A stretch of 64,000 nt of DNA from Skermanella mucosa (lineage in GTDB: Bacteria; Pseudomonadota; Alphaproteobacteria; Azospirillales; Azospirillaceae), in NCBI RefSeq assembly GCF_016765655.2, contig NZ_CP086106.1:3709001-3773000 (forward strand), written 5' to 3'. The notes below the pieces were generated by a model. That model was not told where the DNA came from. It did no database searches and was given only the letters and a program-made list of their open reading frames with translations. The translations under genes were made by a program, and so were the position numbers. How positions within the stretch are numbered: the stretch's first letter is position 1; each line of letters begins with the position of its first letter. Of the stretch, positions 1 through 64,000 are shown piece by piece.

Positions 1-129
1 GTCGAGATCGATGCTGTCGACCTCACCGTCGGCGGTCAGCCAGACGGCCCGCCGCGCCCCGGCGACCAGGGCGGGCACGTCGGGCAACAGCAGGCGCCGC
101 GGCGGCGCGGGGGATTGAACGATGTCCAT
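1..129 (-). CDS. Partial hypothetical protein (N-terminal 43 residues)
   Basis: The first 43 codons of a leftward gene run off the left edge of the window. The frame is open from an ATG at 129 to base 1, and the product begins MDIVQSPAPPRRLLLPDVPA. The segment reading AVWLTADGEVDSIDLD looks like a normal folded-domain start, but I do not recognise the family. It is transcribed away from mtgA, sharing a 111-bp upstream region. The function cannot be judged from this fragment. Confidence 0.5.
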   Translation of the reverse strand, partial: MDIVQSPAPPRRLLLPDVPALVAGARRAVWLTADGEVDSIDLD

Positions 130-240
130 TACGGCCGCAGTATAGAAGCCCCGACGCCGCGGCGCGAGGGGAACAGGCCGAGGTTGCCTCCCCCTTCAGG
201 GTGGTTATGATGGCCGGCCCGTCCCCAGGCCGCAGGTCCC

Positions 241-951
241 ATGCCCGTCCTCCAGCGAGTTTCCTCCGCCTTGCCCCGGCGGCGCCTCCTTCCGGCCCTC
301 CTGGCGATCGGGCTGGGCGTCGCGTCGGTCACCGTCGGCTGGGTCGTGCTGTACAGGGTGGTGCCGCCGCCCGGCACGCCCCTGATGCTGATCCGGGCGA
401 TCGGCGGGGCCGGCATCGAGAAGGACTGGGTCGGCCTTGAGGACCTGTCGGGCACCCTGCCCCAGGCGGTGATCGCGTCGGAGGACAGCCTGTTCTGCAG
501 CCATGCCGGGTTCGACTGGGAGTCTCTGCGCCAGGCATGGCAGGGAAACCTGGCTGGGCGATCTCTCAGGGGCGGCAGCACGATCACCATGCAGACCGCC
601 AAGAACGCCTATCTCTGGCAGGACCGGACCTACCTGCGGAAGGGGCTGGAAGCCTGGTTCACGCTGTTGATCGAGCTGGTCTGGCCGAAGGCGCGGATCA
701 TGGAGGTCTACCTGAACATCATCGAGTGGGGCGACGGCATCTACGGCGCCGAGGCGGCCGCGCGCGCCTTTTTCGACAAGCCGGCATCGGCCCTGACCCG
801 TCGGGAAGCGGCGCTGATGGCGGCGGTGCTGCCCAACCCGCTGCGCTGGTCGCCCGCCAAGCCGACCCGCTACATCGCCGGCCGCGCCAACGTGATCCAG
901 CAGCGCATGGCGATCGTGGAACGGGACGGGCTAAACGATTGCATCGGCTGA
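241..951 (+). CDS. mtgA: Monofunctional biosynthetic peptidoglycan transglycosylase
   Basis: This 236-residue glycosyltransferase (GT51) polymerises lipid II into glycan strands at the periplasmic face of the inner membrane. One N-terminal membrane segment lies at about residues 18-40. The family motifs follow in order: EDSLFCSHAGFDW with the catalytic Glu at 81, GGSTITMQ at 111-118, and the RKGLEAWFTLLIE / KARIMEVYLNIIEWG block at about 133-165. There is no transpeptidase domain and the length is normal for MtgA, so it is the monofunctional form rather than a truncated class A PBP. It stands alone, with a short gap before the next gene. Confidence 0.95.
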   Translation: MPVLQRVSSALPRRRLLPALLAIGLGVASVTVGWVVLYRVVPPPGTPLMLIRAIGGAGIEKDWVGLEDLSGTLPQAVIASEDSLFCSHAGFDWESLRQAWQGNLAGRSLRGGSTITMQTAKNAYLWQDRTYLRKGLEAWFTLLIELVWPKARIMEVYLNIIEWGDGIYGAEAAARAFFDKPASALTRREAALMAAVLPNPLRWSPAKPTRYIAGRANVIQQRMAIVERDGLNDCIG

Positions 952-1024
952 CCGGCGGGACGAGGGAAACCCTTCCGCGTTCCTTCTGTTGAGGTACCAG
1001 ATCCATCAACGGAAGGACCAGACC

Positions 1025-1294
1025 ATGTCGGAAACGACTACCGACCACGACAAGATCCGCAAATGGGCCGAGCAGCACGGCGGCAAGCCGGCGGTGGTGA
1101 AATCGACCCACGGCCAGGGCGGCGTCGGGATCATCCGGATCGAATTCCCCGACGCCCCCAACTCGAAGAACGACAGCCTGGAGGAGATCTCCTGGGAGGA
1201 ATTCTTCAAGCAGTTCGAGGACCACAAGCTGGCCGTGGTGTTCGAGCCGAAGAGCAACTTCAACAAGATCATCGGCCGGGATTCGGCGAAGTAA
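1025..1294 (+). CDS. Small conserved cytosolic protein (often labelled '1,4-alpha-glucan branching enzyme')
   Basis: This 89-residue soluble protein begins MSETTTDHDKIRKWAEQHGG. The body has the pattern KPAVVKSTHGQGGVGIIRIEF, then SLEEISWEEFFKQFEDHKLAVVFEP and SNFNKIIGRD. I recognise this as a widespread small proteobacterial family that databases often name 1,4-alpha-glucan branching enzyme; it is far too short for that enzyme and has no catalytic motif, so the name should not be trusted. The ATG at 1025 is chosen over an in-frame TTG at 989 because a GGAAGGA ribosome site lies just upstream. Its function is unknown. Confidence 0.75.
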   Translation: MSETTTDHDKIRKWAEQHGGKPAVVKSTHGQGGVGIIRIEFPDAPNSKNDSLEEISWEEFFKQFEDHKLAVVFEPKSNFNKIIGRDSAK

Positions 1295-1410
1295 CGGGAC
1301 GGGCGGCTTGGGAAGGGGCAAGTCTCCTCTGGATAACGTACCATCGGACGCTTTGAGGGTGGCGGGCATTCGAGACAAAATCGACGCCCTGTCACCGATG
1401 GGTGGACCCT

Positions 1411-1671
1411 ATGGAGCGCTTGGCTTCCGAGGACCTCGTTCGGACCGTGGTCGGTGCCTTTGCCCGCGCGAGGAGCGAACGGCCGCATCCCGAAGCCGCC
1501 GGATACCGTGCCGCCCTGGCGATCCTGCTGAAACACAATCCCCGATTGACGCCTGAGGAAGCCGCCGACCGCTTGATCGCGATGCTGTGCTACGCGGCAT
1601 CCGAACGCCCCGAATGGCTCCAGGTCGAGCAACCTGTGGCCGGCGCGTTCCTGGAGCGGTGCCGCCGCTGA
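1411..1671 (+). CDS. Hypothetical small soluble protein
   Basis: An 86-residue product beginning MERLASEDLVRTVVGAFARA. It reads as all-helical (ARARSERPHPEAAGYRAALA, then LTPEEAADRLIAMLCYAAS) with no signal or membrane segment. A GTG at 1402 is an alternative start adding three residues. Codon usage is like that of its neighbours. I do not recognise the family. It is an isolated gene, convergent with the next one. Confidence 0.5.
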   Translation: MERLASEDLVRTVVGAFARARSERPHPEAAGYRAALAILLKHNPRLTPEEAADRLIAMLCYAASERPEWLQVEQPVAGAFLERCRR

Positions 1672-1729
1672 GGGCCGGACGGCTGCATTGCCGACCCCGT
1701 TTCGCTTACTCCCGTCTGGGCGGCCGGCG

Positions 1730-2164
1730 TCACTCGGATGCCGGCGCGGAAATGCGGCAGCTGAACTCGCGGCCGTGCAGCGTACGGTACAAAGTCCGCA
1801 GTTTCTGCCGGTCGGCTTCGCGCAGGCATCCGCGCATCAGGTCGTCGTGCAGCTGTACCGCCTGGGTGCGGTTCAGGCCGTGCCCCTTGGACAGCAGGAC
1901 GGCGAGAAGAAGGGAAGCGTCGGCGTCGGTCCGGGCCTGACGCTGGTCCGCGGCGGCCATGGCGCGCCGCAGGTCGCCGATGGCGTCCTCCTTCCCGTTG
2001 ATCCTGACGGAAGGATCGGCCTTGCGGGTCTGGAGCGGAGAAGGCCGCCCGCTGATGCCGAGGCGCTCGGCGGCGACCAACGCCGTTTCATGCTTCGCGG
2101 CGCCGCCGGTGCGGTTCCGGCGGCGGGACAGCAGGTTGGACAGGTGGTCAAACAGGCCAGCCAT
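1730..2164 (-). CDS. Hypothetical protein
   Basis: A 144-residue leftward gene with a GGGAGGG ribosome site before its ATG at 2164. The N-terminus is basic (MAGLFDHLSNLLSRRRNRTG), the middle is low in complexity, and the C-terminal half is helical and charged (LRRAMAAADQRQARTDADAS, then LNRTQAVQLHDDLMRGCLRE). There is no signal peptide, no membrane span and no motif I recognise. The neighbouring genes do not suggest a role. Confidence 0.5.
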   Translation of the reverse strand: MAGLFDHLSNLLSRRRNRTGGAAKHETALVAAERLGISGRPSPLQTRKADPSVRINGKEDAIGDLRRAMAAADQRQARTDADASLLLAVLLSKGHGLNRTQAVQLHDDLMRGCLREADRQKLRTLYRTLHGREFSCRISAPASE

Positions 2165-2352
2165 CCAAACTCGTCACCCTCCCACCGGCCGCGGTCCGCG
2201 CACCCGAAGGAGTGCGCCGAAAATGGTTACGCCATCTTCATTTATTTATAGTTAAGGGACGGCGCGCGGGCGGGTCCATTGCCGGTGGTTTGTCGTGGGC
2301 ACCACCTTCGCGACCCCGCCGACCACCGACTTGAAGAAGAAGGAGCCTGATC

Positions 2353-2826
2353 ATGCGCATGCTCGACGACCTGGCGGTCGGCGACCGTTTCGCCGGCGGC
2401 CCGCTGGACGTGACCGAAGCCGACATCTTCGATTTCGCCGGCCGGTTCGATCCCCAGCCCTTCCATCTCGACCCCGCCGCCGCGAAGGAGAGCGTTTTCG
2501 GCGGTCTTGCGGCGAGCGGCTGGCATACGGCCGCGCTTACCATGCGGATGATCGTCGACGGCGAGGGGCAACTCGCCGGCGGTTTCGTCGGGCTTGCCGT
2601 CGAGGAACTTGCATGGCCGAAACCGGTCCGCCCGGGCGACGTCCTGCGGACCGAGAGCGAAGTGCTGGAGATCCGCCCCTCGGGCTCGCGGCCGGACCGG
2701 GGCACCGTGCGGATGCGCACCTTGACCTATAATCAGAACGACGAGATGGTCCAACGCTTCACCGCGGTGCTCCTGGTGCAGCGGAGCACCGGGTTGCCAG
2801 GGGAACGGCAGGTTGGTAATGGTTAA
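2353..2826 (+). CDS. MaoC-family (R)-hydratase-like hot-dog protein
   Basis: A 157-residue single hot-dog domain of the MaoC type, expected to hydrate or dehydrate an acyl-thioester. The Asp-x4-His active-site signature is present as D33-PQPF-H38, followed by the expected FGGLAASGWHT segment and the hot-dog strand LAVEELAWPKPVRPGDVL. Translation starts after a good AGGAG ribosome site. Its stop overlaps bases upstream of the next gene, the SMP-30 lactonase, so the two may be co-transcribed. The substrate is not evident: it could feed polyhydroxyalkanoate synthesis or be a general enoyl-CoA hydratase. Confidence 0.85.
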   Translation: MRMLDDLAVGDRFAGGPLDVTEADIFDFAGRFDPQPFHLDPAAAKESVFGGLAASGWHTAALTMRMIVDGEGQLAGGFVGLAVEELAWPKPVRPGDVLRTESEVLEIRPSGSRPDRGTVRMRTLTYNQNDEMVQRFTAVLLVQRSTGLPGERQVGNG

Positions 2827-2882
2827 TGAACCGACATGAGGACCGGCCGGGCACGGCGCCCGGCCCCTGGAGGAGCTTGGCC

Positions 2883-3755
2883 ATGGATATCGAACGGGTC
2901 GTCGCGGAACCGGCAAAGCTGGGCGAGAGCCCGATCTGGTCGGTGGGCGAACAGAAGCTCTACTGGGTCGACATCGACGGCCGGGCCCTGCACCGCTTCG
3001 ATCCCTCCGACGGCCGGGACGAGAGCTGGCCGATGCCGGAGGAGATCGGCTGCATCGCGACCCGCCGGGACCACCGCATGCTGCTGGCCCTGCGCAACGG
3101 GTTCGCCAACTTCGACCCTCGGACCGGGGACCTGGTCCGCCTGCTGGACCCGGAAGCCGACAAGCCCGACAACCGCTTCAACGACGGGACCACCGACAGC
3201 AGGGGCCGCTTCTGGGCCGGCACCATGCGCATGGGAATTCCGGGAGAAAGTCCTGAAGGCGCCTTCTATCGTCTCGATGCGGATCTCGGATGCCATAGGA
3301 TGATCGACGGATTCTGGACGACGAACGGCCTCGCCTTCAGCCCCGACGGGCGGACGCTGTACATGTCGGACAGCAACGCCAAGGTCCGGACCATCTGGGC
3401 CTTCGACTATGATCCGGACGCGGGCGTTCCCTCGAACCGCCGCGTCTTCGTCGATACCAGGGACATGGCCGGCCGGCCCGACGGCGGCGCCTGCGATGCC
3501 GACGGCTGCTACTGGATGGCCGGGATCGGGGGCGGCGAACTGGTCCGCTTTACACCCGCGGGCGCGATCGACCGCACCATAAAGGTACCCTGCCGCACGC
3601 CGACCAAGATCGCGTTCGGCGGGCGCGGACTGGACGTCATCTACATGACGTCGCTTCAGAAAGCCGGTGAGGAGCCCGACCCTCTCGCCGGGTGCCTTTT
3701 CGCGATCACCGGGACGGGTGTCAGCGGCGTGGAAGTTCCGCCGTTTGCCGGTTGA
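2883..3755 (+). CDS. SMP-30/gluconolactonase family sugar lactonase
   Basis: This 290-residue six-bladed propeller should hydrolyse aldonolactones in the cytosol using a divalent metal. The metal ligands of the family are visible: E15 in the opening GESPIWS, an Asn in RFNDG, an Asn in TNGLAFSPDGRTLYMSD and an Asp in PDGGACDADG. An in-frame ATG at 2826 would add 19 residues ahead of the first blade; the start at 2883 is preferred because of its GGAGGAGC ribosome site and because the family begins there. It may work with the sugar-acid genes further along the window, but it is not in their operon. Confidence 0.88.
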   Translation: MDIERVVAEPAKLGESPIWSVGEQKLYWVDIDGRALHRFDPSDGRDESWPMPEEIGCIATRRDHRMLLALRNGFANFDPRTGDLVRLLDPEADKPDNRFNDGTTDSRGRFWAGTMRMGIPGESPEGAFYRLDADLGCHRMIDGFWTTNGLAFSPDGRTLYMSDSNAKVRTIWAFDYDPDAGVPSNRRVFVDTRDMAGRPDGGACDADGCYWMAGIGGGELVRFTPAGAIDRTIKVPCRTPTKIAFGGRGLDVIYMTSLQKAGEEPDPLAGCLFAITGTGVSGVEVPPFAG

Positions 3756-3951
3756 AAGTGATTTTCGGATAATTCAAAAATAGAATCAAAATAGGATCAC
3801 TACGACAATCGTCAGGAACTACGCCTACGCTAAACAGAACAGATCGGATACAATAACAGCAAAAACTGAATTTGTTATAAGCCTAATATAGCCTTTCAAC
3901 CATTTCGTGGATTATCTGTAGCAATAGGACCCAACCCAAAGGAGATAAGGG
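3756..3951 (+). promoter_or_regulatory. AT-rich promoter and leader region of the desaturase
   Basis: These 196 bases are markedly A+T-rich compared with the surrounding genome and hold no gene. They end in an excellent ribosome site (AAGGAGATAAGG). Several TATAAT-like hexamers are present (for example within TTGTTATAAGCC), but no single -35/-10 pair stands out. Confidence 0.4.
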
Positions 3952-5142
3952 ATGTCCATTGCTACGTTCGAACGCAATTTTTCCGTCAAAAATGCTTCAT
4001 CGGAAGGCCTCGCGGAAACCCTTCCCGCCACGGCGACCGACGTACGCGCCGGCATGTACAGGCGGTTGCCGGCCTTCCTGCAGCCCTTCCTGACATGGCT
4101 GACCGCCCGCCCCGCGTCGGGCGAGGTCGCGCGGCCGCGTACGGCCATGTTCCACGTGGTGACCGCCTTCGGCACCCTGGGTGCCGGCGTGACGCTCAGC
4201 TTCCTGGCACTGCATCTCTCCGGCTTCTGGCTGGCGGCCCTGCCCTTCCTCCTGATCCTGTCGGCTTCCGGGATGGGCAAGCTGCAGGCCGTCGTCTTCC
4301 ATCACTGCGCCCATGGCACGGTGTTCAGGAAACGGGAAACGAACCGTCTGGTCGGGGAAACCATCTCCATCCTGCTGCTGATGAAGCATTTCGACGTGTA
4401 CCAGCACGAACACATGCTGCATCACAGCCCCAACAAGCTGCTGACCCACGAGGACGAATTCACCCAGTTCGTCATGAACCTGGCAGGACTGAGGCCCGGC
4501 CTGCCGAAGCCGGTGCTGTGGCGCCGGGTGATCATCAGCTTCGTCTCGCCGTTCTTCCATCTGCGGTTCCTGCTGGCGCGGATCTCGTCCTGCCTGCTCT
4601 CCCACTCGACGGCCCATAACCTGATCGGCTGGGCAGCCTGGGGCGGCCTGTTCTATCTTGTCTGGCTGACCGGGACCTGGACCGAGGTGGCTGTCGCCTG
4701 GCTGCTCCCGGTGACCGTCCTGCTGCAGATAGGCACCGCGCTCCGGACCCTGTGCGAGCATCGTTTCCCGGAACAGGAAGTGATCGATGCCCGCGGCAAG
4801 ACCTTCGTCTGCCTCGCCACCGCGGGCGTCTTTCCCGGAACCCCGGTTCCTGAGCAGTCCGCGGCCACTCCGGGCGGCCTGCTGGCCTGGATCGGGTGGT
4901 GGACGTCCATGCTGACGGTCCACCTGTTCTCCCGCGTGTTCGTGCTCGTCGGCGATGCCCCGTGCCATGACTTCCATCATCGCCGCCCGGCGTCGCGCCG
5001 CTGGACTGACTATATCCACGCCCGCCAGAAAGACGCCGATACCGGCTGCCAGAGCTTTCCGCTCGGCTACATAGAGACCTGGGGGCTGATCGAGGCGATC
5101 GACGAGAACCTCGCCTCCCTGAGCACCGCCGGAAAGATCTGA
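3952..5142 (+). CDS. Membrane fatty acid desaturase family protein
   Basis: This 396-residue integral membrane di-iron enzyme carries three histidine clusters: HHCAH at 117-121, HEHMLHH at 152-158 and HDFHH near residue 345. Hydrophobic segments fall at about 68-108 and 205-250 and again before the third box, as in the FA_desaturase superfamily. A strong AAGGAGATAAGG site sets the start. Superfamily members desaturate acyl chains or hydroxylate lipids and carotenoids, and the substrate here cannot be read from sequence. It is not closely similar to the second desaturase at 12641. An AT-rich 196-bp leader precedes it. Confidence 0.85.
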   Translation: MSIATFERNFSVKNASSEGLAETLPATATDVRAGMYRRLPAFLQPFLTWLTARPASGEVARPRTAMFHVVTAFGTLGAGVTLSFLALHLSGFWLAALPFLLILSASGMGKLQAVVFHHCAHGTVFRKRETNRLVGETISILLLMKHFDVYQHEHMLHHSPNKLLTHEDEFTQFVMNLAGLRPGLPKPVLWRRVIISFVSPFFHLRFLLARISSCLLSHSTAHNLIGWAAWGGLFYLVWLTGTWTEVAVAWLLPVTVLLQIGTALRTLCEHRFPEQEVIDARGKTFVCLATAGVFPGTPVPEQSAATPGGLLAWIGWWTSMLTVHLFSRVFVLVGDAPCHDFHHRRPASRRWTDYIHARQKDADTGCQSFPLGYIETWGLIEAIDENLASLSTAGKI

Positions 5143-5245
5143 GAAAAACCAAAGGTGGCGCCGAAGCCGCGGCCAGCCCGAGAAGCGGGTAACGCGGTGG
5201 AATTTTCCGGAAAGAGATCGGTTCGACGGAGTTCGTTTCGAAGGG

Positions 5246-6607
5246 TCAGGCGCGGTAGAAGACCGACGCCGACCCGTCGGCGACGCGCTGGCGGGGAAGC
5301 TGGACGGTCACGGTGGTGCCCCGTCCCGGTTCGCTGTCGATGGCAAGGGAGCCGCCGTGGCGCTCCGCGAGCGTCCTGCATAGCGGCAACCCGAGCCCGG
5401 TCCCGCCGAACCGGCGTGTATAGGTATTCTCAAGCTGGCAGAACGGCTCCATGGCGCGGGGGATATCCTCCGGCGCGATGCCGATGCCGGTGTCGATCAC
5501 CTGGAGCACCGCTCCGCCGTCCTCGGTCAGGTCGGCCCGGATCTCGACACGGCCGCCTGCGGGGGTGAACTTGACCGCGTTCCCGACGAGATTGATCAGG
5601 ATCTGCCGGATGCGGGTCGGATCGGCGAGAATGGCCGGCATTCCGCTGCGGATACCGACCGCCAGCACGACGCCCCGGCTCCGCGCCAGAGGCGCGACGG
5701 TGCCCAGGGCGGCGGCCGCGGCCTGGTTGAGATCCACATGCTCCTCCCGCAGGGTGGCCTTGCCGGACTGCAGGCGTGAGAAATCGAGGATGTCCTGGAT
5801 CAGGCTCAGGAGGTGCCGGCCGTTCTCGTGGATATCGGAGGCATATTCCCGGTACTTCTCCTGCGGGGCCGATCCGTAGAACTCGTCCCGGATGATCTCC
5901 GCAAAGCCGATGATCGCATTCAGGGGCGTACGCAGCTCATGGCTGAGATTGGCCAGGAAGGCCGCCTTGATCGAATTGGCCTCCTCGGCGGCGATCTTCG
6001 CGATGCGCAGTTCCTCCTCGGCCCGCCGGCGCTGCATGATGTCGGCGAAGACCCCGAGTGCCGCCTCGACGATCTCCCGGTCGTCGGCACCGAAGGGTCG
6101 CGAAACATTCGCCTCCATCCGGTTGCCGAGCAGCAGCGCTATGCCGGACGCCGGATCATAGGCCCAGATCACGAACGGCAGGCCGAGCGCCTCCGTCAGG
6201 ACGGCGCCGATCCCGTCGGAGGCTTCCCGCGACGAGGTGAAGTAGAATTCCGGCGGCTCCGCCAGCGCCACGTCCTCCACGGGGCGCGGGCGGCCGAAGC
6301 CCAGCCGGTTGACGATGGTGAACAATCCCCGGTGCGGGTCGCGACGAAGGATGGCGGCCCGATCACAGACCAGGTTGTCCAGCACGATCTCCAGCATTCG
6401 GTTGCCGACCGCCTCCTCCGAGGCATCGACGTTGACGAGGCCGAAGGCGGTCCGCAGCAGCCGGGCGGCCGTGCGCGACCTGCGCGCCTCCCGGTGGGCG
6501 CGACTCTGGTCCTCCTGCAGGCGCAGGACGCGGGCACCCAGGTCGTTGCACTGCCGACGGTAGAAGGCGAGTTCGCGTTCCAGATCCTCGGCCCTGCGCT
6601 CCGTCAT
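5246..6607 (-). CDS. Cytosolic sensor histidine kinase
   Basis: A 453-residue kinase. A short coiled coil (residues 1-50) leads into a GAF-like sensory region (about 50-195), then a linker helix, HisKA with SHELRTPLNAIIGF (phosphoacceptor His223), and an HATPase_c domain with the N box NLVGNAVKFTP and the glycine boxes DTGIGI and GGTGLGL. There is no membrane segment, so it senses an internal signal or a partner. It lies 19 bp downstream of the FIST gene and belongs to the leftward set of response regulator, FIST protein and kinase. The FIST protein is the likely sensory input. Confidence 0.93.
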   Translation of the reverse strand: MTERRAEDLERELAFYRRQCNDLGARVLRLQEDQSRAHREARRSRTAARLLRTAFGLVNVDASEEAVGNRMLEIVLDNLVCDRAAILRRDPHRGLFTIVNRLGFGRPRPVEDVALAEPPEFYFTSSREASDGIGAVLTEALGLPFVIWAYDPASGIALLLGNRMEANVSRPFGADDREIVEAALGVFADIMQRRRAEEELRIAKIAAEEANSIKAAFLANLSHELRTPLNAIIGFAEIIRDEFYGSAPQEKYREYASDIHENGRHLLSLIQDILDFSRLQSGKATLREEHVDLNQAAAAALGTVAPLARSRGVVLAVGIRSGMPAILADPTRIRQILINLVGNAVKFTPAGGRVEIRADLTEDGGAVLQVIDTGIGIAPEDIPRAMEPFCQLENTYTRRFGGTGLGLPLCRTLAERHGGSLAIDSEPGRGTTVTVQLPRQRVADGSASVFYRA

Positions 6608-6626
6608 TCGCGTTCCTGTCCCACCC

Positions 6627-7847
6627 TCATGGACTGCGGTCGCCGTGCAGGATCGTCAGTACCGCGGTCCAGTCCAGCGAGCGGCTCTGCTCCTCCCCGA
6701 CGGGCGCGATCTCGACCCCCGAATACAAGCCCAGCAAGGGGGCCGGTATGGCAATCTCGTCCAACAGGACTTCCGCCTCTTCGATCTCGGATCCGCTCCG
6801 CGCACTCGCCCTTCCGGCGCAGTCTATGTAGAGCGCCAGGATAGGCTGCCGGTTGGAAAACCGCTCGTTCATCAGGCGCACGCCGTCACGAACACTTTGT
6901 ACCATCAAACCGTTGTCCCGCGACATAATCTGAACGACGGATCCCAGATGAAAGTCCGGTTCGAACAAAGTGATGGACCGACGCTCCGGAGAGGCTCGCA
7001 GGATCAGGCGATTTACATAGCGGTTCTCGTCGTACTCGGCAAACGGATCGCCGTGCTTCTCGCCGAGGGTAACCATAAGGGACAAGGCCCTGCCGTGGCT
7101 TTCGCCGATCTCGATCCCGAGCATGCCCTCGAGCACCGAAAGCGCCGGGCGACCGTCCAGTTCCAGGACCTCGGCGCCATCGACCGCAGTGATCGTCATG
7201 AACGCGCTGACCGGCACGCAGCCGTGGAGAATCGTAGTCTCCGCGCCGACGGAGGGCGGCAGGACGACGGCGACGGCGGCGTGCTTGCGCGGGCGCGTGC
7301 CGTCGAAGACGTAGCCGTCGGACAGGTTCATGTCGGTCAAGGTGCCGGCGCCGACCAGATGGGGACGGCGGCCGTCGAGCCCCTGGTAGATGCCTTCGAC
7401 CAGCGGGCTGGCCGGGTGCAGGCGCGGCGGGACGGTCGATGCGACGCTGTCATAGAACAGCAGGACGACACGGCCGTCTTCGACTATCCCGCTCAACCGG
7501 TCGCCGAGCCGGCGGCCGGCCGGGCCTTCGCCGTCGAGCAGCCCGTCATCGACCAGGATGACCGGCTTGCCGAGGTTTGCGGGGAACAGGCCCACGGCGA
7601 CCTCGAACCCGCTGTAGCCGAAACCGGCTCCCGTTATCCCGCCCGCGGCGGACCCGCCGACCACCGCGATGGCGCCGACCACTCCGCGCAAGCCCGCCAG
7701 GACCAGGGCAGGATCATGCTTACCCCCGCAGAAAAGCAATGCCCAGGCCGGAGACTCGGCGGCGTTCAGCAACGCCACCGCCCGACGCGCCGCTTCGGTG
7801 CCGGCTTCCCTCGGATCGGGATTGTTGCTGCGGCCGACGCCGATCAA
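6627..7847 (-). CDS. FIST-domain sensory protein (FIST_N + FIST_C)
   Basis: This 406-residue soluble protein has a FIST N-terminal domain (from IGVGRSNNPDPREAGTEAAR, through GGSAAGGI) and a C-terminal FIST_C region. FIST proteins are predicted ligand-binding partners of signalling proteins. The start is taken as TTG at 7847, which overlaps the response-regulator stop as TTGA and sits behind a purine-rich GGAGGAGGGGAGGGG stretch. The frame stays open further upstream, but only inside the regulator gene. The placement between a regulator and a kinase supports a single signalling unit. The ligand is unknown; amino acids have been proposed for this family. Confidence 0.85.
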   Translation of the reverse strand: MIGVGRSNNPDPREAGTEAARRAVALLNAAESPAWALLFCGGKHDPALVLAGLRGVVGAIAVVGGSAAGGITGAGFGYSGFEVAVGLFPANLGKPVILVDDGLLDGEGPAGRRLGDRLSGIVEDGRVVLLFYDSVASTVPPRLHPASPLVEGIYQGLDGRRPHLVGAGTLTDMNLSDGYVFDGTRPRKHAAVAVVLPPSVGAETTILHGCVPVSAFMTITAVDGAEVLELDGRPALSVLEGMLGIEIGESHGRALSLMVTLGEKHGDPFAEYDENRYVNRLILRASPERRSITLFEPDFHLGSVVQIMSRDNGLMVQSVRDGVRLMNERFSNRQPILALYIDCAGRASARSGSEIEEAEVLLDEIAIPAPLLGLYSGVEIAPVGEEQSRSLDWTAVLTILHGDRSP

Positions 7848-8347
7848 GACCCCTCCCCTCCTCCCTCTTGCCCGATGAGCCGGAAGTTGGCATGCCGGCG
7901 GACCAGTTTCAGCAGTTCGGGCGCGGAGATCGGCTTCGCCACGTACTCGTCGCACCCGGCGAGACGGATCACGGCCTCGTCCTCCGGCGTCGCATAGGCG
8001 GTCACCGCGATCACGGGGATCTTGTGGAGCCGATCGCTGTTCCGGATCGCCCTTGCGACGTCGACGCCGGACATGTCGGGCAGGCCGATATCCAGCAGGA
8101 TGACGTTGGGCATGAACTGCATCGCCTGATCGAGCGCCTGCTCGCCGTCGACCGCGGTCAGGGTCCTGTAGCCGGCCGCCTGAAGCAGGTCATCGAGCAA
8201 CTTCAAATTGAACGGATTATCCTCAACGATCAGCACGGTCCTTATGTGAAGCGGAGGCTTGCCTTCACCTCCACTTCGACGGTTGGGCTCCGGTGCCGCC
8301 GGGGGAGACGCACCTTCGCCGGAAACTAGAGACAATCGCCGCGGCAT
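7844..8347 (-). CDS. Single-domain response regulator (DivK-like receiver)
   Basis: A 167-residue protein with a disordered N-terminus of about 35 residues and one receiver domain. The acidic pair is in VEDN (42-43), the phospho-acceptor is D86 in ILLDIGLPD, the Thr/Ala switch is in VIAVTAYA, and the conserved Lys is in EYVAKPI. There is no output domain, so it passes phosphate on or acts by protein contact, as DivK does. It is the first gene of the operon and is translationally coupled to the FIST gene. A GTG just before the receiver (TVLIVEDN) could be an alternative start that removes the disordered tail. Confidence 0.9.
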   Translation of the reverse strand: MPRRLSLVSGEGASPPAAPEPNRRSGGEGKPPLHIRTVLIVEDNPFNLKLLDDLLQAAGYRTLTAVDGEQALDQAMQFMPNVILLDIGLPDMSGVDVARAIRNSDRLHKIPVIAVTAYATPEDEAVIRLAGCDEYVAKPISAPELLKLVRRHANFRLIGQEGGGEGS

Positions 8348-8669
8348 GCGAACCTGTTATTGAAATGGAGCTTCAATATCTCCCACCTGAATGGGGATAT
8401 CCAGAAGAAAAATCATGCGAACGATCGGCGAACATGCTTAACAGAGTTCAACTCGTATAGCGAAGCATATGCCTATGGAGTTTTATTAAACTTGCGCCGC
8501 CTTGTTGCAATAGCGCGATCAACAAGCAGCTAAAATAGAAACGTTTTCGAATCGATTGACGCCGTGTACGGGACGGCTGAAACTGTCCGGGAGGGAGAGG
8601 CCAGAGTGACGACGGCGGAGATGCTCCGTCGCCCACCGTCGGCAGCTACCTGCGAGGTAAACCCGCCCC
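8348..8669. other. Intergenic region, no gene seen
   Basis: These 322 bases between the response regulator and a small membrane-protein gene are A+T-richer than average over 8380-8550. They should contain the leftward promoter of the response regulator operon, but no convincing -35/-10 pair or RNA gene was recognised. A short open frame at 8448-8636 on the minus strand has no ribosome site and unlikely composition. Confidence 0.4.
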
Positions 8670-8876
8670 TCAGCGGTTCTCGATAGCCCAGCCGCGATAG
8701 AACAGCGCGAAGCCGACGAACGCCATCGCCAGCGCGATGACCATTCCGAAACCGCCGATTTCCGTCTCGATCCAGAATGCGTTCAACAGCACGCTGAAGA
8801 AGATCACGACGAAGCCTGCCAATGCCTGCGGCGTCTGCGAACACTTCTGTATGCGGTGGAGACGTGTCCAGTACAT
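8670..8876 (-). CDS. Small two-span membrane protein
   Basis: A 68-residue product beginning MYWTRLHRIQKCSQTPQALA, with two hydrophobic segments: GFVVIFFSVLLNAFWI at about 21-37 and MVIALAMAFVGFALFY at about 45-61. It ends RGWAIENR. The frame extends upstream to 8939, but the ATG at 8876 has a GGAAGGAAG ribosome site at good spacing and gives a compact hairpin-type membrane protein. I do not recognise the family. Confidence 0.55.
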   Translation of the reverse strand: MYWTRLHRIQKCSQTPQALAGFVVIFFSVLLNAFWIETEIGGFGMVIALAMAFVGFALFYRGWAIENR

Positions 8877-9183
8877 TCCCGGTTCTTCCTTCCCGCCGAC
8901 GATCACCCCGATCCGGATAAAATTCCGGATCGCGACCATTGCGCAGCCATGGAGTTGCGCATTATTGCTTATCTGTCAGTTAGACGGATTTTTTGGAACG
9001 CTTCAACGGTTCGGAAGGAGGATGGCGGGCGATCAAACGTCGCAGGTGCGGATCTTCATCCCTACCTTCCGCGTCTTGCGTCTTCGTCACTTCGGACTAA
9101 TGGCAAGACGCCGAAAGCAGCATATGATCTCTTCCAAGCCGTCGAAAGACATGACAGGGCGGCATCTTTACGGGAGAGAGACG

Positions 9184-9504
9184 ATGTGCAGAGTATTCGC
9201 CATGCAGGACCCTGCTTCCTACGCATGCGAAACGCGGGCCGTCCGGCTGCACGGCCATACGACGAGCATTCGCCTGGAGGCCGAGTTCTGGGCGGTCCTG
9301 GAGGAGATCGCCGGCCGCGAAGGGCTGACGTTGTCGCGGTTCCTCTGCACCCTTCATGACGAGGTGCTGCAGCAGCAGGGCGACGTGCCGAACTTCGCCT
9401 CCATGCTCCGGGTCACCTGCGCGCTGTACCTGCGCGACCCTGCCGCCCATGCCGCTGCGCTCGCGGGCCGGCGGATGCGGAAAATCGATGCTGTAGTAGC
9501 ATGA
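9184..9504 (+). CDS. Ribbon-helix-helix domain protein (RHH_4 type)
   Basis: A 106-residue protein beginning MCRVFAMQDPASYACETRAV. The core reads RLHGHTTSIRLEAEFWAVLEEIAGREG and then LSRFLCTLHDEV, the pattern of the alphaproteobacterial RHH_4 family: a short beta strand for DNA contact followed by two helices. The C-terminal part (FASMLRVTCALYLRD) is also typical. The frame is open far upstream to 8737, but the ATG at 9184 matches the family start and has a GGGAGAG site before it. It is likely a small DNA-binding regulator; its target is unknown. Confidence 0.8.
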   Translation: MCRVFAMQDPASYACETRAVRLHGHTTSIRLEAEFWAVLEEIAGREGLTLSRFLCTLHDEVLQQQGDVPNFASMLRVTCALYLRDPAAHAAALAGRRMRKIDAVVA

Positions 9505-9577
9505 TACTACCTCCCGCCTGAATCGCCGCCCTAGGATTTCGCTTGAAGGAGTGAAAGACCGGGGAGGCGGAACCACC

Positions 9578-9973
9578 ATGGCAAAAGTCATCCACGCGAT
9601 GATCCGCGTGCTGGATGAAGACAGGTCGCGCGATTTCTACGGCCGGGCATTCGGCCTGGAGGTGGCGGACCGTTACGAGTTCGAGGGCTTCACCCTCGTT
9701 TACCTGCGCAATCGGGAGGCCGACTTCGAGGTCGAGCTGACCGTCAATCACGGCCGGACCGAACCTTACGTCCATGGGGACGGATACGGGCACATCGCGG
9801 TCGCCGTGGACGACCTGGACGTCGAGCACGGCCGGTTCACCCGACTGGGCTTCAATCCAGGTCCGACCAAGGAATTCATGCGCGACGGCGCCCTCATGGC
9901 GCGCTTCTTCTTCGTGCAGGACCCCGACGGCTACAAGGTGGAGGTGTTGCAGCGCCACGGCCGATACCGCTGA
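9578..9973 (+). CDS. gloA: Glyoxalase I / lactoylglutathione lyase-like VOC protein
   Basis: This 131-residue protein is expected to isomerise the methylglyoxal-glutathione hemithioacetal. All four metal ligands of the bacterial glyoxalase I family sit at the expected spacing: H6 (VIHAMIRV), E53 (VELTVNHG), H72 (YGHIAVAVDD) and E122 (GYKVEVLQ). The two beta-alpha-beta-beta-beta units and the PDGYK signature are intact. The start is set at the ATG after GGGGAGGCGG; an upstream in-frame TTG at 9551 is less likely. It could be a close VOC relative with another thiol substrate. Confidence 0.88.
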   Translation: MAKVIHAMIRVLDEDRSRDFYGRAFGLEVADRYEFEGFTLVYLRNREADFEVELTVNHGRTEPYVHGDGYGHIAVAVDDLDVEHGRFTRLGFNPGPTKEFMRDGALMARFFFVQDPDGYKVEVLQRHGRYR

Positions 9974-10049
9974 GCCGATCCGATCAGGGTCGGACCGATG
10001 CCATCCATGAAGAAAAGCCATCGAAAACCGTCTCCGAGGGAGGAGCACA

Positions 10050-10601
10050 ATGAGGACCATCGATAAACGGGTAAAGGTGACCCGGCGCAGCTTCCTGAAA
10101 TCGGGCGCGGCGGCCGCCGGCGTCACGGCCCTGGCAAGCGGGACCGCAGCGATCTCCCCGTCCGGCGCCTGGGCGATGACCGCGAAGCATCTCAAGCCGG
10201 ACACCATGGTGACCCTGGTCCGTATGGCGCGGGACCTGTACCCGCACGATCGGCTGGGCGAGGTCCATTATGCGCGCGCGGTCGAGCCCTATGACGGCAA
10301 GGCCGGCGAGAACGCCGACCTGAAGCGGCTGATCGAGGACGGCGTGGCCGGCCTCGACACCGCGGCACGGGCCAAGTACGCACGCCCCTATGCCGATGTC
10401 GGCGAGGAAGACGACCGGGTCGCCGTCCTGAAATCCATCGAGGCCACCCCGTTCTTCCAGAAGGTGCGCGGCGACATGGTCGTGGCGCTCTACAACCAGC
10501 CGGAGGTGTGGGTGAAGTTTGGCTATGAGGGGTCTTCCGCCGAACATGGCGGCTACCTGGAGCGGGGCTTCGACGACATCGATTGGCTGAAGAACGCCTG
10601 A
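10050..10601 (+). CDS. Tat-exported gamma-type subunit of a GMC dehydrogenase
   Basis: A 183-residue periplasmic protein with a twin-arginine signal: RRSFLKSGAAAAGV at about 12-25, followed by a hydrophobic stretch and an Ala-rich cleavage region ending near residue 42. The mature part resembles gluconate 2-dehydrogenase subunit 3, the small partner that helps a flavin GMC subunit reach the periplasm. It lies 18 bp before the GMC gene, the usual arrangement. No signal is visible on the large subunit, which fits co-export by this Tat signal. Confidence 0.85.
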   Translation: MRTIDKRVKVTRRSFLKSGAAAAGVTALASGTAAISPSGAWAMTAKHLKPDTMVTLVRMARDLYPHDRLGEVHYARAVEPYDGKAGENADLKRLIEDGVAGLDTAARAKYARPYADVGEEDDRVAVLKSIEATPFFQKVRGDMVVALYNQPEVWVKFGYEGSSAEHGGYLERGFDDIDWLKNA

Positions 10602-10619
10602 GCGGGAGGGATCGGGATC

Positions 10620-12191
10620 ATGGCTGCGAAATTCGACATCAACGACGACGGCGTCGTGGTGATCGTGGGCTCGGGCGCCGGCGGCGGCACGCTCGGCAAC
10701 GAACTGGCCCAGAAGGGCGTCAAGGTGGTGGTGCTGGAGGCGGGTCCCCGCGTGGAGATGGAGGAGTTCGTCAACGACGAATGGGAATCCTTCTCGCAGA
10801 TCAGCTGGCTCGACAAGCGGACGACGTCGGGAAGCTGGCGAGTCGCCAAGGATTTCGCCGGACTGCCGGCGTGGATCGTCAAGGCGGTCGGCGGCTCGAC
10901 CGTCCATTGGGCGGGCGCCAGCCTACGGTTCCAGGAGCACGAGTTCAAGACGAGGACCCATTACGGCGAGCTGGCCGGGGCCAACCTGCTGGACTGGCCG
11001 ATCACGCTGGCCGAGCTGGAGCCCTACTACGGCAAGGCGGAGCACAAGATGGGCGTGACCGGGACCAACGGCATCCCCCGCCTGCCCGGCAACAACAATT
11101 ACAAGGTTCTGGCGGCGGGCGCCAAGGCGCTGGGCTACAAGGAATTCCACACCGGCAACATGGCGATCAACCCGAAGGAGCGCGACGGCCGGGCGGCATG
11201 CCGGCAGATCGGCTTCTGCTTCCAAGGCTGCAAGACCGGGGCGAAATGGTCCACCCTGATGGCGGAGATCCCCAAGGGCGAGGCGACCGGCAACCTTGAG
11301 GTCAGGTCCGACGCCCAGGTGCTGAAGATCGAGCATGACGCCTCGGGCAAGGTGACCGGCGTGCTCTATGGCGACAAGGCCGGCAACGTCATGCGCCAGA
11401 AGGCCCGGGTCGTCGCGGTGGCCGGCAACTCGATCGAGAGTCCCCGGCTGCTGCTGAATTCAGCATCCGGCATGTTCCCGGACGGCCTCGCCAACAGTTC
11501 CGGCCAGGTCGGGCGCAACTACATGCGCCACACCACCGGATCGGTCTACGCCGTGTTCGAGAAGCCGGTCCACATGTTTCGCGGCACGACCATGGCCGGT
11601 ATCATCCGGGACGAGTCGCGATTCGACCCGTCGCGGGGCTTTGCCGGCGGATATGAGCTGGAAACGCTGTCGCTCGGCCTGCCGTTCATGGCGGCGTTCC
11701 TCAATCCTGGCGCCTGGGGCCGCGGTTTCACGTCGGCCCTGGACGGCTACGACCACATGGCCGGCATGTGGATCGTGGGCGAGGACATGCCCCAGGAAAG
11801 CAACCGCATCACCCTGCACGCGACCGAGAAGGACGGGTTCGGCCAGCCGATCCCGAACGTGCATTTCGACGACCATCCCAACGATATCGCGATGCGCAAT
11901 CACGCCTTCCGGCAGGGATCGGCCGTCTACGACGCGGTGGGGGCCACGCGGACGATCCATACCCCGCCCTACCCATCGACCCACAATCTCGGGACCAACC
12001 GGATGAGCGAGAGGGCGCGGGACGGCGTGGTCAACAAGCATGGTCAGGCCCATGACGTGAAGAACCTCTTCGTGTCCGACGGCAGCCAGTTCACCACCGG
12101 GGCTGCCTGCAACCCCACCCTGACCATCGTCTCGCTCGCCATCCGCCAAGCCGATTTCATCGCGGACCAGATGGGCAAGCGCGAGATCTGA
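10620..12191 (+). CDS. GMC family FAD-dependent dehydrogenase (gluconate dehydrogenase-like large subunit)
   Basis: A 523-residue flavoprotein. The FAD Rossmann motif GSGAGGGTLGNELAQKGVKV is at residues 17-36, followed by VLEAGP. The second GMC signature region (AGNSIESPRLLL) is near residue 270, and the C-terminal block HNLGTNRMS ... NLFVSDGSQFTTGAACNPT supplies the flavin-proximal histidine and asparagine region. It should oxidise a sugar, sugar acid or alcohol in the periplasm together with the preceding Tat-carried subunit. The cytochrome c subunit that often completes such complexes does not follow, so the electron acceptor may be encoded elsewhere. A strong terminator lies 25 bp downstream. 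Confidence 0.9.
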   Translation: MAAKFDINDDGVVVIVGSGAGGGTLGNELAQKGVKVVVLEAGPRVEMEEFVNDEWESFSQISWLDKRTTSGSWRVAKDFAGLPAWIVKAVGGSTVHWAGASLRFQEHEFKTRTHYGELAGANLLDWPITLAELEPYYGKAEHKMGVTGTNGIPRLPGNNNYKVLAAGAKALGYKEFHTGNMAINPKERDGRAACRQIGFCFQGCKTGAKWSTLMAEIPKGEATGNLEVRSDAQVLKIEHDASGKVTGVLYGDKAGNVMRQKARVVAVAGNSIESPRLLLNSASGMFPDGLANSSGQVGRNYMRHTTGSVYAVFEKPVHMFRGTTMAGIIRDESRFDPSRGFAGGYELETLSLGLPFMAAFLNPGAWGRGFTSALDGYDHMAGMWIVGEDMPQESNRITLHATEKDGFGQPIPNVHFDDHPNDIAMRNHAFRQGSAVYDAVGATRTIHTPPYPSTHNLGTNRMSERARDGVVNKHGQAHDVKNLFVSDGSQFTTGAACNPTLTIVSLAIRQADFIADQMGKREI

Positions 12192-12215
12192 CGCCATTAC
12201 GGCGGATGGTCCGGC

Positions 12216-12256
12216 GGGCGCGCGGCCGGGAAAGCCGCGCGCCCTTCCTTTCGTTT
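12216..12256 (+). terminator. Rho-independent terminator after the GMC operon
   Basis: A perfect 11-bp G+C stem (GGGCGCGCGGC at 12216-12226 pairing with 12234-12244) with a 7-base loop is followed by the T-rich run TTCCTTTCGTTTTC. It closes the transcript of the Tat subunit and GMC genes. Confidence 0.9.
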
Positions 12257-12640
12257 TCACCTACCAACGACGGCGATCGCCGGAGCGGCGATTCGCAGGT
12301 CGGCCCCGACCCGCAGGGCCGGTGCCGGCATCATGGGAACGCTGGAGTCCGACATAGGCGTCGCCGCACATGGGGCGGCGGCGCAATTCGACTGTGGGTA
12401 AGTGGTCGCGCGCGCGATATATATGTTGATGCGCATTTGGCGCGAAAAGTGTATAAACCCAGTCGCCGCGTCACCGGCGAATGGAAACTTCGATATTCGA
12501 GCGGTTTCCTCTCGTTCCGGACTCGCAAATTGTTAATAAGGGCTTAATTTGCCCACAATCGAGGTCCATATACGCGGTGCGACACTTGTTGATGCTTGTC
12601 GTGGTTGGAGCCCCCCGTTCTCCCTCTTCAGGAATACCCT
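12257..12640 (+). promoter_or_regulatory. Regulatory region upstream of the second desaturase
   Basis: This 384-bp stretch has no credible gene. It holds an A+T-rich block with ATATATAT at about 12417 and a dyad GCAAATT (12525-12531) / AATTTGC (12546-12552) separated by 14 bases, about 90 bp before the desaturase ATG. The dyad could be an operator or part of the promoter. The desaturase ribosome site is a modest AGGAAT. Confidence 0.4.
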
Positions 12641-13711
12641 ATGCCGCCCGATGACACCGGGGTGCAGCCAATGTGCGCCTCGACCCCCACGCCTGCGACC
12701 TTTCAGGACAGAAAGCAGGCAGCTCGCCGCTGGGCCCAACAGCTCGCGGTCTTCAAGCAGCCCGTCCTTGGGCGCAGCGTCGGACAGATCGGAACGACCC
12801 TGCTTCCGCTCGCCGGGTTGACCATACTGATGGGCTTCAGCCTGCAGGTGGGATACTGGCTGACACTGCTGCTCGCCGTCCCCGCAGCCTTTTTCCTGGT
12901 GCGGGCCTTCATCCTTCAGCATGACTGCGGCCACGGCAGCCTGTTCAAGTCCGGCTGGGCCAACGACGCGCTCGGACGCTGCCTCTCCGTGCTGACCATG
13001 ACCCCCTATGGCTACTGGAAGCGCGAGCACGCGATCCACCATGCCACGTCGGGCAATCTGGAAAAGCGCGGCATCGGCGATATCACCACCCTGACCGTCC
13101 GCGAATACCTGGCCCTCTCCCGCTGGGGCCGGCTGCGCTACCGGCTGTACCGGCACCCGATCGTGCTGTTCGGCATCGGCCCCGCCTTCATGTTCCTGAT
13201 CCGTCACCGGATCGCGATCGGCGACGGCACGAACGACCGCGCCGCCTGGACCAGCGTGCTGGGCACCAACGTCGCGATCCTGGCGGCATTCGGGGCGGCC
13301 TCGCTGGCGTTCGGCTGGGTTCCGGTCCTGATGGTCTGGGGTCCGGTCATCCTGCTGGCGGCGACGATCGGCATCTGGATGTTCTACGTCCAGCACCAGT
13401 TCGAAGGGGTCCAGTGGCACCATGAGGATGAGTGGGATTTCCATGCCTCGGCACTGGACGGCTGCTCCTTCTACGACCTGCCGCGGTGGCTGCACTGGCT
13501 GACCGGCTATATCGGCTATCACCACGTCCACCACCTGTCGTCCAAGATCCCGAACTACCGGCTGCGGGATTGCCATCTCTCGATACCCGACCTTCAGCGG
13601 GTCCGCTCCCTCGGCCTGATCGAGAGCTTGAAAACCGTAAGCCTCGCCCTGTGGGACGAAGACAGCCGCAGGATGATCCGTTTCGGGGACCTGCGCGAGC
13701 GTATGGCCTGA
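12641..13711 (+). CDS. Acyl-lipid omega-6 type fatty acid desaturase
   Basis: A 356-residue membrane di-iron desaturase. The three histidine boxes are HDCGHG (near residue 90), HAIHH (near 130) and HHVHH (near 291, in the context YHHVHHLSSKIPNYRL), the spacing and wording of the delta-12/omega-6 DesA-type group. Hydrophobic pairs fall at about 50-85 and 180-255. The ATG at 12641 is preferred to an upstream in-frame TTG at 12596 because it follows an AGGAAT site. It probably introduces double bonds into membrane acyl chains, for instance at low temperature. It is convergent with the RTX beta-helix gene. Confidence 0.88.
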   Translation: MPPDDTGVQPMCASTPTPATFQDRKQAARRWAQQLAVFKQPVLGRSVGQIGTTLLPLAGLTILMGFSLQVGYWLTLLLAVPAAFFLVRAFILQHDCGHGSLFKSGWANDALGRCLSVLTMTPYGYWKREHAIHHATSGNLEKRGIGDITTLTVREYLALSRWGRLRYRLYRHPIVLFGIGPAFMFLIRHRIAIGDGTNDRAAWTSVLGTNVAILAAFGAASLAFGWVPVLMVWGPVILLAATIGIWMFYVQHQFEGVQWHHEDEWDFHASALDGCSFYDLPRWLHWLTGYIGYHHVHHLSSKIPNYRLRDCHLSIPDLQRVRSLGLIESLKTVSLALWDEDSRRMIRFGDLRERMA

Positions 13712-13730
13712 CGCCGCCCGAGCGGCTGCG

Positions 13731-13755
13731 GGGGAGCGCCGGGCCGGCGCTCCCC
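13731..13755. terminator. Hairpin between convergent genes
   Basis: The 10-bp perfect stem GGGGAGCGCC / GGCGCTCCCC with a 5-base loop lies between the stops of the desaturase (13711) and the RTX beta-helix gene (13776). Neither side has a T tract, so termination strength is uncertain; it could act in both directions. Confidence 0.55.
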
Positions 13756-13775
13756 GATGATGGGCCGTCAGCCGA

Positions 13776-15953
13776 TCAGGCCAGCAGCCACGCCGCCTTG
13801 CCCGGCTGCATCGAGCCGATATCGTTGGACCCGACGCCCATCAGGGTCACCAGTTCGTCCACCTTGCCGTCGTGATGGACCCAGACGGCCACGGCGCCCG
13901 TCCCCTTGGCGACCACCTCGACATCATAGTCCGATCCATGGCCCGACATCAGGGGCCGAAGGTCGAGGATGTCCTGGCCGACCTTGAAGTCCATGATGAC
14001 GTCGCCCTTGTCGCCAAGGTCCTTGAACACGAAGCTGTCGCTTCCGCCGCCGCCGTACAGCTTGTCGGCGCCGCCGCCTCCGATGATGGTGTCCTTGCCG
14101 GCACCACCCTTGATGATATTGGACAGGCCGTTGCCGGTCAGGGCCACGCCGCCCGCCCTGAGCCCGATCAGGTTCTCGACATTGTCCGGCGCCGTGAAGG
14201 AGACGTCCCAGACCTTGACGGTGTCCACGCCCTCGCCCGGCTTCTCGACCACCTTGTCGTAGATGCTTCCAGCCACGTAGGTGTCGTCGCCCTTGCCGCC
14301 CTTCATGACGTCATGGCCGGAGCCGCCGTCGAGCTGTTCGTTCTTGTCGGTTCCGGTCAGGGTATCGGCTTTCGACGTGCCCTTGAGCGAAGCGGTGAAG
14401 CCGGCGCTCTCCCGCCATTGGGCCACGGTGGGCAGCGGTGTCGGTGACGGTCCGGAACCGGCCGGGCTGAACCCGAAATCGTCGGCCGCGAAGGCGGCGA
14501 GCTTGATGTTCAGGAACTTCAGCGTCTGCCCGCCGCCCAGGTCCAGCACGACATCGGCGCCCGACTGCTTCATGGCCGCCTTGACCGCGGCGAAGCTGCT
14601 GAAGGAACTCCCCTCCAGGCGCACGGTGTCGCCGGCGCCGGATCCGGCCTTGAAGTCGGTGATGACGTCGTTGCCCTTGCCCTTGGCGATGACGAAGACG
14701 TCGTTGCCGCCGCCGCCCGTCAGGCGGTCGTTGCCCGCGCCGCCGTCGAGCGCGTCGTTGCCAGCACCTCCCTTGATCACGTTGTCCTTGGCGTTGCCGG
14801 TGACCTTGGAGCCGCCGGCACGCGTCACGTTGGCGTTCTCGACCGACGACGGCATCGTGTAGGAGGCGTCGACCGCGGTCACGGTGTCTACCGGATCGGA
14901 CGGCTTGGGCACCGTGCCGGAGCCGCCCGTGTTGGGACCGGCCTTGCCGTTCCACACGCCGTCGAAGCGGTTGCCGGAAACCTCCAGGCCCTTGCCCTGG
15001 CCGGACTCGACGGTGAGCCACTTGGTCGACCGGTTGATGGTGTTGTCGGTGATCGTGATGTCCGAAGACGGGGTCGCCTTGCCGCCCGTCTTGCCGGCCG
15101 CGACGTTGACGACGGTATAGTATTTGGGATTGCCGGCCAGCAGGTTGCCGGTCGCCGTGCTGTCGACCGCGCCCAGGAAATTGAGCGGGCGCTTGCCCAC
15201 GTCGAAGACCTCGTTGCCGATCGCCACGACGTTCTTCGCTTCGTAATCGCGCATGCCCGGCCGCATCCACTTGGGCGTCGTCCAGCCGCCGATGGAGATG
15301 CCGTCGACATCGACGTCATGGACCCTGTTGTACTCGATCCGGACATTCGTCGAACCGCCCTTGGCGAACAGGCCGGCGACACCGGTGACCTTGGAGATAT
15401 CGTTGCGGGCGATGACGCTGTCGTTGACCGCCACGAAATCGATGCCCTGGTCGCCGGCCCCGATGATGGTGTTGTCCAGGATGTGGATGTTGTCGCCCTG
15501 TGAGATCTTGATGCCGTCCATGCCGGCGCCGCGGATGATGTTGTCCTCGACGACGATGTTCTTGACCATGTCCTTGAAGTCGGTGCCGGCCATGCCGAAC
15601 TGGATGCCGTTCTGCTTGGACTGCGCGGTCACGTCGAAGCCACGCACGACGATGTTCTCCTCGCCGAAACCGGCGATCGTCGCGGTCCCCGCGCTGGCCG
15701 GCTTGATCTTCGCCGCTCCGTTGCCGTCGGCCGAGATCAACCAGATCGGCGCCTTTTCCGTACCGCTGTGCTTGAAGTTGACGTTCTCAACATAGGTACC
15801 GGCCTTCACCATGACGGCCGTTCCGGGGGTCGCCTTGTCCAGTGCGGCCTGGATCGTTTTGAATGGAGAGCCTTCGGATCCGCTGTTGCTGTTGCTGCCC
15901 TTGTTGGAAACCCAAATGGTGCGCTGCGGTGAGATGCTGGAAAACGGCGTCAA
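13776..15953 (-). CDS. RTX-type secreted right-handed parallel beta-helix protein
   Basis: A 725-residue protein. The N-terminal half (about 10-335) is a parallel beta-helix: it opens IWVSNKGSNSNSGSEGSPFK, then TIQAALDKATPGTAV, and repeats short N-x-I/V turns such as VVEDNIIRGAGMDGIK. The C-terminal half has three clusters of calcium-binding nonapeptides, for example GGAGNDALDGGAGNDRL, GGSGHDVMKGGKGDDTY and GGGGADKLYGGGGSDSF. No N-terminal signal is present, as expected for type I secretion. The start is TTG at 15953 with AGAGGA 10 bases before it; no ATG lies ahead of the conserved N-terminus. Likely a secreted polysaccharide-binding or cleaving enzyme. It is paralogous to 16518-17891. Confidence 0.85.
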   Translation of the reverse strand: MTPFSSISPQRTIWVSNKGSNSNSGSEGSPFKTIQAALDKATPGTAVMVKAGTYVENVNFKHSGTEKAPIWLISADGNGAAKIKPASAGTATIAGFGEENIVVRGFDVTAQSKQNGIQFGMAGTDFKDMVKNIVVEDNIIRGAGMDGIKISQGDNIHILDNTIIGAGDQGIDFVAVNDSVIARNDISKVTGVAGLFAKGGSTNVRIEYNRVHDVDVDGISIGGWTTPKWMRPGMRDYEAKNVVAIGNEVFDVGKRPLNFLGAVDSTATGNLLAGNPKYYTVVNVAAGKTGGKATPSSDITITDNTINRSTKWLTVESGQGKGLEVSGNRFDGVWNGKAGPNTGGSGTVPKPSDPVDTVTAVDASYTMPSSVENANVTRAGGSKVTGNAKDNVIKGGAGNDALDGGAGNDRLTGGGGNDVFVIAKGKGNDVITDFKAGSGAGDTVRLEGSSFSSFAAVKAAMKQSGADVVLDLGGGQTLKFLNIKLAAFAADDFGFSPAGSGPSPTPLPTVAQWRESAGFTASLKGTSKADTLTGTDKNEQLDGGSGHDVMKGGKGDDTYVAGSIYDKVVEKPGEGVDTVKVWDVSFTAPDNVENLIGLRAGGVALTGNGLSNIIKGGAGKDTIIGGGGADKLYGGGGSDSFVFKDLGDKGDVIMDFKVGQDILDLRPLMSGHGSDYDVEVVAKGTGAVAVWVHHDGKVDELVTLMGVGSNDIGSMQPGKAAWLLA

Positions 15954-16517
15954 TTTACAGGTCCTCTCGAATTACTGCGACGGCTGGGCAGCGGGCATGT
16001 CCGCGCCATTCCAGCCCTGGTTTCAATCCCGTCCCATCTGATCGGGTTACTTCTTTCGAGAGAATGTCCTGGACGATTTAATAGACCGTTACCGTCAAGC
16101 CCATCACGCCAATGAAATTGGACGATAGATCGTTACGCAGGAAATACTGTGAATTCAGAACCAATTCCGATGCATGCGAAATCCCTTGCTGTAACTGGGA
16201 TTACGGGCATTTTCCTGCGGCTTTCTGCCAGTGGCGGGCATCTCTATTAAGAAATACTCAAGCCCCTGAACCTGAAAACGATCACAGCCGGGTCAGATCC
16301 ATGTCACAACTTCGTACCGGGTTTTGTCGAAACAGCAGACGCCTTTTTTGCTCCCCCGCTTCGGTCAATTGGATGTAATTTCCGACCCGTTCGCTGTACG
16401 GACAAGTACAAATCACCAATTCGCTGCACCAGATCCGCAATAAATCCGCATCTTCAGAGTAAAAATCTGTATTTACTCAAGCGGAACACGGACTGTAACG
16501 CACAATCAAAGAGTGGC
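15954..16517. promoter_or_regulatory. Divergent regulatory region between the two beta-helix paralogues
   Basis: This 564-bp intergenic region lies between divergent paralogous genes. It is A+T-rich from about 16060 to 16510, with no believable gene. Near the rightward gene it holds a dyad listed separately (16457-16478). No RNA gene was recognised. Confidence 0.45.
16457..16478. promoter_or_regulatory. 22-bp dyad, candidate operator
   Basis: GAGTAAA-N8-TTTACTC is a perfect 7-bp inverted repeat that ends 39 bases before the ATG of the beta-helix gene at 16518. The position suits a repressor or activator site overlapping a promoter. No regulator in the window is tied to it. Confidence 0.4.
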
Positions 16518-17891
16518 ATGATAATGGGCGATCGTCAGATCTGGGTTTCCAAGTCCGGAAGCAACTCGAATTCCGGCAGTTCTTCTTCACCACTGAAGAC
16601 TATTCAGGCCGCAATCGACCGCGCTTCGGGCGGTGACGACATCATGGTCAAGGCCGGCACCTATGTTGAGAATGTCCGGATCCGAAAGGATGACATTTCG
16701 CTGATTTCGGCTGATGGAAACCACGACGCGACGATCAAGGCTGCCTCGCAGGGCCGTGCGGCGATCAGCGGCTTCGGGGTCGAAGGGATCAAGATCAAGG
16801 GCTTCGAGATCGACGGGCCGTCCGGTTCCAATGCAGTCCATTTCGGCATGTCCGGTCGCGGGTTCAAAGATCCGATCCGTGACCTGACCATCCAGGACAA
16901 CAAGATCCACAGTTCCGGCCTGGACGGCATCAAGGTTTCGCAGGCATACAACGTCAAGGTACTGAACAACGATGTGTCCGGCTCCGGCGAAGAGGGTATA
17001 GACTTCGTCGCGGTCAACAATTCGCGCATCGCGGGCAACGACGTGTTCGGCAGCGACGGACCGTCCGCACTCGGAGTCAAGGGCGGGTCGTCCAACGTCA
17101 AGATCGAGAACAACACGGTCTGGGATGCCAAGGGTGCGGGCATCAGCGTGGGCGGCTGGACGACGGACAAGTGGATGTGGCCGAACGCGCGCAGCTATGA
17201 AGCCAAGGACCTGACGGTCGTCGGTAACGAGGTCCGGGACGTGGGCAAGGCCGCCATCCTCGTCTCCGGCGCGCGGGAGAGCCATATCGGCGACAACTAT
17301 CTCGACCCCGATAACGGCCAGAAGGCCGCGATCTGGGTGGATCGCAGCAAGGCGGCCCACCCGAGCCCCATCTACTCCAAGGACATCTCCATCGAGGACA
17401 ACTTCTTCGAAAGCTCCAAACTGGTGCAGGTGAACAAGGGCAACGGTGGCGGCCTGGATGTCAGCGGCAACTCCGCGGCCGCCTCAGGGCAGAAGGGCGT
17501 CTGGGCGTCCGCAAGGAGTGCCGGCGACGTGGCCGGGGCCTCGAACGATGCGGCCCCCGACATGATCGCAGTCGCGCGGGACGACCTGCCGGAGGGCTAC
17601 GACCTCCAGCACGGCGGAGACCTGCCGGACGTCCGGATCGTCCTGGGCGACGAGTCCGTGATCTACACCCCGATCCGCGATGGCGACTTCGACGTGACGG
17701 ACCTGCCGGACGGCGCTGTTTCTGCGGACGACTACCTGTTCTTCGAACCGGTTGACGACACCGCCGATAGTGCTGCGCTCGACGATGCGGCGGCGATCCT
17801 CACCGGATGGCACGCGCTCGACGAGGCGGCGCAGCCGGAACTGGCTGGCGTCGATCAGGCTAGCTCCTCCGCCTCCGGGTGGGTGCTCTAG
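16518..17891 (+). CDS. Right-handed parallel beta-helix protein without RTX repeats
   Basis: A 457-residue paralogue of the RTX beta-helix protein. It opens IWVSKSGSNSNSGSSSSPLK, then TIQAAIDRASGG, and shares the landmark GISVGGWTT.KWM.P.AR.YEAK and VVGNEVRDVGK. Beta-helix coils run to about residue 330. In place of RTX nonapeptides the C-terminus is an acidic tail (DDLPEGYDLQHGGDLPDVRI to the end) rich in Asp and Ala, which may still carry a type I secretion signal. There is no N-terminal signal peptide. The start is at ATG 16518 (or ATG 16524, two codons in). Pectate lyase and epimerase relatives share this fold, but no catalytic residues can be assigned. Confidence 0.8.
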   Translation: MIMGDRQIWVSKSGSNSNSGSSSSPLKTIQAAIDRASGGDDIMVKAGTYVENVRIRKDDISLISADGNHDATIKAASQGRAAISGFGVEGIKIKGFEIDGPSGSNAVHFGMSGRGFKDPIRDLTIQDNKIHSSGLDGIKVSQAYNVKVLNNDVSGSGEEGIDFVAVNNSRIAGNDVFGSDGPSALGVKGGSSNVKIENNTVWDAKGAGISVGGWTTDKWMWPNARSYEAKDLTVVGNEVRDVGKAAILVSGARESHIGDNYLDPDNGQKAAIWVDRSKAAHPSPIYSKDISIEDNFFESSKLVQVNKGNGGGLDVSGNSAAASGQKGVWASARSAGDVAGASNDAAPDMIAVARDDLPEGYDLQHGGDLPDVRIVLGDESVIYTPIRDGDFDVTDLPDGAVSADDYLFFEPVDDTADSAALDDAAAILTGWHALDEAAQPELAGVDQASSSASGWVL

Positions 17892-17928
17892 AAAGCACAT
17901 TTTCTCCTCTCTTTCAGAGAAATCCATT

Positions 17929-17960
17929 CCCTCTTCCGGCCACACCTATCCGGAAGAGGG
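17929..17960 (+). terminator. Hairpin after the beta-helix gene
   Basis: A perfect 11-bp stem (CCCTCTTCCGG pairing with CCGGAAGAGGG) and a 10-base loop begin 38 bp after the stop. No T tract follows, so it may stabilise the mRNA end rather than terminate on its own. Confidence 0.6.
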
Positions 17961-18092
17961 AAATCCAGGAATTGTGCCAAAATGGTCCCCGGCATGGTTA
18001 ATTATCGGTAAATTTTTTGGGTTGACGTCGAAACGAAATCCAGTCATGGGCTTTCTTCGCGTGACGAAATTAACCATAATGGGGCTGGTTTT

Positions 18093-18659
18093 ATGCATTT
18101 TCGCGGTAAATCAGGGGCGGTGTCGAGGCGATCGCTGCTGGCGGGCGGGATTTCCGCAGCATTCCTCTCAGCGATCAAGCCAGCCGCTGCCGCGGTCGCT
18201 CCCTTGAAAGACAGGAAGCTTCACCTTTACCATCGCCAGACCGGCGAATTCTTCAAGGAAACTTACTTCGAGGACGGGTTCTATCGTGTCGATGCGCTGG
18301 ACCAGATCAACTGGGTACTGCGCGACTGGCGCACCGATGCGACCACACCGATCGATCCCGCCCTGCTCGACATCCTGTACAATGTCGCGAACAGTGTCGA
18401 TGCCGGCAAGCCTTTCGAGATCCTGTCGGGATACCGCACGCCCGCGACCAACGCGGCCCTTCGCCGGCACGGCATCCGGACGGCCTCGCAGAGCTACCAC
18501 ATGGTCGGCCAGGCGGTCGACATCACGCTTCCCGGCGTGAGCCTGCGCAACATGCGGAAAGCGGCGCTCGCGCTCGGAAAGGGCGGTGTCGGCTATTATC
18601 CCCGTTCAGGATTCATCCACGTCGATACCGGCGACGTCCGGCAGTGGAACGGTCGCTGA
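18093..18659 (+). CDS. Exported DUF882 / M15-like peptidase (YcbK type)
   Basis: A 188-residue protein with a Tat-like signal (SRRSLLAGGISAAF at about 10-24, cleavage near AAAA at 31-34). The mature domain has the zinc-peptidase signatures SYHMVGQAVDI (His and Asp ligands) and GFIHVDTG (third ligand), plus the substrate-groove SGYRTPATNAALR. YcbK-like proteins are predicted murein or L,D-linked peptide hydrolases of the periplasm. It stands alone, converging on the Kbp-like gene. Confidence 0.88.
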   Translation: MHFRGKSGAVSRRSLLAGGISAAFLSAIKPAAAAVAPLKDRKLHLYHRQTGEFFKETYFEDGFYRVDALDQINWVLRDWRTDATTPIDPALLDILYNVANSVDAGKPFEILSGYRTPATNAALRRHGIRTASQSYHMVGQAVDITLPGVSLRNMRKAALALGKGGVGYYPRSGFIHVDTGDVRQWNGR

Positions 18660-18689
18660 CCAACTGCGGCGCCTGCCGGATGGAAACAG

Positions 18690-18720
18690 GGAGCGCCGGC
18701 CCCCGGCCGACCAGCGCTCC
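18690..18720. terminator. Hairpin between convergent genes
   Basis: The 7-bp arms GGAGCGC / GCGCTCC enclose a G+C-rich loop that can itself pair. It lies between the stops at 18659 (+) and 18744 (-) and may serve either transcript. No strong T run flanks it. Confidence 0.4.
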
Positions 18721-18743
18721 GCGTCCGTATGCCGACGGATCGA

Positions 18744-19211
18744 TCAGGGAATGCGGAGCATCTGACCGGGATAGATCTTGTCCGGATGCTCCAGCATCGG
18801 CCGGTTGGCCTCGAAGATCGCCTGGTACTTGTTGGGATCTCCGTAGAATTCCTTCGAGACCTTCGAAAGCGTGTCGCCCTTCTTGACCGTGTAGAAACAC
18901 GATTCAGGCGCCGCGTTGGCAGCGGCGGGAGTGGCTGCGGCAGCGGGAGCGGCGTCTTCGGCGACGGACAGGCGATCCTCCACCTTCGCGACGCCGTGTA
19001 CGTTGCCGAGCGCCAGGACGATCTTCTCGCGCTGCTCCTGCGACGGGGCGCTGCCGGAAACGGTGACGGTGTCGTCCTTCACGTCGACGGTGAAATCCTT
19101 GGCCTCGAGGCCGAGCTTGGTGACTTCGGCGCGAAGTTCGTCCGGCGTCGGGGCGTCGCTGCCGATACCCAGCTTGCGGCCCGCATCCTTGACAAAATCG
19201 AAGAAGCCCAT
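18744..19211 (-). CDS. kbp: BON-LysM protein, K+-binding protein Kbp (YgaU) homologue
   Basis: A 155-residue protein that lines up along its length with E. coli Kbp/YgaU: the opening MGFFDFVKDAGRKLG, a BON domain (about 25-85, with DDTVTVSGSAPSQEQREKIV), an Ala/Pro linker, and a C-terminal LysM domain (FYTVKKGDTLSKVSKEFYGD through YPGQMLRIP). Kbp binds potassium in the cytoplasm of E. coli and is induced by osmotic stress. The linker here (PAAAATPAAANAAPE) is longer than in E. coli. A good GAGGAGAAC ribosome site precedes the ATG. Confidence 0.88.
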   Translation of the reverse strand: MGFFDFVKDAGRKLGIGSDAPTPDELRAEVTKLGLEAKDFTVDVKDDTVTVSGSAPSQEQREKIVLALGNVHGVAKVEDRLSVAEDAAPAAAATPAAANAAPESCFYTVKKGDTLSKVSKEFYGDPNKYQAIFEANRPMLEHPDKIYPGQMLRIP

Positions 19212-19252
19212 GGTGTTCTCCTCAAAAAGGGTGGACCGGATTTGAAAGGCGG

Positions 19253-19276
19253 GACGGGCCGCGAGAGCGGCCCGTC
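19253..19276 (-). terminator. Hairpin downstream of the quinone oxidoreductase gene
   Basis: A perfect 10-bp stem (GACGGGCCGC / GCGGCCCGTC) with a 4-base loop lies between the oxidoreductase stop (19341) and the Kbp start (19211), both leftward genes. A short CTTTC follows on the minus strand. It probably separates the two transcripts. Confidence 0.6.
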
Positions 19277-19340
19277 ACTGAACCGGACAACAAACACCCG
19301 GGCGGGTCTGCGGTTGCGTGGAGGGCCGGGCTTCGGGAGC

Positions 19341-20354
19341 CTAGAAGCCGGCCAGGACGATCTTGCCGATCGACCGTCCGCTCTCCAGGGCTTCATGGGC
19401 CTTGCGCAGGTTCGCGGCATTGATCGTGCCGAATTCCCGGCCGAGGGTGGTCCGTATCAGTCCTTCGTCCACCAGGGCGGAAACCTCGTCGAGCAGCTTG
19501 TGCTGCTGGATCATGTCGGGCGTTTCGTGCATGGCTCGGACGAACATCAGCTCGATGTGAAGCGTGCCGGCCTTGCCCTTGATCTGCATGACGTCCAGGG
19601 ACGCAGGATCGTCGATCAGGGTGATCTCGCCCTGCGGGGCCAGTACCTTGACGATCTCCGCCCAATGCTTGTCGGTGTGCGTGAGGGACAGGACGTAACG
19701 CACGGTCGGGTGCCCGATCCGCGCCAGTTCCTCCGACAGCGGCTTCGAATGATCGATCACATGGTGCGCGCCCGAGGCCGTTACCCAGTCCCGGGTTTCC
19801 GGCCGGGAAGCCGTGCCGATGATGGTCAGGTTGGTCAGCCGGCGGGCGAGCTGCACCGCGATCGACCCGACGCCTCCGGCCGCCCCGATGATCAGGATGG
19901 CGTCGTCGGTCGGCGCCTTGCCGACGGGGATACGGAACCGATCGAACAGGCACTCCCACGCCGTGATGGCGGTCAGCGGCAATGCGGCGGCCTGGGTGAA
20001 GGAGAGGCTTCGCGGCTTGTGACCGGCGATCCGCTCGTCCACCAGCCCATACTCCGCATTGCTGCCCGGCCTGGTGATGCTGCCGGCGTAGAAGACCTCG
20101 TCCCCGGGGCTGAAGAGGGTGACGTCGCGCCCGACCGCCTCGACCACGCCGGCGGCGTCCCAGCCCAGGATCACCGGCTGTTCCGGCGTTCCGGCGCGGC
20201 GCATGCGGACCTTGGTATCGACCGGGTTGACCGACACCGCCTCGATCCGCACCAGCAGGTCGCGCGGTCCCGGCGCCGGCCTGGGCGTCTCGAAGTCGAA
20301 CAGGGAGCGCTCTTCCGAAATGGGCAGGCTTTCGACGTAGCCGATGGCTTTCAT
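19341..20354 (-). CDS. Zinc-free MDR alcohol dehydrogenase / quinone oxidoreductase
   Basis: A 337-residue medium-chain reductase. The catalytic N-terminal domain starts MKAIGYVESLPISEERSLFD and contains VSVNPVDTKVR; the nucleotide-binding motif is IIGAAGGVGSIAVQLAR. The cysteine and histidine ligands for catalytic zinc are absent, so it belongs to the quinone-reductase-like group (annotated as zinc-binding alcohol dehydrogenase family protein). The frame is open far upstream, but the ATG at 20354 has a GAGGAAAAG site and matches the family start. It is divergent from a LysR gene, which is its likely regulator. Confidence 0.88.
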   Translation of the reverse strand: MKAIGYVESLPISEERSLFDFETPRPAPGPRDLLVRIEAVSVNPVDTKVRMRRAGTPEQPVILGWDAAGVVEAVGRDVTLFSPGDEVFYAGSITRPGSNAEYGLVDERIAGHKPRSLSFTQAAALPLTAITAWECLFDRFRIPVGKAPTDDAILIIGAAGGVGSIAVQLARRLTNLTIIGTASRPETRDWVTASGAHHVIDHSKPLSEELARIGHPTVRYVLSLTHTDKHWAEIVKVLAPQGEITLIDDPASLDVMQIKGKAGTLHIELMFVRAMHETPDMIQQHKLLDEVSALVDEGLIRTTLGREFGTINAANLRKAHEALESGRSIGKIVLAGF

Positions 20355-20453
20355 ATGCTTTTCCTCGTTCATGAACCTGTCGCCAAGATGGATCATCACC
20401 GTTGACCATATAATTGGCTTGAAGCCGAAATGACTATTCGGTTTCATCGAAGA
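20355..20453. promoter_or_regulatory. Divergent promoter region, oxidoreductase and LysR gene
   Basis: The 99 bp between the two starts contain TTGACCATATAATTGG and a short dyad CCGAA-N7-TTCGG. LysR proteins commonly bind and autoregulate in such a gap. No TSS can be fixed by eye. Confidence 0.5.
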
Positions 20454-21386
20454 ATGAACCTCAGCCTGTCCGACCTGACGCTTTTCGTCCGTACCGCGGC
20501 TCTCGGCAACATCAGCGCGGCCGGGCGGGAGATCGGTCTTGCTCCGGCGTCGGCGAGCCAGCGTCTCCAGGCGATCGAGCGGGAGATCGGAGCCCGGCTG
20601 CTCCACCGGACCACGCGCCAGGTTGCCTTGAACGAGGACGGCCGCGTCTTCCTGGCTTATGCCCAGAAGATCCTGGCGGATGCGGAAGAAGCCCGGGATG
20701 CGGTGACCGGGGCGCAGTCGCCCGCCGGGATGCTGTCGGTCACCGCTCCCGCCTCCTTCGGGCGCCAGTACATCTCGCCGGTCCTGCCCGAGTTCCTGAA
20801 GGCCCACCCCAGGCTGCGCGTGCGGATGCACCTGATGGACCATGTGGTCGACATCGTGGCACAGGGAATCGACGTCGCCATCCGCATCGGCACGCTGCCC
20901 GACAGCACGCTGGTGGCGAAGCGGCTGGTGTCGAACCGCCGGGTCGTCTGCGCCGCCCCGGCCTATCTGGCTGAGCACGGCATCCCCGCCGTGCCGGCGG
21001 ATCTGGAAAGGCATGCGTGCCTCATCCTCGGCGACCAGCGCCTGTGGCGCTTCGAGGGTGCGGGCGGATCGGGAAGCGAGATCGCGGTCCGTGTCGCCGG
21101 CCCGCTGGAGAGCAACCATGGCGAGGTGATCAAGGACGCGGCCGCGGCCGGCGTCGGCATCGCCATCAAATCCACCTGGGATGTCGCCGACCTCCTGCGC
21201 GACGGGCGGCTGGTGCCGATCCTCGAAGAGTACCCGCTGGCGGGCGACAGCGCGATCTGGGCAGTCTATCCCAATGTGCGGCTGCTGCCGGTGCGGGTCA
21301 GGCTGTTCATCGATTTTCTGAAGCTCCGCTTCGGGCAGCCGACTCCCTATTGGGATGATGCGGACACCGCCGAAGGGCGGTGGTGA
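20454..21386 (+). CDS. LysR family transcriptional regulator
   Basis: A 310-residue regulator. The winged HTH is at residues 1-60 (MNLSLSDLTLFVRTAALGNI, with SASQRLQAIEREIGARLLHR) and the substrate-binding domain spans about 90-300. The ATG at 20454 begins at the usual distance before the HTH; an in-frame ATG at 20430 would add eight residues. It is divergent from the quinone oxidoreductase gene, the classical layout for a LysR target. The inducer is unknown. Confidence 0.9.
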   Translation: MNLSLSDLTLFVRTAALGNISAAGREIGLAPASASQRLQAIEREIGARLLHRTTRQVALNEDGRVFLAYAQKILADAEEARDAVTGAQSPAGMLSVTAPASFGRQYISPVLPEFLKAHPRLRVRMHLMDHVVDIVAQGIDVAIRIGTLPDSTLVAKRLVSNRRVVCAAPAYLAEHGIPAVPADLERHACLILGDQRLWRFEGAGGSGSEIAVRVAGPLESNHGEVIKDAAAAGVGIAIKSTWDVADLLRDGRLVPILEEYPLAGDSAIWAVYPNVRLLPVRVRLFIDFLKLRFGQPTPYWDDADTAEGRW

Positions 21387-21488
21387 TCCTTACTAAAAGG
21401 TTAATTCTTATTCCTCTCTCTAACGTGTTATTAACCATCCCTATCGACGCGGGTGCTGCGCACCCCTCCATCTTCAAGGGATCCTACG

Positions 21489-22496
21489 ATGACGACCCGC
21501 ATGGGCGGCCCGGTACGCGATGTCCTTTACGGAACCCGGTGGGCGGACACGCTCCGCGGTGAAGCCGGCAACGACTACCTGAACGGACAGGGCGGCAACG
21601 ACAGCCTTTTCGGCGGCACGGGCGACGATAAACTGGACGGCGGAGCCGGCGACGACACGCTGCGGGGAGGCGACGGGATCGACGCCCTGTTCGGCGGGGA
21701 CGGTTCGGACGTCCTCCACGGCGATGCCGGCAACGACTATCTCTCCGGCGGCGCCGGGTTCGACCAGCTCTTCGGCGGCGCCGGCAACGACAGGCTGGTG
21801 GGCGGCGAAGGGACCAACGACCTGTCCGGCGGCAGCGGCGGCGACGTCCTGGTCCTGGAAGAACGGGGGACGGTCCGCGAGACCTCCTCCTGGTTCTCCG
21901 GCGGGACGGGGCGCGATACCCTGCACGTCATCGCCGACGATGCCCGGGTGCTGGTGGATCCCTACACCGGATCGACCGCGACGGCGCCGGCGCGCATCGC
22001 GATAGACCTGGACGATGAAGGGTCCGGTGGTAGCCTGTGGTTCCAGGACGGCGACGGCTGGGCCTTCGAGGCGGCCGGCACGTTCGACGGCATCGAGGCC
22101 TTCACCGTCTCCGACGGAACCAGGCTGGACTTCCATGGCGGGGCCGGCGACGCGACGGTCACCGGGGGCCGTCACGCCGACCTGTTCGAGGGCGGCTCGG
22201 GCGACGAGACCTTTGCCGGGGCCGGAGGGTCGGATCTGTTCCTGATGTCCTGGAACGACCCGTCCCAGGGAATGGGCCATGACCAGATCATCGGCTTCAA
22301 CGTCGCCGAAGGCGACCGCATCGCGTCGGCGTTCTTCACCGGGACGCACGGAGTCGATCTGAAGACGAGCTGGATCGAGAAGAACGGACATACGATCTTC
22401 ACCAGCCGGACGCCCGACGGAACGGTGGTCCACACCCTCGATGTGGACGCCGTCGGCCTGCCCAAGGGGACCATGGCTGATCACGATTGGGCATGA
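21489..22496 (+). CDS. RTX calcium-binding secreted protein
   Basis: A 335-residue protein. Residues 10-115 hold about ten consecutive RTX nonapeptides of the form GGxGxDxLx (for example GGTGDDKLDGGAGDDTLRGG). A non-repetitive domain (about 120-225) follows, then two more repeats (GGSGDETFAGAGGSDLF) and an M10-type C-terminal block (MSWNDPSQGMGHDQIIGFNV and on), the usual location of the type I secretion signal. There is no N-terminal signal. The start is the ATG after AAGGGA; a GTG at 21453 is an alternative. No catalytic domain is recognised, so the role may be surface or matrix binding. Confidence 0.82.
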   Translation: MTTRMGGPVRDVLYGTRWADTLRGEAGNDYLNGQGGNDSLFGGTGDDKLDGGAGDDTLRGGDGIDALFGGDGSDVLHGDAGNDYLSGGAGFDQLFGGAGNDRLVGGEGTNDLSGGSGGDVLVLEERGTVRETSSWFSGGTGRDTLHVIADDARVLVDPYTGSTATAPARIAIDLDDEGSGGSLWFQDGDGWAFEAAGTFDGIEAFTVSDGTRLDFHGGAGDATVTGGRHADLFEGGSGDETFAGAGGSDLFLMSWNDPSQGMGHDQIIGFNVAEGDRIASAFFTGTHGVDLKTSWIEKNGHTIFTSRTPDGTVVHTLDVDAVGLPKGTMADHDWA

Positions 22497-22627
22497 GGCT
22501 TGGGGCAAGGCGGGCCGGTCATCGGCGGATTTGACGCAGGCCGAACGGACAGGATCCCGGTTGGTCTATCCGTCGGGTTCATGCGATTGCATGCGCATAT
22601 GTTCCATCCGCCTGGTTGCTCCCCGCC

Positions 22628-23641
22628 ATGCACTCCCGCCTGATCCGCCGGCACGATCATTTCTTCAAGCGTTTGTTGGAGCAGCCCGGCGCGGCCGGGG
22701 CGCTGCTCCGGGAGCGGCTTCCGCCCGAGATCGCGAAGCTGCTGGGTCCCGATGAGCCGGTGCTGGTGCAGGGCTCCTTCGTGGATCGGGAACTTCGGGA
22801 ATACCGGACGGACCGGCTCTACCGGGTACGCCTGCGGGACGGACGCGAGGCCTATCTGTATGTCCTGATCGAGCATAAGGCCGCCCCCGACCCGCGGATC
22901 GGCCTTCAGCTGCTCGGCTACATGACGCAGTTCTGGCTGTCGTGGGACAAGCGGGAGGGAAGGGCGACGGACGGCAAGCTACAGGCGCTGCCGCTGCTGT
23001 TCCCCCTGGTGGTCTATCACGGCGCGGCGGAGTGGGGCGTACCCCTGTCCTTCGCGGAGGCTGTCGATCTCGATGACGAGACGCTACGGCCCTATGTCCT
23101 GGATTTCCACTACTCTCTCACCGACCTCGGGAGGATCGACGATGCCAAGCTGTCACGGCAGAAGGAACTCCGGATCGGGCTTCTTCTGCTGAAGCATGGC
23201 GGCCGGGGCGGCGACCTGCGCCAGATCCTGGTCGAGGTCGGACGCGCCGCAGCGGCCCTGAGCACCGATGACTTGGTGACCCTGGTACGCTACATTATTT
23301 CCGAGCCCAATGAGGTCGAGGCTGCGATGCTTCGGGACCTGCTGAGGGAGATCGTACCCGGTCAGGAGGCGAGGATCATGTCGATCGCGGCGGAACAGTG
23401 GAAAGCCGAGGGTATGGCCGAGGGCATTGCTCGGGGTAGGGCTGAAGGCAAAGCGGAAGGCAAAGCGGAAGGCAAAGCCGAAATCTTGATGCGCCAGCTG
23501 CGACGGCGCTTCGGCGAGATACCCCAATCGACCTTTGACAGGGTCCATGCCGCCTCCGACGACGAACTGACGGCATGGGCGGAGAACATCCTCGATGCGT
23601 CGAGCCTGGATGCGGTCTTCCATCCGTCCAGGGCGAACTGA
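22628..23641 (+). CDS. Rpn family PD-(D/E)XK nuclease / putative transposase-like protein
   Basis: A 337-residue protein of the Rpn/YhgA-like family (PF04754). The nuclease core includes FFKRLLEQP, DRLYRVRLRDGREAYLYVL with the IEHK catalytic segment, and IGLQLLGYMTQFW. In E. coli, Rpn proteins promote RecA-independent recombination and are toxic when overproduced. The tail (about 255-290) is an alternating Glu/Gly/Ala/Lys repeat encoded by a 12-bp tandem DNA repeat, common in this family and prone to length change. The ATG at 22628 is chosen over a TTG four codons upstream. Not part of an operon. Confidence 0.85.
   Translation: MHSRLIRRHDHFFKRLLEQPGAAGALLRERLPPEIAKLLGPDEPVLVQGSFVDRELREYRTDRLYRVRLRDGREAYLYVLIEHKAAPDPRIGLQLLGYMTQFWLSWDKREGRATDGKLQALPLLFPLVVYHGAAEWGVPLSFAEAVDLDDETLRPYVLDFHYSLTDLGRIDDAKLSRQKELRIGLLLLKHGGRGGDLRQILVEVGRAAAALSTDDLVTLVRYIISEPNEVEAAMLRDLLREIVPGQEARIMSIAAEQWKAEGMAEGIARGRAEGKAEGKAEGKAEILMRQLRRRFGEIPQSTFDRVHAASDDELTAWAENILDASSLDAVFHPSRAN
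23441..23482 (+). repeat. 12-bp tandem repeat in the Rpn-family gene
   Basis: Three to four copies of GGCAAAGCGGAA (first and last copies degenerate) encode the repeating Gly-Lys-Ala-Glu tail. In-frame unit length means copy-number changes would not break the gene. Confidence 0.85.
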
Positions 23642-23670
23642 CGGCGTCGTCGCCGAGGGGCGGCCGTCAG
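23638..23670. terminator. Hairpin spanning two convergent stops
   Basis: CTGACGGC (23638-23645) and GCCGTCAG (23663-23670) form an 8-bp stem that includes the stop codons of both the Rpn gene and galM. It is a possible bidirectional terminator without T tracts. Confidence 0.4.
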
Positions 23671-24701
23671 GCGAACCGGTAGATCGTGGTCGAACGAAAG
23701 GACTCGCCGGGATCGAGGCGAGTGGACGGAAAGTGCGGGTGGTTGGGCGAGTCGGGGAAATGCTGGGTTTCCAGGCACAGCGCGTCGCCCTGGCGGTAGA
23801 GTTTCCCGGCTGCGCCGATCAGCGTGCCGTCGAGATAGTTGCCGCTGTAGAACTGGACGCCGGGCTCGGTCGTCAGCACCTCCATCACCCGTCCCGACAC
23901 CGGGTCGCGGACGCGGGCGGCCAGGGTCAATTCATCGGGTGAAGGCTTGTCGAGCACGTAGTTGTGATCATAGCCCCGCGTGATGGCAAGCTGCGGATGG
24001 CCGTCGCGCAGGCGGGCGCCGATCGCGGTCGGCCGGGTGAAGTCGAACGGCGTTCCGGACACCGGTTCGACGGCGCCGGTCGGGATCGAGGTCTGGTCGA
24101 CCGGCGTGTAGCGCGAGGCGTTCAGATAGACTTCGTGCCCCTCGACGGTCCCGGAGCCGTCGCCCGTCAGGTTGAAGAAGCTGTGGTTGGTCAGGTTCAC
24201 CACGGTCGGCCGGTCGGTGATCGCGTGATAGTCGATCCGTAGCGCGTTGTCGTCGCCCAGCGTGTAGGTGACGGTCACGTCGAGGGTGCCGGGATAGCCT
24301 TCCTCCCCGTGTGCGCTCCGGTATGACAGGGCGAGCGCGCCGTCCCCGACACGGTCGGCCCGCCAGATCCGGGCGTTGAAGCCGCCCGGGCCGCCATGCA
24401 GGGCGTTGGGACCGTTGTTGGCGGCGAGCGTGAAATCCTCGCCGTCGAGAGTGAACCGGCCCTTCGCGATCCGATTGGCGTAGCGGCCGATGATGGCCCC
24501 GAAATAGCGGCCGGGCTCCGTGTAGTCCTCCAGCCGGTCGAAACCGAGCACGACGTTGGCGACGTGGCCCGTGGCGTCCGGCACATGGAGCGCCTTGACG
24601 ACGCCCCCGTAGGTCAGGATCTCCACCGCCATCCCGCCGTCGTTCGCCAGCGTGTGGAGGTCGACGCCTTCGCCGAACGGCCGCTTATCTTGCCTTGCCA
24701 T
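23667..24701 (-). CDS. galM: Aldose 1-epimerase (galactose mutarotase)
   Basis: A 344-residue enzyme that interconverts alpha and beta anomers of free sugars. The family motifs are intact: GRYANRIAKGRF, NGPNALHGGPGGFNARIW, the catalytic His in NLTNHSFFNL and the catalytic Glu in CLETQHFPD. It lies 9 bp after the glycerate kinase gene, the last gene of the leftward hexuronate operon. There it may equilibrate anomers of galacturonate or glucuronate ahead of uronate dehydrogenase, which prefers one anomer. Confidence 0.93.
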   Translation of the reverse strand: MARQDKRPFGEGVDLHTLANDGGMAVEILTYGGVVKALHVPDATGHVANVVLGFDRLEDYTEPGRYFGAIIGRYANRIAKGRFTLDGEDFTLAANNGPNALHGGPGGFNARIWRADRVGDGALALSYRSAHGEEGYPGTLDVTVTYTLGDDNALRIDYHAITDRPTVVNLTNHSFFNLTGDGSGTVEGHEVYLNASRYTPVDQTSIPTGAVEPVSGTPFDFTRPTAIGARLRDGHPQLAITRGYDHNYVLDKPSPDELTLAARVRDPVSGRVMEVLTTEPGVQFYSGNYLDGTLIGAAGKLYRQGDALCLETQHFPDSPNHPHFPSTRLDPGESFRSTTIYRFA

Positions 24702-24710
24702 GCCTGTCCC

Positions 24711-25982
24711 CTACTCCGCCGGGTCGATCAGGATCGCGCGGAAGTCGTTGACGTTGGTCAGGGTCGGTCCGGTGACGACCTGGTCGCCCAGCGCCTCGAA
24801 GAAAGTATGACCGTCGTTGTCGGCCAGCTTCGCCTTCGCGCTGATGCCGCGCTCGGCCGCGCGGAGCAGCGTGTCGGGGGTTATGATGGCGCCGGCCACC
24901 TCCTCCGCGCCGTCGATGCCGTCGGTGTCCCCGGCGATGCCCCAGATCCCCTTCGCGCCGTTGAGCGCGACGGCGGTGGAGAGCAGGAATTCGACGTTGC
25001 GGCCGCCCTTCCCCTCGCCGCGCACCGTCACCGTCGTCTCGCCGCCCGACAGCAGGACGCAGGGCGCCGGCAGCGGATGGCCGTGAGTGGCGGCGGAAAG
25101 AGCGATGCCGGCCATGATCTTGCCGACTTCCGTCGCCTCCCCCTCCAGCGCGTCGCCCAGGAGCAGCGGAGTCACCCCGGCCTTGCGAGCCACCTCGGCG
25201 GCGGCTTCCAGGGAGAATTGCGGCGTCGCGATCATCACGTTGGTGACGTCGGCGAGGCGCGGATCGCCGGGCTTGGGCGTCTCGTCCTCGCCCCGGTCCA
25301 GGTGGCGCTGAACGGCCTCGGACGGCGTGATGTTGTAGCGCCGGAGCACGGCGCGGGCGTCCTCGAAGGTGGACGGGTCCGGAACCGTGGGGCCGGAGGC
25401 GATCACGGAGGGATCGTCGCCGGGCACGTCGGAGATCAGCAGGCTGATCACCTTGGCGGGATGGGCAGCCGCGCCCAGCCGCCCGCCCTTGATCGCCGAG
25501 AGATGCTTGCGCACCGCGTTCATCTGCCCGATGTCGGCGCCGGAAGCGAGCAGCGCCTTGTTGACCGCCTGCTTGTCCTCCAGCGTCAGGCCGGGGGCCG
25601 GCAGCGCCAGCAGGGCCGACCCGCCGCCGGAGATCAGGAACAGCACCAGGTCGTCGGGCCCCGCCCCTTTCGCCAGTGCGAGCACGCGCGCGGCGGCGGC
25701 GTGGCCGGCGGCGTCGGGAACGGGATGGGACGCCTCGACGATCTCGATATGGCGGCACGGCACGGCATGCCCGTAGCGGGTGATCACCAGCCCTTCGAGG
25801 GGACCGGGCCAGTGGTCCTCGACCGCCTTCGCCATGGCGGCGGAAGCCTTGCCGGCTCCCAGCACGATGGTCCGGCCCTTGGGCGGCGGCGGGAGGTGCC
25901 GCGGCACGACCTTTTCCGGCAATGCCGCATCGACCGCGGCATCGAACATCGCCTTCAGCAGATCGCGCTGCCGTGTCGCCAT
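24711..25982 (-). CDS. Glycerate 2-kinase (DUF4147/MOFRL type; often annotated hydroxypyruvate reductase TtuD)
   Basis: A 423-residue protein. The N-terminal DUF4147 domain carries VLGAGKASAAMAKAVE and LFLISGGGSALL; the C-terminal MOFRL domain carries LLSGGETTVTVRGEGKGGRN and AGDTDGIDG. Members phosphorylate D-glycerate, mostly at C2; the older TtuD name refers to hydroxypyruvate reductase. The frame is open upstream to 26105, but the ATG at 25982 follows an AAAGGA site and matches the family start. It acts after GarR in the same operon, converting glycerate to a glycolytic intermediate. Confidence 0.9.
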   Translation of the reverse strand: MATRQRDLLKAMFDAAVDAALPEKVVPRHLPPPPKGRTIVLGAGKASAAMAKAVEDHWPGPLEGLVITRYGHAVPCRHIEIVEASHPVPDAAGHAAAARVLALAKGAGPDDLVLFLISGGGSALLALPAPGLTLEDKQAVNKALLASGADIGQMNAVRKHLSAIKGGRLGAAAHPAKVISLLISDVPGDDPSVIASGPTVPDPSTFEDARAVLRRYNITPSEAVQRHLDRGEDETPKPGDPRLADVTNVMIATPQFSLEAAAEVARKAGVTPLLLGDALEGEATEVGKIMAGIALSAATHGHPLPAPCVLLSGGETTVTVRGEGKGGRNVEFLLSTAVALNGAKGIWGIAGDTDGIDGAEEVAGAIITPDTLLRAAERGISAKAKLADNDGHTFFEALGDQVVTGPTLTNVNDFRAILIDPAE

Positions 25983-26034
25983 GATGGGTGTTCCTTTCCC
26001 TCTGTGTGGCCCGTTCGGGCCGTTCTGGGGCGCT

Positions 26035-26922
26035 CTACTTGGCGCCGATCTCGTGGTTTGCCATAAGTTCGAGGGCCCGCACCAGTGCCGAATGATCCCA
26101 GGCATTGCCGCCGTTGGCCGAGCAGGTGTTGAACAGCTCCTGGCAGGTGGCGGTGTTTGGCAAGGCCACCTTCAGCTCGCGGGCACCCTGGAGCGCCAGA
26201 TTGAGGTCCTTCTGGTGCAGCTCGATGCGGAAGCCGGGGTCGAAGGTCCGCTTGATCATCCGCTCGCCGTGGACCTCCAGGATCTTGGAGCTGGCGAAGC
26301 CGCCCATCAGGGCCTGCCGGACCTTGGCGGGATCGGCGCCGGCCTTGGAGGCGAACAGCAGCGCCTCGCCGACCGCCTCGATGGTCAGCGCCACGATGAT
26401 CTGGTTGGCGACCTTGGTGGTCTGGCCGTCGCCGTTGCCGCCGACCAGCGTGACGTTCTTGCCCATCAGGTCGAACAGCGGCTTGACCTTGTCGAACACG
26501 GCCTGCTCGCCGCCGACCATGATGGTGAGCGTCCCGGCCTTGGCCCCGACCTCACCGCCGGAAACCGGCGCGTCCAGATAGTCGCAGCCCAGCTCGTTCA
26601 CCCGCCGGGCGAACTCCTTGGTCGCCATGGGGGCGATCGAACTCATGTCGACCACGACCTTGCCGGACCCGAGGCCCGAAGCGACGCCATCGGTGCCGAA
26701 GAGCGTCTCCTCGACGTCGGGGGTGTCGGGGACCATCAGGATGATGACGTCGGCGGCCTCGGCGACCGCGCGGCGGGTGTCGACCACCTTGGCACCGCCC
26801 TTGAGCAGCTCATCCGGGATGGGCGAGCGGTGCTTGACCACGATCAGTTCGTGGCCGGCCGACAGGATGTGCCCCGCCATGGGGCGGCCCATGATGCCGA
26901 GCCCGATGAAACCTACCTTCAT
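26035..26922 (-). CDS. garR: 2-hydroxy-3-oxopropionate (tartronate semialdehyde) reductase
   Basis: A 295-residue beta-hydroxyacid dehydrogenase that reduces tartronate semialdehyde to D-glycerate. It has the NAD(P) motif GLGIMGRPMAGHI at 6-18, the substrate-binding segment DAPVSGGEVGAKAGTLTIMV and the catalytic Lys in GQTTKVANQIIVA. Its ATG overlaps the stop of the FadR-type regulator (ATGA) and it has an AAGGAGAAG site. With the glycerate kinase it forms the lower part of the glucarate/galactarate route. A glyoxylate carboligase is not seen, favouring the aldarate source. Confidence 0.92.
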   Translation of the reverse strand: MKVGFIGLGIMGRPMAGHILSAGHELIVVKHRSPIPDELLKGGAKVVDTRRAVAEAADVIILMVPDTPDVEETLFGTDGVASGLGSGKVVVDMSSIAPMATKEFARRVNELGCDYLDAPVSGGEVGAKAGTLTIMVGGEQAVFDKVKPLFDLMGKNVTLVGGNGDGQTTKVANQIIVALTIEAVGEALLFASKAGADPAKVRQALMGGFASSKILEVHGERMIKRTFDPGFRIELHQKDLNLALQGARELKVALPNTATCQELFNTCSANGGNAWDHSALVRALELMANHEIGAK

Positions 26923-27659
26923 GTCTCTTCTCCTTGGTTATCCGGTTGGCGGCCCGGTGCGGGCCAGTCCTCGGCCAGCATGATCCTCTGGACTCCGGCC
27001 AGATGCCCGCGCATCGCGTCGCGCGCCGCGGGTCCATCGCGGCGGCCCAGCGCGTCGAGGATGCGGGCATGCTCCGCCAGCGACGCCCGATGGTTCTCGG
27101 GCAGGCCGCTGCGCCGGCTCAGCCCGTCGAAGATCGGTTCGCCGGACTCGTCCCACAGCCGGTCGACCATCGAGGCCAGCACGGAGTTGCCGGTCGCCCG
27201 GGCGATGCGGGCGTGGAACAGGCGGTCGGCGGCCCGGACGTCCTGGCCGGCATCGACCCCTTCCCGCATCCGGTCCAGCGCCTCGGCGATGGAGGCGAGA
27301 TCGTCGGCGGTGGCGCAACCGGCGGCGGCGAAGGCGACCTCCGGCTCGATCAGCAGGCGCGCGGCGATCAAGTCGAACGGGCTCGGACCGATGTCGGGCG
27401 ACGAAAAGATCGGCGATGCCCCTTGCGGAGCCTTGCGGACGTAGGCGCCGGACCCGGTCCGAACCTCGACGAGGCCGGCGATCTCCAGCGCGATCATGGC
27501 TTCGCGCACCGTCGGGCGGCTGACGCCGAGCTGGCGCGCGAGGTCGCGTTCGGGGGGCAGGCGGTGGCCCGGCGGGAACTCGCCCCGCCGGATCAGGTCG
27601 CCGAGCTGGCCGGCGACCTGCTGGTACAGCCGCTGCGTCTCTACGGTCTGGATGGGCAG
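26919..27659 (-). CDS. GntR/FadR family transcriptional regulator with apparent CTG start
   Basis: A 246-residue regulator. The N-terminal winged HTH reads LYQQVAGQLGDLIRRGEFPP, then LPPERDLARQLGVSRPTVRE; the C-terminal FCD ligand domain runs from about 95 to 230 (RLLIEPEVAFAAAG, RLFHARIARATGN, EHARILDALGRRD). There is no ATG, GTG or TTG in frame ahead of the HTH before the upstream stop at about 27762; the first GTG (27509) falls inside the recognition helix. A CTG at 27659 lies 7 bases after GGAGGA and gives the normal length, LPIQTVETQRLYQQ. The gene sits between udh and garR and is probably their regulator. Confidence 0.85.
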   Translation of the reverse strand: MPIQTVETQRLYQQVAGQLGDLIRRGEFPPGHRLPPERDLARQLGVSRPTVREAMIALEIAGLVEVRTGSGAYVRKAPQGASPIFSSPDIGPSPFDLIAARLLIEPEVAFAAAGCATADDLASIAEALDRMREGVDAGQDVRAADRLFHARIARATGNSVLASMVDRLWDESGEPIFDGLSRRSGLPENHRASLAEHARILDALGRRDGPAARDAMRGHLAGVQRIMLAEDWPAPGRQPDNQGEET

Positions 27660-27702
27660 CTCAAGGTCCTCCGGCTTCCGGCTCGGTGATCCCGGCGGAC
27701 GC

Positions 27703-28530
27703 TCAGCGATCGTCGGACGACAGCGGACGGGGCCGGCGTTCCGGCGGGGTATAGTTCATCGGGGCGAAGCTGCCGCCCTGGTACCGTTGGCCCACGGCGT
27801 CGATCGGGTTGGGCTTCGGCAGGATCTCGGCGGCGTAGTCCTCCGCGTTCTGGCGCGGGTGGTAGCCCAGCCGCTCGGCACCCGAATTGTCCCAGTAGGA
27901 GCGCGTGTTGGCCGAGACGCCCCAGACGGCAAGATAGTCGACGTCGGGCGCCGTGACGCAGCGGACGATCAGTTCGATCATGTCCTCGTGGCCGAGCCAG
28001 GTGCTGAGATGGCGGAACTGGGTCGGCCGCTCCTCGGCGGAGCCGATCCGCAGGCTGATCCCCTCGATGCCGTGCTTGTCCCAGTACATACGGGTCATGG
28101 CCTCGCCCCAGACCTTGCTGAGGCCGTAGAGGCCGTCGGGCCGGTAGTCGCAGCCGAGGCCCAGCTTTTCCTCGACCGGGTGCATGCCGGTCGCATGGTT
28201 GGAACTGGCGAAGACGATGCGCCGCACGCCGTGCCGACGGGCTCCCTCGTAGACCTCGTACAGGGCGCGCAGGTTGTTCTCGATGATCTCGGGCAGCGGT
28301 TTCTCGTTGCTGGTCCCGGCCATGTGGACCAGCACGTCGGTGCCGACGAGCAGCCGGTCCACCACCGCCGGGTCGCGCAGGTCGCCGTGGCAGACCTCCT
28401 CCTCCGGCGAGATCGGGTCGAGAGGACGGGAACCGCCGGCGGAGCGGAGACCGAAACCGCGGGCCAGCAACGCCGGGCGCAGCACGCGCCCGATGGAGCC
28501 GCTGCCCCCGGACAGGGCGATTTTCGTCAT
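27703..28530 (-). CDS. udh: Uronate dehydrogenase (NAD-dependent epimerase/dehydratase family)
   Basis: A 275-residue extended-type SDR: GGSGSIGRVLRPALL at the N-terminus, SSNHATGMHP in the active-site strand and the YGLSK catalytic pair. The C-terminal blocks RIGSAEERPTQFRHLSTWLG and VWGVSANTRSYWDNSGAERL closely match the Agrobacterium uronate dehydrogenase pattern. It should oxidise galacturonate or glucuronate to the aldarolactone. It is the first gene of the leftward operon udh, regulator, garR, glycerate kinase, galM. The dehydratase and aldolase that link Udh to GarR are not in this window. Confidence 0.87.
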   Translation of the reverse strand: MTKIALSGGSGSIGRVLRPALLARGFGLRSAGGSRPLDPISPEEEVCHGDLRDPAVVDRLLVGTDVLVHMAGTSNEKPLPEIIENNLRALYEVYEGARRHGVRRIVFASSNHATGMHPVEEKLGLGCDYRPDGLYGLSKVWGEAMTRMYWDKHGIEGISLRIGSAEERPTQFRHLSTWLGHEDMIELIVRCVTAPDVDYLAVWGVSANTRSYWDNSGAERLGYHPRQNAEDYAAEILPKPNPIDAVGQRYQGGSFAPMNYTPPERRPRPLSSDDR

Positions 28531-28693
28531 TGCGGCGGGCCTTCGGTGTCGGCGTGGCGTGAGAAGGTGCCTGACGGCGGCATCGGCATTTCCCCCATCC
28601 CTGGTTGCAGGCCCGTCTTGCTGTCGCGGGCCTTCGGCATGCCGATGAGTGTCGATGAAACAGGCACGCCCGTCAACCGGCTAAATGGCCGGG

Positions 28694-28707
28694 TGGCCTT
28701 ACCAATT
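28694..28707. promoter_or_regulatory. Candidate FadR/PdhR-type half-symmetric operator upstream of udh
   Basis: On the minus strand the sequence reads AATTGGTAAGGCCA. Its left half matches the AATTGGT half-site known for PdhR/LldR-type members of the FadR subfamily, and the right half is degenerate. It lies about 165 bp before the udh ATG. This is a weak, pattern-based suggestion. Confidence 0.3.
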
Positions 28708-28721
28708 AACCGACGGTACCT

Positions 28722-29636
28722 TCAGGCCCTGCGCTCCTGCGCCAGCAGGTAGAGGCCCGATGCGATGATGATCGCGGCGCCGGCGAAGGTCCAGGGCGAC
28801 GGGACATGGCCGAAAACCAGGTATCCCAGCGTCACCATGCCGATGATCTGCGCATAGGTGAAGGGAGCCAGGACGGAGGCCGGAACATGCCGGTGGGCAA
28901 GGATGAGCAGGAAGTGCCCTGCCGCACCGAAGAAACCGGCGCCCGCCAGCATGGCCCAGGTCGCCAGATCGGGCGGCGGCACCCACACGACGTAGAGCAA
29001 GGGCAGCAAGGCGACCGTCGGAAAGGCGGCCATGACAAGCAGCATGCTGCCCGGCGAGTCCGACTGGGCGAGCGACCGGGTCATGATGACATACCCGGCG
29101 CTGGTGGCGGCGGACGCCAGCGACAGCAGCACCGCCCAATGGACTTCCGCGACGCCGGGACGGGTGACCACCAGGATTCCCGCGAAACCGACCGCGATGG
29201 CGGCCCAGCGCCTCGGACCGACCGTCTCCTTCAGGAACAGGACCGACAGGATCGCGATGAACAGCGGCCCCAGGAACTGGATCGTCACCGTTTCGACCAG
29301 TTGAAGGTGACGCAGCGCCATGAAGTTGAGTCCGGTGCACAGCGTCAGGAGGGCCGCGCGGCCGATCTGGGCGAGCGGCCGGGTCATCCGCCACGCCGAC
29401 CGGGAACGCCACGGGTTCAGGAAAACCATGGCGAGGACGAAGTGGACCGCGTAGCGGAACCACACGACCTCGACCGTCGGCACATGCCGGCTGCTGAGCT
29501 TGGCCAGCGTGTCCAGGAAGCAGAACAGAGTCACCGCCGCGACGGCGAGGCCGATACCCTGGAGCCGGCGGCTTCGAGCGAGGGCGGCGTCGACCGGGGT
29601 GGGATCGGTCAACGTCTGGGCCTGGGCTTGGGTCAC
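28722..29636 (-). CDS. DMT superfamily transporter (EamA domains)
   Basis: A 304-residue inner-membrane protein with ten predicted spans in two EamA repeats (about 22-150 and 160-300); examples are VAAVTLFCFLDTLAKL and FAGAAIIIASGLYLLAQERR. Such proteins export metabolites or amino acids. The start is uncertain: the frame is open to 29729, but the GTG at 29636 gives a normal soluble N-terminus before the first span. It lies upstream of udh on the same strand with a 191-bp gap, so a shared transcript is possible but not supported. Confidence 0.82.
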   Translation of the reverse strand: MTQAQAQTLTDPTPVDAALARSRRLQGIGLAVAAVTLFCFLDTLAKLSSRHVPTVEVVWFRYAVHFVLAMVFLNPWRSRSAWRMTRPLAQIGRAALLTLCTGLNFMALRHLQLVETVTIQFLGPLFIAILSVLFLKETVGPRRWAAIAVGFAGILVVTRPGVAEVHWAVLLSLASAATSAGYVIMTRSLAQSDSPGSMLLVMAAFPTVALLPLLYVVWVPPPDLATWAMLAGAGFFGAAGHFLLILAHRHVPASVLAPFTYAQIIGMVTLGYLVFGHVPSPWTFAGAAIIIASGLYLLAQERRA

Positions 29637-29741
29637 GGCGATGGTCCGTTCTGCGCATTGCCGGGCCGGAGCGGCCCGGCGGGCGGGGAAGCACCCAGCT
29701 CTGATAGCCCCTGCGCCGCAGGCGGGCAACTCACCTTATCG

Positions 29742-30443
29742 TCAGCGGAGCGACCAGACTGTCGTCAGCGAACCGGCGTTCTCGGTGCAGAGCGGCAGCG
29801 CCTCCCCGTTCCGGTAGACGCGATAGCATTTGCCGGGATCGCCGGGAAGGAAGCGCGACGCCGGATCGAGGCCGGAAGGGATCCCGTCCGTCAGGAGCCA
29901 GCGGTTGTCGGACTGGAGGCAGATCGACGCCGGCTGCGCGCGGCAATCCCCCTGGCCGGGCGCACAGGTCTGATAGGTCACGGCATAGCACAGGTTCTGC
30001 GCCGGCGCTTGGGACGGCATGCTCTGGCCGCCTGCCCGGGCATGGTCCGGCTGGCCGCTCTGCCCGCTCCGGGGGGCCGCGGCCGGCATTCCGCCGGGAC
30101 CGCCGCCCCCCGTGTCGCCGCCGGTGCAGCTGTATCCCTGGGCCTCGAAATTCCGCTTCATCCGGTCAATGGCATCGATGCAGACCTGGCCGGTTTCCCG
30201 TGCCTGCCACAGCGTCTGCACCGGCTCGGCGTTCCGGTAATAGCGGACCGAGCACGGCGCGCCGCCCGGCTCGAAGACCCGGTCCATGCGCCGGGTCTGG
30301 TCCGTCAGGGTGCATACATGGGTTTCAGTCTGCTCGGCCTGCGCCGCAGCGGGAATGATCAGCAGGCACAGGACGGCGGCCTGAAGCATCGTACACAGCC
30401 TGATCGACAGCCCACCGTCGGTTCTCTGGCGGTCCCGGATCAA
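29742..30443 (-). CDS. Exported cysteine-rich hypothetical protein with internal repeat
   Basis: A 233-residue protein with a signal peptide (LCTMLQAAVLCLLIIPAAAQ at about 16-35). The mature part is Cys-rich (ten or more Cys) with a Gly/Pro/Ala linker at about 110-150. The two ends resemble each other: PGGAPCSVRYYRNAEPVQTL in the N-terminal half and PGDPGKCYRVYRNGEALPLC near the C-terminus, suggesting a duplicated disulfide domain. I do not recognise the family. It is probably periplasmic. Confidence 0.6.
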   Translation of the reverse strand: MIRDRQRTDGGLSIRLCTMLQAAVLCLLIIPAAAQAEQTETHVCTLTDQTRRMDRVFEPGGAPCSVRYYRNAEPVQTLWQARETGQVCIDAIDRMKRNFEAQGYSCTGGDTGGGGPGGMPAAAPRSGQSGQPDHARAGGQSMPSQAPAQNLCYAVTYQTCAPGQGDCRAQPASICLQSDNRWLLTDGIPSGLDPASRFLPGDPGKCYRVYRNGEALPLCTENAGSLTTVWSLR

Positions 30444-30575
30444 TGATCTCTCCCCTAGTCTTCCACGCTATCGGACCTGTTAACACGTAGAGTCCGCTTT
30501 GTGGTCAAGAAGGGTGCGTTCGGCAGTGGTGGCTTGTCCACTCTTTCGGGCTAATGCGGAACGGCGGCGCGTGGG

Positions 30576-30605
30576 GACCCGGCGGGCCGGATGGCCCGCC
30601 GGGTC
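30576..30605 (-). terminator. Strong hairpin after the coiled-coil gene
   Basis: A perfect 13-bp stem (GACCCGGCGGGCC pairing with GGCCCGCCGGGTC) with a 4-base loop lies 35 bp downstream of the stop at 30641. The T tract is poor, but the stem is among the most stable in the window. Confidence 0.65.
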
Positions 30606-30640
30606 GATCCTACGCTGGGGTCCGGATCACTGGGCCCGAT

Positions 30641-31798
30641 TCACTGGGAGGGCTGGGTCGATCCGCTCGCCGGAACGGTCCCGTCGGTATCCGGCTTGGC
30701 GGCCGCACGCAGAACCTCCGCCTGGTTGACCATCTGGTCGCGCAGGAGGCTCAGCTGCCTCTCGGCATCGAGGAAGACGGCCTTCGCCGCCTCGGCCTGT
30801 CGGGTCGCCTCCTGCTGCTGCTGGCGCAGCGCGTTGAGGGCCTGCGACCGCTGGGCCACCTCGTTGCCGATGGCGGCGAGGTTCTGGCTGGCCAGCGAAA
30901 CGGCGCCCTGAAGCTCGGAGATCCGCTGTTCACTCTGCGCGATCTCTGCATTCAGCTCGTCGCGCCGGGCCGTCAGGTTGGCGAGCTGGCCCTCGATCTC
31001 CTTCGCCTGGGCCTCGGTCCTGGCCACCTGGTCCTCAAGCTCCTCCCGGGTACCGATTGCGGATTCCATGGCCGTCATGTCGGCGGCGATCCGGTCCCGC
31101 TCCGCCTGCAGCCTCTCGATGTCCTGCCCGAGTTCGGCGACCTTGGCTTCGGCGGTGTCACGCGCCCAGGCGACGCCGCCGATCTTCTGGACAAGCTCGT
31201 TCCGCTCGCCCAGCAGGGTGGCGCGCAGATCCTCCAGCCGGGCGACCTCGTCGACCAGCGGCATCAGTTCGTCCCGCTGGCTGGTCAGTGCGGCCACACG
31301 CTTCTCGAGCCGCGCGACGTCGGTCTCGCCGACATCGCGCGCCCACGTGACGGCGCCGAGCCTCTGGACGATGCCGTTCCGCTCGTTCAGCATCATCGAC
31401 CGCTCGACCTGGACATCGGCGAGCTCGTCGTTGAGGCTGGCGACCTGGGCGGCCAGTGGCTGCAACTGGTCGCGCTCGCCGGTGACCGTGGCAAGCTGGC
31501 CCTGGGCGGTGGCTAGTTGCCCCTGGGTGCTGGTAAGTTGCGCCTGGGCATCGCCGAGCTGCGACTGAAGACCCGCAACTTCCGCTCTCAGGTTATCCGC
31601 CTGATTGCTGTAGGTGTTGGCCCGGGTCCAGCCGGTCACCGCAAGGATCAGCGCGATGGCCGTAGCACCGCCGAGCAAATAGATCGTTCGCCGATTGACC
31701 CAGCCTGGCTCCCGGCCGACGTTATCGGGACCCTTATCGTGCGTTCCGCTCGGGGCGGCCGTCCCCGTGGGCTCGGCCTCTGTTCCATTGTGAGCCAC
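30641..31798 (-). CDS. Membrane-anchored long coiled-coil protein
   Basis: A 385-residue protein: a disordered N-terminus (1-35), one membrane span (TIYLLGGATAIALILAVTGW, about 39-58), then about 300 residues of heptad-rich coiled coil (for example LQSQLGDAQAQLTSTQGQL). Two near-repeats, VARLEKRVAALTSQRDELMP and VARLEDLRATLLGERNELVQ, are each preceded by GAVTWARDVGET or GGVAWARDTAEA. The topology suggests a periplasmic rod anchored in the inner membrane. No functional domain is recognised. Confidence 0.65.
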   Translation of the reverse strand: MAHNGTEAEPTGTAAPSGTHDKGPDNVGREPGWVNRRTIYLLGGATAIALILAVTGWTRANTYSNQADNLRAEVAGLQSQLGDAQAQLTSTQGQLATAQGQLATVTGERDQLQPLAAQVASLNDELADVQVERSMMLNERNGIVQRLGAVTWARDVGETDVARLEKRVAALTSQRDELMPLVDEVARLEDLRATLLGERNELVQKIGGVAWARDTAEAKVAELGQDIERLQAERDRIAADMTAMESAIGTREELEDQVARTEAQAKEIEGQLANLTARRDELNAEIAQSEQRISELQGAVSLASQNLAAIGNEVAQRSQALNALRQQQQEATRQAEAAKAVFLDAERQLSLLRDQMVNQAEVLRAAAKPDTDGTVPASGSTQPSQ

Positions 31799-31999
31799 GC
31801 TCGCCTCCCTATGCTCTCTGTTATCGTCTCGATGTTTTGGCTAGGGGGCCATAGGTATGCATGCCAAGTCAATAACCGGGTGAGTACTAATAGGGTTCTC
31901 CAGGGACTACAACTTTCGCTCTCGTCCAAAGCCCGGATGCCGTATTGATCGTGGTGAAACCGATTTGCCGACTTGGACAACTACTTGTTCTCGCAATGA

Positions 32000-32023
32000 G
32001 GGGAGCCGGTCTCCCGGCTCCCC
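32000..32023 (-). terminator. Hairpin at the end of the urt-fmd operon
   Basis: A perfect 10-bp stem (GGGGAGCCGG / CCGGCTCCCC) with a TCTC loop begins 22 bp downstream of the fmdB stop. On the minus strand no T run follows, so it may mark the mRNA end with help from Rho. Confidence 0.6.
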
Positions 32024-32044
32024 TTTACCATCACGACTTCGCAA

Positions 32045-32401
32045 TCAGTGCGAGATCATCCAGGGACGTTTGGACGGGAACGTCTTCGCGCCGTCCCGGG
32101 TATAGACGGCGCTGCTCTTGCCGCCGCCCGAGCAGCAGGAGCAGCCGGGGCCGTGGCCGCCCGCTTCGCCCGGCGCCCGGTCGGATTTTCTCGAAAGCTT
32201 CGGCGCGTGCGCGCTTCGCTCGTTGGTTTCGAAGGCGGCCCGGCGCGCCGGGTCCATCCCGCCGATGCTCGGGAAGGACAAATACGCCCGGGACGCCGGC
32301 GCCCCGCAGTCGGGACAGCCGCACGGCTCGGCGGACCGGGCCATGGGCCGCAAAGCCGTGAAGGCGCCGCAGCTTTCGCACATGTAGTCGTAGACCGGCA
32401 T
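32045..32401 (-). CDS. fmdB: FmdB-type zinc ribbon protein
   Basis: A 118-residue protein beginning MPVYDYMCESCGAFTALRPM, with the zinc ribbon formed by CESC (8-11) and CPDC (29-32). This is the FmdB family, a putative regulator found next to amidase genes. The C-terminal half is a low-complexity basic region with a second Cys group (GPGCSCCSGGG) and a tail ending RPWMISH. It lies 11 bp after fmdA, the same pairing as in Methylophilus. The C-terminal Cys cluster could bind a second metal. Confidence 0.88.
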   Translation of the reverse strand: MPVYDYMCESCGAFTALRPMARSAEPCGCPDCGAPASRAYLSFPSIGGMDPARRAAFETNERSAHAPKLSRKSDRAPGEAGGHGPGCSCCSGGGKSSAVYTRDGAKTFPSKRPWMISH

Positions 32402-32412
32402 GGCGATGCTCC

Positions 32413-33642
32413 TCAGAGATCCGGGGCGAGCGGCACGTCGATCGAGCCGTCCAGCATCTTCTTCGGTCCGTCCGAACCGGGATTGATGTCGAACTCGAAC
32501 ACGCCGGTCGGCAGCCACAGGGTGGCGCAGGCGTTGGGAATGTCGACCACGCCGCTGATATGGCCCTGGACCGGTGCCGTGCCGAGGATCGCGTAGGCCT
32601 GGGCGCGGGTGAAGCCGAATTTGGTCAGGTACTCGATCGCGTTCAGGCAGGCTTGGCGATACGCCACATGGACGTCGAGATAATGCTGGACGCCGCCCTC
32701 GTCGACCGAGATCCCCTCGAAGATCAGGTAGTCGTCGTAGGTCGGCTTGATCGGGCTTGGCTTGAAGATCGGGTTCTTGATCCCGAACTTCGCCATGCCG
32801 CCCTTGATCAGTTCGACCTTCAGGTGGATCCAGCCGGCCATCTCGATGGCGCCGCAGAAGGTGATCTCGCCGTCGCCCTGGCTGAAATGCAGGTCGCCCA
32901 TGGACAGGCCCGCCCCCGGCACATAGACCGGGAAGAACACCTTGGCACCGCGCGACAGGTCCTTGATGTCGCAGTTGCCGCCATGCTCGCGCGGCGGCAC
33001 GGTCCGCGCGCCCTCGGCGCCCGCCGCCTTCGCGTCGTCGCCCTTGAGCCTGCCCATATGGGCGGTCGGGCCGTAGGGCAGCGTGGCGAGCGCCGGCACC
33101 CGCTCGGGATTGGTGTCGAACAGCGCCTTCTCGCGGGTGTTCCAGGTCTGGAGCATGTCGCGGGACGGCAGGCAGCCGATCAATCCGGGATGGATCAGGC
33201 CGGGGAAGCGGACTCCCGGCACGTGGCGCGACTTGGTGAACATGCCCTCGAAGTCCCAGATCGACTTCTGGGCCTCGGGGAAATGCTCGGTCAGGAAGCC
33301 GCCGCCGTTGTTCTTCGAGAAGAAGCCGTTGAAGCCCCACTGGCTGGCCGGGAAGGCGCCGATGTCGAGGAAATCGACCACCAGCAGGTCGCCCGGTTCC
33401 GCTCCCTCGACGCCGATCGGACCGGAGAGGAAATGGACCTGGGACAAGTCCACGTCGCGCACGTCGGCGGCGCTGTCGTCGTTCTTGATCTGGCCGCCGG
33501 TCCAGTCGAAGCACTCGACAATGAAGTCGTCGCCTGGCTTGACCGTCGCCACCATCGGGATGTCCGGATGCCAGCGGTTATGGATCATGTCGTTGTCGTA
33601 GGGGGAAGAGCCCAGGTCGATCTTGATGATTGTTTCCGCCAT
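32413..33642 (-). CDS. fmdA: Formamidase (acetamidase/formamidase family)
   Basis: A 409-residue cytosolic amidase that hydrolyses formamide to ammonium and formate. Diagnostic stretches include HNRWHPDIPMVATVKPGDDF, ECFDWTGGQIKNDD, FPGLIHPGLIGCLPS and HFSQGDGEITFCGAIEM, and the length is that of FmdA. It lies 56 bp downstream of urtE in the same direction, so the transporter and amidase probably form one nitrogen-scavenging operon. No urease genes are present here. The transporter may carry formamide or other short amides as well as urea. Confidence 0.93.
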   Translation of the reverse strand: MAETIIKIDLGSSPYDNDMIHNRWHPDIPMVATVKPGDDFIVECFDWTGGQIKNDDSAADVRDVDLSQVHFLSGPIGVEGAEPGDLLVVDFLDIGAFPASQWGFNGFFSKNNGGGFLTEHFPEAQKSIWDFEGMFTKSRHVPGVRFPGLIHPGLIGCLPSRDMLQTWNTREKALFDTNPERVPALATLPYGPTAHMGRLKGDDAKAAGAEGARTVPPREHGGNCDIKDLSRGAKVFFPVYVPGAGLSMGDLHFSQGDGEITFCGAIEMAGWIHLKVELIKGGMAKFGIKNPIFKPSPIKPTYDDYLIFEGISVDEGGVQHYLDVHVAYRQACLNAIEYLTKFGFTRAQAYAILGTAPVQGHISGVVDIPNACATLWLPTGVFEFDINPGSDGPKKMLDGSIDVPLAPDL

Positions 33643-33698
33643 GTCAGCACTCCTTCTCGATGGGTTGTTTGTCTTGGGGGCGAAAGGAAATACGGTGT

Positions 33699-34388
33699 TC
33701 AGACCGACAGGTACCGGGCGACCTGCGCCTCGTCGATGCCGGCCCGGGGCTGGTCCTGGACGATGGTGCCGTTCTCCAGCACCAGGACGCGGTCGGCGAT
33801 GTCGAGCGCGAAGCTCAGCACCTGCTCCGACACGACGATGCTCAATCCGCGCTCGTCCCGGATGCGCTTGAGGGTCCGGGCCATGTCGCGGATGATGCTG
33901 GGCTGGATGCCCTCGGTCGGCTCGTCCAGCAGAAGAACCTTGGGACGGCTGGCGAGCGCGCGGGCGATGGCGAGTTGCTGCTGCTGGCCGCCGGACAGGT
34001 TGCCGCCGCGCCGGCCCTTCATCTCCAGCAGGACGGGGAACAGCTCGTAGATGTCGGGCGGGACCCTGGTCTCTCCCGAGACCGTCAGGCCGGTCTCGAT
34101 GTTCTCCTCCACCGTCATGGTCGAGAAGATCATCCGGCCCTGGGGCACGAAGCCGACGCCCTTGGCCACGCGCTGGTGGCTCTTCAGGTGGGTGATGTCG
34201 GCCCCTCCGACCGCGACCGAGCCGCTGCGGGTCGGCACGATCCCCATCAGGGACTTCATCAGCGTGGTCTTGCCCATGCCGTTGCGGCCCATGATCGCGA
34301 CGATCTCGTTCGGAGCGACCGCGAAGTCCAGGCCGTGCAGGACTTCGCTCTGGCCGTAGGCCACGTGCAGGCTGGAGACGTTGAGCAT
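33699..34388 (-). CDS. urtE: Urea ABC transporter ATP-binding protein UrtE
   Basis: A 229-residue LivF-type ATPase. Walker A is GRNGMGKTT, the signature is LSGGQQQQLAIARAL, and Walker B is LLLDEPTEGIQP; the last phrase is typical of UrtE. The ATG at 34388 follows an A/G-rich leader and begins MLNVSSLHVAYGQSEVLHGL; a longer frame to 34442 lies inside urtD. It is the fifth gene of urtABCDE. Confidence 0.92.
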   Translation of the reverse strand: MLNVSSLHVAYGQSEVLHGLDFAVAPNEIVAIMGRNGMGKTTLMKSLMGIVPTRSGSVAVGGADITHLKSHQRVAKGVGFVPQGRMIFSTMTVEENIETGLTVSGETRVPPDIYELFPVLLEMKGRRGGNLSGGQQQQLAIARALASRPKVLLLDEPTEGIQPSIIRDMARTLKRIRDERGLSIVVSEQVLSFALDIADRVLVLENGTIVQDQPRAGIDEAQVARYLSV

Positions 34389-34404
34389 TTTCGGCGTTTC
34401 CCCC

Positions 34405-35151
34405 TTAATGGCCCAGGTAGACTTCGACGACGCGGGGATCATTCTTCACATGGCCCATTGACCCTTCGGACAGGACCTTGCCCTGGTGCAGGACGGTGAC
34501 CCGGTGGGCGATGTCCTCGACGAACTTCATGTCGTGCTCGATCACGATCACCGAGCGGTCCTTGATGATGCGGTTGAGCAGGTCCGCCGTCTTGACCCGC
34601 TCGGCGACGCTCATGCCGGCCACCGGCTCGTCGAGCATCAGGAGCTTGGGGTCCTGGATCAGCAGCATGCCGATCTCCAGCCACTGCTTCTGCCCGTGGC
34701 TGAGATACTCCGCCCGCTGGTCCAGGTGGTCGGCCAGGAAGATGGTCTCCGCGATTTCATCGATGCGGTCGCGCACCGCGGCGTCGCGCTTGAAGGCGAG
34801 CGCACCGAACACGGAATGGCCGCGGGGATAGGAGATCTCCAGGTTCTCGAAGACGCTGAGGTCCTCGTAGATCGAGGGATTCTGGAACTTGCGGCCGATC
34901 CCCTCGGCCACGATCCTGTCCTCGCGCAGGCGGGAAATCTCCTTGCCCTTGAACCTGATCGAGCCGCCGGTGGCGCGGCTCCGGCCGCAGATCAGGTCGA
35001 GCACGGTGGTCTTGCCGGCCCCGTTGGGACCGATGATGACGCGGATCTCGTTCTCCTCCACATAGAAGGACAGGTTCTCGACCGCCTTGAAGCCGTCGAA
35101 CGACACGGTCAGGCCTTCTACCGCGAGGAGGAAGCTGGTCTCGTTCGCCAT
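34405..35151 (-). CDS. urtD: Urea ABC transporter ATP-binding protein UrtD
   Basis: A 248-residue LivG-type ATPase. Walker A is GPNGAGKTT and Walker B is LLMLDEPVAGMS; the signature motif is the UrtD-type LSHGQKQWLEIGM instead of LSGGQ. It pairs with UrtE to power the UrtBC permease. It begins 3 bp after urtC ends. Confidence 0.93.
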   Translation of the reverse strand: MANETSFLLAVEGLTVSFDGFKAVENLSFYVEENEIRVIIGPNGAGKTTVLDLICGRSRATGGSIRFKGKEISRLREDRIVAEGIGRKFQNPSIYEDLSVFENLEISYPRGHSVFGALAFKRDAAVRDRIDEIAETIFLADHLDQRAEYLSHGQKQWLEIGMLLIQDPKLLMLDEPVAGMSVAERVKTADLLNRIIKDRSVIVIEHDMKFVEDIAHRVTVLHQGKVLSEGSMGHVKNDPRVVEVYLGH

Positions 35152-35154
35152 GGT

Positions 35155-36297
35155 TCAGGTCCTCCGCTCGGCAGCGGCGGCGGCAGGCGGGGCGATCGGG
35201 CGGGCACCGGCGCGGGACGCCGCCCAGCGGTCGAACAGCGGCTGGACATGGACCTGCCAGAGCCCGGCAAGGCCGTTCGGGAACGCCATGACGACGCCGA
35301 TGAACAGGGCGCCCATGGCGAACAGCCACAGTTCCGGGAAGCTCTCGGAGAAGATCGTCTTGGCGTAGTTGACGAACAGCGTGCCGTAGACGGCGCCGAA
35401 CAGCGACAGCCGCCCGCCGACCGCGCAATAGATCACCATCTCGATCGACGGCACGATGCCGACGAAGGACGGCGACATGAACCCGACCTGGAGCGTGAAC
35501 ATCGCCCCGCCGACCGCCGCCAGCACCGAGGCGAAGCAGAAGATGAAGATCTTGAAGTTGGAGACGTCGTAGCCGGAGAAGCGGACCCGGTCCTCCTTGT
35601 CGCGGATCGCCACCAGGATGCGGCCGTACTTGGATCGCCGGACGAACTGGGCGGCCAGCAGGCAGCCGAGCAGCAGGGCGACGGTGACGAAGTACAGCAC
35701 CTCCTTCGCGAAGTCGGTGCGGATGTCCCAGCCTTTCAGCGTGCGCAGGTCGGTGATGCCGTTGATGCCGCCGGTATAGCCCTGCTGCCCGATGATCAGG
35801 ATCGTGAGGATGGCGGCGATGGCCTGGGTGATGATCGCGAAATAGACACCGCCGACCCGCCGCTTGAACATCGCGACGCCGATGATCCAGGCGAAGGCAG
35901 CCGGCACCACCAGGATCGCGACGACGGTAAGGGCCAGGCTGTGGAACGGCTGCCAGAAGAAGGGCAGCTCGGTGATCTGGTTCCAGTCCATGAAGTCTGG
36001 GATGCCGGGCGTGGACTGGATCGCCGTCGCCTCCGGGCTGGAGGATTCGAGCTTCAGGAACATCGCCATGCAGTAGCCGCCGAGCCCGAAGAAGATCCCC
36101 TGCCCCAGGCTGAGGATGCCGGCATTGCCCCAGCACAGCACCAGGCCGAGCGCCACGAAGGCGTAGGTCAGGTACTTGCCGACCAAGTTCAGCCGGAAGC
36201 TGTCCAGGGCCATGGGGAAGACGACCAGCAGCAGGGCCGCCAGCAGGACGAGGAAGACGACCTCGTTGCGCCTGAGAAAGATGTTGCCGCTTCTCAT
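35155..36297 (-). CDS. urtC: Urea ABC transporter permease UrtC
   Basis: A 380-residue LivM-type permease with about ten spans. GKYLTYAFVALGLVLCWGNA and GILSLGQGIFFGLGGYCMAM are characteristic of UrtC, as is the QQGYTGGINGITDL loop. It lies 10 bp after urtB. Confidence 0.93.
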   Translation of the reverse strand: MRSGNIFLRRNEVVFLVLLAALLLVVFPMALDSFRLNLVGKYLTYAFVALGLVLCWGNAGILSLGQGIFFGLGGYCMAMFLKLESSSPEATAIQSTPGIPDFMDWNQITELPFFWQPFHSLALTVVAILVVPAAFAWIIGVAMFKRRVGGVYFAIITQAIAAILTILIIGQQGYTGGINGITDLRTLKGWDIRTDFAKEVLYFVTVALLLGCLLAAQFVRRSKYGRILVAIRDKEDRVRFSGYDVSNFKIFIFCFASVLAAVGGAMFTLQVGFMSPSFVGIVPSIEMVIYCAVGGRLSLFGAVYGTLFVNYAKTIFSESFPELWLFAMGALFIGVVMAFPNGLAGLWQVHVQPLFDRWAASRAGARPIAPPAAAAAERRT

Positions 36298-36307
36298 GGA
36301 TGGTCCC

Positions 36308-37234
36308 TCACCGCCTTACCTTGAGGACGAACAGGCCCTGGGGCCGCAGCATGAGAATTCCGACGACCGTCAGCAGCGTCAGCACTTTCGCCATCGAGCC
36401 GCTGAGGAAGAATTCCATGGTGGACTGGGCCTGGGAGATCACGAAGGCCGACGCGATCGTGCCGAGCAGGCTCTGGGCACCGCCGAAAACCACCACCAGG
36501 AAGGTATCGACGATGTAGAGCTGCCCGGAGGTCGGCCCGGTCGATCCGACCATGGTGAAGGCGCTGCCCGCGACCCCGGCGATGCCGCAGCCGATGCCGA
36601 AGGTGTAGCGATCGACCTTCTCGGTATCGATGCCCACCGCGCCGGCCATGACCCGGTTCTGCATGACGGCCCGGACCTGCTTGCCCCAGCGCGAGCGGTA
36701 CATCAGCACGCCGACCGCCGTCGTGATCATCAGGGTCAGCGCCATGACGAACAGGCCGTTGATCGGTACCTCGATAATGTCTGTCACCGGCAGCGAGCCG
36801 ATCAGCCATTCCGGCAGTTCCACGCCGACCTCGCGGGCACCGAAAACCGAGCGGTAGAACTGCTGGAGGATCAGGCTGAGGCCCCAGGTCGCCAGCAGCG
36901 TGTCCAGCGGCCTGCGGTAGAGGTGCCGGATCATCGCCCATTCCACCAGCATGCCGAGCGCCCCCGCCCCGACGAAGGCGAGGGCCATGGCAACGAAGAA
37001 ATAGGCGCTGAAAAGGGCCGGAATGTAGTTGAGGAAGAAGTTCGACGTGAAATAGGTGATGTAGGCCCCGAGGATCAGGAATTCCCCGTGCGCCATGTTG
37101 ATGACGCCCATCTGCCCGAAGATGATCGCGAGCCCGAGGGCCATCAGCACGAAAACGGAAAACAGGATCAGCCCGGCGAACCCCTGCATGGCGAAAATGG
37201 AGCCGAGTTCGGCCAGCGTGTAGCCTTCGAACAT
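36308..37234 (-). CDS. urtB: Urea ABC transporter permease UrtB
   Basis: A 308-residue LivH-type permease with about eight spans. The signature IIFGQMGVINMAHGEFLILG is near residues 40-60, and QNRVMAGAVGIDTEKVDR is the conserved cytoplasmic loop. The ATG at 37234 has an AGGAGAG site; the frame extends a further 33 bases upstream without support. It lies 101 bp after urtA. Confidence 0.93.
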   Translation of the reverse strand: MFEGYTLAELGSIFAMQGFAGLILFSVFVLMALGLAIIFGQMGVINMAHGEFLILGAYITYFTSNFFLNYIPALFSAYFFVAMALAFVGAGALGMLVEWAMIRHLYRRPLDTLLATWGLSLILQQFYRSVFGAREVGVELPEWLIGSLPVTDIIEVPINGLFVMALTLMITTAVGVLMYRSRWGKQVRAVMQNRVMAGAVGIDTEKVDRYTFGIGCGIAGVAGSAFTMVGSTGPTSGQLYIVDTFLVVVFGGAQSLLGTIASAFVISQAQSTMEFFLSGSMAKVLTLLTVVGILMLRPQGLFVLKVRR

Positions 37235-37335
37235 GGATCGCTCTCCTGACGAATGGTGCTCCCGCACGGTCGGAGGGGGCGCGTCCCGCGCACCGGAGGC
37301 GGCGGGGACGCCGCCCCTCCGAACGCGCCTTCAGG

Positions 37336-38622
37336 TCACTGGTAGCCCTTGGGGAAGGGATCCGGCTCCATCAGGTCGGCGGTCTCGTAGATCACCTCGT
37401 ACTGGCCATCGGCCTTGGCCTTGCCGACGCGGGTCTTGCTCCACAGGTGATGGTTCTCGTGGATGCGGACATAGCCTTCGGGGGCCTGCTGGAACTCGAT
37501 GCCGGGTGACGCGGCCGCCACCTTGTCCACGTCGAAGCTGCCGGCCTTCTCCACCGTCAGCTTCCAGAGCCACGGCCCCAGGTAGGCCGCCTGGGTCACG
37601 TCGCCGATGACGATGTTCTCGCCCCACATCTTCTTGAAGGCCTGGACGAAGGCCTTGTTGTTGGGGTTGTCGAGCGACTGGAAATACTTCATGCAGGCAT
37701 AGGCGCCGGCGATGTTCTCGCCGCCGATGCCGAGGATCTCGTCCTCGGTGACCGAGATCGTGACCAGGGTCTGCTTGGACAGGTCGATCCCGGCCGCCTT
37801 CAGCTGCTTGTAGAAGGCGACGTTGGAGCCGCCGACGATGATCGCGTAGATCACGTCGGGCTTGGTCAGCTTGATCTTGTTGATGACCGAGTTGAACTGG
37901 GTATGGCCGAGCGGGAAATACTCCTCGCCCACGACCTTCAGGCTGTTCTTCTCGATGTGCTTGCGGGCGATCTTGTTGGAGGTGCGCGGCCAGATATAGT
38001 CGGACCCCAGCAGGTAGAAGCTCTTGGCCTGCTTCTCCTTCACCACCCAGTCGATGCCGGCGAGGATCTGCTGGGTAGCCTCCTGCCCGGTGTAGATCAC
38101 GTTCTTGGACTGCTCCAGCCCCTCGTAGAAGGTGGGGTAGTAGAGCATGCCGTTGTACTGCTCGAACACCGGCAGCACAGCCTTGCGGGACGCCGAGGTC
38201 CAGCAACCGAACACCGCGGCGGCCTTGTCGTTGACCAGCAGCTTCTTGGCCTTCTCCGCGAAGTTCGGCCAGTCGCTGGCGCCGTCCTCCTGGATGAACT
38301 CGATCTTGCGGCCGAGCACCCCTCCCATCTCGTTGATCTGCGCGATCGCCAGCTTCTCCGCCTGGACCGATCCGGTCTCGCTGATCGCCATGGTGCCGGT
38401 GACGGAGTGAAGGATGCCGACCCGCACTGTGCTGTCGGTCACCGCGAGCCCGGTGGTGTTGACCGCCGAGGTGGCCGGAGCCTGCGCGAAAGCCGCCCTG
38501 GGGAGCAGGCCCGGCAGGAGCGCCGCGGCGGGAAGGGCCGCCATGCCGAGCAGAAGCTTGCGGCGCAGGGCGGACTCGGGGCCATTCAATTGGGGGCTGG
38601 TCGGGGTGTGATCGGAAGACAT
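37336..38622 (-). CDS. urtA: Urea ABC transporter substrate-binding protein UrtA
   Basis: A 428-residue periplasmic binding protein. It starts at the ATG after a full AAGGAGGTTG site and has a Tat-like leader (LRRKLLLGMAALPAAALLPG at about 20-39). The mature protein carries the UrtA wording VRVGILHSVTGTMAISETGS, GGVLGRKIEFIQEDGASDWP, CWTSASRKAVLPVFE and LLGSDYIWPRTSNKIA. It is the first gene of the leftward urt-fmd operon and is divergent from the transporter-kinase fusion gene. Confidence 0.94.
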   Translation of the reverse strand: MSSDHTPTSPQLNGPESALRRKLLLGMAALPAAALLPGLLPRAAFAQAPATSAVNTTGLAVTDSTVRVGILHSVTGTMAISETGSVQAEKLAIAQINEMGGVLGRKIEFIQEDGASDWPNFAEKAKKLLVNDKAAAVFGCWTSASRKAVLPVFEQYNGMLYYPTFYEGLEQSKNVIYTGQEATQQILAGIDWVVKEKQAKSFYLLGSDYIWPRTSNKIARKHIEKNSLKVVGEEYFPLGHTQFNSVINKIKLTKPDVIYAIIVGGSNVAFYKQLKAAGIDLSKQTLVTISVTEDEILGIGGENIAGAYACMKYFQSLDNPNNKAFVQAFKKMWGENIVIGDVTQAAYLGPWLWKLTVEKAGSFDVDKVAAASPGIEFQQAPEGYVRIHENHHLWSKTRVGKAKADGQYEVIYETADLMEPDPFPKGYQ

Positions 38623-38790
38623 GCAACCTCCTTGTGCGTGATCGGCGTCGGGCAGGTGCAAAGGTTCCGGTCGATGCCGCGATGCAGCAATACGGCAATT
38701 GACGTATATGCTAGTATTCAGGGACCGGGCTAACGTGTCCGGCACCCTTCATCGGGGAGCCTTATCAATCTGACGGCGGATCGAGGACGG
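38623..38790. promoter_or_regulatory. Divergent control region between urtA and the transporter-kinase gene
   Basis: This 168-bp gap carries promoters for both directions. TTGACG (38699-38704) is followed by an A+T-rich stretch, TATATGCTAGTATTCA. I looked for a sigma-54 GG-N10-GC element in front of urtA and did not find a good one. The LuxR-type regulator encoded at 42164 is the natural candidate to bind here. Confidence 0.45.
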
Positions 38791-41700
38791 ATGGCGGCGC
38801 TCCAGAAGATCGTCAGGGTCCGGCGCACCTACAATCAGTGGGTCGCCAACCAGACCCTTGAGGACTTCGCGCTGCGCTTCACCGCCAAGGGTGCCCGGCG
38901 CTGGTCGGCGCTGCGGGTCGCCAACACCGCCCTGGGCGCCATCTCCTTCCTGGCGCTGGAGGCGATCGGCGGCACGGTGACGCTGAACTACGGCTTCACC
39001 AACGCGATGGCGGCGATCCTGGCGGTGGGTCTGCTGATCTTCTTCACGGCCCTGCCGATCAGCTACTACGCCGCCCGCTATGGGGTGGACATCGACCTGC
39101 TGACCCGGGGCGCCGGGTTCGGCTATATCGGCTCGACCATCACGTCGCTGATCTATGCCTCCTTCACCTTCATCTTCTTCGCGATCGAGGCCGCGATCAT
39201 GGCGCTGGCGCTGGAGATGGGGTTCGGCATTCCCCTGTCCGCCGGCTACCTGATCAGTTCGCTGGTGGTGATCCCGCTGGTGACCCACGGAATCACCTTC
39301 ATCAGCCGCTTCCAGCTCTGGACCCAGCCGGTCTGGGTGGTGCTGCACGTATTGCCTTTCGTCTTCATCGCGATCCACCATTCCGACGGGCTGGAGGAAT
39401 GGACCGGACATGCCGGGCTGGCGGGAGATCCTGACGGGTCGTTCGACCTGCTGCTGTTCGGGGCGGCTTCGGGCGTGATCTTCGCGCTGATCGCGCAGAT
39501 CGGCGAACAGGTCGATTTCCTGCGCTTCATGCCGGTGAAGCGCCGGAGAAACCGCTTCGTCTGGTGGACCTCCCTGCTGTCGGCGGGACCGGGCTGGATC
39601 GTGCTGGGGGCGATCAAGCTGGCGGCGGGATCGTTCCTGGCCGTCCTGGCGCTCGGCCAGGGGGTTTCGATCGATCACGCGGCGGAGCCGACGCGGATGT
39701 ACCTGATCGCGTTCGGCCACATGTTCTCCAGCGCCGACGTGGCGTTGTTCGTGATGGTGGCCTTCGTCGTCGTGTCGCAGATCAAGATCAACGTCACGAA
39801 CTCCTATGCCGGGTCGATCGCCTGGTCGAACTTCTTCTCCCGGCTGACCCACAGCCATCCGGGACGGGTGATCTGGCTGGTGTTCAACGTCGCGATCGCC
39901 TTCCTGCTGATGGCGGTCGGGATCTACAAGGCGCTGGAGCAGATCCTGGGCCTGTACTCGATCGTCGCGGTGTCCTGGGTGGGCGCTATCGTCGCCGACC
40001 TGCTGATCAACAAGCCGCTGAAGCTGAGTCCGCCGCACATCGAGTTCAAGCGGGCGCACCTGTACGACATCAACCCGGTCGGCGTCGGTGCGATGCTGCT
40101 GGGGGTGCTGGCCTCGGCGCTCGCCTTCACGGGGCTGTTCGGTGTCACAGTGGAGGCGCTGGCACCCTTCGTGGCGCTCGCCGTGCCGTTCGCCGCGGCC
40201 CCGCTGATCGCCTGGGCGACGGGAGGGCGCTATTACATCGCGCGCTCCTCGGCGGGGCTGCTGCCAAGCACCGCGATGACCCGGTGCGTGATCTGCGAGC
40301 ATTCGTTCGAGCGGGAGGACATGGCTTTCTGCCCGGCCTATTCGGGCGCCATCTGCTCCCTGTGCTGCTCGCTCGACGCCCGCTGCGGCGACGTCTGCAA
40401 ACCGCAGTCGCGGATGCCGGAACAGGTGCTGGGGTGGCTCAGGCTGGCCCTGCCGGAGCGGGTGGTCGACCGCATGAATTCCCGCCTGGGCCATTACCTG
40501 AGCCTGCTGGCGCTGTTCGGGCTGATCATCGGCCTGATCCTGACGGTGATCTATCACCAGGCGGTGCTGAACGACGACGCCCACCGCGAGACCATCGCCG
40601 GCATCTTCTGGAACCTGTTCTTCATCCTGATGATCATCACCGGCGTGGCGACCTGGCTGTTCGTGCTGGCCCAGGAAAGCCGCAAGGTCGCGCAGGAGGA
40701 GACCGCGCGCCAGACCAACCTGCTGATGCAGGAGATCGAAGCCCACGAGCGGACCGACGCCGAGCTTCAGAAGGCCAAAGAGGTCGCGGAGGCCGCCAAC
40801 CTCGCCAAGAGCCGCTACGTGGTCGGCATGAGCCACGAGCTGCGCTCCCCGCTGAACGCTATCTTCGGTTACGCGCAACTGCTGGAGGCCGACCAGACCA
40901 TCCCGCCGCGCCGGCGCGACGCCATCAAGGTGATCCGGCGCAGCTCGGAGCACCTGTCGAGCCTGATCGAGGGGCTGCTCGACATCTCGAAGATCGAGGC
41001 CGGGCGGCTGCGGCTGAACCGCGACGAAGTCCATCTGGTGGAGTTCCTGGACCAGATCGTCGACATGTTCAGGCTCCAGGCGACGGCGAAGGGAATAGAG
41101 TTCGTGTTCGACCGGCCGGAAACGCTGCCGCTGGTGGTCTATACCGACGCCAAGCGGCTGCGCCAGATCCTGATCAACCTGCTGTCCAACGCGATCAAGT
41201 TCACGCCCGGCGGCTTCATAGCGCTCCGCATCCGATACCGCAGCCAGGTCGCAGACATCGAGGTGGAGGACAGCGGCATCGGCATCCTGCCCGACGACCT
41301 GGGCCGCATCTTCGAGCCGTTCGAGCGCGGCCGGCTGGCGGGCGCCCGGATGACGCCCGGGACGGGATTGGGCCTGACCATCACCAAGCTGCTGACGGAG
41401 ATCATGGGCGGCGAGATCTCGGTCGGCAGCACCGCCGGCAAGGGCAGCGTCTTCCGCGTCAAGCTGCTGCTGTCGGAGGTGCGGCGGCCGAGCCGGCTGG
41501 CGCCAGTCGCCCTGAAGATCACCGGCTACGCCGGGCCGCGCCGGACGGTGCTGGTCGCCGACGACGATCCGGACCACCGGGAACTGGTGACCGAGATCCT
41601 GGGACCGCTGGGCTTCATCGTCTTCACCGCCACGGACGGCGCGTCCTGCGTGGCGCTGGCCGAGGAGATCCAGCCCGACCTGGTGCTGATGGACATCTCC

Positions 41701-42180
41701 ATGCCCGGGATCAACGGGCGGGACGCCGCCCGGCTGCTGCGCCGGTCCAGCCGTGTCAGCGCCCGGATCGTCATGATCTCCGCCAACGCGGCGGAAGGGC
41801 GGGCGGAACCGGGAGCCGAGGAGGACGGCGGCACCGCCCATGACGGTTACCTGGAGAAGCCGATCACGATCCCGGCGCTGCTCGACACGATCCGGGCCGT
41901 GCTGGGGCTGGACTGGGTGCATGACGCCGCGGTCGAGCCGGTTCAGCCGGCGAGGGCCGGCTTCCCGCCCGGGACGGTGCCGGGGCGCGGACACCTGGAC
42001 GACCTGCGCCAGCTCGGCCGGATCGGCTATGTGCGCGGGATAAAGACCAAGCTCGACGAGATCGAAGTGAGGAGCCCCGAGTGCGGCCCGTTCGTCAGCC
42101 ACATGAAGTCGCTGGTGAACGACCTGGCGCTCGACGATTACATGCGGACCCTGGAGGCGCTCGATGGTCATGCTGGATAG
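38791..42180 (+). CDS. NCS1-transporter / Cys-rich / histidine kinase / receiver fusion sensor
   Basis: A 1129-residue hybrid. Residues 1-480 are a 12-span NCS1 (cytosine/allantoin-type) permease domain, recognisable from LALEAIGGTVTLNYGFTNAM and NVTNSYAGSIAWSNFFSRL. Residues 499-536 hold eight cysteines (CX2C-X11-C-X7-C-X2-CC-X5-C-X3-C). Two more spans (about 568-635) and a coiled coil lead into HisKA (SHELRSPLNAIFGY, His682), HATPase_c (NLLSNAIKFTPGG, GTGLGLTITKLL), a receiver with phospho-acceptor D968 (LVLMDISMPG) and a helical C-terminus (about 1070-1129). It is a membrane sensor whose input domain looks like a transporter, divergent from urtA and overlapping its regulator gene by 17 bp. 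Confidence 0.92.
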   Translation: MAALQKIVRVRRTYNQWVANQTLEDFALRFTAKGARRWSALRVANTALGAISFLALEAIGGTVTLNYGFTNAMAAILAVGLLIFFTALPISYYAARYGVDIDLLTRGAGFGYIGSTITSLIYASFTFIFFAIEAAIMALALEMGFGIPLSAGYLISSLVVIPLVTHGITFISRFQLWTQPVWVVLHVLPFVFIAIHHSDGLEEWTGHAGLAGDPDGSFDLLLFGAASGVIFALIAQIGEQVDFLRFMPVKRRRNRFVWWTSLLSAGPGWIVLGAIKLAAGSFLAVLALGQGVSIDHAAEPTRMYLIAFGHMFSSADVALFVMVAFVVVSQIKINVTNSYAGSIAWSNFFSRLTHSHPGRVIWLVFNVAIAFLLMAVGIYKALEQILGLYSIVAVSWVGAIVADLLINKPLKLSPPHIEFKRAHLYDINPVGVGAMLLGVLASALAFTGLFGVTVEALAPFVALAVPFAAAPLIAWATGGRYYIARSSAGLLPSTAMTRCVICEHSFEREDMAFCPAYSGAICSLCCSLDARCGDVCKPQSRMPEQVLGWLRLALPERVVDRMNSRLGHYLSLLALFGLIIGLILTVIYHQAVLNDDAHRETIAGIFWNLFFILMIITGVATWLFVLAQESRKVAQEETARQTNLLMQEIEAHERTDAELQKAKEVAEAANLAKSRYVVGMSHELRSPLNAIFGYAQLLEADQTIPPRRRDAIKVIRRSSEHLSSLIEGLLDISKIEAGRLRLNRDEVHLVEFLDQIVDMFRLQATAKGIEFVFDRPETLPLVVYTDAKRLRQILINLLSNAIKFTPGGFIALRIRYRSQVADIEVEDSGIGILPDDLGRIFEPFERGRLAGARMTPGTGLGLTITKLLTEIMGGEISVGSTAGKGSVFRVKLLLSEVRRPSRLAPVALKITGYAGPRRTVLVADDDPDHRELVTEILGPLGFIVFTATDGASCVALAEEIQPDLVLMDISMPGINGRDAARLLRRSSRVSARIVMISANAAEGRAEPGAEEDGGTAHDGYLEKPITIPALLDTIRAVLGLDWVHDAAVEPVQPARAGFPPGTVPGRGHLDDLRQLGRIGYVRGIKTKLDEIEVRSPECGPFVSHMKSLVNDLALDDYMRTLEALDGHAG

Positions 42181-43102
42181 GCTGAAGGCACGCGACATCG
42201 TGCTGGTCGTCGATGATTCCCCGGAAACGCTCGGCATGCTGACCGACGCGCTGGAAGAGGCCGAAGTGACCGTGCTGGTGGCGCTGGAAGGCGCCAAGGC
42301 GCTGGCGCTGGTCGACGAGATCACGCCCGACGTGATCCTGATGGACGCGATCATGCCGGGAATGAACGGCTTCGAGACCTGCAAGCGGCTGAAGGACAAG
42401 AAGAACGTGGCCCATGTGCCGGTCATCTTCATGACCGGCCTGACCGAGACCGAGCACATCGTCGCGGGCTTTGAAGCCGGCGGCGTCGATTACGTCACCA
42501 AGCCGATCGTCCCGGACGAGCTGATCGTCCGGATGCACGCCCACTTGGCCAATGCCCGGCTGGCCCAGAGCGCCCGCACCGCGCTGGATGCCACGGGCAG
42601 GTTCCTGCTGGCCGCCAGCAAGGCGGGCGAGGTGCTGTGGTGCACGCCGCAGGCGAGCATCCTGCTGGCCCCGCTGCTGGACGCCGCCGCCGGAGACGGG
42701 GGACGGCTTCCCGTCGCGGTCAGGAACTGGCTGGCCGAGCGTGACCGTTCGGGCTCCGACGGGCGGACGGACGGCGTCGCCGTGACATGCGGCGGCGACG
42801 GACACCAGATCCAGTTCACCTATGTCGGCCGCGCCGGCCCCGACGAGTTCCTGCTGCGGCTGGTCAACAACCGGAGCTGCGCCGAGGAAACCCTGCTGAA
42901 GGAAAGGCTCAGCCTGACCGCGCGTGAGTCGGAGGTGCTGCTGTGGATCGCCCGCGGCAAGTCCAACCGCGACATCAGCGAGATCCTGGGCATGAGCGCC
43001 CGCACGGTGAACAAGCACCTGGAGCAGGTCTACGCAAAGCTGGGCGTGGAGAACCGCGCCTCGGCGGCGGTGATCGCGATTCGGACGGTGGGGCTGGTGT
43101 GA
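42164..43102 (+). CDS. LuxR-type response regulator, partner of the transporter-kinase
   Basis: A 312-residue regulator. Its receiver (about 12-130) has the acidic pair in VVDDS, the phospho-acceptor in VILMDAIMPG and the Lys in YVTKPI. A middle region (about 140-230) of unclear fold follows, and the C-terminal LuxR HTH is at about 245-305 (LTARESEVLLWIARGKSNRD, then MSARTVNKHLEQVYAKLG). Its start lies inside the end of the kinase gene, so the two are translationally coupled. It most likely controls the divergent urt-fmd operon. Confidence 0.92.
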   Translation: MVMLDRLKARDIVLVVDDSPETLGMLTDALEEAEVTVLVALEGAKALALVDEITPDVILMDAIMPGMNGFETCKRLKDKKNVAHVPVIFMTGLTETEHIVAGFEAGGVDYVTKPIVPDELIVRMHAHLANARLAQSARTALDATGRFLLAASKAGEVLWCTPQASILLAPLLDAAAGDGGRLPVAVRNWLAERDRSGSDGRTDGVAVTCGGDGHQIQFTYVGRAGPDEFLLRLVNNRSCAEETLLKERLSLTARESEVLLWIARGKSNRDISEILGMSARTVNKHLEQVYAKLGVENRASAAVIAIRTVGLV

Positions 43103-43229
43103 AGCAACTCCCCGCCGGCGTCCGACAACATTTCGTCTTTCCGCGTGTTGAATCCCATGTCGCCATGCCCGCGGCCGGTTCCGGCAGACGGGAGGGCGTT
43201 TCGACAACAATGCTTATGGGGAGGAACAC

Positions 43230-43679
43230 ATGGCGGACGACAAGAGCAACACCGGCGCCGCCGCGACCGGCAAGGGAACCCAGCAGGCCGAGAACGCGCT
43301 TCGCCAGGGCGCCGACCAGCTTCGCAACCAGATGGGCAACATGGCCGACGTGGCGGGAATGTCGGCGAAGGTTTCCCAGGAGATGATCCAGCGATCCGGC
43401 CAGAACTTCGAAATGATGAAGCGGATCGCCGAGACCATGACATCGGGCGCCCGCAGCGCCGCCGCCGAGTGCGCGGAGTATGCCAAGCATTCCGCCAAGC
43501 GGCAGTCGGAGATGATGCAGCAACTCGCCTCGGCGCGTAGCCCGAACGACGTCCTGGACATCCAGAACCGCTATCTCCAGGAAAATCTGAAGGAGCTGCT
43601 GAGCTTCAGCGAGCGCCTGTCCCGCCTGTCGGCGGAAAAGGCCAGGGAAGCCGGCGAAAGGCTGGACCAGAAGGGCTGA
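43230..43679 (+). CDS. Phasin family protein
   Basis: A 149-residue amphipathic helical protein of the Phasin_2 type. The conserved region includes MIQRSGQNFEMMKRIAETMT, AECAEYAKHSAKRQSEMMQQ and the ...NDVLDIQNRYLQENLKELL phrase. Phasins coat polyhydroxyalkanoate granules. The Ala/Gly-rich N-terminus (1-40) is variable. A clear terminator follows. Confidence 0.88.
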   Translation: MADDKSNTGAAATGKGTQQAENALRQGADQLRNQMGNMADVAGMSAKVSQEMIQRSGQNFEMMKRIAETMTSGARSAAAECAEYAKHSAKRQSEMMQQLASARSPNDVLDIQNRYLQENLKELLSFSERLSRLSAEKAREAGERLDQKG

Positions 43680-43704
43680 AGGCGGAATTCCAGAAGACGT
43701 CGCG

Positions 43705-43744
43705 ACGCCGGAGCAGCCGCAAGGCCGTTCCGGCGTTTTCTTTT
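43705..43744 (+). terminator. Rho-independent terminator after the phasin gene
   Basis: The 8-bp arms ACGCCGGA / TCCGGCGT enclose a 16-base G+C-rich loop and are followed by TTTTCTTTT. A classical intrinsic terminator 25 bp after the stop. Confidence 0.88.
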
Positions 43745-43758
43745 GGAGCGCGTGCGGC

Positions 43759-43772
43759 GTGATCTTCATCAC
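43759..43772. promoter_or_regulatory. CRP-type palindrome GTGA-N6-TCAC
   Basis: GTGATCTTCATCAC has the half-sites and 6-base spacing of a CRP-family operator (flanked on the right by A, giving TCACA). It lies between the phasin terminator and the first small exported repeat gene. A Crp/Fnr regulator is encoded 2.7 kb away. Confidence 0.45.
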
Positions 43773-43787
43773 ACCGAAAGTCCAACT

Positions 43788-43807
43788 CCTGTGGGCCGGT
43801 TTACAGG
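43788..43807. promoter_or_regulatory. Conserved CRP/FNR-like dyad upstream of small repeat gene 1
   Basis: CCTGTGG-GCCGGT-TTACAGG is a near-perfect dyad centred about 104 bp before the ATG at 43902. The core TGTRR-GCCGGT-TTACA recurs upstream of the paralogue (45948-45967) at nearly the same distance. A GATAGGGTTTGT block about 35 bases downstream, also shared, is where a -10 element would fall. Confidence 0.6.
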
Positions 43808-43901
43808 CTTCGGGGCGGGCAGCGGATAGGGTTTGTCCATCGAAGACGACAGCGGCCACCGCCGCGAACCTGAACCCCGAAGCCCCGAAGGAGACACCAT
43901 C

Positions 43902-44231
43902 ATGATCCGCATCACCACCGCCCCCGCCCTGGTCGCCCTGTCCATCGTCATCGGTTCCCTTTCCGCCGGCCCGGCCCTGGCCCAGCAGCGCGGCGGCGTC
44001 GAGATCGGCGGCAACGCCACCGTCATCGGTTTGGCGAACAACGCGGTCAACGCCGCCACCGGCTTCCTGGCGAAGGCGGACCAGAACATCGGCGCCGTCA
44101 AGGGCGACGTGAACATCAAGGGCAACGCCACGGTGATCGGCCTCGCCAACAACGCGGTCAACGCGGCCACTGGCTTCCTCTCCAACGCCTGCCAGTCGGT
44201 CGGCGTGGTCAGTTCCGAGAGCGATTGCTGA
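43902..44231 (+). CDS. Small exported two-repeat protein, copy 1
   Basis: A 109-residue protein with a Sec signal peptide (1-27, cleavage after ALA in GPALAQQ). The mature part is two tandem 36-residue repeats, each containing GNATVIGLANNAVNAATGFL (37-56 and 74-93), followed by an (A/N)xxQxxG turn. It ends SSESDC and has two cysteines (97 and 109) that could pair. The start at 43902 follows GAAGGAGA; an upstream in-frame start lacks a site. The family is unknown to me. The Asn/Gly/Ala-rich repeat recalls curlin-type repeats only loosely. It is 85-90% identical in protein to the copy at 46067. Confidence 0.82.
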   Translation: MIRITTAPALVALSIVIGSLSAGPALAQQRGGVEIGGNATVIGLANNAVNAATGFLAKADQNIGAVKGDVNIKGNATVIGLANNAVNAATGFLSNACQSVGVVSSESDC

Positions 44232-44276
44232 TCCCGCGCCCCTGTCCCGCTCTTTCCTCCCCGCCTCCTACCTTGC

Positions 44277-44307
44277 GCCCCGCGGCAAGTGCCGCGGGGC
44301 ATTTTTC
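44277..44307 (+). terminator. Rho-independent terminator after small repeat gene 1
   Basis: A perfect 10-bp stem (GCCCCGCGGC / GCCGCGGGGC) with a 4-base loop and ATTTTTCG behind it. It isolates the gene from the MscS gene downstream. Confidence 0.9.
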
Positions 44308-44408
44308 GTTCGGCCGCATTTCGTCCGCTTCTCGCCCGGGCCGCTTCGAGCCTAAACTTCCCTGCCCGCTCCCGTGGAGTTGTCCGGGGATCGATCATGT
44401 GAGACGCG

Positions 44409-45878
44409 ATGAAGACGTCCGGACGCCGGCTGCCCCTGCCTACCCTGCCCCTGGCCGTGACCCTCTGCGGCTTCGCGCTGAGCTTCCTGTGGCCGATGGT
44501 CCGGTCGCGGCTCGGGCTGGGCATGGACGGCGCGTTCGACGATGCCGTGACGCTGCTGGCCGGGTCCGCCGGATGGTTCGGGCTGGCCTGGTTCGGAACC
44601 CGCGTTGTCGATGGATTGCTGCGGCGGCCGGCAGCGACCGACCGGTCGCCTGCGGCGCCCCGGCTGGTCGGCGATCTGGCGCGCGTCCTGTTCTTCGGGC
44701 TTGCCGGACTGGCGGTCGCCAGTTTCGTGCTTCACCTGCCGGTCACCGGCCTGGTCGCGACGTCGGGCGTGGTCATCGCGGTCATGGGCTTCGCGCTGCG
44801 CAACATCCTGTCCGACATCTTCTCGGGCATTGCCATCAATGTCGAACATCCCTACCGGATCGGCGACTGGATCCAGGTGGGAACGGCCTCCGGCGGACCC
44901 GGGGCGACGGGCAAGGTGGTCGAGGTCAACTGGCGCTCGACCCGGCTGCTGACGACGGACGGGACCACCGTCATCCTGCCCAACGGCCTGATCGCCGGCA
45001 GCCGCTTCGTCAATTTCAGCCTGCCGGAACCCTCCTACCGGGCATCGCTGCGGGTCCACCTGGACCCCGCGGTGCCGGTCAGGCGGGCGCGCCGGGTGCT
45101 GATGTCCGCCCTGCTGTCGGTCGACCACCTGCTGGCCGAGGGGCAGTCGGACGTGGTGGTGGAGAGCGTCGGGGACGCCGGCGTCTGCTACCTGCTGCGC
45201 TTCCGGGTGCCCGACCACGGCGCGGAGGTGGCCTGCCGCGACGCGGTGGCCGCCGCCGTGCTGAAGGCGCTGCGCGACGCCGGCCTGCCGGTTTCGGCAC
45301 CGCGCCGGAGCCTGATCCCCCAGGGCCGCGCCGGCCGCGACCTGGAAGGCATGGACATCTGCCGCCGTATGCTGGGCGCGATTCCCCTCTTCCAGGCTTT
45401 CACGACGGCCGAACTGGACGCGCTGGCGAGTCGGATGAAGCGCCGGCAGTTCGCGGCCGGCGCCGTCGTGGTCAACCAGGGCGACCAGGGATCCTCTCTC
45501 TTCCTGATAACCGAGGGGCTGCTGGAAGTCCGGGGCACCGTCATGGGAGTGGACGGGTCGCGGCCGGTCGTGCTGGACCGCATGGCGCCAGGAGCCATCT
45601 TCGGCGAGATGGCGCTGCTGACCGGCGAGCCGCGTAGCGCCACGGTGGCGGCATTGACCGACGCGGTCGTCTACGAGCTGGCCGGCGAGCAACTGCGCCC
45701 GCTGCTGCACGACCGCGCCGAACTGGCAGAGAGGCTTTCGGAGCTGATGGCGGAACGGGCGGAACACAATGCCGAGAAACGCGCGACCGCGTTGCGCCCG
45801 ATGCCGATGCCGCCGGTCCCCCACCGGCGGGACCTGCTGGACCGGCTGCGGGACTTCTTCGGACTTCCGGCGCCATGA
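44409..45878 (+). CDS. MscS-type channel with C-terminal cyclic-nucleotide-binding domain
   Basis: A 489-residue inner-membrane protein. Four spans (about 12-30, 42-62, 92-112 and 115-140) end in the MscS pore helix and beta domain: VIAVMGFALRNILSDIFSGI, then AINVEHPYRIGDWIQVG and NWRSTRLLTTDGTTVILPNG. The C-terminal cNMP domain (about 325-440) has the phosphate-binding cassette wording FGEMALLTGEPRSATVAAL. Channels of the MscS/bCNG class can lose mechanosensitivity and be gated by nucleotide. It lies between the two small repeat genes. Confidence 0.92.
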   Translation: MKTSGRRLPLPTLPLAVTLCGFALSFLWPMVRSRLGLGMDGAFDDAVTLLAGSAGWFGLAWFGTRVVDGLLRRPAATDRSPAAPRLVGDLARVLFFGLAGLAVASFVLHLPVTGLVATSGVVIAVMGFALRNILSDIFSGIAINVEHPYRIGDWIQVGTASGGPGATGKVVEVNWRSTRLLTTDGTTVILPNGLIAGSRFVNFSLPEPSYRASLRVHLDPAVPVRRARRVLMSALLSVDHLLAEGQSDVVVESVGDAGVCYLLRFRVPDHGAEVACRDAVAAAVLKALRDAGLPVSAPRRSLIPQGRAGRDLEGMDICRRMLGAIPLFQAFTTAELDALASRMKRRQFAAGAVVVNQGDQGSSLFLITEGLLEVRGTVMGVDGSRPVVLDRMAPGAIFGEMALLTGEPRSATVAALTDAVVYELAGEQLRPLLHDRAELAERLSELMAERAEHNAEKRATALRPMPMPPVPHRRDLLDRLRDFFGLPAP

Positions 45879-45947
45879 TCCGCACCGGTCCGATCCCCGC
45901 TGAACGGAATCGCCGGACGTGGCCGGCTTCACAGTGATTCCGGGCCT

Positions 45948-45967
45948 GATGTAAGCCGGTTTACATC
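45948..45967. promoter_or_regulatory. Conserved CRP/FNR-like dyad upstream of small repeat gene 2
   Basis: GATGTAA-GCCGGT-TTACATC is a perfect 7-6-7 dyad centred about 109 bp before the ATG at 46067. It shares the TGTRR-GCCGGT-TTACA core with the site upstream of copy 1, although the surrounding bases differ. A GGGTAGGTTTGT block lies about 30 bases downstream, matching the layout at copy 1. Confidence 0.62.
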
Positions 45968-46066
45968 GTCGGAGCAAGGGTTTGGGTAGGTTTGTGTCAT
46001 CGCGAAGGACGCGATCGGCACTGAAGCCGAACCCCACCGCAAACCCGATGAAAAGGAGTTCAGTCC

Positions 46067-46396
46067 ATGATCCGCATCACCACCGCCCCCGCTCTGGTCG
46101 CCCTGTCCATCGTCATCGGTTCCCTTTCCGCCGGCCCGGCCCTGGCCCAGCAGCGCGGCGGCGTCGAGATCGGCGGCAACGCCACCGTCATCGGTTTGGC
46201 GAACAACGCGGTCAACGCCGCCACCGGCTTCCTGGCGAAGGCGGACCAGAACATCGGCTCGGTCAAGGGCGACGTGAACGTCAAGGGCAACGCCACCGTC
46301 ATCGGCCTCGCCAACAACGCGGTGAACGCCTCGACCGGCTTCCTGTCCAGCGCCTGCCAGACGGTCGGCGGGATCAGCTCCGAAAGCGACTGCTGA
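46067..46396 (+). CDS. Small exported two-repeat protein, copy 2
   Basis: A 109-residue paralogue of the 43902 gene. The first 192 bases differ at one position only, covering the signal peptide and first repeat. The second half differs more (GSVKGDVNVKG, NAVNASTGFLSSACQTVGGI) but keeps both cysteines and the SSESDC end. Its ribosome site is AAAAGGAG. It is convergent with the Crp/Fnr gene. The product is probably periplasmic or secreted; the function is unknown. Confidence 0.82.
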   Translation: MIRITTAPALVALSIVIGSLSAGPALAQQRGGVEIGGNATVIGLANNAVNAATGFLAKADQNIGSVKGDVNVKGNATVIGLANNAVNASTGFLSSACQTVGGISSESDC

Positions 46397-46408
46397 GGAT
46401 GCGGCACG

Positions 46409-46437
46409 GCCCCGCGGCGCAGGGACCGCCGCGGGGC
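46409..46437. terminator. Hairpin between small repeat gene 2 and the Crp/Fnr gene
   Basis: A perfect 10-bp stem (GCCCCGCGGC / GCCGCGGGGC) with a 9-base loop. The arms are identical to those of the terminator after copy 1, but the T tract is missing. It may end both convergent transcripts. Confidence 0.65.
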
Positions 46438-46441
46438 GGGA

Positions 46442-47170
46442 TCAGGCCTCCGCCTCGTCCTCGTCGTAGAAGTCGGCAAGCTCGCGCAGGCCGTCGAGAT
46501 CGCGGATCGTGATCGATCCCGCCGAGACAGTGATCAGCCCGTCGCGCTGCCATTCGTTCAGGTGCTTGTTGGTGCTTTCCCGGGTGATGCCGACAAGGGT
46601 CCCCAATTGCTGCTGGGAGAGTTTGACGTCGATCCGGGTTCCTCCGCCCCGCTCCTCCACCCCGAAAGCCGTCGCCAGGCGGACGAGGCAGCGGGCGAGC
46701 CGGATCGGCACTTCCAGGAACAGGGTGTCCTCCAGCTGGGTGCTGGTTCGGCGCAGCCGGTCGCACAGGACGTTGAACATGCGCAGGCAGACGGTGGGAT
46801 GGCTCTCCAGCCACGGCAGGAAGTGGCGCCGCTCCAGCACCAGCAGGCTGGTATCCTCGATCGCCACCGCCTCGGCCGTCCTGTGCTTGCCGTCGAGCAA
46901 GGCGATCTCGCCGAAATACTCGCCCTTCCGGACGATGTTCAGCGTCACCTCCTTGCCTTCGGCCGAGTAGCTGCAGATCCGAACGCGGCCCGACAGCACG
47001 GCCATCATGCTGGAACCGGGATCGCCCTGGCGGAAGATGATGGCCCGCGGCCGGTGCTGCGCGACGGTGGCATAGGCCGCCAGCTGCGACAGTTCGCCGG
47101 GATCGACATGCTTCAGCAAGGAGTGCTCCGCCAGGACGGCAAGCTTCTCCTCCAGTCCCATAGTGGCCAT
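46442..47170 (-). CDS. Crp/Fnr family transcriptional regulator
   Basis: A 242-residue regulator. The effector domain (about 15-130) has the jelly-roll wording IIFRQGDPGSSMMAVLSGRV and GEYFGEIALLDGKHRTAEAV. The C-terminal winged HTH (about 150-225) reads LSQQQLGTLVGITRESTNKH, then LNEWQRDGLITV. No FNR-type N-terminal cysteine cluster is seen, so it is more likely nucleotide-responsive or redox-independent. It is a candidate regulator for the dyads at 43788 and 45948. The acidic tail DFYDEDEAEA is unusual but short. Confidence 0.92.
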   Translation of the reverse strand: MATMGLEEKLAVLAEHSLLKHVDPGELSQLAAYATVAQHRPRAIIFRQGDPGSSMMAVLSGRVRICSYSAEGKEVTLNIVRKGEYFGEIALLDGKHRTAEAVAIEDTSLLVLERRHFLPWLESHPTVCLRMFNVLCDRLRRTSTQLEDTLFLEVPIRLARCLVRLATAFGVEERGGGTRIDVKLSQQQLGTLVGITRESTNKHLNEWQRDGLITVSAGSITIRDLDGLRELADFYDEDEAEA

Positions 47171-47394
47171 CGGCGATGCTCTCCAGACTATGTCTCGTCA
47201 TGGACCGGGGCACACCAAGGATTGTACCCATCCATGATTTGGGGAACATTATGGTCACGCCGGTCCGGGACTGTCCACTTCTCCCTGGATGGTGGAAAGC
47301 TAAACGAAATAGCGATTGCCCCCTCCAGTCTTTCAGATAGAGACTAATCCCTCTCAAGTCTTCGGACAGCATCGATCAGGAAAGGAGTCCCGCC

Positions 47395-48990
47395 ATGCCC
47401 AAGATCCGCCTTCGCCGCCGTGGGCCGGCCCGCCGTGGCTGGGCCGGGCGCGCCGGGTGGCTGGCGGGCGGGTGCCTGATGCTCGCGGGATGCCTGTCGG
47501 ACCCGGCGATCGCCCCCGTCGTGGTGGAGCCGAAGACGCCGACCACAAAGACGATCAGCAGCTTCACCAGCAGCCTGCAATGCATGGACACCCTGCTGTG
47601 GCAGCACGGCAAGAGCGACATCTACATCATGACCTCCGGCATTCCCGACGCCACCGGAAAGGTCGCGGCGGGCACCAAGGAGATGCTGATCACCGCGATC
47701 TCGCGCATGTCGGCCCGCAGCAACGCGTTCCGCTTCGTCGATTTCGAGCCCAACCCGAACAGCGACGTCACGGCCCTGTCCGCCCTGATCGGCGTCCAGC
47801 CCGACTTCGTGGTGCCCAGCTATTATATCCGGGGCGCCATCACCCAGCTGGACGAGAACGTGCTGAGCGAGCTGCAGGGCGGCTCCGTGTCCCTGCCCTT
47901 CCTCGACATCGGGGCATCGCGCGACCGGATCGTCTCGGTCGTTTCGGTGGACCTGAACGTCGGCGAGGTGGTGACCCGCCAGATCCTGCCGGGCATGTCG
48001 GCCAGCAACTCGATCGCCGTGGTGCGGTCAGGCATCAGCGGCGATGCCGGCGGACGGATCGACAAGGCCGGCTTCGCTTTCAACGTGGCCTTCAACAAGT
48101 CGGAAGGCTTCCACCAGGCCGTCCGGACGCTGGTCGACCTGAGCGTGGTCGAGACGCTGGGCAAGCTGACCCGGGTGCCCTATTGGCAGTGCCTTGGCCT
48201 CGACCAGACCAACCCGACTTTCCGGGCCCAGGCCCGCGAATGGTTCGACACCACCCCGCCCGACGAGCAGGTCCGCTTCGCGCAGCAGATCCTGTCCAGC
48301 GGCGGCTATTACGAGGGACCGATCACCGGCATCTACGACATCGAGACCAAGGAGGCGGCCGCGCGCTACCAGACCGACAACGACCTGATCGCCACCGGCA
48401 GGATCGATTTCGACCTGTACTACTCAATGCTGGGCAAGCCCGGAGTGACCGCCCGCGCGCCCGGACGCACCGGCGCCATCGCCAATGCCGGCGGTCCCGG
48501 TATTCCGCTGATCCCGACGGATGCGAGCGGCGAACGACGCCTGGACCTGTTCCTCAACACGGATCGCGGCCCGGCGCCCCAATTCAAGCAGGGAGAGGCC
48601 CTGGTGGTGAGGGCGCAGGCGACCACCGACGCGTTCCTCTATTGCTATTACCAGGACAGCGACGGGACGGTGGCGCGGGTCTTTCCCAACCGCTTCCAGC
48701 CCGACGCTTTCGTGACGGCGAACCAGCAGGTCGAGATCCCGCCCGGTTACGAGAAGCCTTTCAACATCCGCCTGGATAGCGTCGGCGAAAGCGAGGCGGT
48801 CGCGTGCTTCGCCTCGGCCCGGGAGGTCGGCCTGTCCCTGCCCGACGCGATGAAGATAGAGGATCTGAGGCCGATTCCGCAGGCGACCCTTCAGAGTGTC
48901 GCCCAGGCTTTCGACGAAATCCCCGGCGGGAACATTCGGACCAAGCGCCTGAACCTGCGTGTCGTCCCGGCCAACACGGTCGACTTCTGA
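47395..48990 (+). CDS. Outer-membrane lipoprotein: CsgG-like region, PG-binding and DUF4384 domains
   Basis: A 531-residue lipoprotein with lipobox LAGC (Cys33). Residues about 50-270 resemble CsgG/HfaB-type assembly proteins: ARSNAFRFVDFE, PSYYIRGAITQLDENV, VVSVDLNVGEVVTRQILPGM and GFHQAVRTLVDLSVVETLGK. A peptidoglycan-binding-type segment follows (GGYYEGPITGIYDIETKEAA, about 303-322). The C-terminal third matches DUF4384 (GEALVVRAQATTDAFLYCYY, then VFPNRFQPDAFV). CsgG-type proteins export curli or anchor holdfasts; here the substrate is unknown. The start after GAAAGGAG is clear. Confidence 0.75.
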   Translation: MPKIRLRRRGPARRGWAGRAGWLAGGCLMLAGCLSDPAIAPVVVEPKTPTTKTISSFTSSLQCMDTLLWQHGKSDIYIMTSGIPDATGKVAAGTKEMLITAISRMSARSNAFRFVDFEPNPNSDVTALSALIGVQPDFVVPSYYIRGAITQLDENVLSELQGGSVSLPFLDIGASRDRIVSVVSVDLNVGEVVTRQILPGMSASNSIAVVRSGISGDAGGRIDKAGFAFNVAFNKSEGFHQAVRTLVDLSVVETLGKLTRVPYWQCLGLDQTNPTFRAQAREWFDTTPPDEQVRFAQQILSSGGYYEGPITGIYDIETKEAAARYQTDNDLIATGRIDFDLYYSMLGKPGVTARAPGRTGAIANAGGPGIPLIPTDASGERRLDLFLNTDRGPAPQFKQGEALVVRAQATTDAFLYCYYQDSDGTVARVFPNRFQPDAFVTANQQVEIPPGYEKPFNIRLDSVGESEAVACFASAREVGLSLPDAMKIEDLRPIPQATLQSVAQAFDEIPGGNIRTKRLNLRVVPANTVDF

Positions 48991-49002
48991 ACGGTCGCGG
49001 CC

Positions 49003-50082
49003 CTATGCCACCGCCAAGCTGGACGGCGGGGCCGACCGCAGCTCCGACAAGTGGACGCGGCCGGACAATGTGTCCAGCACGCCGTCGGCGAGCGCCAGGG
49101 CCGCCCGGGTTTCCGACCGGGCATCGACGCCGAACAGGTTGATCAGCCCCGGGATGCCATGCTCCGCCTGCCCTTGGATGCGGAAATCGTCCGGCCGCGG
49201 GTCTTCCGTATCCTGGTCATCGTTATCGCGGCCGACCAAGTCCCGCGGCTCGGACAGGACGTCCATCCAGCTTTCGCCCAGAAAGCCGGAGAAGAACAGC
49301 GCCGCCGACTTGGCCCCGCGGCAGCCCGGCACCACGAGCCGGTCGAAAGGCGCCGTGCCTTCCAGCTTGTACCGTTTCGACCCCGGTCCGGACAGTTCGG
49401 GCGGAACATGGTTCCGCATGCCCTCGACCCGGGCGGCGATCTGGACCGCCTCGTAATCCTCGGTCGCATTGATCAAGCTGTCGCAGCGAACCGTCTCCAG
49501 CTCGCCCGGCATCCCGCCGAGATCCACCTCGAATCCACGCCTCATGGGATAGGCCGCGACCAGCCGGCAATCCTCGGTGACGAAGGCGCCGGCGTTCTCC
49601 GCCTCGATCCGCAGGGCAAGGCGAAGTGCGTCGCCATCGACGATGCCCGCATCGGGAGCAAACAGCCCGCCGATGCATCTCAATCCCCGCTCGTGGGCGG
49701 TGACATCGGCCACCGACAGCAACTCCACCGAGGGATCGCGCTGTTTCATGTCTTCAAGCAGCGCCATCTCGACGTCATCGCGCGCGATCAGCAGCTGCCC
49801 CGTGCGCCGGAACGGGACTTCCTGGCGAGCACAGTAGGATACCAGCGCCTTCGCGCCGAGGGCGGAGAAGCGGGCGCGGAGGGTCCGGGGGCGATCCACG
49901 ACCGGGGCCTCGACCGGCTCCGGCCAGCCGCCGGCAGCCAGGGCATGCCCGCCGTCATCCTGCTGGCGGTCGCGCCGGGCAATCAGCATCACCTCCCGCC
50001 CGTCGAGGGCAAGACGCCGGGCAACGGCGGCCCCCAAGGTTCCGCTCCCGATCACGACACATTCTATCCTGTCGGCAGACAT
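49003..50082 (-). CDS. FAD-dependent oxidoreductase (DAO / L-2-hydroxyglutarate oxidase-like)
   Basis: A 359-residue flavoprotein. The FAD motif GSGTLGAAVARRLALDGREV is at 12-31. The central region FAPDAGIVDGDALRLALRIE is the DAO-family signature seen in L-2-hydroxyglutarate oxidases, and a C-terminal GLINLFGVDARSETRAALAL supplies the flavin-contact end. It should oxidise a 2-hydroxy- or 2-amino-acid. It is convergent with the lipoprotein gene, with 12 bp between stops. Confidence 0.87.
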   Translation of the reverse strand: MSADRIECVVIGSGTLGAAVARRLALDGREVMLIARRDRQQDDGGHALAAGGWPEPVEAPVVDRPRTLRARFSALGAKALVSYCARQEVPFRRTGQLLIARDDVEMALLEDMKQRDPSVELLSVADVTAHERGLRCIGGLFAPDAGIVDGDALRLALRIEAENAGAFVTEDCRLVAAYPMRRGFEVDLGGMPGELETVRCDSLINATEDYEAVQIAARVEGMRNHVPPELSGPGSKRYKLEGTAPFDRLVVPGCRGAKSAALFFSGFLGESWMDVLSEPRDLVGRDNDDQDTEDPRPDDFRIQGQAEHGIPGLINLFGVDARSETRAALALADGVLDTLSGRVHLSELRSAPPSSLAVA

Positions 50083-50383
50083 AAAAAACCTCTCGCCTTG
50101 AATAACCCTCGCGTATGCCGAAAGACGCTGTCAGCGGCAGTTGCTGCGGACAAATCGCGGCGAAGTTCTTTTCGCTTCTCGAAATCTACGTCTCTAACAC
50201 CGTGGCCCAATGTGAGGGCTTTCGTTAATAACTTTAAGTCGCCTTTTGTTCATAGAACGATATGGCATCAAAGTATTGACCGCGAGCATGCCGCACCTTC
50301 GTTCGGCCGATACCGGGCCTTCCGGGTCGATCCATCGTCGGATGCCCGGAAAGGCCTGCGGGAACAGGTTGGAGAGTAGCCAG
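50083..50383. promoter_or_regulatory. Upstream region of the inositol operon
   Basis: This 301-bp stretch between divergent genes should hold the promoters of the FAD oxidoreductase (leftward) and the inositol operon (rightward). It is A+T-richer around 50210-50270 (TTAATAACTTTAAGTCG). No RNA gene or clear dyad was recognised. Confidence 0.4.
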
Positions 50384-50413
50384 ATGGCCCGGAACAAGAT
50401 GGCCCGGAACAAG
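50384..50413 (+). repeat. 15-bp tandem duplication at the start of a small ORF
   Basis: Two exact copies of ATGGCCCGGAACAAG (50384-50398 and 50399-50413), followed by ATGG of a third, give the N-terminus [11 protein letters not shown]. It duplicates a start codon and so creates two in-frame starts. Confidence 0.9.
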
Positions 50414-50572
50414 ATGGAGGGTGGCGTGTTTCGCTCCTCGCCGTCGGAACCGGAAGTCGCGGTGCCGGAGGCATCCGGAGCCATGGCGGCATCCATTTCG
50501 GAATCAGGGACGGTACAGGCGGTTGCTCCCATTCCGCCTGGTGCGGATCATCAGAACGGAGCATGCTCGTGA
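50384..50572 (+). CDS. Possible small protein coupled to inositol phosphate synthase
   Basis: A 62-residue open frame beginning [14 protein letters not shown], preceded by GGAGAG at good spacing. The rest is low-complexity ([20 protein letters not shown]). Its TGA lies 7 bases inside the next gene, whose ATG is at 50563, so the frames overlap in a layout that allows translational coupling. The product could be a leader whose translation matters more than its protein. The short length and low complexity keep this tentative. Confidence 0.4.
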
Positions 50573-51648
50573 ACGGAAAAAAGGTTCGCCTCGCGATCGT
50601 CGGCGTCGGCAACTGTGCCTCATCGCTTGTGCAGGGCCTGGAATACTACAAGAACGCCGCCGAAGACGATCAGGTGCCCGGCCTGATGCACGTCACGCTG
50701 GGCGGCTACCATATCCGCGACATCGAGGTGGTGGCCGCCTTCGACGTGTCCGACGCCAAGGTCGGGCGCGACCTGGCCGAAGCGATCAACGCCCCGCCGA
50801 ACAACACCGTCCGGTTCGCGGAGGTGCCCAAGTCCGGCGTTACGGTCGAGCGCGGGCCGACCCTGGACGGTCTCGGCAAGTACCTGGGTCAGGTCGTCAC
50901 GGAGTCGGAGCGGCCGGTCGTCGACGTAGCGGAGGTGCTGCGCCGCAGCGGCGCCGAGATCCTGGTCTCCTACCTGCCGGTCGGGTCCGAGCGCGCGACC
51001 GAGTTCTATGCGGAGCAGGCGCTGGAAGCTGGCTGCGCGCTGGTCAACTGCATCCCCTCCTTCATCGCGTCGCATGACGCGTGGCGCCGGCGGTTCGAGG
51101 AGAAGCGCCTGCCGATCATCGGCGACGACATCAAGTCCCAAGTCGGCGCCACCATCGTCCACCGCGTGCTGACAAACCTCTTCCGCGAGCGTGGGGTCCG
51201 CCTGGACCGTACCTACCAGCTCAATTTCGGCGGCAACGCCGATTTCGAGAACATGCTGGAGCGCGAGCGGTTGGAATCGAAGAAGATCTCAAAGACGAAC
51301 GCGGTGACCAGCCAGCTCGACGTGCCGCTGTCCAACGAGAACGCCCATGTCGGTCCGAGTGACTACGTGCCGTGGCTGGCCGACCGCAAATGGTGCTACA
51401 TCCGGATGGAAGGCACGACCTTCGGCAATGTCCCGCTGAACTGCGAGCTGAAGCTTGAAGTCTGGGATTCCCCCAACTCGGCCGGCGTGGTGATCGACGC
51501 CGTGCGCTGCGCCAAGCTGGCGCTGGACCGCGGCATCGGCGGGGCGCTGATCGGCCCGAGCAGCTATTTCATGAAGACGCCGCCGCAGCAATTCACCGAT
51601 GCCGAGGCCCGCACGCGCACCCTGCGCTTCATCGACGGCGAAGCCTGA
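50563..51648 (+). CDS. ino1: Inositol-3-phosphate synthase
   Basis: A 361-residue NAD-dependent enzyme that cyclises glucose 6-phosphate to inositol phosphate. It is the short prokaryotic form: [19 protein letters not shown] at 8-26, [43 protein letters not shown] and [10 protein letters not shown]. It is the first long gene of a run with 6-bp, ATGA and ATGA junctions to the next three genes, so their products should act together. Inositol in bacteria feeds phosphoinositides, glycosyl-inositol solutes or lipids. Confidence 0.94.
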
Positions 51649-51654
51649 CGGCAC

Positions 51655-52260
51655 GTGGGCCAGGACGTTCCGACCATCCACCTCGTGCGGCACGGCGAGC
51701 ATGACCTTCCCCCGGGTTTGCTCGCCGGCCGCACGCCCGGCATTGCGCTGTCGGGGCGCGGAATCGACCAGGCCCGGCGCACGGCGGAGCGGCTGGCCCA
51801 TGCCGGCGGCATCGCCGCGGTCTATTCCAGCCCGCTGGAGCGTACCACCCGGACGGCCGGCATCATCGCCGATCGCCTGGGGCTTGCCGCCGGGATCTCC
51901 GAAGCCCTGATCGAGATCGACTTCGGCGACTGGACCGGTCGCCCGTTCGCCGAACTGGACGCACGGGAGGACTGGCGCCGCTGGAATCATTTCCGAAGCG
52001 GAACGCGCCCGCCCGGCGGCGAGACCATGGCGGAGGTGCAGGCGCGGACCCTGAGGTTCATCGAGAAGCTGGTCCACGGCGGGCTGCAAGGTTCCGCCGT
52101 GCTGGTCAGCCATTGCGACGTGATCCGGGCCGTCCTGGCCCATTGTCTCGGCATGCCGCTGGACCTTCTCCTGCGGCTGGAGGTAGCGACAGCCTCCGTC
52201 AGCACCATCGAGATCGGCCCCTGGGGGCCCCGCATCCTGCGGATCAACGAGGAACCATGA
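51655..52260 (+). CDS. Histidine phosphatase family protein
   Basis: A 201-residue phosphoglycerate-mutase-like phosphatase. LVRHGEHD carries the catalytic RHG, a second Arg is in SSPLERTTRTAG, the proton donor Glu lies in IEIDFGDWTGRPF, and the second His is in LVSHCDVIRAV. The start is a GTG at 51655, 6 bp after ino1. The context suggests it dephosphorylates inositol phosphate or a derivative; cobalamin-type phosphatases (CobC) have similar sequences, but no cobalamin genes are near. Its stop overlaps the next start as ATGA. Confidence 0.87.
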   Translation: MGQDVPTIHLVRHGEHDLPPGLLAGRTPGIALSGRGIDQARRTAERLAHAGGIAAVYSSPLERTTRTAGIIADRLGLAAGISEALIEIDFGDWTGRPFAELDAREDWRRWNHFRSGTRPPGGETMAEVQARTLRFIEKLVHGGLQGSAVLVSHCDVIRAVLAHCLGMPLDLLLRLEVATASVSTIEIGPWGPRILRINEEP

Positions 52261-53015
52261 TGAGCGAGCAGGACGAAATCCGGCGCCGGATCGATGATCT
52301 GGGCCAGTGGTTTCACAATATCGAGTTGAAGGGCGTGCGCACCGCGCCGAACCATTTCCTGGGTGACTATCCCAACGTCAAGTGGCAACGCTTCGCCCAT
52401 GCGGTGCCGGAAGATCTGCGCGGCATGACCGTGCTGGATATCGGCTGCAACGGCGGTTTCTACTCGATCGAGATGAAGCGCCGCGGAGCCGACCGGGTGG
52501 TTGCCATCGACAGCGAGCCGATGTATCTGGGCCAAGCCCGTTTCGCGGCCGAAATGAGCGGCGTCGAGATCGAGTTCCGCGAGATGTCGGTCTATGACCT
52601 GGGCCGGCTCGGGGAACGCTTCGACCTCGTGATCTTCATGGGCGTACTCTATCACCTGCGCCATCCGCTGCTGGCGCTGGACCTGATCCATGAGCATGCG
52701 GCGCGTGACCTGCTGCTGTTCCAGTCGATGATGCGCGGCAGCCAGGAGGTCGAGCCCCTGGACGAGAATTACCCCATCACCGAGACCGGCATCTTCGGCA
52801 AGCCCGGCTACCCGAAGATGCATTTCGTCGAACGTCGCTATTCCAATGACGACAGCAACTGGTGGATCCCGAACCGGGCCTGCGTCGAGGCCATGCTGCG
52901 CGACAGCGGTTTCGACATCCAGCAGAGGGCGGAGGAGGAGGTCTATCTCTGCCGCCGCACCGAACGCCGGGCGCCCGGGGTGGCCGCCGTTTATCCAGCG
53001 AGGGGACAGCAATGA
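52257..53015 (+). CDS. SAM-dependent methyltransferase (TIGR04290-like)
   Basis: A 252-residue class I methyltransferase. The SAM motif is VLDIGCNGGFYSIEMKRRGA, followed by acidic motif II (VVAIDSEPMYLGQAR) and motif IV (FDLVIFMGVLYHLRHPLLAL). The N-terminus (RRRIDDLGQWFHNIELKGVR) and the C-terminal EVYLCRR resemble the Rta_06860/TIGR04290 group and the tRNA-modifying CmoB-like family. A second ATG at 52260 is equally possible. The operon context suggests methylation of an inositol- or sugar-derived molecule, but this is inference. Confidence 0.85.
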   Translation: MMSEQDEIRRRIDDLGQWFHNIELKGVRTAPNHFLGDYPNVKWQRFAHAVPEDLRGMTVLDIGCNGGFYSIEMKRRGADRVVAIDSEPMYLGQARFAAEMSGVEIEFREMSVYDLGRLGERFDLVIFMGVLYHLRHPLLALDLIHEHAARDLLLFQSMMRGSQEVEPLDENYPITETGIFGKPGYPKMHFVERRYSNDDSNWWIPNRACVEAMLRDSGFDIQQRAEEEVYLCRRTERRAPGVAAVYPARGQQ

Positions 53016-53899
53016 TCGAAGCGGCGATGATCTGGAACGAGCCCAACAACAAGTCCCACTGGGATCCCGAGCTTGACCCGGACTGGATCGCCTTCGGCCG
53101 GATGGCGTCGCTGGCGGGCCAGGCGATCAAGGCTGAAGCCCCCGGCCTGCTGCGTGTCCTGGGCGGCATCTCGCCGATCGACCCGGTGTTCATCTCCAAG
53201 CTCCGGTCGCGCGGGGTGCTCGACCATGTGGACGTGGTGGCGGTCCACGGCTTTCCGCTGGACTGGAACCTGTGGCCGATCCACGAATGGCCCGAACGGC
53301 TGAAGGAGATCCAGGCGGTCACCGACCTGCCGGTCTGGGTCAGCGAGGTCGGCGTTTCGACGTTCGGCGCGGAGGAAGTCCAGGAATTCGGCCTTCAGCG
53401 CACCGCCGACCTGCTGATCGGCCGGGTGCCGCGCATCCATTGGTACAGCCTGTACGACCTGCCCCGCTCGTGGGAGGCGACGACCCGCCATCGCGAAGCG
53501 GAAGGGTCGTCGTATTATCGGCACTTCTACATGGGCCTGCTGCGCGAGGACGGCTCGCCGAAGCTGGCGATGAGCCACTTCAACCGCTACACGCCCGACA
53601 TGGGCATCTGCCAGTGGTTCCATTACGAGGACCACCGCCTGGACGACGCCGTCCGGTGGCTGCGCGACCTGGGCGTCCGGCACCTGCGCACGGGCCTGAG
53701 CTGGGCCGACAGCTTCCGCCCGAACGCCCTGGACTGGTTCGACCGCCAGATGAAGGCGCTGGAGGAGTTCGACGTGACGGTGACCTTCTGCTTCACCCCG
53801 GAACACCGCGGGCTGGCTCCCCACCACACCAGCCCGCCCCAGGTGCCGGAGGAGTTCGCGGAATTCTGCGCCACGATGGTCCGGCGGTACGCGGCTTGA
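53012..53899 (+). CDS. Clan GH-A glycosidase-like protein with apparent circular permutation
   Basis: A 295-residue protein, started by ATGA overlap with the methyltransferase gene. It opens directly at the acid/base motif of GH39-like glycosidases, IWNEPNN (Glu10), and carries a nucleophile-like Glu112 in WVSEVGVS, followed by barrel strand 8 (HWYSLYDLPRSWE). From residue about 197 it continues with what normally comes first in such barrels: ICQWFHYEDHRLDDAVRWLR, LGVRHLRTGLSWADSF and VTVTFCFTPEHRGLAPHH, ending where WNEPN would follow. The substrate is unknown. Annotated relatives are called beta-xylosidase. Confidence 0.75.
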   Translation: MIEAAMIWNEPNNKSHWDPELDPDWIAFGRMASLAGQAIKAEAPGLLRVLGGISPIDPVFISKLRSRGVLDHVDVVAVHGFPLDWNLWPIHEWPERLKEIQAVTDLPVWVSEVGVSTFGAEEVQEFGLQRTADLLIGRVPRIHWYSLYDLPRSWEATTRHREAEGSSYYRHFYMGLLREDGSPKLAMSHFNRYTPDMGICQWFHYEDHRLDDAVRWLRDLGVRHLRTGLSWADSFRPNALDWFDRQMKALEEFDVTVTFCFTPEHRGLAPHHTSPPQVPEEFAEFCATMVRRYAA

Positions 53900-53965
53900 G
53901 GCGGCACCCGTAGCTCGCCTTTAGAGCTGTGCCCGATCAGGTCGATCCGGCCGGAGCAGCCGGGA

Positions 53966-54059
53966 CGATGCGTTGGGCCATGACCCAACCTACGATCGAC
54001 GGTCCGCATCACCTCCGCCCTGCATCAAACCGTAGGTTGGGCCGTGGCTCAACGCATCG
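53966..54059. repeat. REP-like imperfect inverted repeat
   Basis: Two 29-base arms (53966-53994 and 54031-54059) are inverted copies matching at about 26 positions. Each arm alone also folds, through GTTGGG / CCCAAC in the left arm. The CGTAGGTTGGG wording is that of a common extragenic palindrome in Gram-negative genomes. It lies between the glycosidase stop and the end of the MFS gene, so it may also act as a transcript end. Confidence 0.75.
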
Positions 54060-54182
54060 CGGCGAATGGAACGTCAGGCTGCATGGACCGGAGCGGTTCA
54101 ACCCGGTCGGAAACAGCTCTAGTGAATGCATGTGACTGTTTAAATGCTGTAAAGATCTTCCAGTCCGAACATTCAGTCGTCC

Positions 54183-55850
54183 TCAATGCTCGGCGTCGGC
54201 GCCCGGCGGCCAGCCCATGCGGGGTGTGCCGCGGGCCAGCAGATGGGAGACGCGGGGGTCGGCGGAGCCCCGGTGGAAAGCGCGGACACGGTCCAGCATC
54301 TCCCGGTCGGCCATGGTGGTGCGGCGCTGGTGGCGGAGGTCGTCCAGCCAGGAGCGGAGCAGGAACGCCTCGACCCAGCGACACGGGTTGGCGGCGTCCT
54401 GGTACAGGGTCCAGCGCACGGCACCGTCACGCCGCCGCAGCCGGCGCAGGTTTCTCATTGCGGCGGCAAAGGCCGCGGCGTCGGCGGGATCGACCTCGTA
54501 CTCGACCGTCACGGCGACGGAGCCGGGGCCGGCATCCAGGCCGGGTGCCAGGGTCGGGCGCGGCAGTGCCGTGATCGGGGACATGTCTGGCGCGATGTTG
54601 GCCGGCAGGCGGAAGCGCAGCGCCAGGATCAGGCTTAGCGCCAGCGCAAGGCCGGCGGCGGTGAGCGCCTGCCCCGTGCCGATCTCCTCGGCGGCATGGC
54701 CCCAGCCCCAGCTTCCCAGCGCCAGGCCGCCGAACAGCGACATCTGGTATATCGACAGTACCCGCGCCTTGACCCAGTTGGCGGCCGAGAGCTGGACCAT
54801 CACGTTGAAGCTGGACAGCGTCAACATCCAGGCCGCCCCGCCCAGCACCAGGGCCGGTATCACCGCGTAGAGGCTCGGGAAAAGCCCCAGCACCAGGGTT
54901 GCGACGGCGAAGGACACCGTCCCGATCGCGACCAGCATCTGGCCGCTGGTTCGTCGGCGCAGCACGCCGATGTTCAGCGCGCCGATGATGGCGCCGACGC
55001 CCAGGCTGCCGAGCAGGATACCGTAGGTGAACGGCCCTCCTCCGAGATCCTCGCGCGCGACCAGAGGCAGCAGCGCCCAGGCGGCCCCGGCCGTGGCGGT
55101 GAAGGCGAAGCAGCGTAGCATCACCGTCAGCACGGTGGGCGAGCCTCCGACATAGCGCAAGCCGCTGGCCATCGCGGGCAACAGGCCCTCGCGCGGCAGC
55201 TCGTCCCCCGGACGCTTCGGGCGCCACGCCAGCAGCACCCCGATGATGAAGATGTTGGAAACCGCGTTGAGGATGAATGACGCCTGGACGCCCAGCGTCG
55301 CCACCACCAGCCCGCCGATCGCCGGCCCGACCGATCGGGCGATGTTGAAGCCGATGCTGTTCAGCGCCACGGCGGCCGGCAGCTCCGACCGGGGCACCAG
55401 GTCGCCTACCGAAGCCTGATAGGCAGGCTGGCGCAACGCCGATCCGGTGTCCATCAAGAACACCAGGGCGAGCAGCAGCCACGGCGTCACGGCCCCCGCG
55501 CCTTCCAGCACGGCGATCAGGGTGGCTCCCGACAGGACGATGACCTGGCCGGTCATGAACACCAGCCGCCTGTCCCACAGGTCGGCCAGCGCGCCGCCGA
55601 AAAGCGAGAACATCAGCACCGGCAAGGCGGTCGCCGACTGGACCAGCGCCACCATGGCGGCGCTGTCCGCGATCGATGTCATCAGCCAGGCGGCGCCGAC
55701 CGACTGGATCCAGACGCCGAGGTTGGACATCAGGGTGGCGAACCAGATCGCCCTGAACATCGGATAGCGGAATGGCGCCAGCGCCGAAGGCAGTTTCGGC
55801 ACGCTCACGGCGGCCGCGGTCGTCTTGGTGTCTTCTTCTCGTGCCGGCAT
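54183..55850 (-). CDS. MFS_3 (EntS-like) exporter with C-terminal ABM-like domain
   Basis: A 555-residue protein. Residues 20-415 form a 12-span MFS_3 transporter (FRAIWFATLMSNLGVWIQSV at the first span; ALADLWDRRLVFMTGQVIVL at the A motif). About 110 soluble residues follow (TVEYEVDPADAAAFAAAMRN, then AVRWTLYQDAANPCRWVEAF, RSWLDDLRHQRRTT), a ferredoxin-like antibiotic-biosynthesis-monooxygenase fold. This fusion is seen in some annotated MFS_3 proteins. EntS exports enterobactin; the substrate here is unknown, and no siderophore genes are nearby. Confidence 0.85.
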   Translation of the reverse strand: MPAREEDTKTTAAAVSVPKLPSALAPFRYPMFRAIWFATLMSNLGVWIQSVGAAWLMTSIADSAAMVALVQSATALPVLMFSLFGGALADLWDRRLVFMTGQVIVLSGATLIAVLEGAGAVTPWLLLALVFLMDTGSALRQPAYQASVGDLVPRSELPAAVALNSIGFNIARSVGPAIGGLVVATLGVQASFILNAVSNIFIIGVLLAWRPKRPGDELPREGLLPAMASGLRYVGGSPTVLTVMLRCFAFTATAGAAWALLPLVAREDLGGGPFTYGILLGSLGVGAIIGALNIGVLRRRTSGQMLVAIGTVSFAVATLVLGLFPSLYAVIPALVLGGAAWMLTLSSFNVMVQLSAANWVKARVLSIYQMSLFGGLALGSWGWGHAAEEIGTGQALTAAGLALALSLILALRFRLPANIAPDMSPITALPRPTLAPGLDAGPGSVAVTVEYEVDPADAAAFAAAMRNLRRLRRRDGAVRWTLYQDAANPCRWVEAFLLRSWLDDLRHQRRTTMADREMLDRVRAFHRGSADPRVSHLLARGTPRMGWPPGADAEH

Positions 55851-55984
55851 GAATCAGCGTAGTCGGATTGGCGGGAGGAGGAGGAGCACCCGTTTCAACA
55901 GGTAAGGGAGAGAACCGGCCCACGGGCGAGCGAGCCCGGAGCAGAACAAAAGACATATGACCGGCGGCGGTATTGCCCTTTACG

Positions 55985-56001
55985 GACCGGTCATACCGGT
56001 C
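55985..56001. promoter_or_regulatory. 17-bp dyad upstream of the CYTH gene
   Basis: GACCGGT-CAT-ACCGGTC is a perfect 7-bp inverted repeat centred about 46 bp before the ATG at 56039, between divergent genes. It may be an operator for either one. Confidence 0.35.
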
Positions 56002-56038
56002 TACTGTCTCCCTGTCACAACGCAGTCGGTTGGCAATC

Positions 56039-56515
56039 ATGTCATTCGAAATCGAAAGGAGATTCCTGGTCTGTCAGGATATCGATCGGCTCTGCCGGGA
56101 CGGGGACAGAATAATCCAGGGATATTTTACTTTCGACCGGGAGTCACGTATCCGTATCCGCATCCGGAATGACCGCGCTTTCCTGACCATAAAGGGTCCG
56201 CGACAGGGAATGACCCGGTCCGAGTTCGAAACCAATATTCCATTGCCTATCGCGGCGGCCATGCTGTCGCGACTGCCGCCTGAATCGCTGATCGAAAAGG
56301 TCAGGTACACGTTGCCTTACGCCGGCTTGGCGTGGGAGATCGACGTGTTCGGCGGCCTGAATGCCGGGCTGGTCGTAGCCGAAGTGGAGCTTTCCCACCC
56401 GGAGCAGGAAATCACCCTGCCCCACTGGGTCGGCCGCGAGATCACCTACGACGCACGTTATGGAAACTCCAGCCTTTCCGTCGAACCCGTTTCCAGTTGG
56501 ACGCAAGCTGCCTGA
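56039..56515 (+). CDS. CYTH domain protein (triphosphate tunnel metalloenzyme)
   Basis: A 158-residue protein with the CYTH signature ExExRF as EIERRFLV at residues 4-11. It continues with the alternating charged strands of the tunnel (SRIRIRIRNDRAFLTIKG, EKVRYTLPYAGLAWEIDVF, VVAEVELSHPEQEI). Bacterial members are mostly inorganic triphosphatases or class IV adenylate cyclases; the short form resembles the ygiF/CYTH phosphatase group. The frame extends upstream to 55973 without a ribosome site. Confidence 0.9.
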   Translation: MSFEIERRFLVCQDIDRLCRDGDRIIQGYFTFDRESRIRIRIRNDRAFLTIKGPRQGMTRSEFETNIPLPIAAAMLSRLPPESLIEKVRYTLPYAGLAWEIDVFGGLNAGLVVAEVELSHPEQEITLPHWVGREITYDARYGNSSLSVEPVSSWTQAA

Positions 56516-56534
56516 GCCTCCTGCGCAGGTACTT

Positions 56535-56900
56535 TCAAACGGCTTTGCGCACCAGGAACGGTTCCTCGACGGCGGATAGCCTGTCAGCGCTCTTGGGAAG
56601 CTTCTCGGCGATCCCGAGCGCCGTTTCGCGCCGCCGCATCTCTTCCCAGATATCGTCAGGGGTGATCCCCATGTCCGCCCACAGGACCGCCAAATTGTAG
56701 ATCAGGTCGGCGCTCTCCGCGACCACGCCGTCATGGTTGTCCTGGACGGCTTCGATCACGATCTCGACCGCTTCCTCCCCGACTTTCTGAGCCATCTTCG
56801 CCCGGCCGGCCTGGTGGAGCTTGGCCGTGCGCGACTTCTTCGGGTCGAGTTCCCGATGCTCAAGGATGGATTGGTATAGACGTCTCAATGAGTCGTGCAT
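56535..56900 (-). CDS. hisE: Phosphoribosyl-ATP pyrophosphatase-like protein (HisE), unlinked
   Basis: A 121-residue all-alpha NTP pyrophosphohydrolase. The HisE wording is clear: LRRLYQSILEHRELDPKKSR, QKVGEEAVEIVIEA (metal-binding EExxE region) and ESADLIYNLAVLWADMG. HisE normally lies in a his operon, but no his genes are near, so this may be a second copy or a house-cleaning MazG-type enzyme. The ATG at 56900 fits the family start although its ribosome site is poor; a GTG at 56942 is the alternative. A good sigma-70 promoter lies upstream. Confidence 0.85.
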   Translation of the reverse strand: MHDSLRRLYQSILEHRELDPKKSRTAKLHQAGRAKMAQKVGEEAVEIVIEAVQDNHDGVVAESADLIYNLAVLWADMGITPDDIWEEMRRRETALGIAEKLPKSADRLSAVEEPFLVRKAV

Positions 56901-56968
56901 GATGTATGTACCATTGGCCGGCAGGGCGAGATTGCGGCTCACTATGCCTGAGTCGCTCCCATCCTGGA

Positions 56969-56997
56969 ATTATAATGACAGATCTTACAGGTGGTAA
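56969..56997 (-). promoter_or_regulatory. Sigma-70-type promoter for hisE
   Basis: On the minus strand TTACCA (56997-56992) and TATAAT (56974-56969) are separated by exactly 17 bases. The -10 is a perfect consensus, rare in this G+C-rich window. Transcription would start near 56962, giving a leader of about 60 bases to the ATG at 56900. Confidence 0.7.
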
Positions 56998-57064
56998 GCT
57001 GACGCAGTCTTGTCAGCAGCTTTCTATCCCTCTTTCGGACAGAATGCTTCGGCCAAAGTAACGA

Positions 57065-57841
57065 TCAGGCGAAATCCCGGAAACCGTCGGCCTTGGCCCG
57101 ATCGTAGCCCTGGCTGGCGCGCAGGAGCTGGCGCGTATAGTCCTGCGCGGCCTCGCCGCGCCGCAGGTCGGCAACGGACATCTCCTCCACCACGCGGCCC
57201 CGGTTCATCACGGCCAGCCGGTCGCACATGTATGCGACCACCGCAAGATTGTGGCTGACCAGGATGTAGGTCAGGGCGCGCTCGGCCCGGAGCCGCTTCA
57301 ACAGGTTGAGGATTTCTGCCTGGACGGAGACGTCCAGGGCCGACGTCGGCTCGTCCAGCAGCAGCACGCGCGGCTCCAGGATCAGGGCGCGCGCGATGGC
57401 GACCCGCTGGCGCTGCCCGCCCGAAAGCTGGTGGGGAAAGCGGAAGCGGAAACCGGAGCCGAGCCCCACTTCGCCCAGGACGCGCTCGATGCGCCGGTCG
57501 GCATCGCCCAGCCCGTGGATCGCGACGGGTTCCGCCAGGATGCGGTCGATGGTGTGGCGCGGGTGGAGCGAGCCATAGGGGTCCTGGAAGACCATCTGGC
57601 AGCGCTTGAAGAAGGCCTTGTCCCGGCGTTGCCGCTGCGGTTGCTCGTCGACCGACACGATCCCCGTCCAGTCCGGGTTCAGCCCGCTGACCGCGCGCAA
57701 AACGGTTGATTTGCCCGATCCGGACTCGCCGACCAGACCGAAGCTTTCGCCCTCGCCGACCCGGAAGGTGACGCCCTGGACCGCGTGGATGGCGCTTTCG
57801 CCGTGGCCGAAGGTGACGTTCAGATCCTCGACCTCGATCAT
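57065..57841 (-). CDS. Peptide ABC transporter ATP-binding protein (DppF-like)
   Basis: A 258-residue ATPase with Walker [10 protein letters not shown], signature LSGGQRQRVAIARALI and Walker [13 protein letters not shown]. It is the last gene of a five-gene leftward operon (binding protein, two permeases, two ATPases). The start at 57841 overlaps the stop of the preceding ATPase gene. It lacks the long C-terminal oligopeptide motif seen in many DppF proteins, ending soon after QLLRASQGY. Confidence 0.9.
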   Translation of the reverse strand: MIEVEDLNVTFGHGESAIHAVQGVTFRVGEGESFGLVGESGSGKSTVLRAVSGLNPDWTGIVSVDEQPQRQRRDKAFFKRCQMVFQDPYGSLHPRHTIDRILAEPVAIHGLGDADRRIERVLGEVGLGSGFRFRFPHQLSGGQRQRVAIARALILEPRVLLLDEPTSALDVSVQAEILNLLKRLRAERALTYILVSHNLAVVAYMCDRLAVMNRGRVVEEMSVADLRRGEAAQDYTRQLLRASQGYDRAKADGFRDFA

Positions 57842-58716
57842 CGGCCGCTCCCGGTTCCGTTGCCCGTTCGGTTGTCCGCCCAGGCGGGATCGCGGGTCAG
57901 GACCGGCAGTTCGGACCGCGTCTCGTCCAGCCTGGGCAGGCTGTCCAGCAGGCCGCGGGTGTAGGGGTGCTTCGCGTCGTGCAGTTCGTCGGCCCGGCAG
58001 GTCTCGACCACCCGGCCGGCATACATGATCAGGATCCGATCGCAGAACGATGCGACGAGGTTGAGGTCGTGGCTGATGAAGATCAGCCCCATCCCCCGCC
58101 TGCCGCACAGTTCGTCCATGATCGCCAGTACCTGCATCTGGACCGTCACGTCCAGGGCCGACGTCGGCTCGTCCGCGATCAGCAGGTCGGGGTCTGGGAT
58201 CAGCATCATCGCGATCATGATGCGCTGGCCCATCCCGCCGGAGACCTCGTGCGGGTACAGGCCGAATACCCGCTCAGGGTCGCGGATGCGGACGGAGTCC
58301 AGCATTTCCAGCGCGCGGCGCCTGGCTTCGCGCCGGCCGGCGCCGCTGTGGACCTGGTAGGCCTCCGCGATCTGGCGGCCCACCGTCATCACCGGGTTGA
58401 GCGAGAACTTGGGGTCCTGCATGACCATGGAGATGCGACGGCCCCGGATGCCGCGCAGCGTGCGCTCGGACGCGGTGCGCAGGTCGGTGCCGTCGAACTC
58501 GATCCGGTCGGCGGTCACCTCGCCCGGCGGCGGCACCAGCCGCAGGACGGCTCGACCCGTCATGGACTTGCCCGAGCCGGACTCGCCGACGATGCCCAGC
58601 TTCTCCCGGCCGACGGTGAAGGAGACGCCGCGGACGGCCTCGGTGAAGCCGTCGCGCGCCGGGAAGCGGACGCGCAGATTCTCGACGGTGAGGAGTGGGG
58701 GTGTCAGGGAAGTCAT
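57838..58716 (-). CDS. Peptide ABC transporter ATP-binding protein (DppD-like)
   Basis: A 292-residue ATPase with Walker [15 protein letters not shown], signature [15 protein letters not shown], Walker [13 protein letters not shown] and the peptide-transporter C-terminal region ([16 protein letters not shown]). Coupled by ATGA overlaps on both sides. The ATG at 58716 is preferred over the longer open frame. Confidence 0.91.
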
Positions 58717-59627
58717 CCGTTCTTGGGGTCCAGCACGTCGCGCAGCCCGTCGCCCAGCAGGTTGAAGCCCAGGCTGACGACGAAGATCGCGAGTCCCGGC
58801 AAGGTGGCGACCCACCACTGTTCCAGAAGGTACTGCCGTCCGGTCGAGATCATGGCGCCCCATTCCGGCAGCGGCGGCTGGGCGCCCAGCCCCAGGAAGC
58901 CCAGCCCAGCGGCGGTCAGGATGATCCCGGCCATGTCGAGCGTCACCCGGACGATCAGGGAGGAGGTGCAGAGCGGGATCACGTGCCCCGCGATGATCCG
59001 CACGGGCGAGGCGCCCTGAAGGCGGACCGCGCTGATGAAGTCGCTGTGGCGGATCGTCATGGTCTCGGCCCTGGCGATGCGTGCATAGGGCGGCCAGGAG
59101 GTGATCGCGATGGCGATCACCGCGTTCTCGATCCCGGGTCCCAGCGCCGCGACGAAGGCCAGCGCCAGGATCAGCTTGGGGAAGGCCAGGAAGATGTCGG
59201 TGACCCGCATCAGCACGATGTCGGTCCAGCCTCCCAGATAGCCGGACACGGTGCCGATCAGCAGCCCGACCACCGGGGCGGTGACAGCCACCAGGAGCAC
59301 GATGTAGAGCGTCAGCCGCGAGCCGTGAACGACGCGCGAGAAGATATCCCGGCCGAACTGGTCGGTGCCGAACCAGTGGTCGGCGCCGGGCGGCTGCAGC
59401 CGGTTCGCGAGGTCCTGGTCGTAGGGCGACTGGGTCGCGATCAGCGGCGCGAACAGGGCGACGAGGATCAGGGCCGCGATGATGAAGAAGCCTACCATCG
59501 CCAGCCGGTTCCGCGAGAAGGCCAGCCAGCCGGCATAAAGCCGGCCCAGCCGGGCCTGCCCGCGCGAGCGCGGCGTGTCGGTCAGCAGCCAGTCGCGCAG
59601 GCTCCCCTTCGTCGGCGCGGCGGTCAT
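58713..59627 (-). CDS. Peptide ABC transporter permease (DppC-like)
   Basis: A 304-residue permease with six spans and an N-terminal OppC_N region ([20 protein letters not shown]). The EAA loop reads [20 protein letters not shown] and the following [14 protein letters not shown] is typical. Coupled by ATGA overlaps to both neighbours. Confidence 0.92.
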
Positions 59628-60694
59628 CGCCTGGCCCTCGGGTCGAGCAGCCGGTACAGCAGGTCCGACAGCAGGTTCAATCCGATGAAGACGGCCCCCA
59701 CCACCAGCGTGCCGCCCAGCACGGCGTTCATGTCGGCGCTCAAGAGGCTGTTGGTGATGTATTGGCCGAGGCCCGGCCAGGCGAACACCGTCTCGGTCAG
59801 GACGGACCCTTCCAGCAGGGTTGCGTAGGACAGCGCCACCACCGTGATGAGCGGCACGGCGATGTTGCCCAGCGCATGGCGCCAGATCACGCGGGTTTCC
59901 GACAGGCCCTTGACCCGGGCGGTCGTGATGTACTCCTGCCGGAGCTGGTCGAGCATGAAGCTGCGGGTCATGCGGCTGATATAGGCGATGCTGAAATAGC
60001 CCAGGATCGAGGCCGGAAGGACGAGATGGGACAGCGCGTTCCAGAAGATCTCGGTCTCGCCGGCCAGCAGCGCGTCCACGGTCAGGATGCCGGTCACCGG
60101 ATCGACCAGCCCGTCGTAGAACACGTCGATCCGGCCAGGCCCCGGCGCCCAGTCAAGCTTGGCGTAGAACAGCAGCAGCCCGACCAGCCCCAGCCAGAAC
60201 ACCGGCACCGAATAGCCCACCAGCCCCAGCACGCGCACGAGATGGTCGGGCCAGCGGCCGCGATGGACGGCGGCCATCACGCCGGCGGGAATGCCCAGCA
60301 CCACGCCGAAGATGACGGCCGCGGTGGCCAGTTCCAGGGTGGCGGGGAAGACCCGGGCTACATCCTCCAGCACCGGACGCGAGGTCAGCACCGAGGTGCC
60401 GAGGTCGCCGCGCGCCACGTCGGCGACGTACAGGCCGAACTGCTGCCATAACGGCAGGTCCAGGCCCAGTTCCTGCCGCATCCGCTCGTAGGTCTCGGCG
60501 TTGGCGCGGTCGCCGACGGCGGCCAGCACCGGGTCGATCGGCACGACGCGGCCGATCAGGAAGGTGACGAGGAGCAGTCCGAGCAGCGTGAGCGTCACCG
60601 AGACCAGCAGCCCGGCGATCCGCCGCAGCGGCCCCGCCGGGCTCCGGCGTCGACGGGCGGCGGTGTCGCCGCCCGCTTTGATGATATCGGTCAA
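59624..60694 (-). CDS. Peptide ABC transporter permease (DppB-like)
   Basis: A 356-residue permease. The first span follows a basic start (ARRRRSPAGPLRRIAGLLVS), and the external domain has the DppB wording RQELGLDLPLWQQFGLYVAD and RGDLGTSVLTSRPV. The EAA loop is TRSFMLDQLRQEYITTARVK. It begins 6 bp after the binding-protein gene. Confidence 0.92.
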   Translation of the reverse strand: MTDIIKAGGDTAARRRRSPAGPLRRIAGLLVSVTLTLLGLLLVTFLIGRVVPIDPVLAAVGDRANAETYERMRQELGLDLPLWQQFGLYVADVARGDLGTSVLTSRPVLEDVARVFPATLELATAAVIFGVVLGIPAGVMAAVHRGRWPDHLVRVLGLVGYSVPVFWLGLVGLLLFYAKLDWAPGPGRIDVFYDGLVDPVTGILTVDALLAGETEIFWNALSHLVLPASILGYFSIAYISRMTRSFMLDQLRQEYITTARVKGLSETRVIWRHALGNIAVPLITVVALSYATLLEGSVLTETVFAWPGLGQYITNSLLSADMNAVLGGTLVVGAVFIGLNLLSDLLYRLLDPRARR

Positions 60695-60700
60695 AGCACG

Positions 60701-62314
60701 CTACTTCTTGGTCGCGAGCCGGTACAGGTTGGTGTCGAAGCTGGGTCCCCAGACGAGCCCTTCCACGTTGGCGCGAACCGCCGGGACTTCGACCTGCTGG
60801 AACATCACGACGAAGGGGCCGTCCTCCATCACCGTCTTCTGCAGTTCCCGGTATGTGGCCGCGCGCTTGCCGGCGTCCCGCTCCAGCACGGCCGATGCGG
60901 TCTTCTTCGTAAGCTCGGGAATGTCCCAGGCATTCCGCCAGGCGAGCGTCTTGGACGTGCCGTCGTCCGCGTTGTTCGGGTTGGACGCGAAGGTCTCGGC
61001 GTTGGTGTGCGGGTCCTGGTAGTCGGGACCCCACTGGCCGATATAAATGTCCTGGTTACGCGCCCGGTACTTGGTCAGCGCCTGCTTGCCGTCCATGGGC
61101 AGCAGCTCGATCTTCACGCCGGCCGCGGCGGCGCTGGCCTGGATGGTCTGCGCGATGTCCATGGTCGGCGAGGTGTTGCGCACGTCCATGGTGACGGTGA
61201 ATCCGTTGGGATAGCCGGCGGCGGCCAGCAGTTCGCGCGCCTTCGCCGGGTCGTACTTGAACGGCTTGTCCTCCACGGCGCCCAGGAAGCCCTTGGGCAG
61301 GAACGCCTGATGGATGGTGCCCAGGCCGTTCATGATGCTGCCGCGCATGGCGTCGTAATCGACCAGGTAGCGCATCGCCTTGCGGACCTCGGGCTTGGCG
61401 AGGATCTCGTTCTTCTGGTTGAGGCTGATATACCAGAGCGTGCCCTTGGGCGCCTCGACCAGCCGGACGTCCTTGGACGCGCGGAGCGGTTCGAACTGCT
61501 CGGGCTTGAGGTTGCGCGCGACGTCCACGTCGCCCTTCTCCAGCAGGAGCCGCTGGGTGGCGGGCTCGGGGATGTGGCGGATGATCACCCGCTTCATGGC
61601 GGGACCGCCCTGCCAGTAATCCGGGTAGGCGTCCAGCATCAGCATCTCGCTGGCCTTCCACTGGCGCAGCTTGAACGGGCCGGAGCCGGCGGAATTGGTC
61701 TTCAGCCAGCTGGTCCCGAAATCGCCGTCCTTCTCGTTTTGCTGGACCAGCTTGGCATCGACGATCGAGGCGACGCCGGCGGTCAGGCAGTACAGGACGA
61801 AGGTCGGGGCATAGGCCTGGTCGGTCTCCATCACCAGCGTGCGGGCGTCGGTGGCCCGGACCTTCTGGTCCACGTTGTCCTTGGTAAAGCCGAACTGGGT
61901 CAGGATGAAGGCCGGCGACTTGTTCAGCTTGACCGCGCGGCGCAACGAATAGGCCGCATCCTCGGCGGTCAGGGCATTGCCGGAGTGGAACTTGACGCCG
62001 TCGCGGATCTTGAAGGTATAGGTCATTCCGTCGTCCGAGACCTCCCAGCTTTCCGCCAGCCCGGGCAGGATCTTGCTGACGTCGTTCACGTCGTAGGAGA
62101 TCAGCCGCTCATAGACCTGGGCGCCGTACTCGGCGCCCGACAGTTCGAAGATCTCGGCCGGATCGAGGCTGATGATGTCGTCGAACTGCCAGGCCATGAC
62201 CAGCGCATCCTTCGGCGTGTCCGCCAGGGCCGGCGCTGCGGTCCCGACGCCGGTTCCCACGACCGCGAGCGCCACGAAGGCGGCTCCCATCAGACTCCGG
62301 GCGAACTTGTCCAT
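60701..62314 (-). CDS. Peptide ABC transporter substrate-binding protein (SBP family 5)
   Basis: A 537-residue periplasmic protein. A Sec signal (1-32, MDKFARSLMGAAFVALAVVG, cleavage near ALA-DT) precedes the SBP_bac_5 fold: SLDPAEIFELSGAEYGAQVY, LAESWEVSDDGMTYTFKIRD, GVKFHSGNALTAEDAAYSLR and GPFKLRQW. The ATG at 62314 has a CAGGAGAG site. First gene of the operon. Family members bind di- or oligopeptides, nickel or opines; the ligand cannot be read here. Confidence 0.92.
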   Translation of the reverse strand: MDKFARSLMGAAFVALAVVGTGVGTAAPALADTPKDALVMAWQFDDIISLDPAEIFELSGAEYGAQVYERLISYDVNDVSKILPGLAESWEVSDDGMTYTFKIRDGVKFHSGNALTAEDAAYSLRRAVKLNKSPAFILTQFGFTKDNVDQKVRATDARTLVMETDQAYAPTFVLYCLTAGVASIVDAKLVQQNEKDGDFGTSWLKTNSAGSGPFKLRQWKASEMLMLDAYPDYWQGGPAMKRVIIRHIPEPATQRLLLEKGDVDVARNLKPEQFEPLRASKDVRLVEAPKGTLWYISLNQKNEILAKPEVRKAMRYLVDYDAMRGSIMNGLGTIHQAFLPKGFLGAVEDKPFKYDPAKARELLAAAGYPNGFTVTMDVRNTSPTMDIAQTIQASAAAAGVKIELLPMDGKQALTKYRARNQDIYIGQWGPDYQDPHTNAETFASNPNNADDGTSKTLAWRNAWDIPELTKKTASAVLERDAGKRAATYRELQKTVMEDGPFVVMFQQVEVPAVRANVEGLVWGPSFDTNLYRLATKK

Positions 62315-62550
62315 GAAACGGCCTCTCTCCTGTCCTGGCATCTTGTTGATTCATTTGCCCTGTCCGCTCCCGGCGGAAGGCAGCGATGCATCTGCGAAGG
62401 ATTGACCGTCCGGTCAGGTCCTGTCAAGCGACGCGCCCGGAGAAGCGGCGCGTAGGAATTGCTGACCTCCGGCTTTTGGGGGTCGCGCCGGCCGCGTCCA
62501 CGGGGCAGGATGCGCCCGCCTTGCCCCTCCTGGAAAGCACCCCATCCATC

Positions 62551-63840
62551 ATGCTGCCGATCGTCCGTTCCATCTCCTCCCTGCTGACCGCCGTGGCCCT
62601 GCTGATGCTGGGCAGCGGGATGCTCAGCACGCTGGTCGGCGTCCGGCTGACGGCGACCGGGGTCGGGCCGGTCGCGATCGGGTTCGTGATGGCGGCCTAT
62701 TACGCCGGGCTGACGGCGGGGTCGCTGTTCGGCTACCGGGTCATCGCCAAGGTCGGGCATATCCGGGCCTTCGCGGCGTTCGCGTCGGTGTTCTCCGCCG
62801 CGACCCTCGGGCATGCGCTCTATCTCAGCCTGCCGCTGTGGGCGGTGCTGAGGCTGGCCGAGGGCTTCTGCATGGCCGGCCTGTTCATGTGCATCGAGAG
62901 CTGGCTGAACGACCGGGCGACCAGCCGGACGCGCGGGCAGATGCTGTCGCTCTACATGATCACGCTGTACGGCGCCATGGCGGTCGGGCAGCAGCTGCTC
63001 AACCTGGACGACCCGACGGGCATGCTGCGGTTCATCGCGATCTCGATGCTGACCTCGCTGGCGCTGGTGCCGGTGGCGCTGACCCGCAAGGCGCCTCCCC
63101 TGCTGCCCGACATCGCCTCGTTCGGCATTCGGCGGCTGTACGAGGCGTCGCCGCTGGGGATCTTCGGGACCTTCGTCAGCGGGATCGTGACCGGCGCCAT
63201 CTACGGCTTGGCCCCGGTCTACGGCACCCAGCAAGGCTTCGGGACCGCCGGCACCGCGCTGTTCATGACCGTGATCATCCTGGGCGGCGTGGCGCTGCAA
63301 TGGCCGCTGGGCAAGCTGTCCGACGTGTTCGACCGCCGCTCCGTGATCATCGCCCTGTCGGCGGCCACGGCGGCGGCCAGCGTGGGCATGATCACGGCGT
63401 CGGAAATGGGCGGCGACCTGATGCTGATGCTGGTTGCGGCCCTGTTCGGCGGGCTGTCCTTCACGCTGTATCCCGTCTGCGTCGCCCATACCAACGACCA
63501 TATCGACAAGGCGGAGCTCGTGCAGGCCAGCGGCGGCCTGATCCTGTCCTATTCGGTCGGGGCCACGCTGGGGCCGCTGGCCGGCTCCGCGGTCATGTCG
63601 GTGCTGGGCGGGCCGGGCCTGTTCGCCTTCACGGGTGCCGGCGCCGCGGCGGCCGTGGTGTTCGGCCTCTACCGGACCGTCAAGCGCGCCGCTCCGCCGT
63701 CGGAGGCGCAGGGGCCGTTCCGCAGCCTGCCGCGGACCACGCCGGTGGCGGCACCCCTGGACCCGCGCGGCGAGGACGAACCGCAGTTCTCCCTGGACCT
63801 GCCGGAGAGCCCGCCGGGCGGGCGGCATGCCGCGGAATGA
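62551..63840 (+). CDS. MFS transporter (YcaD-like, UMF2 type)
   Basis: A 429-residue, 12-span transporter. The first span is LLTAVALLMLGSGMLSTLVG. The family markers are RLAEGFCMAGLFMCIESWLN, with NDRATSRTRGQMLSLYMI, and LSDVFDRRSVIIAL in the second half. The soluble C-terminal tail (about 395-429, EDEPQFSLDLPESPPGG) is disordered. The start at 62551 is inferred from the hydrophobic start; the frame is open to 62386. The substrate is unknown. Confidence 0.85.
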   Translation: MLPIVRSISSLLTAVALLMLGSGMLSTLVGVRLTATGVGPVAIGFVMAAYYAGLTAGSLFGYRVIAKVGHIRAFAAFASVFSAATLGHALYLSLPLWAVLRLAEGFCMAGLFMCIESWLNDRATSRTRGQMLSLYMITLYGAMAVGQQLLNLDDPTGMLRFIAISMLTSLALVPVALTRKAPPLLPDIASFGIRRLYEASPLGIFGTFVSGIVTGAIYGLAPVYGTQQGFGTAGTALFMTVIILGGVALQWPLGKLSDVFDRRSVIIALSAATAAASVGMITASEMGGDLMLMLVAALFGGLSFTLYPVCVAHTNDHIDKAELVQASGGLILSYSVGATLGPLAGSAVMSVLGGPGLFAFTGAGAAAAVVFGLYRTVKRAAPPSEAQGPFRSLPRTTPVAAPLDPRGEDEPQFSLDLPESPPGGRHAAE

Positions 63841-63973
63841 GGCAGTCCCGGCCTCCGCAGGCACGCTTGCCATTGGTTCCGCGGCCGACTGGAGATATGG
63901 TGTAGGCAAATCGGTTGACCATCCAGTCGGGGCAATCCGGCCCCGGCGCAGAGCAATGATTGGAGTATGATTC

Positions 63974-64000
63974 ATGGCGGGCAGCGCGCTCACCTTCTTC
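63974..64000 (+). CDS. Start of an unidentified gene (9 codons)
   Basis: An ATG with TTGGAGT 7-9 bases upstream opens MAGSALTFF and continues past the right edge. Too short to identify. Confidence 0.35.

Follow-up and report, generated by a model that had tools for sequence, protein, structure and literature searches.

An NCS1-like membrane domain fused to a hybrid histidine kinase beside a urt-fmd operon: a candidate sensor of short-chain amides or urea

What does a histidine kinase with a transporter-like membrane domain control when it lies beside genes for amide or urea uptake? To address this question, we analyzed a 64,000-nucleotide stretch of Skermanella mucosa contig NZ_CP086106.1 (the window). 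An earlier note, made from the sequence alone, had described a single frame joining a nucleobase/allantoin-type permease to HisKA, HATPase and receiver domains, divergent from urtABCDE-fmdAB and coupled to a LuxR regulator. Analysis of the frame confirmed one stop-free fusion, in which Pfam recognizes HisKA (residues 673–738), HATPase_c (786–894) and Response_reg (920–1034), and in which the kinase boxes (H, N, G1 and G2) as well as the Asp and Lys motifs of the receiver were all found, as in hybrid histidine kinases (Table 1). The divergent arrangement was borne out by coordinates and NCBIfam assignments, with UrtA, UrtB, UrtC, UrtD, UrtE and FmdA all above their cut-offs, and the coupling by a receiver-GerE regulator gene whose start precedes the kinase stop codon. 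The likely start of urtA is an ATG at 38622 with GGAGG before it (by eye). The domain list of the earlier note held for the transporter, kinase and receiver parts, but an eight-cysteine domain, a second transmembrane pair (helices predicted at 565–594 and 596–644 in the AlphaFold model) and a palindrome had gone unreported.

Table 1. Features of the kinase locus, in window coordinates
Feature	Position	Strand	Basis
Hybrid histidine kinase (1129 aa) carrying an NCS1-like membrane sensor	38791..42180	+	ORF and Pfam
NCS1-like transporter domain, about residues 1–480	38791..40230	+	Profile-profile comparison, AlphaFold model, fold search
Eight-cysteine domain, residues 497–545	40279..40425	+	Alignment, Cys pattern
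Second transmembrane hairpin plus linker helix, about residues 565–644, entering the kinase	40483..40722	+	Model helices, hydrophobic stretches by eye
HisKA (His682) and HATPase_c	40807..41472	+	Pfam, catalytic motifs
Receiver domain, residues 920–1034	41548..41892	+	Pfam, motifs
Response regulator of LuxR/NarL type; its gene overlaps the kinase stop	42164..43102	+	Pfam receiver and GerE
Palindrome TACGGCAATTGACGTA, a proposed operator shared by the two divergent transcripts	38691..38706		Motif scan
urtA	37336..38622	-	TIGR03407, 550.6 bits, cut-off 492.75
urtB (short form)	36308..37267	-	NCBIfam
urtC	35155..36297	-	NCBIfam
urtD	34405..35151	-	NCBIfam
urtE (longest frame; true start perhaps later)	33699..34442	-	NCBIfam
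fmdA, formamidase	32413..33642	-	NF045496, 764.2 bits, cut-off 500
fmdB, Zn-ribbon protein, 118 aa, start from sequence	32045..32401	-	ORF and family match

At least 579 stretches of the genome collection encode relatives of the sensor domain; the 89 loci compared here, the best 80 of 579 plus 9 hand-picked from 40 listed rows, are a biased sample. An assembly join or frameshift between the permease and kinase parts, raised in the earlier note as what would undo the fusion, is ruled out by these relatives and by same-genus copies. Three of four other genomes of the same genus carry the kinase with 90–97% identity in open frames of 1148–1180 aa (the fourth gave no match), and 85 of the 89 relatives read, from the match start, as a single frame of 1105–1181 aa, among them L102, which runs off its contig. 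The exceptions are L065, cut by a contig end, L066 and L057, with early stops, and L072, which contains undetermined bases and shows no stop within 1250 aa.

Direct Pfam assignment of the membrane domain as NCS1 is not supported. Residues 1–603 matched no Pfam family at E up to 10, PF02133 matched none of the kinase protein and 10 homologues at the same threshold, and PF02133 searches of kinase-bearing genomes (G000, G014, G055, G061 and G064) found other genes, never the kinase; four irrelevant Pfam families each matched the membrane part of one or two homologues. A PDB profile search with the N-terminal 603 residues returned nothing at E up to 10, and a cytosine-permease match was obtained in one of the 10 homologues (E 2.2e-8). 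Profile-profile comparison, which took in NCS1 and SSS as APC-type families, gave hhalign probabilities of 95.9–97.1 against NCS1 (local alignment) and of 1.1 against an SSS control, for which long hydrophobic frames had been roughly aligned over up to 560 residues; NCS1 against SSS reached 27.6 in this test. An SSS/SLC5 origin is not supported by this control. PF00474 (SLC5/SSF) matched neither the kinase protein nor the 10 homologues, its search of G000 listed places other than the kinase, and Pfam found no Amt domain in the kinase protein. The AlphaFold model (pLDDT 83.2, pTM 0.84) retrieved CodB and Mhp1 chains as its top five PDB matches, with TM-scores by target of 0.73–0.75 and 0.66–0.67, respectively, followed by other APC-type families including an SLC5 sialic acid symporter (E 3.1e-6). 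By profile comparison and predicted fold, the membrane domain is nearest to NCS1 (CodB, Mhp1). Since PF02133 does not recognize it, the domain is a remote NCS1 relative, so that the NCS1-type relationship proposed earlier stands but the plain nucleobase or allantoin permease does not.

Comparison with Mhp1, in which the helix may be out of register by one residue, placed the invariant Lys332 at position 312, or at 313 if a one-residue gap is shifted, with no hydroxyl residue there; S312 and T313 of Mhp1 are ligand positions of the Na2 sodium site. Not all NCS1 members use Na+. The positions of Mhp1 Trp220 and Gln42 align to L233 and F53 (or S52). Within the predicted membrane helices, E57, E133, K276, K332 and N337 are invariant, and mean conservation over 10 full-length sequences is 0.74 for the transporter domain, 0.82 for HisKA and 0.74 for HATPase. 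All 72 sequences compared keep every cysteine of the eight-cysteine domain (C499, C502, C514, C522, C525, C526, C532 and C536), and the domain, with a conservation of 0.79, is among the best-kept parts of the protein. Below E 0.1 it was found in this kinase family only (15 genomes searched), and 13 members compared with Pfam gave no match above cut-off. Known zinc fingers were rejected as its identity, with sub-cut-off matches to Prok-RING_1 in two of the 13 (best E 0.018) and to zf_Tbcl_Rhp7 in one (E 0.008); its PDB matches are mainly C2H2 fingers over 13–16 positions (best E 0.00097). The domain is probably cytoplasmic and zinc-binding.

The kinase relatives are spread over alpha-, beta- and gammaproteobacteria and, by record titles, reach Rhizobiales, Burkholderiales and several gammaproteobacterial groups. 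Neighbor mapping had been proposed across Rhodospirillales with an expected association with urt genes; the association was found, but the family extends well outside that order. Of 86 assessable loci (three more are cut off), 81 have UrtA divergent beside the kinase, 74 of them at 60% identity or more and seven as a second urt type at 36–40%; the regulator lies directly downstream of the kinase in 86 of 87. With these seven relatives in mind, urea is a possible ligand, and the ligand could differ between loci. In a tree of 72 rows, the second urt type (type B) was clustered (none of 500 shuffles was as low), and the label of no adjacent urtA hardly so (41 of 500). Genes of the xanthine dehydrogenase family lie close to the kinase in one non-urt locus. 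FmdA is found upstream in 65 of 78 assessable loci and AmiE in 29 of 89. In a less biased class-wide draw of 289 genomes, 22 carry the kinase, 16 FmdA and 14 both, against about 1.2 expected if independent, and the two genes are 5–7 kb apart in 10 of the 14. The formamidase within the urt operon suggests amides as the substrate of UrtABCDE. The operon had been read earlier as one for urea and formamide; its formamidase-linked urt character holds, but PMC3098086 argues that in B. japonicum the substrate of the urt cluster linked to fmdA/amiE is an amide, possibly acetamide or formamide, rather than urea.

Analysis of the 500 bp preceding the kinase gene revealed a palindrome of consensus TACGTCA-NN-TGACGTA, of which the window carries a one-mismatch copy. 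Copies with at most one mismatch occur there in 56 of the 87 loci scanned and in 30 of 51 genus-level groups, compared with zero or one in each of 12 control windows. All 11 further copies in the 89 loci stand upstream of fmdA (8) or urtA (3). In three genomes of the class, the urt-fmd operon lies on a different contig from the kinase; these detached operons have no site within one mismatch, and the two-mismatch sites at two of the three were left out of the support. The FmdA loci of two class genomes without the kinase (n = 2; divergent genes, one without urt genes nearby) have no site within two mismatches. A scan of the whole genome to which the window belongs found four sites at one mismatch and 17 in a reversed control, so that no regulon is defined there by the motif alone, and only the window site adjoins urt. 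The surroundings of the other three, judged by eye on the basis of translations alone, resemble mobile-element or unrelated genes. A sigma-70 promoter and terminator scan of 38560–38860 and an Rfam search of the window returned nothing.

Taken together, these data make a strong case for a regulatory link between the kinase system and urt-fmd, and the sensor most likely switches on the adjacent genes for amide uptake and breakdown. The explanation we favor, and consider probable, is a two-component system devoted to this locus: a receptor or transceptor of NCS1 descent would sense short-chain amides or urea and in response activate transcription of urt-fmd. The NCS1-branch-derived domain would bind a small amide (formamide, acetamide, possibly urea) within the membrane, and the signal would pass through the cytoplasmic eight-cysteine domain and the transmembrane hairpin to the kinase. 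The LuxR-type regulator, phosphorylated by the system through a presumed transfer route, would bind the palindrome between the kinase gene and urtA, and in relatives also before fmdA, and thereby switch on urtABCDE-fmdAB. We count against this explanation the 31 of 87 loci with no palindrome within one mismatch, the 5 of 86 without adjacent urtA, the three detached operons, and the lack of a Pfam-detectable Hpt domain in the kinase protein. A fuller proposal is tentative, and we put it at rather less than even: a widespread, undescribed class of NCS1-lineage receptor for amides or urea, with an invariant Lys replacing the Na2 region, a new eight-cysteine metal-binding domain that would relay transporter motion to the kinase, and operators of its own at both urtA and fmdA.

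The domain might also import its ligand as an active transceptor, with flux or occupancy setting the kinase, as reported for CbrA and histidine. The strong conservation of the whole transporter domain, a predicted fold matching whole transporters, and the histidine uptake reported for the CbrA SLC5 domain in PMC13022988 speak for such a role, which we nevertheless hold to be unlikely: an ABC transporter for the presumed substrate adjoins the kinase, and Lys332 at the Mhp1 Na2 position would argue against Na+-driven transport, though not against H+ coupling. It is improbable that the eight-cysteine domain is the real sensor (of metal, redox state or NO) and the NCS1-like part mainly an anchor or second input. 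Its invariant cysteines and high conservation, and the nos or pseudoazurin genes in two of seven annotated neighborhoods, are in keeping with this role, but the invariant membrane residues exceed the needs of an anchor and the recurring neighbors are amide genes.

We see little prospect that a classical NCS1 ligand (cytosine, allantoin or hydantoin) is sensed, the urt operon being one of the targets. CodB and Mhp1 are the nearest folds, and breakdown of such compounds can give urea or amides; against this stand the residues at the Mhp1 Trp220 and Gln42 positions and the seven annotated neighborhoods, in which no nucleobase or hydantoin genes recur. Substrate-loaded UrtA, rather than free ligand, could act as the trigger by touching the outer face of the kinase. 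Close synteny with urtA fits this idea, which is as improbable, given the five relatives without urtA next door and a modeled helix pattern that leaves no space for a large periplasmic docking domain.

The favored amide-sensing kinase resembles the SLC5/STAC kinases (CbrA, CrbS, RpuS) in fusing an APC-fold transporter domain to a histidine kinase, and CrbS/R likewise uses a LuxR-type regulator. It differs from them in its NCS1-like membrane domain (95.9 versus 1.1 for SSS) and apparently in the eight-cysteine domain and transmembrane pair that occupy the place of STAC, as judged by position and Pfam matches. RpuS/R is reported to control a dedicated symporter. Compared with CodB and Mhp1, its best fold matches and profile relatives, the protein lacks a PF02133 match, appears to have a Lys in the Na2 region and carries a fused kinase. 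In the ammonium transporter-histidine kinase Ks-Amt5, as in the favored reading of the present protein, a transporter for a nitrogen compound has become the sensor of a kinase, but the membrane fold is different; Ks-Amt5 is presented in PMC5764959 as trimeric, as having lost transport, and as ending with DHp and CA without PAS, HAMP or STAC linkers, its regulator not being known. PMC13022988 describes CbrA as a rare case of a transporter fused to a kinase. The arrangement described here, recurrent in many bacteria and seemingly unstudied, adds a different transporter lineage and linker to the transporter-fused kinases of the SLC5/STAC and Amt types. It thus offers a second APC-type lineage for studying how a transporter fold becomes a receptor, has a sensor domain that lacks a Pfam model despite its many relatives, would explain the control of a formamidase-linked urt operon, and provides in the palindrome a ready reporter for ligand finding. 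Short-chain amides are controlled or transported elsewhere by AmiC/AmiR and FmdDEF, with amidase genes; AmiC is a soluble binding protein and AmiR an antiterminator, unlike the membrane kinase and DNA-binding-type regulator found here. According to PMC13209695, a P. veronii strain that grows on both acetamide and formamide has an amiE-fmdAB-urtABCDE locus without amiC or amiR and also carries a plasmid amidase operon.

Inspection of the reading frames in the window revealed that the 1129-residue kinase frame is open throughout, without a stop, bearing out the single continuous frame proposed in the earlier note. In the Pfam search of the protein, matches were confined to the C-terminal, signalling end. 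The LuxR-type regulator suggested to be coupled to it is a receiver-GerE protein whose gene begins before the kinase stop. UrtA, UrtB, UrtC, UrtD, UrtE, and FmdA (formamidase), all above the NCBIfam cut-offs, lie on the strand opposite the kinase, as does FmdB, a Zn-ribbon protein, confirming the divergent arrangement. The kinase architecture is real and conserved, and its N-terminal domain is present in a single copy in the window's genome.

Positions of the kinase, its domains, and neighbouring features (window positions unless residues are stated)
Feature	Position	Strand	Remark	Source
Kinase frame	38791-42180	+		reading-frame inspection
HisKA	kinase residues 673-738			Pfam
HATPase_c	kinase residues 786-894			Pfam
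Response_reg	kinase residues 920-1034			Pfam
Receiver-GerE regulator	42164-43102	+	start precedes kinase stop	Pfam
Palindrome, window copy	38691-38706		68 bp from likely urtA start (38622), 84 bp from kinase start	
MscS-type channel	44409-45878	+		
385-aa protein	30641-31798	-		

The membrane part had been taken for an NCS1 permease, with PF02133 and HATPase_c expected in one protein. HATPase_c was found, but PF02133 matched neither the kinase nor any of 10 homologues at E-values up to 10. The PF02133 search of the window's genome recovered a true NCS1 permease elsewhere and missed the kinase gene, and searches of five kinase-bearing genomes listed the kinase in none. The NCBIfam cytosine permease model matched one of the 10 homologues (2.2e-8). 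Comparison of a 63-relative alignment with five NCS1 sequences gave an hhalign probability of 95.9, and of 97.1 once Mhp1 joined the set, versus 1.1 against a rough SSS alignment. In a fold search with the AlphaFold model of residues 1–645 (pLDDT 83.2, pTM 0.84), the five best PDB matches were CodB and Mhp1 chains, with other APC-type families ranking after them at weaker E-values. With no PF02133 match, but with hhalign and the fold search favouring NCS1, these comparisons indicate that the membrane part is distantly related to NCS1 and falls beyond what the Pfam family covers.

Analysis of 72 aligned sequences revealed that E57, E133, Q236, E239, D242, K276, K332, N334, and N337 are invariant. 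In the profile alignment with Mhp1, which the earlier note had proposed, N337 aligns to N318, L233 to Trp220, and K332 to S312, or to T313 on shifting a one-residue gap. In Mhp1, S312 and T313 coordinate the Na2 sodium through their side chains. With the invariant K332 at this position, we read the sodium site as probably lost, with an alignment uncertainty of one residue. The NCS1-like domain may be a pure receptor or a transceptor.

Between the transporter and kinase parts, C499, C502, C514, C522, C525, C526, C532, and C536 are invariant in 72/72 sequences. No Pfam model scored above cut-off for this domain, and PDB comparison returned short zinc-finger matches. Below an E-value of 0.1, its profile matched solely this kinase family, in 12 of 15 hand-chosen genomes; three further matches lay at 0.13–0.68. 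Two further helices (565–594 and 596–644) are predicted after this domain, continuing into the kinase part. The SLC5/STAC kinases (CbrA, CrbS, RpuS) and the ammonium sensor kinase Ks-Amt5 work alike but differ in transporter family and linker. Among the titles and abstract openings covered, mostly outside subscription journals, none concerns an NCS1-type kinase or this family; relative to that literature, the kinase adds a new transporter lineage and linker to the transporter-fused histidine kinases.

The genome collection holds at least 579 relatives of the N-terminal part; the best 80 of these and nine hand-picked from the 40 plasmid matches listed gave 89 loci (L-numbers). The urt association, on whose recurrence in other genomes the earlier note had made its reading depend, was found widely: UrtA is adjacent and divergent in 81/86 assessable loci (three others are cut off), with an identity of 60% or more in 74 and 36–40% in seven. 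It is not adjacent in L012, L014, L089, L097, and L098, with some urt genes elsewhere in L089 and L097. FmdA lies upstream in 65/78 assessable loci, AmiE is present in 29/89, and the regulator directly follows the kinase in 86/87, the exception (L057) having a broken kinase frame and the regulator further on. In L012, L014, L098, and L148 (two Azospirillum, one Tistrella, and one same-family genome), kinase and regulator are kept and nearby urt genes were not found.

Among 289 genomes drawn from the class (G-numbers), the kinase occurs in 22, FmdA in 16, and both in 14, at a distance of 5–7 kb in 10 of the 14 and on different contigs in three; G226 is too fragmented to judge. Six of the eight genomes with the kinase and no FmdA were inspected (all except G015 and G309): G223, G320, and G021 carry divergent urt genes of a second type (type B), G241 and G264 a nearby urtA-like gene in non-divergent orientation, and G014 no urtA-like gene near the kinase. 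The seven loci with UrtA of 36–40% identity (L013, L015, L016, L084, L086, L100, L102) likewise sit beside a urt operon of a second type rather than the formamidase-linked one. Context labels on the tree suggest that the partner was switched more than once. The window's genome also has a type-B urt operon, plus one urease match elsewhere. This second urtABCDE (L150, G000:C1:1830900-1836700) has a long UrtB and shares 55–73% identity with an operon from Shinella. Some 3 kb from it, the opposite strand carries a stretch that resembles the kinase part alone (31% identity).

Counting inverted repeats in the region before the kinase gene pointed to the palindrome TACGTCA-NN-TGACGTA. The pattern TACGYMANNTKRCGTA occurs with at most one mismatch in 57/88 upstream regions (each 700 bp or less), where mononucleotide shuffling predicts 0.15. 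Within 500 bp it occurs in 56/87 loci and 30/51 genus-level groups (labels assigned by name in this analysis, some being MAGs without a genus). These counts are not independent, the pattern deriving from the same loci; the fair comparison is with 12 other windows of these loci, which hold 0–1 sites each. By position, the two single control matches coincide with the sites that L016 and L062 have at urtA. Away from the stretch preceding the kinase, 11 further sites with at most one mismatch occur in the 89 loci, eight lying 71–160 bp before an fmdA match and three preceding urtA (L016, L042, L062); those of L016 and L062 assume a likely inner urtA start, the longest frame covering the site. A close palindrome is absent in L012, L098, and L148.

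Synteny, co-occurrence, and site placement support a chain from kinase through regulator and palindrome, a putative operator, to urt-fmd, and the kinase/regulator system very probably controls this operon. With less confidence, the adjoining operon suggests an amide or urea as the rather likely ligand of the NCS1-like domain. One report argues that the B. japonicum urt cluster linked to fmdA and amiE has an amide, possibly acetamide or formamide, as cargo, not urea (PMC3098086); the type-B urt neighbours keep urea a possible ligand. A report on P. veronii Yu15 describes growth on acetamide and formamide and a chromosomal locus without amiC and amiR (PMC13209695). Where a further report mentions a hybrid kinase, together with a LuxR regulator, next to a second urt operon, the sensor itself is not discussed (PMC13296017).

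The regulator is 219–235 aa long in L075, L079, L091, and L067 (Pseudomonas, Stutzerimonas), versus 312 aa in the window, apparently without the middle stretch. In a Rhodoblastus MAG (L072:9644-14299), kinase and regulator form one 1551-aa frame, a fusion that may be an artefact because the stretch contains undetermined bases. Close behind fmdB, the 385-aa protein contains much coiled-coil-like sequence and, towards the N-terminus, a hydrophobic segment; its Pfam matches all fall below cut-off. The MscS-type channel carries a C-terminal cyclic-nucleotide-binding domain.
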